Source: Rikenellaceae bacterium DTU002 (GTDB lineage Bacteria; Bacteroidota; Bacteroidia; Bacteroidales; UBA932). From it: a stretch of DNA of 33,397 bases. Of the stretch, positions 1 through 33,397 are shown piece by piece (position 1 is the stretch's first letter; every line of letters starts with the position of its first letter). The DNA lies in contig LFSY01000094.1 of the NCBI GenBank assembly GCA_001512865.1, positions 25,052 to 58,448 of the forward strand, written 5' to 3'. The notes below the pieces were generated by a model. It was not told where the DNA came from. It made no database searches and saw nothing but the letters and a program-made list of their open reading frames with translations. The translations under genes and the position numbers were made by a program.

Positions 1-1379
1 GCAGCCTGCAGCAGGTTGAACTCGTCGTTGGTATATACGACCTGCTTCTTCATCCCGTAGGTGTTCTCGGGTTTTCCCCTCAGGCTGAATACTGCCTGAA
101 TATTGGGATCCCTGCTCTTGGTAATGGATCCGCTGGCCGAATCCCCCTCGGTGATGAACAGCATGGTCTGCTCTGCCCGTTCATGCTTGTCGGTGAAATG
201 GATCCGGCAGTCGCGCAGTTTCCGGTTGTGAAGGCTGATCTTTTTGGCATTTTCCTTAGCCTTTTTGCGTACCATGCCGACAGCCTTGCGTTCTTTTTCG
301 TTTTCAATGATCTTGCGAAGCAATATATCTGCCGTCTCGGGATTCCTGTGCAGGTAATTGTCCAGTTGTTCCTTAACGAAATCGCTTATGAAACTTCTGA
401 GAGTAGGGCCTCCCGGGCCCATTTCCCTGGAATCGAGGATCGTTTTTGTCTGATTCGCAAATTTGGGTTCAATAAGCCTTATGCTGATGGCCCCGACTAT
501 GGATTGCCGGATGTCGGAAGGTTCGAAATCCTTTTTGAAAAATTCCTTAATGGTCCTCGCCACTGCTTCTCTGAAAACGGACAAATGGGTTCCTCCCTGT
601 GAAGTGTTCTGTCCGTTGGCAAAGGACATGATACTTTCTCCCGTGTCGTTGGAATGGGTGATCACCATTTCTATGTCCGGCCCTGTAAGGTGTATGGGGG
701 GATACAGCGTTTCTTCCGCCATACTTTCGTTTACCAGGTCCAGAAGTCCGTTTCGGGAGATGAACTCTTCGTCGTTCAGCTGCATTTTCAGCCCCTTGTT
801 CAGATAGGCGTAATGCTTCATCATTTCCTGAACAAATTCCAGGTGTATGGAATAATTGGGAAAGAGTTCAGGATCCGGGGTGAAGCGTACCAGGGTCCCG
901 TCCTTTTCTCCGGATTCGGCTTCGCCGTCTTCCACCAGGACCCCTTTGGAGAACTTGCCGTAGCGGCTTTTTCCGTCACGGAAGGATTCAATGTAGAACA
1001 TGGTGGAAGTGGCATTAACCGCTTTCAATCCCACGCCGTTCAAACCTACTGCCTTCTGAAAGGATTTGTTGTCGTATTTTGCCCCGGTGTTCATTTTGTT
1101 CGCGGCGTCTATCACTTTTCCGAAAGGAATGCCCCGCCCGTAATCCCGTACCGATATGACCTGATCCAGGATGGTTACGCTGATAACCTTCCCGTGTCCC
1201 ATGGCATATTCGTCAACCGAGTTGTCAATGACTTCCTTGATCAGGACATAGAGCCCGTCATCGGGAGTGCTTCCGTCACCTGACTTTCCTATGTACATAC
1301 CCGGTCTGAGCCGGATATGCTGATTCCATTCAAGTGTCTGGAAATTTGCTTCTGTATAGGGTGCTGCTGGATTGGACAT
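1..1379 (-). CDS. parE: DNA topoisomerase IV subunit B (ParE-type), partial: C-terminus lies beyond the window start
   Basis: Manual reverse-strand translation from ATG at 1379: MSNPAAPYTEANFQTLEWNQHIRLRPGMYIG...KEVIDNSVDEYAMG...GRGIPFGK...NGVGLKAVNA...ITEGDSASGSITKSRDPNIQAVFSLRGKPENTYG. GHKL ATPase and TOPRIM (EGDSA) motifs are present. No stop before base 1, so it is missing from the ORF track. Confidence 0.93.
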   Translation of the reverse strand, partial: MSNPAAPYTEANFQTLEWNQHIRLRPGMYIGKSGDGSTPDDGLYVLIKEVIDNSVDEYAMGHGKVISVTILDQVISVRDYGRGIPFGKVIDAANKMNTGAKYDNKSFQKAVGLNGVGLKAVNATSTMFYIESFRDGKSRYGKFSKGVLVEDGEAESGEKDGTLVRFTPDPELFPNYSIHLEFVQEMMKHYAYLNKGLKMQLNDEEFISRNGLLDLVNESMAEETLYPPIHLTGPDIEMVITHSNDTGESIMSFANGQNTSQGGTHLSVFREAVARTIKEFFKKDFEPSDIRQSIVGAISIRLIEPKFANQTKTILDSREMGPGGPTLRSFISDFVKEQLDNYLHRNPETADILLRKIIENEKERKAVGMVRKKAKENAKKISLHNRKLRDCRIHFTDKHERAEQTMLFITEGDSASGSITKSRDPNIQAVFSLRGKPENTYGMKKQVVYTNDEFNLLQA

Positions 1380-1387
1380 ACGGGGCA

Positions 1388-1395
1388 CAAAGATA
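1388..1395 (-). promoter_or_regulatory. Bacteroidota-type -7 box TATCTTTG upstream of parE
   Basis: Exact TAnnTTTG match, 8 nt before the parE ATG; no clear -33 TTTG at 19-21 nt. Confidence 0.55.
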
Positions 1396-1428
1396 AAAAA
1401 AACTGGTATAAGTAGTCTAATTAATCAT

Positions 1429-1436
1429 TACATTTG
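1429..1436 (+). promoter_or_regulatory. Bacteroidota-type -7 box TACATTTG upstream of the atp operon
   Basis: Exact TAnnTTTG match about 30 nt upstream of atpD ATG. Confidence 0.55.
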
Positions 1437-1457
1437 CCGCTGGTTCAAAGAACATAA

Positions 1458-3232
<1,775 letters not shown>

Positions 3233-3253
3233 CCCGCGATAAATAAAGCAGTT

Positions 3254-3634
3254 ATGATAAAAAAAATGCTTACGGTACATACAATTGTGCTCCTTTCTGT
3301 CGGGATCGTATGGGGCCTGATCATGTATCTTTTTATGCCTCAATGGTGGTTCCCTTCCTACCCGGTAATCCCTGCAACGTTTTACCTGGTGGGAATACTC
3401 GAGATATGGCTTATGAAAAAGAGCAAGACACAGAAGGCAAGAATGCTTAACAGCATGCTTATTCAAAGGATTGTCCGCTGGGGGATTGTGCTGGTGGTTT
3501 TGGCCCTGCTGATTGGGGTGGCGCATCCTCCGAAAGCTTCCTTTATCATTAGTTTCATGGGAATGTTCATGGTGTACAGTTTCATGTCCATCTGGTTTTT
3601 ACTGGCCGATACAAAACATAACAGGGAAAAGTGA
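3254..3634 (+). CDS. Small multi-TM membrane protein between epsilon and subunit a; positional AtpI-like candidate
   Basis: 126 aa with about four hydrophobic segments; its stop overlaps the atpB GTG start. Confidence 0.7.
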   Translation: MIKKMLTVHTIVLLSVGIVWGLIMYLFMPQWWFPSYPVIPATFYLVGILEIWLMKKSKTQKARMLNSMLIQRIVRWGIVLVVLALLIGVAHPPKASFIISFMGMFMVYSFMSIWFLLADTKHNREK

Positions 3635-4746
3635 CAGCCACAGGTACCATAAAATCACTTTTTGTAGCAGCCTTTTTAACGGGCTGTTTGTTCCCAGTCA
3701 CGGCTCTGGCAAAGAAAGAAAGACCTCCCCTGAATGTTAAGGAAGTGATCATGGGCCACCTGGAAGACAGTTACCAATGGCATTTGTTTACAGCAGGGGA
3801 CAGACACATTGGCATTCCCCTGCCTGTGATCGTGAGGAGCCGGGAGCGGGGATGGTTCGTTTTCATGTCATCAAAACTGAAAGAGCAGGAGCATTACAGG
3901 GGATTCTATTACGCCGACACGGGGCGTTTGAAGGGCAAAATAGTGGAAAATGACACTGCCGGACAGCAGGTAAGGCCCTTTGACATTTCCATTACAAAGA
4001 ATGTCCTTGCTTTGTTCTTCTCGTGTGGTATTCTCATATTTCTGGTGCTTCGCCTGTCAGGGCGGTACAGGAAACTTGAGCTCGAGGGCAACCCCGACGC
4101 CGTTCCCGCCGGAATCCCGGGGATCATGGAATGGTTTATCATGAGTATTCACGACGGGGTGATAAAAAAATGTGTGGGGAAGGATTATCAGAGATATGCC
4201 CCTTATTTGCTCACGGCTTTTTTCTTTATATTCCTGAACAACGTGCTGGGCCTGGTTCCCATTTTTCCTGCCGGGGCAAACCTTACCGGTAACATTGCCA
4301 TCACCATGGGACTGGCTTTCTTCACCATGTTTGCAGTGAATATTTTCGGGAACCGGGAATACTGGAAAGAGATCCTGTGGCCCGATGTCCCGGTGTTCAT
4401 GAAAGTTCCCGTTCCCATCATGCAGATTATTGAGTTCTTTGGGATCCTGACAAAACCCCTTGCCCTGACGATCCGTCTGTTTGCCAATATTTTTGCCGGA
4501 CACATTATCATTCTGGCATTGACATCACTTGTTTTCCTGACCGTCGCCATGGGGCCTGCGGTCAATGCTTCGATGAGTGCCGCCTCGGTTCTGTTTTCTG
4601 TGTTCATGATGGCTCTGGAACTGTTGGTCGCATACATACAGGCGTATGTTTTCACCATGCTTTCGTCGATATTCATAGGGTTGTCAAGACAAGAACCGCA
4701 TAAACATAAAACGGCCTGTGCCGTACAAGATCAATCAATTCATTAA
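3631..4746 (+). CDS. atpB: F1Fo ATP synthase subunit a, with N-terminal signal and extracytoplasmic extension
   Basis: GTG start; LRPGxx-type C-terminal core: KPLALTIRLFANIFAGHIIILALTSLVF...ELLVAYIQAYVFTMLSSIFIG. Confidence 0.95.
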   Translation: MTATGTIKSLFVAAFLTGCLFPVTALAKKERPPLNVKEVIMGHLEDSYQWHLFTAGDRHIGIPLPVIVRSRERGWFVFMSSKLKEQEHYRGFYYADTGRLKGKIVENDTAGQQVRPFDISITKNVLALFFSCGILIFLVLRLSGRYRKLELEGNPDAVPAGIPGIMEWFIMSIHDGVIKKCVGKDYQRYAPYLLTAFFFIFLNNVLGLVPIFPAGANLTGNIAITMGLAFFTMFAVNIFGNREYWKEILWPDVPVFMKVPVPIMQIIEFFGILTKPLALTIRLFANIFAGHIIILALTSLVFLTVAMGPAVNASMSAASVLFSVFMMALELLVAYIQAYVFTMLSSIFIGLSRQEPHKHKTACAVQDQSIH

Positions 4747-4757
4747 ATTATACCATT

Positions 4758-5012
4758 ATGTTACTATTCACTGTATTGCAAGCTGCTGTCGCAAGTATGG
4801 AAATTGCCAAATTAGGGGCTGTACTGGCTGCGGCTATTGTGGTCATTGGCGCTTCCTTAGGGATTAGCAAGATAGGAAGCTCTGCCATGGAGGCCATTGC
4901 GCGTCAGCCCGAGGCGGCTGACGGAATAAGAATGGCAATGATCATCATAGGTGCGCTGGTGGAGGGGGTTTCCCTGTTCGCCATCATCGTGTGCCTGCTG
5001 GTGGCTTTGTAA
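4758..5012 (+). CDS. atpE: F1Fo ATP synthase subunit c
   Basis: 84 aa; ARQPEA loop and ALVEGVSLFAIIVCLLVAL with the ion-binding Glu. Confidence 0.97.
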   Translation: MLLFTVLQAAVASMEIAKLGAVLAAAIVVIGASLGISKIGSSAMEAIARQPEAADGIRMAMIIIGALVEGVSLFAIIVCLLVAL

Positions 5013-5024
5013 TCTTTGCATGCC

Positions 5025-5525
5025 ATGGACCTTTTGATGCCTGATTCCGGGTTGTTGTTCTGGATGCTGCTTTCTTTCGGTATCCTGTTCCTGATCCTTG
5101 CCCGTTACGGCTGGCCTGTGATCACGGGAGCGGTCGAGCGCCGCAATGAACGGATTGCCAAAGCTCTTTCCGATGCGGCGGCGGCCAGGCAATTGCTGGC
5201 GACCTTGAAGCAGCAGGAAGAAAAAATATTGCAACAGTCCCGGGATGAACAGACTAAAATGATCGAACAGACGGCGGCTATGCGAAAAGAGCTCCTGGAG
5301 CAGGCCAGGGAAGCTGCCCGTGAAGAAAGCCGCCTGGCACTGGAGCATGCCAGGACCCAGATAGAGAAGGAAAGGGAGATCGCTTTCCAGGAGGTACGTT
5401 CCTATGTGGCCTCACTTTCACTGGAAGTGGCCGAGAAGGTATTGCGTGAACAACTGGATTCAGACATCAGGCATCTGGAGCTGATCAACAGGATGGTGGA
5501 TGAATCCTTAAAACCCAGGGCATAA
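5025..5525 (+). CDS. atpF: F1Fo ATP synthase subunit b
   Basis: N-terminal TM segment then a long charged helix (ARQLLATLKQQEEKILQQSRDEQTKMIEQ...). ATG at 5025 preferred over the TTG at 5016. Confidence 0.93.
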   Translation: MDLLMPDSGLLFWMLLSFGILFLILARYGWPVITGAVERRNERIAKALSDAAAARQLLATLKQQEEKILQQSRDEQTKMIEQTAAMRKELLEQAREAAREESRLALEHARTQIEKEREIAFQEVRSYVASLSLEVAEKVLREQLDSDIRHLELINRMVDESLKPRA

Positions 5526-5529
5526 GGTC

Positions 5530-6093
5530 ATGAACACAGGATTGATCGCGGCCAGGTATGCCTCTGCTTTGATCATGTATGCATCCGATCATCGTGCGGG
5601 TCATGACCTGTACCTGATGATGAAAAGGATATCCGGGTTTTTTACCCTTGAAGCGGAGCTTGAAAAGACATTCTGCAACAGGATGATCTCCCGTGAGAAA
5701 AGGAAAGAGCTGTTTCTGGACATGTTCCCAAATTATCCCCGGGAATCGCTACAGGTTCTTTCCGGTTTCCTGGATCTGCTGATCCAACAGAGGAGGGAAC
5801 ATATCATACGGTATGCATGTCTGCAATACATCCATCTGTACCGTAAGAAGCACGGGATTACGTATGGTGTGCTGACCACCGTTGTCCCGGTAGATGAAGG
5901 GACGGCTGACAGAATAAAAAAGCTCCTGGAACCGGTCCATCCCGAGAAGGTTGAACTGGAAATGAAACAAGATGCCCGTTTGCTGGGGGGTTTTTCCCTG
6001 AGGGTGGGAATGGACGTCTGGGATGCTTCCCTGGCTGCCCGTATGAGGAAAGTGAGAAAAGCCTATGGATTAACCGATAATAATCAGACTTAA
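5530..6093 (+). CDS. atpH: F1Fo ATP synthase subunit delta
   Basis: [10 protein letters not shown]...[27 protein letters not shown]...[33 protein letters not shown]. Confidence 0.95.
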
Positions 6094-6094
6094 T

Positions 6095-7669
6095 ATGTCA
6101 GATGTGATAAAACCCGCAGAAGTAGCCGAAATCCTGCGGATGCAGCTGGAAGGACTGGACAACCGTCCTGTATACGAAGAAAAGGGTGTTGTGCTTCAGG
6201 TAAGTGACGGGGTTGTCCGTGTTTACGGTCTGTACAACGCCGGCGCCAACGAGTTGCTGGAATTTGACAACGGCATCATGGCCATAGTCATGAACCTGGA
6301 AGAAGACAATGTGGGGGCTGTGCTGCTGGGACCAACAGACAAGGTCCGTGAAGGAGACATGGTCAGAAGAACCGGGACCATAGCCTCTGTTCCGGTAAGT
6401 GAAAAAATGCTGGGCAGGGTGATCGATCCTTTGGGAAACCCCCTGGACGGCAGAGGTGCCGTTACGGGCCCGGTCACCCCCATGCCCCTGGAACGGAAAG
6501 CTCCGGGAGTGATCTACCGTCAGCCTGTATCGGAACCCCTGCAGACAGGTATTAAATCCATAGATGCGATGATCCCCATCGGCAGAGGCCAGAGAGAACT
6601 GATCATAGGGGACAGGCAGACCGGAAAAACCGCCATTGCCCTGGATACAATCATCAACCAGCGCAACAATTATCTGTCCGGAGATCCTGTTTACTGCATT
6701 TATGTTGCCATAGGACAAAAAGGTTCAACGGTCGCATCCATTGTCAACACACTGGAAAAGTACGGGGCAATGGAATATACGGTAGTCATATCCGCCACTG
6801 CAGGAGATCCTGCCGCCATGCAGTATTTCGCACCTTTCTCGGGAGCTGCCATTGGAGAATATTTTCGTGATACGGGACGTCATGCGCTTGTGGTTTACGA
6901 TGACCTTTCCAAACAGGCTGTATCGTACAGGGAGGTATCCCTGATCCTGCGCAGGCCATCGGGCAGGGAAGCATACCCGGGAGATGTGTTTTACCTGCAC
7001 TCCCGCCTTTTGGAGCGGGCTGCCAGGATCATCGATCAGAACGAGGTGGCCGGTCAGATGAACGACATACCGGAATCGCTCCGCGGACGCGTGAAAGGAG
7101 GAGGGTCCCTGACGGCACTGCCGATCATTGAAACACAGGCAGGCGATGTCTCGGCCTATATCCCTACCAATGTGATTTCCATTACCGATGGACAGATTTT
7201 TCTGGACACCGACCTGTTCAACCAGGGATACCGGCCTGCAGTCAATGTGGGGATATCGGTTTCCCGTGTGGGAGGGAATGCACAGCTCAGGGCCATGAAA
7301 CAGGTAGCCGGAACGCTGAAGATTGACCAGGCGCAGTACCGGGAACTGGAGTCGTTTTCACGTTTTGGAGGTGACATGGATCCCATGACTACCCGGATGT
7401 TGGACAAGGGCCAGAAGAATTCCCGGCTTCTGATCCAGAAACAATATGGTCCGCTGCCGGTCGGCAAACAGATAGCGTTGCTCTATTGCGGTGTTCACGG
7501 ATTGCTTTCGAGGGTCTCCCTTGACAAGATTTCGGTGTTCGAGGAAAAATTCCTGCAGGTACTCGAGACCAGTTACCGTGACAAAGTGCTGGTGCCGCTG
7601 AACCGGGGGGAGATAGATCCGCAGATAGAATCCATTATCGAAAGTGTGGCAGAACAAATAGCAGGTTAA
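6095..7669 (+). CDS. atpA: F1Fo ATP synthase subunit alpha
   Basis: [18 protein letters not shown] Walker [25 protein letters not shown]. Confidence 0.98.
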
Positions 7670-7672
7670 TTC

Positions 7673-8653
7673 ATGGCCTCCTTAAGAGAGATAAAACACA
7701 GGATCGCTTCCGTTAAAAGGACACAGAAGATCACCGAAGCCATGCAGCGGGTGTCTTCGGCCAAACTGCACAAGGCGCAGTCTGCCCTGGGAGACATGCT
7801 CCCCTATGAAGAACGGCTGCATTATATGCTCCTCACCTTTATTCATGAAGAGAGGTATTTGTATGAACACGGGTATCCCAGGGGCATGCATTCACTTCGT
7901 CAGACACCCTTTGCGATTGCACGCCCCATCCAAAACGTTGCCATCATATTTATGGCGTCGGATTCCGGACTTTGCGGATCCTACAATGCCAATATGGAGA
8001 AAAAGCTTCACGAAGTACTTCAGGAATACGCCCATCTCTCCCCGCAGAACATCACACTGTACCCTGTAGGCCATAAAATGCTGGAAGCTGCGCAAAAGAC
8101 AGGATGTTCGGTTTGTGATCAGTTCACACATCTTATGGCAAAGCCCGATTATCAGTCCTGTGAAAGCCTTTCCCGCCGTTTGGGAATAGGATATATGAGA
8201 GGCAGGGTGGATAAGGCAGAACTGATCTTCTATCATTTCAAGAATATGGCCGTTCAGATCCTGCAGAGAGATACCTTTCTTCCTTTTCAGTCGGAGCTTG
8301 TAAAAAGTTCTAACCCTTCATTCGGGCGGGAACTGAAAGGGAAACAAGGGGTCATCATCCCACAGGAATATCCCATGGAAGAATTGAATCCCGAATATTT
8401 TGAGAACTATATCATTGAGCCATCGCGGCAGGAACTCATAGATTCGCTCTTGCCCAAAGTCCTTCGTTTCCAGATATACAGGGCTGTACTTGACGCCAAC
8501 GCTTCTGAACATGCTGCCCGCACCATGGCCATGAAGGCGGCTTCTGAAAACGCTCAGGACCTGATACGTGAATTGTCCCTGCAATATAACAAAAGCCGCC
8601 AGCAGGCCATTACGTCAGAAATTCTTGATATTTTATCGGGATCTGTCAGATAA
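7673..8653 (+). CDS. atpG: F1Fo ATP synthase subunit gamma
   Basis: MASLREIKHRIASVKRTQKITEAMQRVSSAKL...SDSGLCGSYNANM...MKAASENAQDLIRELSLQYNKSRQQAITSEILDILSGS. Confidence 0.97.
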   Translation: MASLREIKHRIASVKRTQKITEAMQRVSSAKLHKAQSALGDMLPYEERLHYMLLTFIHEERYLYEHGYPRGMHSLRQTPFAIARPIQNVAIIFMASDSGLCGSYNANMEKKLHEVLQEYAHLSPQNITLYPVGHKMLEAAQKTGCSVCDQFTHLMAKPDYQSCESLSRRLGIGYMRGRVDKAELIFYHFKNMAVQILQRDTFLPFQSELVKSSNPSFGRELKGKQGVIIPQEYPMEELNPEYFENYIIEPSRQELIDSLLPKVLRFQIYRAVLDANASEHAARTMAMKAASENAQDLIRELSLQYNKSRQQAITSEILDILSGSVR

Positions 8654-8657
8654 GGGA

Positions 8658-8951
8658 TCAGGCTCCACGCATTTTCTGTTTGGTTTTAACCAGGTTTTCT
8701 TTCAGAATATCCACACCCGTAGCAATGGCTTCTTCAAAGGTCGGACAAGTTTTTTCCGCTATGAGATCATTCCCGGGGACCTTTACACGTATCGCAGCTT
8801 TCTTGTTGTCGTGTCCCGGAACCAGGGAGAGGGTCACTTCGACCCCTATGATGGCATCAAAGAATCTTTCCAGTTTTCCCACTTTTTCATCAATGAAATC
8901 CAGCAGTTTCCTGTCGGCATCAAATTTTACGGATTCAACTCTAATGTCCAT
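8658..8951 (-). CDS. hpf: Ribosome hibernation-promoting factor / sigma54-modulation (RaiA/HPF) family
   Basis: MDIRVESVKFDADRKLLDFIDEKVGKLERFFDAIIGVEVTLSL...AAIRVKVPGNDLIAEKTCPTFEEAIATGVDIL. Start reassigned to ATG 8951, 4 nt downstream of GGAGGT. Confidence 0.93.
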   Translation of the reverse strand: MDIRVESVKFDADRKLLDFIDEKVGKLERFFDAIIGVEVTLSLVPGHDNKKAAIRVKVPGNDLIAEKTCPTFEEAIATGVDILKENLVKTKQKMRGA

Positions 8952-8955
8952 AATT

Positions 8956-8961
8956 ACCTCC
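8956..8961 (-). promoter_or_regulatory. Shine-Dalgarno sequence GGAGGT for hpf
   Basis: Minus strand reads ATGGAGGTAATTATGGACATT; GGAGGT-N4-ATG. Confidence 0.7.
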
Positions 8962-8997
8962 ATTTTATATTGTTATTAAATAGGCACCGGGGGGCAT

Positions 8998-9861
8998 TCA
9001 GGCCCTTGGATGTGCCTTTTGATATGCTTTTTTCAATACTTCAAAAGAATTGTGTGTATATACCTGGGTGGCGGCCAGGGAAGTGTGCCCCAGCAGTTCC
9101 TTGATGCTGTTCAGGTCGGCCCCCCTGTTGAGCAGGTGGGTGGCCAGGGAATGACGCAGCACGTGCGGACTTTTTTTCCCGGTAAATCCGGGTTCGGCCG
9201 ATAATTCCCTGTGTACCATTTTGCTGATCGTTGTCAAGGCAATGGGATCCCCGTTTTTCCTGCAAAACAACCACGGGGAAGGCACCTCTCTTTTTTCCAT
9301 ATATGACTGCAAATCCCGGACCAAACCATCGCTCAGGGGAACATCGCGTTCTTTGTTCCCTTTTCCTTTTACGCGCAGGAGGGAGCGGTCAAAATCCAGG
9401 TCCCCTGTCCTGATGCCGGCCAGTTCCGCACGGCGGATTCCCGTAGCGTAGAGAAGGTGGATCATCATTTGTACCTGGGAGGGGGCTGTTTCTTTTTTAT
9501 CGATCATCCCGTTGATTTTCCCCTCCGGATAAAACTCGGGAATCCTGCGCCCTTTTTTGGGGCGGATAAGAAGTTTCAGGGGGTTGTCAGGAAGTGCTTC
9601 TTTTTTGACCAGGTAATTGCAAAAAGAACTCAGTGCGGAGAGCCGCTGGTAAACCGTTGCAGCGCTCAGTCCCTGCTCCAGAAGATGACCCGTATATAAC
9701 CTGAGTCCGGTAAGGGTAACATCTTTCATGGGATTGTCTGATGAAGAGATGCCCATGAATTCACAGAAGTCTATAATTGCATGATCATAAATAACTTGCG
9801 TGCGAGTTGAGTAGCGTTTCTGTACCCTCAGGAAATCTATGAAATCATTTCTTCCCATCAT
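8998..9861 (-). CDS. Tyrosine recombinase, XerC/XerD type
   Basis: Catalytic residues in ATGIRRAEL, KGKGNKERDVPL, HVLRHSLATHLL, LGHTSLAATQVYTH. Sits beside rpsU and hpf, with no mobile-element flanks. Confidence 0.93.
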   Translation of the reverse strand: MMGRNDFIDFLRVQKRYSTRTQVIYDHAIIDFCEFMGISSSDNPMKDVTLTGLRLYTGHLLEQGLSAATVYQRLSALSSFCNYLVKKEALPDNPLKLLIRPKKGRRIPEFYPEGKINGMIDKKETAPSQVQMMIHLLYATGIRRAELAGIRTGDLDFDRSLLRVKGKGNKERDVPLSDGLVRDLQSYMEKREVPSPWLFCRKNGDPIALTTISKMVHRELSAEPGFTGKKSPHVLRHSLATHLLNRGADLNSIKELLGHTSLAATQVYTHNSFEVLKKAYQKAHPRA

Positions 9862-9864
9862 ACA

Positions 9865-9872
9865 CAAATATA
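9865..9872 (-). promoter_or_regulatory. Bacteroidota-type -7 box TATATTTG at the xer start
   Basis: Exact TAnnTTTG match ending 3 nt before ATG 9861 and 6 nt before ATG 9858. Confidence 0.4.
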
Positions 9873-9873
9873 C

Positions 9874-9901
9874 AAAAAAAAACGAGGATTACTCCTCGTT
9901 T
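9874..9901 (-). terminator. Intrinsic terminator of rpsU overlapping its stop codon
   Basis: Minus strand AAACGAGGA-GTAA-TCCTCGTTT followed by a T run: perfect 9-bp stem, 4-nt loop holding the TAA stop. Confidence 0.9.
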
Positions 9902-10080
9902 ATCTGTATGCGTTGTTTGTATACGGCTTTCTTTTTTTGATCCCTGCGGGTGACCGATGGTTTGGAGAAAGACTGACGGCTTCTGAGCTCGCGCACGATC
10001 CCTGTTTTTTCAAATTTACGTTTGAATTTCTTTAATGCACGTTCTATGTTTTCGCCTTCCTTGATAGGTACAATGATCAT
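9889..10080 (-). CDS. rpsU: Small ribosomal subunit protein bS21
   Basis: MIIVPIKEGENIERALKKFKRKFEKTGIVRELRSRQSFSKPSVTRRDQKKKAVYKQRIQINEE; ATG 10080 preferred over the GTG at 10092. Confidence 0.96.
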   Translation of the reverse strand: MIIVPIKEGENIERALKKFKRKFEKTGIVRELRSRQSFSKPSVTRRDQKKKAVYKQRIQINEE

Positions 10081-10090
10081 ATTTACAGAC

Positions 10091-10097
10091 ACCTCCT
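10091..10097 (-). promoter_or_regulatory. Strong Shine-Dalgarno AGGAGGT for rpsU
   Basis: Minus strand AAAAGGAGGTGTCTGTAAATATG. Confidence 0.8.
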
Positions 10098-10111
10098 TTT
10101 GTTACGGGGTG

Positions 10112-10119
10112 CAAAAGTA
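10112..10119 (-). promoter_or_regulatory. -7 box TACTTTTG upstream of rpsU
   Basis: Exact TAnnTTTG match 15 nt upstream of the SD. Confidence 0.55.
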
Positions 10120-10151
10120 GATAAAAAAATGGGAAATCAAAGCGTAACCCG

Positions 10152-10159
10152 TATATTTG
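10152..10159 (+). promoter_or_regulatory. -7 box TATATTTG upstream of hutU
   Basis: Exact TAnnTTTG match about 31 nt upstream of ATG 10191. Confidence 0.55.
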
Positions 10160-10190
10160 TGCCTGAATTTCCGTAAATTTCTGTCAGAAT

Positions 10191-12167
10191 ATGAAAATTG
10201 AGGGTATTCCTCCCCACATTCCGCCGGTAAGACCATTCGATACGGGCGTGAACCATGCCCCTGTCCGGAAAGACCTGCTTACCAAAGAAGAAAAGAAACT
10301 GGCCCTGGCCAACGCGCTGCGCTATTTCCCCCCGGCACAACATGAACTGCTGGCGCCGGAGTTTGCAAGGGAGCTCAGGGAATACGGACGCATATATATG
10401 TATCGGTACAGGCCCGCGGACCCCATTACGGCTGGCAGCATAGATGACTATCCCGCAAAATGCCGCCAGGCTGCAGCCATCATGCTCATGATCAATAATA
10501 ATCTGGATGCTGCCGTGGCGCAGCATCCGCATGAACTGATCACATACGGAGGAAACGGTGCCGTTTTTCAGAACTGGGCACAATACCGCCTGTGTATGGA
10601 ATACCTTTCAAAAATGACCGACGAGCAGACGCTTGTCCTGTATTCAGGCCATCCCGTGGGCCTGTTCCCCTCGTCAAAGGAAGCCCCCAGGGTGGTGGTA
10701 ACCAATGGAATGGTCATTCCTAATTATTCATCCAGGGACCACTGGGAAAGATTCAATGCCCTGGGAGTATCGCAGTACGGTCAGATGACTGCAGGTTCTT
10801 TCATGTACATCGGACCCCAGGGGATTGTCCACGGGACAACCATCACTATTATGAATGCTGCCAGAAGACAGAAGCACGTGGGCAGGGGATCGCTTCTTTT
10901 TGTTTCCAGCGGACTGGGAGGTATGTCAGGTGCCCAGCCGAAAGCGGCCCGCATTGCCGGAGTCGTGGGAGTTGTGGCCGAGATCAATCCACGGGCAACC
11001 GCTAAAAGATATGAACAGGGATGGGTGGATGAAGTGTACGACAACCTGGAAACGTTGGCCGGCCGCATAAAAAAAGCCAAGGAAGGCGGAGAGGCCGTTT
11101 CCCTGGCCTATCAGGGAAATGTGGTTGACCTGTGGGAATACCTCGCGAAAACAGACATCCGGGTGGAACTGGGGTCCGATCAGACGAGTTTACACAATCC
11201 TTTCTCCGGCGGATATTACCCGGCAGGTTACACCATCGAGCAATCCGCCCGTATGATGGCCCGGGATCCCGCAGGTTTTGAAAAAGCAGTACAGGAAAGT
11301 CTGAAAAGACATGTAAAAGCGGTCAATACACTGGCGGACAGGGGTATGTATTTCTTTGATTACGGGAATGCATTCCTTCTGGAAGCGTCGCGTGCCGGAG
11401 CCGACATTTCCGATGATAAAGGGAATTTCCGCTATCCGTCTTATGTTCAGGATATCATGGGGCCGTTGTTCTTTGATTACGGGTTTGGCCCTTTCCGCTG
11501 GGTCTGCACTTCTTCCATGCCTGAAGATCTGCAGGAAACGGACAGGATCGCGGCACAGGTACTGGAAGCATTGTCCAGGCAGGCCCCAGACGATATTCGC
11601 GACCAGATGCTGGACAATTTACACTGGATCCGCCAGGCTCGGCAAAACAACCTGGTAGTAGGTTCGCAGGCCCGTATTCTGTATGCCGATGCCCGCGGGC
11701 GCATACAAATTGCCCTGGAACTAAACCGGGCCATCCGGGAAGGCCGGATCAAGGCTCCCATAGTGCTGGGCAGGGATCACCACGATGTCTCCGGGACAGA
11801 TTCTCCGTTCAGGGAAACTTCCAATATTTACGATGGTTCCGCCTTTACTGCCGATATGGCCGTACATAACGTCATCGGCGATGCCTTCAGGGGAGCTACA
11901 TGGGTTTCCCTGCACAACGGTGGCGGTGTGGGTTGGGGAGAAGTCATCAACGGCGGCTTCGGGCTGGTGATAGACGGTAGTGAAGATTCGGACAGACGCA
12001 TCAGGAGCATGTTGTTCTGGGATGTCAATAACGGTATCGCCAGAAGGGCCTGGGCAAGGAATCCGGGAGCACTTTCGGCACTCAGTAGAGCCATGGAAGA
12101 AGAACCGCTTTTACAGATCACCGTGCCTTCGGTGGCCGATCCCTCTATCCTCGATGTTTTTGACTGA
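10191..12167 (+). CDS. hutU: Urocanate hydratase
   Basis: TYGGNGAVFQNWAQYRLCMEYLSKMTDEQTLVLYSGHPVGLFPS, GLGGMSGAQPKAA, GSDQTSLHNPFSGGYYP, FDYGNAFLLEASRAGAD, FDYGFGPFRWVCTS. Confidence 0.96.
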   Translation: MKIEGIPPHIPPVRPFDTGVNHAPVRKDLLTKEEKKLALANALRYFPPAQHELLAPEFARELREYGRIYMYRYRPADPITAGSIDDYPAKCRQAAAIMLMINNNLDAAVAQHPHELITYGGNGAVFQNWAQYRLCMEYLSKMTDEQTLVLYSGHPVGLFPSSKEAPRVVVTNGMVIPNYSSRDHWERFNALGVSQYGQMTAGSFMYIGPQGIVHGTTITIMNAARRQKHVGRGSLLFVSSGLGGMSGAQPKAARIAGVVGVVAEINPRATAKRYEQGWVDEVYDNLETLAGRIKKAKEGGEAVSLAYQGNVVDLWEYLAKTDIRVELGSDQTSLHNPFSGGYYPAGYTIEQSARMMARDPAGFEKAVQESLKRHVKAVNTLADRGMYFFDYGNAFLLEASRAGADISDDKGNFRYPSYVQDIMGPLFFDYGFGPFRWVCTSSMPEDLQETDRIAAQVLEALSRQAPDDIRDQMLDNLHWIRQARQNNLVVGSQARILYADARGRIQIALELNRAIREGRIKAPIVLGRDHHDVSGTDSPFRETSNIYDGSAFTADMAVHNVIGDAFRGATWVSLHNGGGVGWGEVINGGFGLVIDGSEDSDRRIRSMLFWDVNNGIARRAWARNPGALSALSRAMEEEPLLQITVPSVADPSILDVFD

Positions 12168-12187
12168 TAATTCTAGAAAACTGACAT

Positions 12188-13972
12188 ATGACAGAAAAAT
12201 TATTCACAGATTTTCCGCCGGTTTCCACACAACAGTGGGAGGAGCAGATCTTGAGGGATCTGAAAGGGGCAGATTATGAAAAAAAACTGGTGTGGAAAAC
12301 ACTGGACGGTTTTAAGGTCCGTCCCTATTACAGGCAGGAAGACCTGAAACACATCCCGTATCTGGATACGCTTCCGGGCGTGGAACCTTTTTTGAGAGGA
12401 ACACGGGAGAACAACGACTGGCTTATAAGACAGAGTTTCCCGGTGGACGGGTCCCTGCGGGAAGTCAATGCGCGTGTACTGGCCGCGCTTGACAGGGGGG
12501 TGGAATCCATCGGATTTCGTCTGGACGCCCAACAGGACCTGACTCTCCCGGAAATGGAGGCCCTGCTTTCGGGTATTGTCCTGTCTGCTGTTGAAATTTC
12601 CTTCGAAGGCATATCCTCTGACAGCCCCGGGATACTGACAACATTCCTGGACTATGTGAGGTCCGCGGGAACCCCTCCTGAACAGGTCAGGGCCCGTTTT
12701 GCCTTCGATCCCCTGGGAGATGCCCTGTTGCACGACGGGTCTTTTTCCGGGAAGGAAGCCGAAGTATTGAAAGCACTGGTGGAAGCCTGCAGTCAGTATC
12801 CGCAAATACGTGTTATCGCAGTCTCGGGATATAAAATCCAGAATATGGGAGCGGGTATTGTTCAGGAACTTGCCTGCTCTATGGCCATGGGCTCCCATTA
12901 CTATCACGTGCTGACGGACAAGGGGGTGCCTCCCGGGCTGGCGGCGCGTGCCATCCATTTTCACATGGGTATAGGATCTCATTATTTCCTGGAGATCGCC
13001 AAGTTCCGTGCAGCAAGGATCTTCTGGCACAGTATTGCGGAGGCCCCCATGAGCGTTCACGCCACCACCAGTTCCTGGAATCAGACTGCATACGATATGT
13101 ACGTGAACCTGTTACGGGGAACGACAGAAGCCATGTCCGCAGCCGTTGCCGGGGTTGACTCCATGGAGGTCCTTCCTTTCGACAGGGTAGTGGCTGACGG
13201 GTCCGGGCACAGTTATCGCCTGGCCAGGAACATACAGATCATCCTCAAGGAAGAGGCCAGGTTTAACCAGGTCACCGACCCGGCGGCAGGTTCCTACTAT
13301 GTTGAAAATCTTACACATTCTATTTTAAGCGAATCCCAAAAATTTGCCGGTCAGTTGCAACAGCAGGGAGGTGTCTCCACCTTGCAGGGCGCCGCCTGGA
13401 TCCTGGAATCTGTCCGTCAGACACGGGAACGCCGGTTACAAAACCTGGCTACCCGTAAAGAGGTCCTGGTAGGCATAAACCAGTATCCCGATCAGGGGGC
13501 CAAAGCTCCTCAGGGATTCGATCCGCGAGGCGAAGCACCGGGAATGCGTGCTGCCGGGATTTTTGAGTCATTGCGTTTACGGACTGAAAATGCCCTGAAT
13601 ATCCCGTCTGTGTTCCTTCTGACTTTCGGGAACTTGTCCATGTGCAGGGCACGTGCGCAGTTTGCATCGAATTTTTTTGGAGTCGGGGGGTTCAGGATTA
13701 TTGACAACAACCATTTTGCTACACCTGAAGAAGGCACACAGGCAGCGAACAGTTCCGGGGCGCGTATTGTGGTAGCCTGCTCTTCCGATGAGGAATATGA
13801 AACGGCAGTTCCCCTGATAGCGGCTTCCCTGAACAAAGGCGTAATATTGACTGTGGCCGGGGATCCTCCCTGTAAGGATATCCTGATCTCTCAGGGTACG
13901 GATCATTTCATCAGTCTTCGGAGCAACCTTCCGGAAACGCTCATTCAATACCAAAACGAACTGGGATTATGA
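12188..13972 (+). CDS. mutA: Methylmalonyl-CoA mutase small (beta) subunit
   Basis: Divergent TIM-barrel mutase ([54 protein letters not shown]...) with no DxHxxG B12 motif at the C-terminus; next to mutB. Confidence 0.93.
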
Positions 13973-16002
13973 AAGCATATTATACAGCAAAAGACATCGA
14001 GAACATGGAACACCTGCAGTACGCCGCAGGCATTCCGCCTTACCTCAGGGGACCCTACAGCACCATGTATGTGCAAAAACCGTGGACGATCAGACAGTAT
14101 GCCGGATTTTCCACGGCAGAGGAATCAAATGCTTTTTACAGAAGAAACCTGGCAGCAGGACAGAAGGGCCTTTCTGTAGCCTTTGACCTGGCAACGCACC
14201 GCGGGTACGATGCTGACCATCCCCGCGTGGTGGGTGATGTGGGTAAGGCCGGTGTGAGCATTTGTTCGGTAGAGGATATGAAAGTGCTCTTTGACCGGAT
14301 ACCACTCAACCGCATGTCAGTGTCCATGACCATGAACGGGGCCGTATTGCCCGTTCTGGCTTTTTATATTGTAGCCGGGCAGGAACAGGGAGCAAAGACC
14401 GAGGAACTGACCGGGACCATCCAGAACGATATCCTCAAGGAATTCATGGTCCGGAACACATACATATATCCGCCGGAATTTTCCATGCGGATTATCGGAG
14501 ACATTTTTGCCTACACGGCCGGCAAGATGCCCCGTTTCAACTCCATTTCCATATCGGGGTATCACATGCAGGAAGCCGGGGCGACCAGCGAGATAGAGAT
14601 GGCCTATACCCTGGCCGATGGTCTGGAATACCTGCGGACAGGGGTAAAAGCCGGTATGGATATTGACGATTTCGCCCCCCGGATATCCTTTTTCTGGGCC
14701 ATTGGAATGAACCATTTCAAAGAGATCGCCAAAATGCGTGCAGCACGCATGCTTTGGGCAAAGATCGTTAAGGGTTTCAATCCGAAGAACCCAAAATCAC
14801 TGTCACTCAGGACACATTGTCAAACTTCGGGATGGTCGCTGACCGAGCAGGACCCTTACAACAACGTTTCACGCACCTGCATAGAAGCCATGGCAGCCGC
14901 GCTGGGACATACACAGAGCCTGCATACCAACGCACTGGACGAGGCCATCGCACTTCCCACTGATTTCTCGGCAAGGATCGCCCGCAACACACAATTGTAC
15001 CTGCAGGATGAGACAGAGATCTGCAGAAGCATCGATCCCTGGGCAGGGTCCTATTATGTTGAATCACTTACGCAGCAGATGGCTCACGAAGGCTGGAAGC
15101 TGATCCTGGAGATAGAAGCGCTGGGCGGGATGGCCAGGGCTATTGAAACCGGACTTCCCAAGCTCAGGATCGAAGAGGCCGCTGCACGTACCCAGGCACG
15201 CATTGATTCCGGGATGGATGTACTGGTGGGGGTCAATAAATACCGGCTGGAAAAGGAAGATCCCATAGAAATCCTGGATGTGGACAATACGAAGGTCCGG
15301 CTTTCCCAGATAGCCCGCCTGGAAGAACTCAAAAAGAACAGGGATGCAAAAAAAGTGGAAGCCTCGCTCGAGGCCATCACGTCCGCCGCACGCAGCGGAT
15401 CGGGCAATTTGCTGGAACTGGCGGTGGATGCGGCCCGTAACAGGGCGACATTGGGAGAAATATCGGATGCCTGTGAAAAAGTTGCAGGACGTTACAAAGC
15501 TGTTATTCGTATGAACAAGGGTGTATATTTATCAGAAGCAAAGGGCGACCTCAATTTTGAAAAAGCCAGGCAGATGGCAGCCCGTTTTGCGGAACGGGAA
15601 GGTCGCCAGCCACGCATAATGATTGCCAAACTGGGTCAGGACGGACATGACCGTGGTGCCAAGGTGGTGGCTACCGGGTATGCCGATATTGGTTTTGACG
15701 TGGATATGGGGCCTTTGTTCCAGACTCCCGAGGAAGCAGCCCGCCAGGCCATAGAGAACGATGTGCATATCATAGGTGTTTCTTCTCTGGCGGCAGGCCA
15801 TAAAACGCTGGTTCCCCAGGTGGTGAATGCCCTGAAGAAAATGGGAAGGGAAGATATCATGGTCATTGTGGGCGGTGTCATCCCGGCCCAGGACTACCAG
15901 GAATTGTACGACGCAGGTGCCGTTGCCGTTTTTGGCCCGGGAACGCCTGTCTCGTTGTGTGCGGTAAGGATGCTGGAGCTGCTGGAACAGCAGTCAGAGT
16001 AA
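13969..16002 (+). CDS. mutB: Methylmalonyl-CoA mutase large (alpha) subunit, B12-dependent
   Basis: [18 protein letters not shown]-type core, [28 protein letters not shown]-terminal B12 motif [26 protein letters not shown]...GVSSLAAGH...IVGGVIP. Confidence 0.97.
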
Positions 16003-16983
16003 GAGGTCGGTAAGGGCCGAGGGCGGCATGTTGCGGAAATAATCTTCCAGGGCAAACTGTTCCAGACACCGGCTGATCGATTCCCTGTCGCGGGGGCAGC
16101 CCTTCAGTGCTTCTTCAATGTCCGAGGTGGGAGCCAGGAAGAAATAATCACCGTAGATCTTTACACTGTCTATGACATTCGCCGGGGTAAGGTTCATGCG
16201 GACCTCCATGTTCCCGCCAGGGAAACGTGAGCTGCGAATAATCCCCTGCATGGGCAGTGAGCCGTAATTCCAGGCATCAGTCCTGTACCTGGTGTCACAA
16301 AGGGATCCGATCACCAGGCATTCTTCTGCCGTAAGGGCCTGTTCCCGCCAGGGAGCGTCCGTGTTACCGGTAACATGTTTTTTCAGCAGATCCAGGAATT
16401 CGGGGATGGTCATTCCCCGGGGAAGGTATTCGGATAAGTTGCATACTGCCCGCGGATTGCTGGGGACGCCCCTTCCTTTATCCCTGATCTTGGGTTTCAG
16501 GGCCGATGCCAGATCTTTCATGGACGCACTGAATAGTAACGTGCCGTGCATCAGAATGCGGCCTTTATGCAGTGCTATGGCATTCCCGGAAAATTTCCGA
16601 CCGTCAATGACCAGGTCGTTGCGGCCTTCCAGCCGGGCAGCCACTCCCAATCCCTGCAGTACATCCAGGATGGGCCTGGTAAAGCGTGCAAAGACCGCGG
16701 CCGTGTCGCTGCCGGCGGGAAATGTGTCCGTAAAGGTGTAATTGACATTTCCCAAATCGTGAAATACGGCTCCGCCACCGCTCAGACGGCGAACCACCGC
16801 AATGTTGTTTTCCCGGACAAACTCGCTGTTGATCTCGGCATGTGTGTTCTGATTCCTGCCTACGATGATGGCAGGAGCGTTCCTCCAGAGCCGGAAAACC
16901 GGTTCCCGGGAAGCGGTTAGCAGGTACTCTTCCACGGCCAGATTCCAGTAAGGATCCACCGTGGAGTCCATCAGGCAGCGCAT
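15994..16983 (-). CDS. lplA: Lipoate-protein ligase A
   Basis: [72 protein letters not shown]. Start set to ATG 16983; the upstream ORF-track extension overlaps the PAP2 gene in another frame. Confidence 0.92.
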
Positions 16984-17555
16984 TTTGTCACGGTTTTGGT
17001 GATAATCCATTTGTAAAGCCTGTACACAGCCCAGCCGAGCAACAGGCCGGTCAGGGCTCCGCAGATCACATCCAGGGGAAAATGTTTGCCCACGTAGATG
17101 CGGCTGTAGGATACGAGGATCGCCCAGGTGACTATGGGAATGGTAAACCATTTTCTTCTGTATATCAAGCTGGTAAAGCACGCCAGCCCAAAAACGTTGC
17201 TGGCGTGTGACGAGACGAATGAATAGAGACCGCCTTTTCCTTCCAGAAGACGGAACGTCCCTTCCCATTCCGGGATATGCGATGGTCTGGGCCTTTGTAC
17301 CCAGTTTTTTATCAGGGAGGAAGAGACCTGGTCTGTGAGCAGGAACGTAAGCAATATGCCCCCGGTGGCCAGCAGGGCCTGTCTCCGGGGCAAGATCATG
17401 AAGAAACCTCCGGCGATCATCAGGTATAGCGGGATCCAGACCGGGATCGCGGACAAAACCTTCATCACCGTGTCCAGAAATTCACAATGAGCCCCGTTCA
17501 GGAGGAAGAACAGTTTCTGGTCAAGCCTGATTATTGATTCCACAAGGTGTTCCAT
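16971..17555 (-). CDS. PAP2-superfamily membrane phosphatase
   Basis: KNWVQRPRP, FVSSHASNVFG, SRIYVGKHFPLDVICG motifs and several TM segments. Confidence 0.87.
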   Translation of the reverse strand: MEHLVESIIRLDQKLFFLLNGAHCEFLDTVMKVLSAIPVWIPLYLMIAGGFFMILPRRQALLATGGILLTFLLTDQVSSSLIKNWVQRPRPSHIPEWEGTFRLLEGKGGLYSFVSSHASNVFGLACFTSLIYRRKWFTIPIVTWAILVSYSRIYVGKHFPLDVICGALTGLLLGWAVYRLYKWIITKTVTKCAA

Positions 17556-18526
17556 ATCAGTTCCTTGAGTTGGGGAATATTTTTCCCGGTTATGGAAGAG
17601 ATCAGCAACACGGGTACAGAACGGGGAAGCCGGCGCCGGAGCGACTTTTCCTCCTGCTCATCCAGAAGGTCAGCCTTTGTAACGGCCAGCATCCTTTGTT
17701 TGTCTATCAGTTCCGGTTTGAATTTCCGGAGTTCCGCCAGCAGGACCCTGTATTCGGCTGTAATGTCCGGACTGTCAGCAGGGACCATAAACAAAAGCAT
17801 GGAATTGCGTTCAATATGTCTAAGAAAGCGCAGTCCAAGACCTTTGCCTTCGTGAGCGCCTTCGATAATGCCGGGAATGTCTGCCATCACAAAAGACCTG
17901 TTGTCGGGAAGGGATACGATCCCAAGCTGGGGGACAAGGGTGGTAAAGGGATAGTCGGCAATTTTCGGTCTGGCGGCGGACAGGGTGGCCAGGAGTGTAG
18001 ATTTGCCGGCATTGGGAAATCCCACCAGGCCAACATCTGCCAGCAATTTCAATTCCAGGATAAACCAGTCCTCCTGCCCGTTTTCCCCGGGCTGGGCGTA
18101 ACGGGGAGTCTGCCTTGTGGCCGACTTGAAATGATTGTTTCCCAGGCCCCCTTTTCCTCCCCTGCAGAGAACGTATTCTTCCGAAGGTTGTGTCAGTTCG
18201 GTGATCAGTTCCCCGTCTTCTGCCCTTCGGACCACGGTGCCTGCAGGAACTTCAACAATCTGGTCCTCTCCGTCCGCCCCGTGGGCCAGTTTGCCCCTGC
18301 CGGGTTCTCCGTGCCCGGCACGGATGTGTTTTCTGAATTTGAGGTGTATCAGGGTCCATAGCTGGGGATTTACCCTAAGGATAATGTGCCCGCCCCGGCC
18401 TCCGTCACCTCCGTCGGGGCCACCTTTGGGAACATACTTGGCCCGCAGCAGATGCACGGAACCGGCGCCTCCGTTTCCCGAGGCACAGAAAAGTTTTACA
18501 TAATCTACAAAATTGGTTTCAGCCAT
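17531..18526 (-). CDS. obg: GTPase Obg/CgtA
   Basis: Glycine-rich Obg fold (GNGGAGSVHLLRAKYVPKGGPDGGDGGRGG), G1 GFPNAGKSTL, DIPGIIEGAHEGKGLGLRFLRHIER, TKAD. Confidence 0.97.
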   Translation of the reverse strand: MAETNFVDYVKLFCASGNGGAGSVHLLRAKYVPKGGPDGGDGGRGGHIILRVNPQLWTLIHLKFRKHIRAGHGEPGRGKLAHGADGEDQIVEVPAGTVVRRAEDGELITELTQPSEEYVLCRGGKGGLGNNHFKSATRQTPRYAQPGENGQEDWFILELKLLADVGLVGFPNAGKSTLLATLSAARPKIADYPFTTLVPQLGIVSLPDNRSFVMADIPGIIEGAHEGKGLGLRFLRHIERNSMLLFMVPADSPDITAEYRVLLAELRKFKPELIDKQRMLAVTKADLLDEQEEKSLRRRLPRSVPVLLISSITGKNIPQLKELIWNTLWNQ

Positions 18527-19080
18527 TCGCTTACCTGATTGAAAGTATATTCCGGGTTTTTGGAACTGTCTACGGAAACAAACTTTCCCTGTTTTTTGTA
18601 GTGTTCAATGATGGGGACGGTCTGGGAGTGATAGGTAGCCAGGCGGTGACGTACCCTCAGGGCATCGGTATCGTCCGGACGGTTTTCCAGGGTGGCCCGG
18701 CGTAGCAGACGCGTCTCGCAGACGGAGTCGTCCACATCCAGCAGGATCATCATCCTGAGCGGATGCCCTGTCTTCTCAAGGAATGCATCCAGAGCCTGTG
18801 CCTGTGCCAGGGTTCTTGGGAAACCGTCAAAAAGAAAGCCCCTTGCCCGGGGATGTGCATTGACATTGTTGGATATCAGGGAAATAACGATCTGATCGGA
18901 CACCAGATCTCCCCTGGCAAGGATGGATTCAACTTCTTTGCCCAGCGGTGAGCCCAGTTCAATTTCCCGTCTTAGCATGTCCCCGGTTGAGAGGTGGATA
19001 AATCCGAATGCCTCTACCATCAATTTGGCCTGTGTCCCCTTTCCCGATCCGGGAGGGCCGGCTATAATAATGTTCAGCAT
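18505..19080 (-). CDS. adk: Adenylate kinase (short LID form)
   Basis: IIIAGPPGSGKGTQAKLM, LSTGDMLRREI, LFDGFPRTLAQAQ, NRPDDTDALRVRHRLATYHSQT. Confidence 0.96.
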   Translation of the reverse strand: MLNIIIAGPPGSGKGTQAKLMVEAFGFIHLSTGDMLRREIELGSPLGKEVESILARGDLVSDQIVISLISNNVNAHPRARGFLFDGFPRTLAQAQALDAFLEKTGHPLRMMILLDVDDSVCETRLLRRATLENRPDDTDALRVRHRLATYHSQTVPIIEHYKKQGKFVSVDSSKNPEYTFNQVSEWLKPIL

Positions 19081-19083
19081 GAT

Positions 19084-19620
19084 TCAATCTATTACGTAAA
19101 GGTCTTTGTATTGTCTTCCCAGGTTGTTGTAATCCAAACCGTAACCTACTACAAAATCGTTGGGGATCCTGATACATACGTAGTCCAGGGGAATTTCCTG
19201 CTTGTAGGCATCGGGTTTCAGCAACAGGGTACATATTTTGATCTGTTTGGGATTTTTCTTTTTCAGATCTTCCACCAGTTTGACAATGGTTGTGCCGCTG
19301 TCCACGATATCCTCCACAACCACCACGGTCCGGCCGGTGATATCGGCGCATAATCCAAGCACTTCCTTAACGTCCCCGGTACTTTCAGTCCCGCTGTACG
19401 AAGCCAGCTTCACAAAGGTGACCATGCAGTTCAGGTCAATCTTTTTCATCAGGTCGGAAGTGAACATAAACGATCCGTTCAGGATACCCAGAAAGACCGG
19501 TCTGTCTTCATTCATAAGGTCCCTGTTGATTTGTTGAGCCACCTTTGAAATGGCTTTGTCAATTTCCGCGTACGGGATATAAGTGCGGAAAGTTTTGTCG
19601 TGAAGGGTAATGCGTTCCAT
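19084..19620 (-). CDS. hpt: Hypoxanthine (guanine) phosphoribosyltransferase
   Basis: PVFLGILNGSFMFTSDL, VVVVEDIVDSGTTIVKLVEDL, DFVVGYGLDYNNLGRQ. Confidence 0.95.
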   Translation of the reverse strand: MERITLHDKTFRTYIPYAEIDKAISKVAQQINRDLMNEDRPVFLGILNGSFMFTSDLMKKIDLNCMVTFVKLASYSGTESTGDVKEVLGLCADITGRTVVVVEDIVDSGTTIVKLVEDLKKKNPKQIKICTLLLKPDAYKQEIPLDYVCIRIPNDFVVGYGLDYNNLGRQYKDLYVID

Positions 19621-19624
19621 GGAA

Positions 19625-19632
19625 CAAAAATA
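19625..19632 (-). promoter_or_regulatory. -7 box TATTTTTG 4 nt before hpt start
   Basis: Exact TAnnTTTG match. Confidence 0.45.
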
Positions 19633-19637
19633 ATCAT

Positions 19638-19645
19638 TAAATTTG
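19638..19645 (+). promoter_or_regulatory. -7 box TAAATTTG upstream of purE
   Basis: Exact TAnnTTTG match 21 nt before ATG. Confidence 0.5.
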
Positions 19646-19666
19646 AACTTTTAACTGTCAAAGTAA

Positions 19667-20185
19667 ATGAAACCTCAAGTCAGTATCATAATGGGCAGCA
19701 TGTCCGATATGCCCGTCATGGAAGAAGCAGCCCGTTTCCTGGACCAGATGGAGATTCCCTTTGAAATGAACGCCCTTTCTGCACACCGCACCCCGGACAA
19801 GGTGGCGGAGTATGCGAAAAGCGCATCCCAAAGAGGCGTGAAGGTGATCATTGCCGGAGCCGGAGGGGCGGCACACCTGCCCGGGGTAGTGGCAGCCTAT
19901 GCCCAAATCCCCGTGATTGGTGTTCCCGTCAAATCTTCACAATCATTGTCCGGGCTGGATTCCATTCTCTCCATCCTTCAAATGCCGTCGGGCATTCCGG
20001 TCGCTACCATGGCGCTGGACGGAGCACGGAACGCGGCCATCTTCGCTGCCCGTATACTGTCGCTGTCAGATAAGGACCTGGCATTGAAAATGAGGGCATT
20101 CCATGAGACCCTTGGCCGGAAAGTCGAGGAAGCCAACGAGAAGATCAAAGACATTCAATACCGTTTCAAGATACAGGATCATTAA
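19667..20185 (+). CDS. purE: N5-carboxyaminoimidazole ribonucleotide mutase (PurE)
   Basis: SIIMGSMSDMPVMEEAA, SAHRTPDKVAEYA, IIAGAGGAAHLPGVVAA, GVPVKSSQSLSGLDSILSILQMPSGIPVATMALDGARNAAIFAARIL. Confidence 0.97.
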   Translation: MKPQVSIIMGSMSDMPVMEEAARFLDQMEIPFEMNALSAHRTPDKVAEYAKSASQRGVKVIIAGAGGAAHLPGVVAAYAQIPVIGVPVKSSQSLSGLDSILSILQMPSGIPVATMALDGARNAAIFAARILSLSDKDLALKMRAFHETLGRKVEEANEKIKDIQYRFKIQDH

Positions 20186-20231
20186 TTTAAAATAAGGCTC
20201 ATCAGAGGGGAGCGCAAGAGGGGAACTGATC

Positions 20232-22139
20232 ATGAGAACTTTTTTTAGTGTGCTGTTTTTCGGCACTTGTGTCTGTGTTGTCCATGCACAGTCAACGGAT
20301 ATCTTTTTGGAAAACCTGGCCAGGGACCACGGCTTTACCGGTCAGGACATGGAAGAAATGCTGCATTCCCGGAAAAACATCAATTCGGCAACCCGGGACG
20401 ATCTGGAAATTGCCGGCTTCCTGACGCCTTACCAGATCGCTTCCCTGCTCGACCACAGGGAGCGTTACGGGCTCTTTTTTTCCTGGGCCGAGATTTTTCT
20501 GATACCCGGTTTTACCGGGGAAGTGTCGGACCTGCTTCCCCTGTTTTTCACCCTTGAGCAACACAAGGCACCTCGAAAAACGGATCTGCGGTCCCTGGCC
20601 CGCTACGGCAAACATACCGTACTGATGCAGACACGAACGCGTTTTCCCAGAGCTGAGGAGTACAGCCCTGTTACGGCCCGGGAATACCTTGCCCGTCCCA
20701 ATACACGATACCTTGGTATTCCCTGGTACCGCTACGGCCGTTATGCCTTCAGCTATTACGACCGTCTGCGATGCGGCATTACCCTGGAAAGCGATCCGGG
20801 AGAAAGGGCTGTGGCAGATTTTCTGTCTTTTCATATATCCCTGCAGGGTCCCGGGGCCCTAAAGTCTTTGGTGGCAGGTGATTTCAGGGCCAGGTTCGGC
20901 CAGGGACTGATGTTGTGGAACGGGACCCGGTTTGGGAAAGCATCCTCCACTTCGTCTTTATGCAACAATGAAATGGGCCTGACCCCCTATACCTCCCGTG
21001 ATGAAAATCTCTTTTTCAGGGGAGTGGGAGCCACATTCCGCCACAGGTATTTTGAATTGTCCGTTTTTGCCTCCGCCAGGGCGCTCGATGCCAGGATCAC
21101 TGACGAAGGCTTTACCTCGCTTGTCACCACCGGTTATCACAGGACTCCCCTTGAAACTGAAAAGAAAAATGCCCTGTTCGCCTGGGCAGCCGGAGCCAAT
21201 TTGTCCTGTACGGGAGAAGGATGGAAAGCGGGGGTAACAGCCCTGGGGTACGGATACGACCGTCAGGATGCCGGCAGGATTACATATTACAACGCTTATA
21301 AGAACAGATCCGTACCTTTCGGAGGGATTTCGGCGGATTTTTCCCTTAGGTGGAGGTCGTTGCGTTTTTTCTCTGAAACCGCCGTTGATGCGGGTTTTGT
21401 CCCGGCTGTACTTGCCGGCATCCTGTGTTACGGCAGGAACGGGAACAGGGCAGGCGTGCTCTTACGATGTTTCTCTCCTTCCTTCACCACGGCTTACGGA
21501 GCGGCTCTCGGCCGCAACAGCACCTCATCCAACGAATTCAGCCTGCAGCTGACCGGGGATCTTGTTTTGCAGCGATCCTGGAAATTAGACGGGAGCCTTT
21601 GGTTCTGGCTGTTCCCGAAAGCCCGTTATCTGTGCAGGGAACCTTCTTATGGCTGGGAAGGACGGGTACAGTTGTATTCCGGCGATCAGATGATTTCTCT
21701 GCGACAGCAGCGGTCCTTATCTGACAAAGGCGTTACCGACAGGCAATCCCTGCGCTTACAGTGCGGTTTGCCGCTGAACGGTTTGCTGGGCCTCAGATTT
21801 CGTGCAGACGGGGTGCATTGTCTACTTCCCGGAAAGGTGAATGACTGGGGATATGCTGTGTATGCTGAAATGACCTGCGGGGGAGCGGGGAAAAAATTCG
21901 GGGGATCTTTCCGGGTGTCGTATTTCAACACAGGTTCGTGGGATTCCAGGATATATATGTACGAATCTGATGTGTTGTACGGGTTCTCGGTACCTGCCCT
22001 TTACGGGAAAGGCTTCAGAAGTTATATAAACATGCGGTATGCTCCCTTTCAGTCCCTTGACCTGTGGGTCAGGTTTGCGTGTACAGCGGGAGGGTCTTTT
22101 TCCTGTGAATCTAAGGTTCAGGTGCGGTTTCGTTTTTGA
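20232..22139 (+). CDS. Secreted helix-hairpin-helix protein with predicted outer-membrane beta-barrel
   Basis: Signal peptide, then KNINSATRDDLEIAGFLTPYQIASLLDHRERYGLFFSWAEIFLIPGF (HhH/ComEA-like), then alternating aromatic beta-strands ending in CESKVQVRFRF. Confidence 0.75.
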   Translation: MRTFFSVLFFGTCVCVVHAQSTDIFLENLARDHGFTGQDMEEMLHSRKNINSATRDDLEIAGFLTPYQIASLLDHRERYGLFFSWAEIFLIPGFTGEVSDLLPLFFTLEQHKAPRKTDLRSLARYGKHTVLMQTRTRFPRAEEYSPVTAREYLARPNTRYLGIPWYRYGRYAFSYYDRLRCGITLESDPGERAVADFLSFHISLQGPGALKSLVAGDFRARFGQGLMLWNGTRFGKASSTSSLCNNEMGLTPYTSRDENLFFRGVGATFRHRYFELSVFASARALDARITDEGFTSLVTTGYHRTPLETEKKNALFAWAAGANLSCTGEGWKAGVTALGYGYDRQDAGRITYYNAYKNRSVPFGGISADFSLRWRSLRFFSETAVDAGFVPAVLAGILCYGRNGNRAGVLLRCFSPSFTTAYGAALGRNSTSSNEFSLQLTGDLVLQRSWKLDGSLWFWLFPKARYLCREPSYGWEGRVQLYSGDQMISLRQQRSLSDKGVTDRQSLRLQCGLPLNGLLGLRFRADGVHCLLPGKVNDWGYAVYAEMTCGGAGKKFGGSFRVSYFNTGSWDSRIYMYESDVLYGFSVPALYGKGFRSYINMRYAPFQSLDLWVRFACTAGGSFSCESKVQVRFRF

Positions 22140-23094
22140 CGAAAGGGACGAAATCTTTCCCGGCGATCAGCCTCAGGGATCCGGGCAGGATCCTGAATAC
22201 AAAGGGCGGAGTGCCCATAAGTTCCCCGTCTGTTTCCAGAAAAGTGGTATTCTTGCTGTTTGGGAGCACTTCCACCGTCTTGCCCCTTCCGTGGTGAGCC
22301 TCCTTGAATGAATATACTTTTCCTTCAATAAAATCCCTGATCCTCAGCGCCAGTGAAATTTTATTCAGGGGCCCCACCAGTGTAACATCAAACAATCCGT
22401 CATCCGGGATGGATAGAGGCAGGGCTTTCATCCCGCTGCCAATGCAGATCCCCATACCTATGCTGCAGGTGAGCACGGGCCCTTCGTAAAACACATTCCC
22501 GTCGATCAGGACCCTGAGGTCTTTGGGCCGGTAAAAAAGGAACTGGTGCAGCAGGCTGTTCAGGTATTGAGTTTTACCTCTTTTGTTGTCCTGTTCCACT
22601 ACCTTTTCATAATGTCTGATCACAGCCGCATCCAGACCCATGCCGGCCGCATTGGCGAAGTATCTGGATCTTTCGATTCCAAAATCCTGGAAAGAAACCC
22701 ATCCCACGTCGGTAAGAACGGTATGCTGTTCTATGATCGTTTCCATAGCCTTCACGTAATCCGTGGGGATTTTGTAGGCATAGACAAAATCATTGCCTGT
22801 TCCTATGGGTACAATACCCAGGGTGATGCTTTGCGTAGGGACATCTTGCTGGTAGAAAATCCCGTTGATCACTTCATGGAAAGTCCCGTCTCCCCCAATG
22901 ACGATGAAATTGCGTATGCCTTCACGTATGGCTTCGATGGTTATGGTAACGGCATGATACTTGTGCTTTGTGAACACACATTCAAACACAATGTTTTTTT
23001 CCAGGAAAAAATTGGAGATACGAGGCCACATCAGGGCCGTTTTACCACCACCTGCGATAGGGTTCAATATGATCATCCACCTGTTAGAGGGCAT
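22111..23094 (-). CDS. Diacylglycerol kinase / YegS-BmrU family lipid kinase
   Basis: ILNPIAGGGK, VIGGDGTFHEVINGI, LGIVPIGTGNDFVYAYKIP, DDGLFDVTLVGPL. Confidence 0.93.
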   Translation of the reverse strand: MPSNRWMIILNPIAGGGKTALMWPRISNFFLEKNIVFECVFTKHKYHAVTITIEAIREGIRNFIVIGGDGTFHEVINGIFYQQDVPTQSITLGIVPIGTGNDFVYAYKIPTDYVKAMETIIEQHTVLTDVGWVSFQDFGIERSRYFANAAGMGLDAAVIRHYEKVVEQDNKRGKTQYLNSLLHQFLFYRPKDLRVLIDGNVFYEGPVLTCSIGMGICIGSGMKALPLSIPDDGLFDVTLVGPLNKISLALRIRDFIEGKVYSFKEAHHGRGKTVEVLPNSKNTTFLETDGELMGTPPFVFRILPGSLRLIAGKDFVPFVKNETAPEP

Positions 23095-23149
23095 AATGAC
23101 GGGCTTTGAAATGAGAGTGTAAAAGTAAGAATATTTGTTCTATTTATAG

Positions 23150-23157
23150 TATATTTG
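23150..23157 (+). promoter_or_regulatory. -7 box TATATTTG upstream of parA
   Basis: Exact TAnnTTTG match 27 nt before ATG. Confidence 0.5.
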
Positions 23158-23184
23158 CCCAATTGAAATCAAACAGGCACATTT

Positions 23185-23958
23185 ATGGGAAAAGTAATCG
23201 CCATAGCGAATCAGAAGGGGGGAGTAGGAAAAACGACCACAGCCATCAATCTGGCAGCATCTCTTGCAGTGATGGAAAAAAATGTTTTATTGGTTGATGC
23301 AGATCCACAGGCGAACACCACTTCAGGGCTTTGTTTCGATCCCAACGCCGGCAGCGGAGACACCCTGTACGAGTGTCTTATCGGAAAGGTGCCGGTGGAA
23401 AAAACGATCCTCCAGACAGAGATAGACGGGCTGAAGCTCATTCCTTCCCATATTGATCTTGTGGGTGCCGAGATAGAGCTTCTTTCAGTGCCTGACCGCG
23501 AGCAGGTAATGAAGCAGCACCTTGACGGCATACGTCAGCACTTCGATTATATTTTTATAGATTGTTCCCCGTCCCTGGGACTGATCACAGTCAATGCCCT
23601 GACTGCGGCTGATGCCGTGATCATTCCCGTACAGTGCGAATTCTTTTCTCTGGAAGGACTGGGAAAACTGCTCAACACCATAAAAATTGTACAAAGCCGT
23701 CTGAACCCCTCCCTGGCCATTGAAGGATTCCTTCTGACCATGTATGATGTGCGTCTGCGATCACACAACCAGATAGTTGAAGAGGTAAGGCATCATTTCA
23801 GGGATATGGTTTTTCAGACGGTCATTCAGAGGAATGTACGGCTGAGCGAATCACCTTCTCACGGAAAACCCGTGATTCTGTACGATGCCGCCTCCGTAGG
23901 CAGTAACAATTACCTGAATCTTGCCCGGGAATTTTTAAAGAAGAATCAAAATGACTAA
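23185..23958 (+). CDS. parA: Chromosome-partitioning ATPase ParA/Soj
   Basis: IANQKGGVGKTTTAINLAASLA, LLVDADPQANTTSGL, FIDCSPSLGLITVNAL, RNVRLSESPSHGKPVILYD. Confidence 0.97.
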   Translation: MGKVIAIANQKGGVGKTTTAINLAASLAVMEKNVLLVDADPQANTTSGLCFDPNAGSGDTLYECLIGKVPVEKTILQTEIDGLKLIPSHIDLVGAEIELLSVPDREQVMKQHLDGIRQHFDYIFIDCSPSLGLITVNALTAADAVIIPVQCEFFSLEGLGKLLNTIKIVQSRLNPSLAIEGFLLTMYDVRLRSHNQIVEEVRHHFRDMVFQTVIQRNVRLSESPSHGKPVILYDAASVGSNNYLNLAREFLKKNQND

Positions 23959-24847
23959 AAAACCGGCTTTGGGAAAAGGACTTGGGGCCCTGATATCGGA
24001 ATCTCCTTCCCTGTCAGACTGGAAACCCCGGAATCCCGTAGTACTTCCCCAATTGGAAGGAACTTCACTGATACAGATAGATCTGATAGAAGTCAATCCG
24101 GAACAGCCACGCAAGGAATTCAATGAAGAATCGCTGGCCGAACTGGCGCATTCCATAAAGAACCTGGGGCTGATCCAGCCCATCACACTCCGCAAGCTTT
24201 CCGGAGACAGGTATCAGCTGATCAGCGGAGAAAGACGGTTGCGGGCAGCCAGGCTGGCCGGTCTGACAAAAGTGCCTGCATACATCAGGCAGGTAGAAGA
24301 CGGGGCTTTACTGGAAATGGCCCTGGTAGAAAACATACAGCGTGAGAACCTGGATGCTATGGAAATTGCTTTCGGGTTCCAGCGTCTGACAGAAGAATGC
24401 GAACTCACTCAGGAGAAGCTTGCAGAAAGGGTGGGCAAGAAAAGAGCCACTGTTGCGAACTATCTCAGACTTTTACAATTGCCTGCAGAGGTCCAGTTGC
24501 TCATAAGGGCAGGCGCACTTACCATGGGTCATGCGAGGGCGTTGCTGTCCCTGGATGACAATGCGGCACGACTGGCTCTGGCCGGAAAGATTGTGGAGAA
24601 AGATCTGTCGGTCAGACAGGTAGAAAACATGGTGCGCCAGGCAGACGGTGAGAAAGCGGCGAGCCGGACGCAGGAGACAGAATTGCCCGATGTCTATTAC
24701 CGCGTACTGGAAAGGATCGGCAGATTTTTTAATCACAACATAAGCGTGAAAAGAAATGCAAGAGGCGAGGGAGTCCTGACCATACATTGCTCCGGTGATT
24801 CGGAAATGGAATCTTTTCTGGATGTCCTGGAGAAAAATAATATATAG
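23951..24847 (+). CDS. parB: Chromosome-partitioning protein ParB
   Basis: KPALGKGLGALI, IEVNPEQPRKEFNEESLAELAHSIKNLGLIQPI, LISGERRLRAARLAGLTKVPA, LVENIQRENLDAMEIA, GHARALLSL. Confidence 0.97.
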   Translation: MTKKPALGKGLGALISESPSLSDWKPRNPVVLPQLEGTSLIQIDLIEVNPEQPRKEFNEESLAELAHSIKNLGLIQPITLRKLSGDRYQLISGERRLRAARLAGLTKVPAYIRQVEDGALLEMALVENIQRENLDAMEIAFGFQRLTEECELTQEKLAERVGKKRATVANYLRLLQLPAEVQLLIRAGALTMGHARALLSLDDNAARLALAGKIVEKDLSVRQVENMVRQADGEKAASRTQETELPDVYYRVLERIGRFFNHNISVKRNARGEGVLTIHCSGDSEMESFLDVLEKNNI

Positions 24848-24860
24848 CAGGTCATTATTT

Positions 24861-25745
24861 GTGAAACGTAACCTTGTATTTTTTCTTTTTCTGTTCTGCT
24901 TTCTTCCCGTCGCATACGGGCAGTTTGCAGTGGATATGGGAGATCAGGGAACACGCCAGGCAGGGGACACTACGGTGCAGGCAAAGGAGCCGTTCAAACT
25001 GCGCACTTATTATTCTGCACTGTCGGGAAAAGACACCCTGAAACTGGGTCGTGTTTTTTCCGGAGCGGTAATCCTCCCGGGGTATTCACAGGCCTACAAC
25101 CGTCAATACTGGAAGATACCTGCAGTATATGCAGGCCTTGGTGCCGGGATCTACATGGGGTACCGTTTCAACATGAAATATCTGGATACGGGGAATGAAT
25201 CCTATGAATTGTACAGAAACCTGTGTTATGCCGGGGCCGGTCTGGTTTACTGGGGCAGCCTGCTGGACGGGGTGGTACAGTTTAAGCACGAGAAAGAGAT
25301 CCTGCCTGCCAGGGCAACGCTTTTTTCTGCGCTGCTGCCGGGTCTGGGACAAATATACAACGGGGATTACTGGAAGCTTCCCATCATCTACGGCGGGCTC
25401 ATTGCCTGCGGGTATTTCTGGCAATACAACGGGCTTCAGTACCAACGCTACAAGACCATGTACAACCATGCTACCGCGAAACCATCCGAGTACGACGGCT
25501 GGATGACACCTGAGAATATCAAATGGTACAGGGATTCTTTCCGTCGTTACAGGGATTACTCCGTCATTGCCACGGTCCTGGTGTATGCCCTGAATGTCAT
25601 AGATGCCAACGTCTTTGCACACTTCAGGGATTTTGACATCAGCGATGACCTTACCCTGCGGATAGAGCCGGGGCTGATCCCCGCTGCCGGCTATGCTTCT
25701 GCCGCCTTTCCGGGTGCCGGAATCCAAATGAGATTAACCTTTTAA
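24861..25745 (+). CDS. DUF5683-like membrane/envelope protein with internal duplication
   Basis: Signal-like VKRNLVFFLFLFCFLPVAYGQ from GTG 24861; two copies of LPG..Q.YN..YWK.P..Y.GL. The ORF-track start at 24795 lies inside parB. Confidence 0.8.
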   Translation: MKRNLVFFLFLFCFLPVAYGQFAVDMGDQGTRQAGDTTVQAKEPFKLRTYYSALSGKDTLKLGRVFSGAVILPGYSQAYNRQYWKIPAVYAGLGAGIYMGYRFNMKYLDTGNESYELYRNLCYAGAGLVYWGSLLDGVVQFKHEKEILPARATLFSALLPGLGQIYNGDYWKLPIIYGGLIACGYFWQYNGLQYQRYKTMYNHATAKPSEYDGWMTPENIKWYRDSFRRYRDYSVIATVLVYALNVIDANVFAHFRDFDISDDLTLRIEPGLIPAAGYASAAFPGAGIQMRLTF

Positions 25746-25759
25746 CAATTGTTCCTGAT

Positions 25760-27553
25760 ATGAAATCTAAATCCCTGATCTTTTTATTGCTTATCCTCAC
25801 ACTGTCTCCCGTTCCCCTGGGAGCACAGATCATTAAAAGACCATCGAAAAAACAGCTGACCCGACAGGTGGATTCCCTGTTAAGACTGACCGACTCGCTG
25901 CAGCAAGCCCTTATGACCATGGAATTGCCTGCGGCAGACTCTCTGTATATGAACGGAGAGATCAATGAAGGCGGGTTTGACAGTCCTGCTGTCGAAACGG
26001 ATTTCGGATACGATTCCCTGTCGACGGAACAGCGTCTGAGCTTGTATTATCATCAGAATCTGCTGAACCAGTTGCCCGATCCCATGACACTGGAAAACCT
26101 GGACACAGCCATGTTAAGTTCCGGCATACCCGACTCGGTATATATTGAAAGACTGACCAGGATGAACAGTTTCATCAAGCTCCCGTACAACAATATAGTG
26201 AAGAACCATATCATACACTATACCCAGAAGATGCCCGACCGTATTCCCACGATTTTAGGTCTGGCACAATATTATATGCCATTGTTCGAAGAGATCCTCG
26301 ATTCTTACAGCATGCCGCTGGAGCTGAAAGCCATGGCCGTGATCGAATCTGCCCTCAATCCCAGGGCCGTCTCCAGGGCCCGGGCTACGGGCATGTGGCA
26401 ATTCATGTACCGAACGGCGTTGAATTACAACCTTACCATCAATTCCTACGTAGATGAAAGACTTGATCCCATCGTCTCGGGAGATGCTGCTGCCCGTTAC
26501 CTTCTAGATTCCTACCGTATATACGGGGACTGGGTACTGGCCATAGCCTCTTACAATTGCGGGGTGGGAAATGTGAATAAAGCCATCCGCAGGGCGGGAG
26601 GGTCCCGGGAGTTCTGGGACATATATCCCTTTTTACCACGGGAAACCCGCGGTTATGTACCGGCCTTTGTCGCGGCCCTGTATACCATGCGTTATTACAA
26701 CGAACACCAGATCAGGCCGCTTCCAATAGAAATGCCTGCACATGTAGATACGTTCGAGGTTAACAGAATGCTCCATTTTGAACAGATCACCTCGTTCCTG
26801 GACATATCAATGGATCAGTTGAGGGACCTGAATCCTCAATACACCAAGGACATCATACCCGGCGTGGAGCGTCCCTATATATTGCGACTTCCTTACGAAT
26901 ACAGCGGAGAGTTCGCTGCACTGCAGGATACGATATTTTCATACAGGGACAGTGTCTATTTTAATCCCCTGATCCTGAACACCAGGGCAACAGCTTCCGA
27001 TACACAGGTCACTCACAGGGTGCGCAGCGGGGAAACCCTCAGTCATATTGCATACCGTTACGGGGTTAGGATCGCCGATCTGAAATACTGGAACGGTCTC
27101 CGTTCGGACAGGATCGTTCCCAACCAGCGTCTGATCATCTATTCAAAAGGATCCGGGGCACCACAGGCTTCTGCCGCACAAAGCACCTCTTCCTCCCGGG
27201 GGATCCCTGCCGCCAGGGCACAGGGAAATCTGATCACACACAAAGTGCAGCGGGGGGAAACACTGGGGGGCATCGCCGAGAAATACAAGGTAAGTGCCGC
27301 CAACATCCGTTCCTGGAACAATATGCGCAACAACACCATATACGCCGGCGGCACATTAAAAATCTACACTTCTGCCACAGTGGCCACTTCCCACGACGGA
27401 TCCTTTGAATACTATACCATCAAACAGGGAGACAACCTCTGGGATATCGCCAATAAATTCGGGATCACGGTACAGAATATCCGTTCCCTGAACGGACTGG
27501 GCAACAATTCCAGGATATATCCCGGACAGAAGCTGAAAATCCGTAAAATGTAA
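25760..27553 (+). CDS. mltD: Membrane-bound lytic murein transglycosylase D with three LysM domains
   Basis: LELKAMAVIESALNPRAVSRARATGMWQFM...IASYNCGVGNVNKAIRR; LysM units THRVRSGETLSHIAYRYGV, THKVQRGETLGGIAEKYKV, YYTIKQGDNLWDIANKFGI. Confidence 0.95.
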   Translation: MKSKSLIFLLLILTLSPVPLGAQIIKRPSKKQLTRQVDSLLRLTDSLQQALMTMELPAADSLYMNGEINEGGFDSPAVETDFGYDSLSTEQRLSLYYHQNLLNQLPDPMTLENLDTAMLSSGIPDSVYIERLTRMNSFIKLPYNNIVKNHIIHYTQKMPDRIPTILGLAQYYMPLFEEILDSYSMPLELKAMAVIESALNPRAVSRARATGMWQFMYRTALNYNLTINSYVDERLDPIVSGDAAARYLLDSYRIYGDWVLAIASYNCGVGNVNKAIRRAGGSREFWDIYPFLPRETRGYVPAFVAALYTMRYYNEHQIRPLPIEMPAHVDTFEVNRMLHFEQITSFLDISMDQLRDLNPQYTKDIIPGVERPYILRLPYEYSGEFAALQDTIFSYRDSVYFNPLILNTRATASDTQVTHRVRSGETLSHIAYRYGVRIADLKYWNGLRSDRIVPNQRLIIYSKGSGAPQASAAQSTSSSRGIPAARAQGNLITHKVQRGETLGGIAEKYKVSAANIRSWNNMRNNTIYAGGTLKIYTSATVATSHDGSFEYYTIKQGDNLWDIANKFGITVQNIRSLNGLGNNSRIYPGQKLKIRKM

Positions 27554-27555
27554 CA

Positions 27556-29184
27556 TCAGGCAGGGTCCACATCGATCCTGCAGCGGGCGGGAGCCAGGGG
27601 CATCTCCTTAACGGCCGCTGAAATGATTTCTTTCAGCGGCTGTATTTTCACGTTTTTTGGAATGGTGATCTGCAAGCGATAGGAAAACTGTACCATGCGT
27701 GTTTCAAACGGGAGGAAAGGACCTTCCGCCCTGGCCGGCCATTTCTCCTGTCCAAGACGGTTAAGGAGCATCGTTGCTTTTGTCAGGGCAGTCGTTTTTT
27801 TGTTGTGTGATACTGTGAGCATGATCATCCTTGTAAAAGGAGGATATCCGTATCGTTTTCGTTCCTCGAGCAGATGATGAAGAAAAGAATCGGAAAGGCC
27901 TTCCCGCAGGGCTTCATAGAAAGGATGATCCACATCGGAGCTTTGGAAAAAGACTGGGACCGGCTTATCCTGAGCGGCCACCCACCTCATAACGTTTCCG
28001 GCAGCGTGACAGGCTTGCTCGGTAGCACGAAAATGTTTTCTGGACAGGAGTTTTTCGGTATGCAGGAAAGAAATCATACCGATGTCTTTTCCAAGATGGT
28101 GGTGGGTCCGGAAAGGTTTGCAGACGGTAATCCCCGGAACCGGAACATGATTTTCAACTGACATCGGATCGGCTTCTACCAACAGGGCTTCCATGCCCTT
28201 GTCAAGACATTCCCTGAGTGCCCCGTACGAGCGTACATCCAGGAACCCTTTCATGTTTTTTTGAACAAACGGATCGGATGTATCGGTGATGATGATCCTG
28301 TTCTCCCGGTCCGTAACCCTGTCCGGTGTTTTCAGGTGCCCGAATTTCCCGGTGACCGTATTGTGTAGCGTTTCCAGTGAAGGAACGGCAGATCCCAGCA
28401 ATACCCGGGAACCATATATCTGTCCCATCATGAGCGCCGTATCCCTGGCATGCAGGTGAGGGGCGGAATCGTTCCGTTTGTGGCCCGGGTGCTCTTCCCT
28501 TTCTACAACAATAAGACCCGGATCCGTAAAAGGAAGAAAGAGAGACTGCTGCATTCCTGTGACAACGACCGGATTGCCTGCATAAAGTTCTTTTTTTGCC
28601 CGGCTCTGCTCCCTGAGAGGCCTTTTGGAATGAAAACAGATCAGTTGTTCCTTGAAATCCGGAAGCAGTTTTTCATAGATACTTTCACAGGAAACCATGT
28701 CCGGACAGATGATAAGACACTGTTGTCCCCGGGAGAGCGTCTGTCGTACATGCTCCCTGTAAATTCCCGTACGGTCAGGTCCTTCCGCATACAACGGTTT
28801 GCCCGGTACGGGCACATGGTCCCTTTCCTCGGATACGGATTCGGCCCTTCTTCTGAAAGAATACATGGAAAGGCCTGTTTTGGCGACCATTCCCGGCGGG
28901 CACATATAGTAACGGGCTATCCATTCCCAGAGAACGAGGGCGTTTTCCGAAACGATGGGCAGTGCGTTGACAATTTCAACAATATCCCGGATCTCTTTCG
29001 GGTCACTCACTGCCCCGGTATGTTCCGCCACATTGAAAATCACACCGGTATGTATGCCTTTACCAACGGGGACCTTTACCTGTTGTCCCCTCTTTGCCGC
29101 TCCGGCAAGTTCTTCCGGGACCCTGTACGTAAGCAGTCCTTCCAGGGCCAAAGGCAACAGAATATCGGCGTAAATCCCTTTCAT
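27556..29184 (-). CDS. PriA-like primosomal protein N' homologue lacking helicase and zinc-binding motifs (putative pseudo-helicase)
   Basis: N-terminus YADILLPLALEGLLTYRVPEEL and LVLWEWIARYYMCPPGMVAKTGL; VLLGSAVPSLETLHN; C-terminus ERKRYGYPPFTRMIML...RIDVDPA are PriA-like. Walker A position reads GPDRT; no Cys cluster; no GRxGR. Confidence 0.88.
   Translation of the reverse strand: MKGIYADILLPLALEGLLTYRVPEELAGAAKRGQQVKVPVGKGIHTGVIFNVAEHTGAVSDPKEIRDIVEIVNALPIVSENALVLWEWIARYYMCPPGMVAKTGLSMYSFRRRAESVSEERDHVPVPGKPLYAEGPDRTGIYREHVRQTLSRGQQCLIICPDMVSCESIYEKLLPDFKEQLICFHSKRPLREQSRAKKELYAGNPVVVTGMQQSLFLPFTDPGLIVVEREEHPGHKRNDSAPHLHARDTALMMGQIYGSRVLLGSAVPSLETLHNTVTGKFGHLKTPDRVTDRENRIIITDTSDPFVQKNMKGFLDVRSYGALRECLDKGMEALLVEADPMSVENHVPVPGITVCKPFRTHHHLGKDIGMISFLHTEKLLSRKHFRATEQACHAAGNVMRWVAAQDKPVPVFFQSSDVDHPFYEALREGLSDSFLHHLLEERKRYGYPPFTRMIMLTVSHNKKTTALTKATMLLNRLGQEKWPARAEGPFLPFETRMVQFSYRLQITIPKNVKIQPLKEIISAAVKEMPLAPARCRIDVDPA
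27614..27640 (+). terminator. Candidate mltD terminator inside the priA-like 3' coding region
   Basis: Perfect 10-bp inverted repeat GCCGCTGAAA-TGATTTC-TTTCAGCGGC followed by TGTATTTTCACGTTTTTT, about 60 nt past the mltD stop. Confidence 0.45.
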
Positions 29185-30065
29185 TACAGGTTACGGACTT
29201 TTTCGGCGACCTTTTCCATAAGCCAGAACGGGGTGGAAGTCGCTCCGCATATTCCGGCCAGATCTCCCGGGCGGAACCATTGGGCAGAAATATCCCCGGG
29301 ATTCTCTATCGCATACGTCCGTGGGTTGGCCTCTTTGCAGATGCGGAAAAGGACTTTTCCGTTGGAACTTTCTTTTCCCGCCACAAAAAGTATGATGGAT
29401 TTGCTTTTGGCAAAACGGATCAGGGCTTCCTGACGGCCGTTGACCTGGGCACATATGGTGTTGAAGATTTTCAGTTTTCCCGTATCCAGTCCACTTTTTT
29501 GCATCAGTACGCGTATGTTGTCGGCTGTTTTTTTGTATTCATCGGGGTTTTTTGTGGTCTGTGAAAAAAGAGACACCGGCCCTTCGGGAAGGGTGATCTT
29601 ACCCGCTTCCCTGTAGTTTTCCACTACGATGGCATCTCCGTCCACCTGACCCAGCAGGCCTTCCACTTCTGCATGTCCTTTCTTTCCGAAGATAAGGATC
29701 TTGCCGTTGTCCGGTCTGATCCGGGCGTATTCCTGTTTGATCTTTTTCTGTAACTGAAGTACCACGGGGCAGGTGCACTCCAGAAGATCAATATTACGGG
29801 ACGCAGCAATTTCATAAGTGGAGGGAGGTTCTCCGTGCGCGCGTATGAGCACCGTGGTATTGGCAGGCAGGTCGGACAGGTCTTTCCGCCCGATCACTTT
29901 GAGCCCTTTGGATTCCAGCCGGTGTAATTCTTCGTTGTTGTGAACGATGGCTCCCAGTGAGTACACTTCCCGGTTGGTTTCAAGGGCCTTTTCGGCACAG
30001 GTTATGGCACTGATAACCCCGCTGCAGAAGCCTGATCGTTTGTCTATTTCAACGTGATACCCCAT
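29184..30065 (-). CDS. ispH: 4-hydroxy-3-methylbut-2-enyl diphosphate reductase
   Basis: Three cluster Cys in RSGFCSGV, LECTCPVV, NTICAQVNGRQEA; GAIVHNNEELHRLESKGLKVI; SGATS-type end GICGATSTPFWLMEKV. Confidence 0.95.
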   Translation of the reverse strand: MGYHVEIDKRSGFCSGVISAITCAEKALETNREVYSLGAIVHNNEELHRLESKGLKVIGRKDLSDLPANTTVLIRAHGEPPSTYEIAASRNIDLLECTCPVVLQLQKKIKQEYARIRPDNGKILIFGKKGHAEVEGLLGQVDGDAIVVENYREAGKITLPEGPVSLFSQTTKNPDEYKKTADNIRVLMQKSGLDTGKLKIFNTICAQVNGRQEALIRFAKSKSIILFVAGKESSNGKVLFRICKEANPRTYAIENPGDISAQWFRPGDLAGICGATSTPFWLMEKVAEKVRNL

Positions 30066-30745
30066 TTGCGTTTCATTAATTTTTTAAACCATTCCATCTG
30101 TTGTTCAACAGTCATGTTCCCGTTGTCAAGCAAAACCGCGTCCGGTGCCTTCACGAGCGGATGCTTTTCCCTGCCTGAATCCAGGCGGTCACGTTCAAGG
30201 ACATTGGCCAGCACTTCCTCATAACTTGCCTTTTCTCCTTTGGCGGTCATCTCTTCAAGCCGTCTTCGCGCCCTGATCTCTGCAGGTGCCGTCATGAATA
30301 TCTTCAGTTCTGCATTCGGGAACACGGCCGAGCCGATATCGCGTCCGTCCATCACGATCCCCTTTTTTTCCCCCCATTTCCTGAGCTGCACATCCACAAA
30401 ATCCCTTACCTCCGAGATTTCGGAAACGGGACTGACGTGCCGCGAAACCTCGAGACTCCGGATGAGCTCTTCCACGTTGTGTCCGTTCATCCATGTCCGG
30501 TTTTTACCCGAAACGGGATCCTTTCTGAAAGACAGCGATATAGCGGGCAGGCTGTCTGCGATCCTTTGTGCGTGAGGAATTCCGTTCTCGCCGATCATAC
30601 CGTGCTGCAGGGCATACAGGGTCACTGCCCTGTACAGCGCTCCGGAATCCAGGTATGTATAGTCCAGGACAGAGGCGATGGCTTTTGCAAAAGTACTTTT
30701 TCCCGTTGACGAATGTCCGTCGATGGCTATGATGATATGCTTCAT
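30044..30745 (-). CDS. cmk: Cytidylate kinase
   Basis: IIIAIDGHSSTGKSTFAKAIA, YLDSGALYRAVTLYAL, VMDGRDIGSAVFPNAELKIFMTAPAEIRARRRLEE. Start set to ATG 30745. Confidence 0.95.
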   Translation of the reverse strand: MKHIIIAIDGHSSTGKSTFAKAIASVLDYTYLDSGALYRAVTLYALQHGMIGENGIPHAQRIADSLPAISLSFRKDPVSGKNRTWMNGHNVEELIRSLEVSRHVSPVSEISEVRDFVDVQLRKWGEKKGIVMDGRDIGSAVFPNAELKIFMTAPAEIRARRRLEEMTAKGEKASYEEVLANVLERDRLDSGREKHPLVKAPDAVLLDNGNMTVEQQMEWFKKLMKRKWGITLK

Positions 30746-30754
30746 AATCTGACT

Positions 30755-30762
30755 CAAATGTA
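30755..30762 (-). promoter_or_regulatory. -7 box TACATTTG upstream of cmk
   Basis: Exact TAnnTTTG match 9 nt before ATG 30745. Confidence 0.5.
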
Positions 30763-30793
30763 ACGGAAAATCTCCTATTTGTGAAATTCAGGT

Positions 30794-30801
30794 TATCTTT
30801 G
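30794..30801 (+). promoter_or_regulatory. -7 box TATCTTTG upstream of the response regulator
   Basis: Exact TAnnTTTG match 21 nt before ATG 30823. Confidence 0.5.
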
Positions 30802-30822
30802 CAAACGACAAAAGAGGGAAGT

Positions 30823-31992
30823 ATGAGAATATTGATCATTGACGACGAGAAAAGCATACGCAACACGCTCAGGGAGATCCTGGAATACGAGGGCAATGAA
30901 ATTGTACTTGCCGAAAACGGGGAACAGGGGCTGTCTTTTCTCGAGAAGGGAAAGGTTCAGATCGATGCCGTTTTCTGTGACATCAAAATGCCCGGAATAG
31001 ACGGTATTGAAGTGTTGGAAAAAATCCAGGAAATGGAATTCGACGCACCGGTAATCATGATTTCGGGACACGGCAATATTGACACAGCTGTGGAATGCAT
31101 AAAAAAGGGGGCTTACGACTTTATTGAGAAACCCCTGGATCTGAACAGGATCCTGATCACCCTGCGCAATGCCGGTGACAGGACATCCCTGGTGCAGGAA
31201 AACAAGAAACTGAAAAGAAAAGAGGGCAAGGTACCTCCGCTGATCGGGAAATCTGCTGCCATAACCCGAATATGGGATATGATAGACAGGGTGGCAGGCA
31301 CCGAGGCCCGGGTGCTGATCACGGGTTCCAACGGTACCGGGAAGGAACTGGTGGCCCGGTGGCTGCACGAAAAAAGTCAACGCAACAAAATGCCTTTCGT
31401 CGAGGTAAACTGTGCCGCGATCCCCGGGGAACTGATAGAAAGTGAACTTTTCGGGCATGAAAAAGGTTCTTTTACCTCGGCCATCCGACAACACAAAGGG
31501 AAATTTGAGCAGGCCGACGGCGGAACGCTTTTCCTTGACGAAATCGGAGACATGTCCCTGGCGGCACAGGCTAAGGTGTTGCGTGTCCTGCAGGAAAACA
31601 GGATCACGCGTGTGGGTTCGGACAAGGACATCAGTGTCAGCGTAAGAGTCATTGCAGCAACCAATAAGGACCTCGTAGCCGAGATCAGCAAAGGCAATTT
31701 CCGTGAGGATCTGTACCACCGCCTGAGTGTGATCATTATTCACGTACCGCCGCTGGCTGAGCGCAGGGAAGACATTCCCCTGCTGGCCGATTATTTCATA
31801 GAACAGATTTGTTCCGAATACGGGATGGTCAGGAGAACCATCACCCCCGAAGCCATAGAAGAACTGCAAAAGCTCGGCTGGACGGGAAATGTTCGTGAAC
31901 TGAGGAACGTGATTGAAAGACTGATCATCCTGTCTTCCGACAAGATCAGTGAAGAAGACGTGAGGGCTTACGCCGATCCTCTTTTTAAATGA
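30823..31992 (+). CDS. Sigma54-type (NtrC family) response regulator: receiver + AAA+, no C-terminal HTH
   Basis: ILIIDDEKSIRNTL, CDIKMPGIDG, KKGAYDFIEKPL receiver; ITGSNGTGKELVARWLH Walker A; GTLFLDEIGDMSL; ends right after GWTGNVRELRNVIERLIILSSDKISEEDV. Confidence 0.95.
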   Translation: MRILIIDDEKSIRNTLREILEYEGNEIVLAENGEQGLSFLEKGKVQIDAVFCDIKMPGIDGIEVLEKIQEMEFDAPVIMISGHGNIDTAVECIKKGAYDFIEKPLDLNRILITLRNAGDRTSLVQENKKLKRKEGKVPPLIGKSAAITRIWDMIDRVAGTEARVLITGSNGTGKELVARWLHEKSQRNKMPFVEVNCAAIPGELIESELFGHEKGSFTSAIRQHKGKFEQADGGTLFLDEIGDMSLAAQAKVLRVLQENRITRVGSDKDISVSVRVIAATNKDLVAEISKGNFREDLYHRLSVIIIHVPPLAERREDIPLLADYFIEQICSEYGMVRRTITPEAIEELQKLGWTGNVRELRNVIERLIILSSDKISEEDVRAYADPLFK

Positions 31993-33397
31993 CGGGCTTC
32001 TTGGGGATCCTTACGTTGAAGCTGGCTCCTCCCCATTCAGAAGAAGTATAGAATATCTCTCCCCTGTATTGTTCCACGATGCCCCTGCATATGGCCAGGC
32101 CCAGTCCCGTTCCTCCGCTCTTGGTGGTGAAATTGGGCTTGAACAGTTTGTGCCTGTTTTCAGGGGATACTCCCTGTCCGTTGTCTGACACACTTATCAG
32201 GTATGTCTCACCTTCATCCTTCAGCTGTATGCTTATCACTCCGATAGACTGCTCTTCGACCGATTGTACCGCGTTCGACAGCAGGTTCACCAATACGCTG
32301 ACCCATTGTGTACGTCTTACATTCACACGGGCGTCCCGTACAGCTGATTCAAAATGGATTTTGATATGTTCAAAAGTGGAAAACAGCACGATCTGTTCTT
32401 TTATAAGGGTATTCAGCTCCACTTCAACGGGTTCTTCGGTGTTGAAACGTGAAAAACTGGAAAACTCCGAAGCTGCGTTGGACAGGATATCAATCTGTTC
32501 CAGAAGGGATGTCACGATCTTGTCAAAATGGTCAAGCCATTTGGATGAACCTTCCTGTTTGAGCCGTATAAGGTGCTGGATGCTCAGGCGCATGGGGGTA
32601 AGGGGATTCTTGATCTCGTGGGCAATCTGACGGGCCATCTCCCTCCAGGCCTGTTCCCTTTCGCTTTGAGCCAGACGCTTGGTGCTTTCATTCAGGTCAT
32701 CCGCCATTTTGTTGTAGGCATTCACCAGAATTCCCAGCTCATCGTCGGATGTGTAATGGATATGCTCCGGTTTGCGGGTAACATCCAGCCGGCTGATCTT
32801 CTCTTCCAGTTCTGCCAGGGGCCGCGTGATTTGATTTGAAAAGGCGAAACTTACAAAAACCGCACCCAGCAGTAACAGCAGGTACAGGTTGACGATAGCG
32901 GCCACTATGGCTGAAGTGTCCCTGGTGACGTCCGTTTGCCCGGAAAGGTAGGGAATATTAATATAGGCCACCAGATCCCCGTTTGTGTTGTACAGGGGGG
33001 CGTACATAGAAAAATATACCAGGGAGCCTATCTGCTCCTTTTGTATGAACTGCGGCCGTTCGTTCTGGTGCATTTCCCTGAAGGCCTCTCCGTTCATACG
33101 CGCACTCAGCAGGTGTCGTTCAAATATCTGTGGCTGGGATGAACGCAGCAGCCTGCCGTGGGGATCATACAGGTTCACATGGATCTGGATGTTGGAGGAA
33201 AGCCTGTTGATGGTGTTCATCAGCTCAATGACGTTGTCCATGGGATCGTCGGACCGGTCAGCGAAACGAATGTATTCCTCCAGGGAAGACCTGGCGGCTT
33301 CCATCTGGTCGTGCATCTGCCGGCTGTTGGTCTCTTCATACAGTTTCAACCCAAACCCTATGCTGCCTAAGGCCATCAGGACCAGGGCCACAACCAG
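31985..33397 (-). CDS. NtrY-like sensor histidine kinase (HAMP-HisKA-HATPase), N-terminus cut by window end
   Basis: HAMP-like segment after TM, REMARQIAHEIKNPLTPMRLSIQHL H-box, VLVNLLSNAVQSVEEQ N-box, SDNGQGVSPENRHKLFKPNFTTKSGGTGLGLAICRGIVEQYRG. Reading frame open at the window edge. Confidence 0.93.
   Translation of the reverse strand: MVVALVLMALGSIGFGLKLYEETNSRQMHDQMEAARSSLEEYIRFADRSDDPMDNVIELMNTINRLSSNIQIHVNLYDPHGRLLRSSQPQIFERHLLSARMNGEAFREMHQNERPQFIQKEQIGSLVYFSMYAPLYNTNGDLVAYINIPYLSGQTDVTRDTSAIVAAIVNLYLLLLLGAVFVSFAFSNQITRPLAELEEKISRLDVTRKPEHIHYTSDDELGILVNAYNKMADDLNESTKRLAQSEREQAWREMARQIAHEIKNPLTPMRLSIQHLIRLKQEGSSKWLDHFDKIVTSLLEQIDILSNAASEFSSFSRFNTEEPVEVELNTLIKEQIVLFSTFEHIKIHFESAVRDARVNVRRTQWVSVLVNLLSNAVQSVEEQSIGVISIQLKDEGETYLISVSDNGQGVSPENRHKLFKPNFTTKSGGTGLGLAICRGIVEQYRGEIFYTSSEWGGASFNVRIPKKPVI

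Follow-up and report, generated by a model that had tools for sequence, protein, structure and literature searches.

The window that we analysed, a stretch of 33,397 nucleotides, carries at positions 27556-29184 (minus strand) the gene of a PriA orthologue that has kept its 3'-end-binding domain, both RecA-like lobes and its C-terminal domain. The degraded protein, here called pseudo-PriA, is not the product of a pseudogene; it is kept under selection, and constraint has gone mainly from the catalytic positions. We consider it quite likely that pseudo-PriA, the only PriA detected in its genome, is a vertically inherited pseudohelicase that serves as a motor-less platform for fork recognition and DnaB reloading, a role that we infer. 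Loss of the PriA helicase recurs in Bacteroidales by two routes. The features of the locus are the following.

27556-29184, minus strand: pseudo-PriA reading frame, 542 aa, ATG start (profile and PDB matches)
28870-29184, minus strand: 3'-binding domain, residues 1-105, retained (Pfam PF17764; dN/dS 0.10-0.16)
28795-28869, minus strand: short linker at the winged-helix position, residues 106-130 (alignment; variable, dN/dS 0.20-0.94)
28315-28794, minus strand: helicase lobe 1, residues 131-290, fold retained (NCBIfam and PDB alignments, AlphaFold, Foldseek)
28759-28782, minus strand: former Walker A, GPDRTGIY, residues 135-142, without the Lys/Thr of a P-loop (alignment)
28489-28503, minus strand: former motif II, EREEH, residues 228-232 (alignment)
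28378-28395, minus strand: motif III, GSAVPS, residues 264-269, kept (alignment)
27850-28314, minus strand: reduced helicase lobe 2, residues 291-445 (AlphaFold, Foldseek; dN/dS 0.14-0.26)
28132-28167, minus strand: approximate junction at the missing eight-Cys zinc region, residues 340-351 (alignment)
28081-28113, minus strand: motif V position, FRTHHHLGKDI, residues 358-368 (alignment)
27985-28008, minus strand: motif VI position, HAAGNVMR, residues 393-400 (alignment)
27559-27849, minus strand: PriA C-terminal domain, residues 446-542, retained (PF18074, 25.5 bits; dN/dS 0.13-0.32)
29184-30065, minus strand: ispH, directly upstream of priA (stop/start overlap TAATG; ispH-priA order kept across the genus)

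The initial annotation had described an uninterrupted 542-codon frame, coupled to ispH through TAATG and PriA-like at both ends, and this description held. A Pfam search of the 542-aa protein matched PF17764 (PriA_3primeBD) to residues 7-105 with 78 bits (4.2e-22) and PF18074 (PriA_C) to residues 449-541 with a score slightly below the cut-off of 26.9. In the structure-sequence alignment the C-terminal domain followed PDB PriA up to the last residues, and its residues R442, P448, P449 and D540 were invariant across 56 aligned sequences. Solved PriA structures aligned to pseudo-PriA in three stretches (best E 4.6e-31). The NCBIfam PriA models matched in two or three stretches and far below their cut-offs, TIGR00595 scoring 146 bits against the 230.35 at which an equivalog is called. 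The AlphaFold 2 model had a mean pLDDT of 91.5 and showed two RecA-like lobes; because the 56-sequence alignment from which it was built includes intact PriAs, which pull the model towards PriA, these values speak for compatibility with the fold and are not an unbiased prediction. Comparison with E. coli PriA structures had been proposed at the outset, and the top PDB match returned by Foldseek was 6dcr, E. coli PriA without its winged helix (TM 0.83 by query length).

At the positions where intact Bacteroidales PriAs read GxTSSGKTEIY, VDEEH, GSATPS, GTQMxxKGLDF and QVSGRAGR and carry 8 Cys, pseudo-PriA lacks ATPase motifs I, II, V and VI, with an altered Walker B. The motif readings first given for motifs II, III, V and VI were reproduced, those of motifs II and VI at the same coordinates; GPDRTGIY at Walker A was likewise correct in sequence, while its coordinates had been given as 28768-28782 and needed correction to those listed above. 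A regular-expression check of the whole 542-aa protein found no GK[ST], GRxGR, DExH/D or CxxC, so that the motifs are not merely displaced, and the idea that they had moved elsewhere in the protein was rejected. The eight-Cys zinc module, also reported missing, is indeed absent, its region measuring about 13 aa as against 63 aa in the intact reference. The winged-helix domain is gone as well (about 27 aa as against 171 aa), and these two blocks account for most of the residues missing relative to intact PriAs, which in other Bacteroidales families occupy open frames of about 770-860 aa in all but one case and have at least 8 Cys. Some genera of the host GTDB family f1, for example those of G015-G018, G027, G028 and G031 (L052-L055, L063, L064 and L067), have a winged-helix region of only 20-43 aa beside intact motifs I, II, III and V and intact zinc cysteines, which separates winged-helix loss from helicase loss. 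Pro/Thr/Ala-rich insertions were seen within PriA loops of G007, G009 and G010 (L044, L046 and L047).

Among five residues that we take to form the SSB-tail pocket of Klebsiella PriA (W82, Y86, K370, R697 and Q701), four are identical in pseudo-PriA, W82, Y86, K370 and Q701 corresponding to W88, Y92, K280 and Q515; a single offset brings the letters of W82, Y86 and K370 into agreement with the deposited chain, and for R697 and Q701 the correspondence was taken from the alignment by eye. We sampled the host genus with 13 genomes, each of a different species; 9 reach a completeness of 90% or more, and the host genome is an 84%-complete draft. In the 12 of these whose main SSB was found, that protein has the C-terminal sequence DDLPF, and DciA, which partners DnaB in other bacteria (PMC9825169), is present in 13/13. 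In E. coli, PriA engages the leading strand through its 3'-binding and C-terminal domains and the parental duplex through its winged helix and lobe 1, and it also contacts lagging-strand ssDNA; its zinc region pivots to form a pore and exposes the PriB site (PMC10175261), and it exposes the DnaT site as well (PMC13377028). Since PriB docks on the zinc region in E. coli (PMC10175261) and that region is absent here, the 'PriB/DnaT-like' loader suggested in the initial annotation is not a natural comparison, and DnaB reloading must either differ or bypass PriA. The ATPase-dead E. coli variant K230A still allowed DnaB to be loaded in vitro (PMC10175261). Taken together, the retained fork- and leading-strand-reading parts, the SSB tail, DciA and the precedents of K230A and D. 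radiodurans make a motor-less fork marker and reloading platform the likeliest role.

In such a mechanism, pseudo-PriA would recognise abandoned replication forks, holding the nascent leading-strand 3' end with its 3'-binding domain and the fork arms with lobe 1 and the C-terminal domain, and would dock on the SSB tail. The DnaB-reloading machinery would then be recruited without lagging-strand unwinding and without a zinc-region pore. Pseudo-PriA would act where the lagging strand of the fork is single-stranded beforehand, or another helicase would expose that strand. Pseudo-PriA probably lacks ATPase activity, binds forks and supports DnaB reloading, and in bacteria with a motor-less PriA broken replication forks are probably marked but not unwound. 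One could instead suppose that pseudo-PriA has taken on a function unconnected with replication restart, given that motor, zinc region and winged helix are all lost and that lobe 2 contains a genus-specific conserved stretch, RKHFRATEQ. However, the parts kept are precisely the fork-reading domains and most of the SSB-tail pocket, and the SSB tail is canonical; we regard a new role as unlikely.

Within the host genus, priA has a pairwise NG86 dN/dS of 0.15-0.20, as against 0.03-0.15 for seven neighbouring genes, which indicates a somewhat weaker constraint than theirs. Lobe 1 (0.09-0.20) falls in line with the other domains listed above, and constraint is loosest in the linker that replaces the winged helix. 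Close pairs overall, nearly all of them pairs of degraded PriAs, gave 0.07-0.38. The P-loop catalytic Lys is thus lost from a gene under purifying selection, the combination of a Deinococcus-type pseudohelicase. A decaying remnant on its way to loss would be compatible with a dN/dS above that of the neighbours, with the long branches in the PriA gene tree and with the lack of any detectable PriA in some genomes of the GTDB family. Yet frames are open in every sampled species, dN/dS is mostly below 0.3, and the 3'-binding and C-terminal domains are conserved. We therefore reject the pseudogene, which the dN/dS values and conservation across 13 species make improbable, in agreement with the initial annotation. 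For G007 and G010 (L044 and L047), dS was 0.47 in priA and 1.35-2.74 in those neighbours for which an estimate was obtained, which may mean that recombination exchanged priA without its neighbours.

Site by site, the Walker A columns had a median entropy percentile at the 83rd in the host genus as against the 10th among intact PriAs, and the motif VI columns moved from the 14th among intact PriAs to the 61st. It could be argued that an unusual site lets the degraded lobes go on binding or hydrolysing nucleotide, since many members keep motif III and an acidic EEH/DEEQ patch; with the P-loop Lys and the motif VI Arg lost and these columns variable, we find this very improbable.

The degraded PriA lies beside ispH in 13/13 sampled species of the host genus, and ParB, DUF5683-type, MltD-type, IspH, Cmk, response-regulator and kinase genes are shared neighbours in all 13. 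Ten of the 12 relatives matched pseudo-PriA over nearly its full length (39-55% identity); in G007 the matches came in pieces, all inside one open frame, and in G009 the gene was broken by a run of assembly Ns. The priA frame was accordingly single and uninterrupted in 11/12 relatives and broken only by assembly Ns in the twelfth. In its broad outline the PriA gene tree agrees with the RpoB+RpoC tree, and the ispH-priA order is conserved, as orthology by descent would have it. Intact PriA was sought both in relatives and elsewhere in the genome, as first suggested: none of the 13 genomes had a PriA above the TIGR00595 cut-off, and in the 84%-complete host genome no second PriA was detected, only matches to other helicases. 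The one C100 hit lies in a 1178-aa frame, putatively Mfd-like by its length, and was set aside. In G023 (L059), IspH and PriA form one 969-aa open frame, and a frame of the same length in G253 suggests gene fusion within that lineage. That pseudo-PriA is an artefact of assembly or of a frameshift, or that the genome holds an intact PriA at another place, might be argued from the draft state of the host genome but is scarcely credible given the same protein in 13 species, the lack of a second PriA, and parallel degraded forms in other genera and in a second family, f83, with single-contig genomes.

Beyond the genus, 295/399 surveyed genomes of f1 had a PriA above the TIGR00595 cut-off. We aligned low scorers together with intact controls and classed them by motif. 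Degraded zinc-less PriAs occurred in five genera: g1 (12 aligned plus G009), g13 (3), g14 (1), g19 (4) and g23 (56, a number that is not a rate because the g23 set was picked from low scorers). In g23 they coexist with species bearing intact PriA. On the RpoB+RpoC tree of 40 genomes at least 5 changes are needed, and the starred branches force 5. That all degraded forms in f1 share one origin was rejected on RpoB+RpoC (p-AU 1e-6), as it was with G376, whose placement is unsure, left out (p-AU 2e-42). The idea that one degraded gene had passed from genus to genus was also rejected, the PriA gene tree separating g1+g19, g13, g14 and g23, although its starred branches alone force only 2 changes. 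Because the species tree and the gene tree place G376 differently, we limit the claim to at least 4 independent losses within f1. Every aligned f1 PriA that has the zinc region keeps GK[ST], and three (G025, G355 and G419) have GK[ST] without the zinc region, which suggests that zinc was lost before or with the P-loop. Five genomes without a TIGR00595 match (G323, G396, G397, G304 and G237) contained PriA-like pieces by our own profile. In six others (G022, G342, G365, G385, G389 and G393) neither TIGR00595 nor this profile found PriA, the only matches lying in long frames typical of other helicases; the absence may be true loss or an assembly gap.

An order-wide survey of Bacteroidales placed 285/295 genomes above the TIGR00595 cut-off. 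The family f83 stood out by low scores, with a match in 37/38 genomes, and includes single-contig genomes of 99% completeness. We aligned 32 f83 PriAs (L230-L233 and L238-L265), one of them a fragment without motifs I-III. The P-loop is gone in 31/31 aligned over motif I and motif VI in 32/32; the same 31 keep 8-10 Cys and a winged-helix region of 118-199 aa. Most f83 members still score above the TIGR00595 cut-off, which is therefore blind to this type of loss, and the order-wide count of losses is a lower bound. The helicase loss in Bacteroidota that the initial annotation had read as one independent event was real but not single, having occurred several times within f1 and by another route in f83. 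More tentatively, and at somewhat less than even confidence, we propose that in Bacteroidales PriA has lost its motor and become a fork marker on at least five occasions and along two routes, in one of which zinc went before or with the ATPase, and that restart there proceeds without pore or zinc switch, perhaps with DnaB brought in through DciA. A large set of Bacteroidales species dispenses with the motor; one set also lacks the zinc region, which cryo-EM studies identify as the key switch of restart in E. coli (PMC10175261, PMC13377028). The natural stepwise intermediates, with zinc lost and P-loop present or zinc kept and P-loop lost, bear on which PriA parts restart needs. A gene annotated as 'primosomal protein N'' need not encode a helicase. 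A literature search found no paper on PriA helicase loss in Bacteroidota, which is not proof that there is none.

Actinobacterial PriA is described in UniProt/HAMAP as having no detectable helicase motifs, in bacteria that are not known to have an identifiable DnaC, DnaT, PriB or PriC. We liken it to pseudo-PriA by description only, as an orthologue without helicase motifs. M. tuberculosis PriA has been termed a 'helicase loader' (PMC5694481). The helicase motifs of PriA have been described as well conserved, Deinococcus-Thermus being singled out as an exception; Deinococcus radiodurans PriA was shown biochemically to be a pseudohelicase without ATPase that binds forks and DnaB, so the PriA pseudohelicase as such is already known (PMC4504706). 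What appear to be new are the number of independent losses and the set of domains lost, above all the zinc region, which in E. coli forms the ssDNA pore and acts as the primosome switch. Deinococcus PriA and pseudo-PriA are both evolutionarily kept orthologues with degraded Walker A/B, and fork and DnaB binding without ATPase, shown for the former, would by analogy be expected of the latter. In Deinococcus the Walker A Lys is replaced by Arg and Walker B is poor, whereas pseudo-PriA has lost motifs I, V and VI altogether, together with its winged helix and zinc region. The f83 PriAs resemble pseudo-PriA in ATPase motif loss but keep at least 8 Cys and the winged helix. With E. coli and Klebsiella PriA (6dcr, 8fak and 4nl8) pseudo-PriA shares the 3'-binding domain, two RecA-like lobes and the C-terminal domain, and it differs from them in having neither the ATPase motifs, nor the zinc region with its pore, PriB site and DnaT gate, nor the winged helix.
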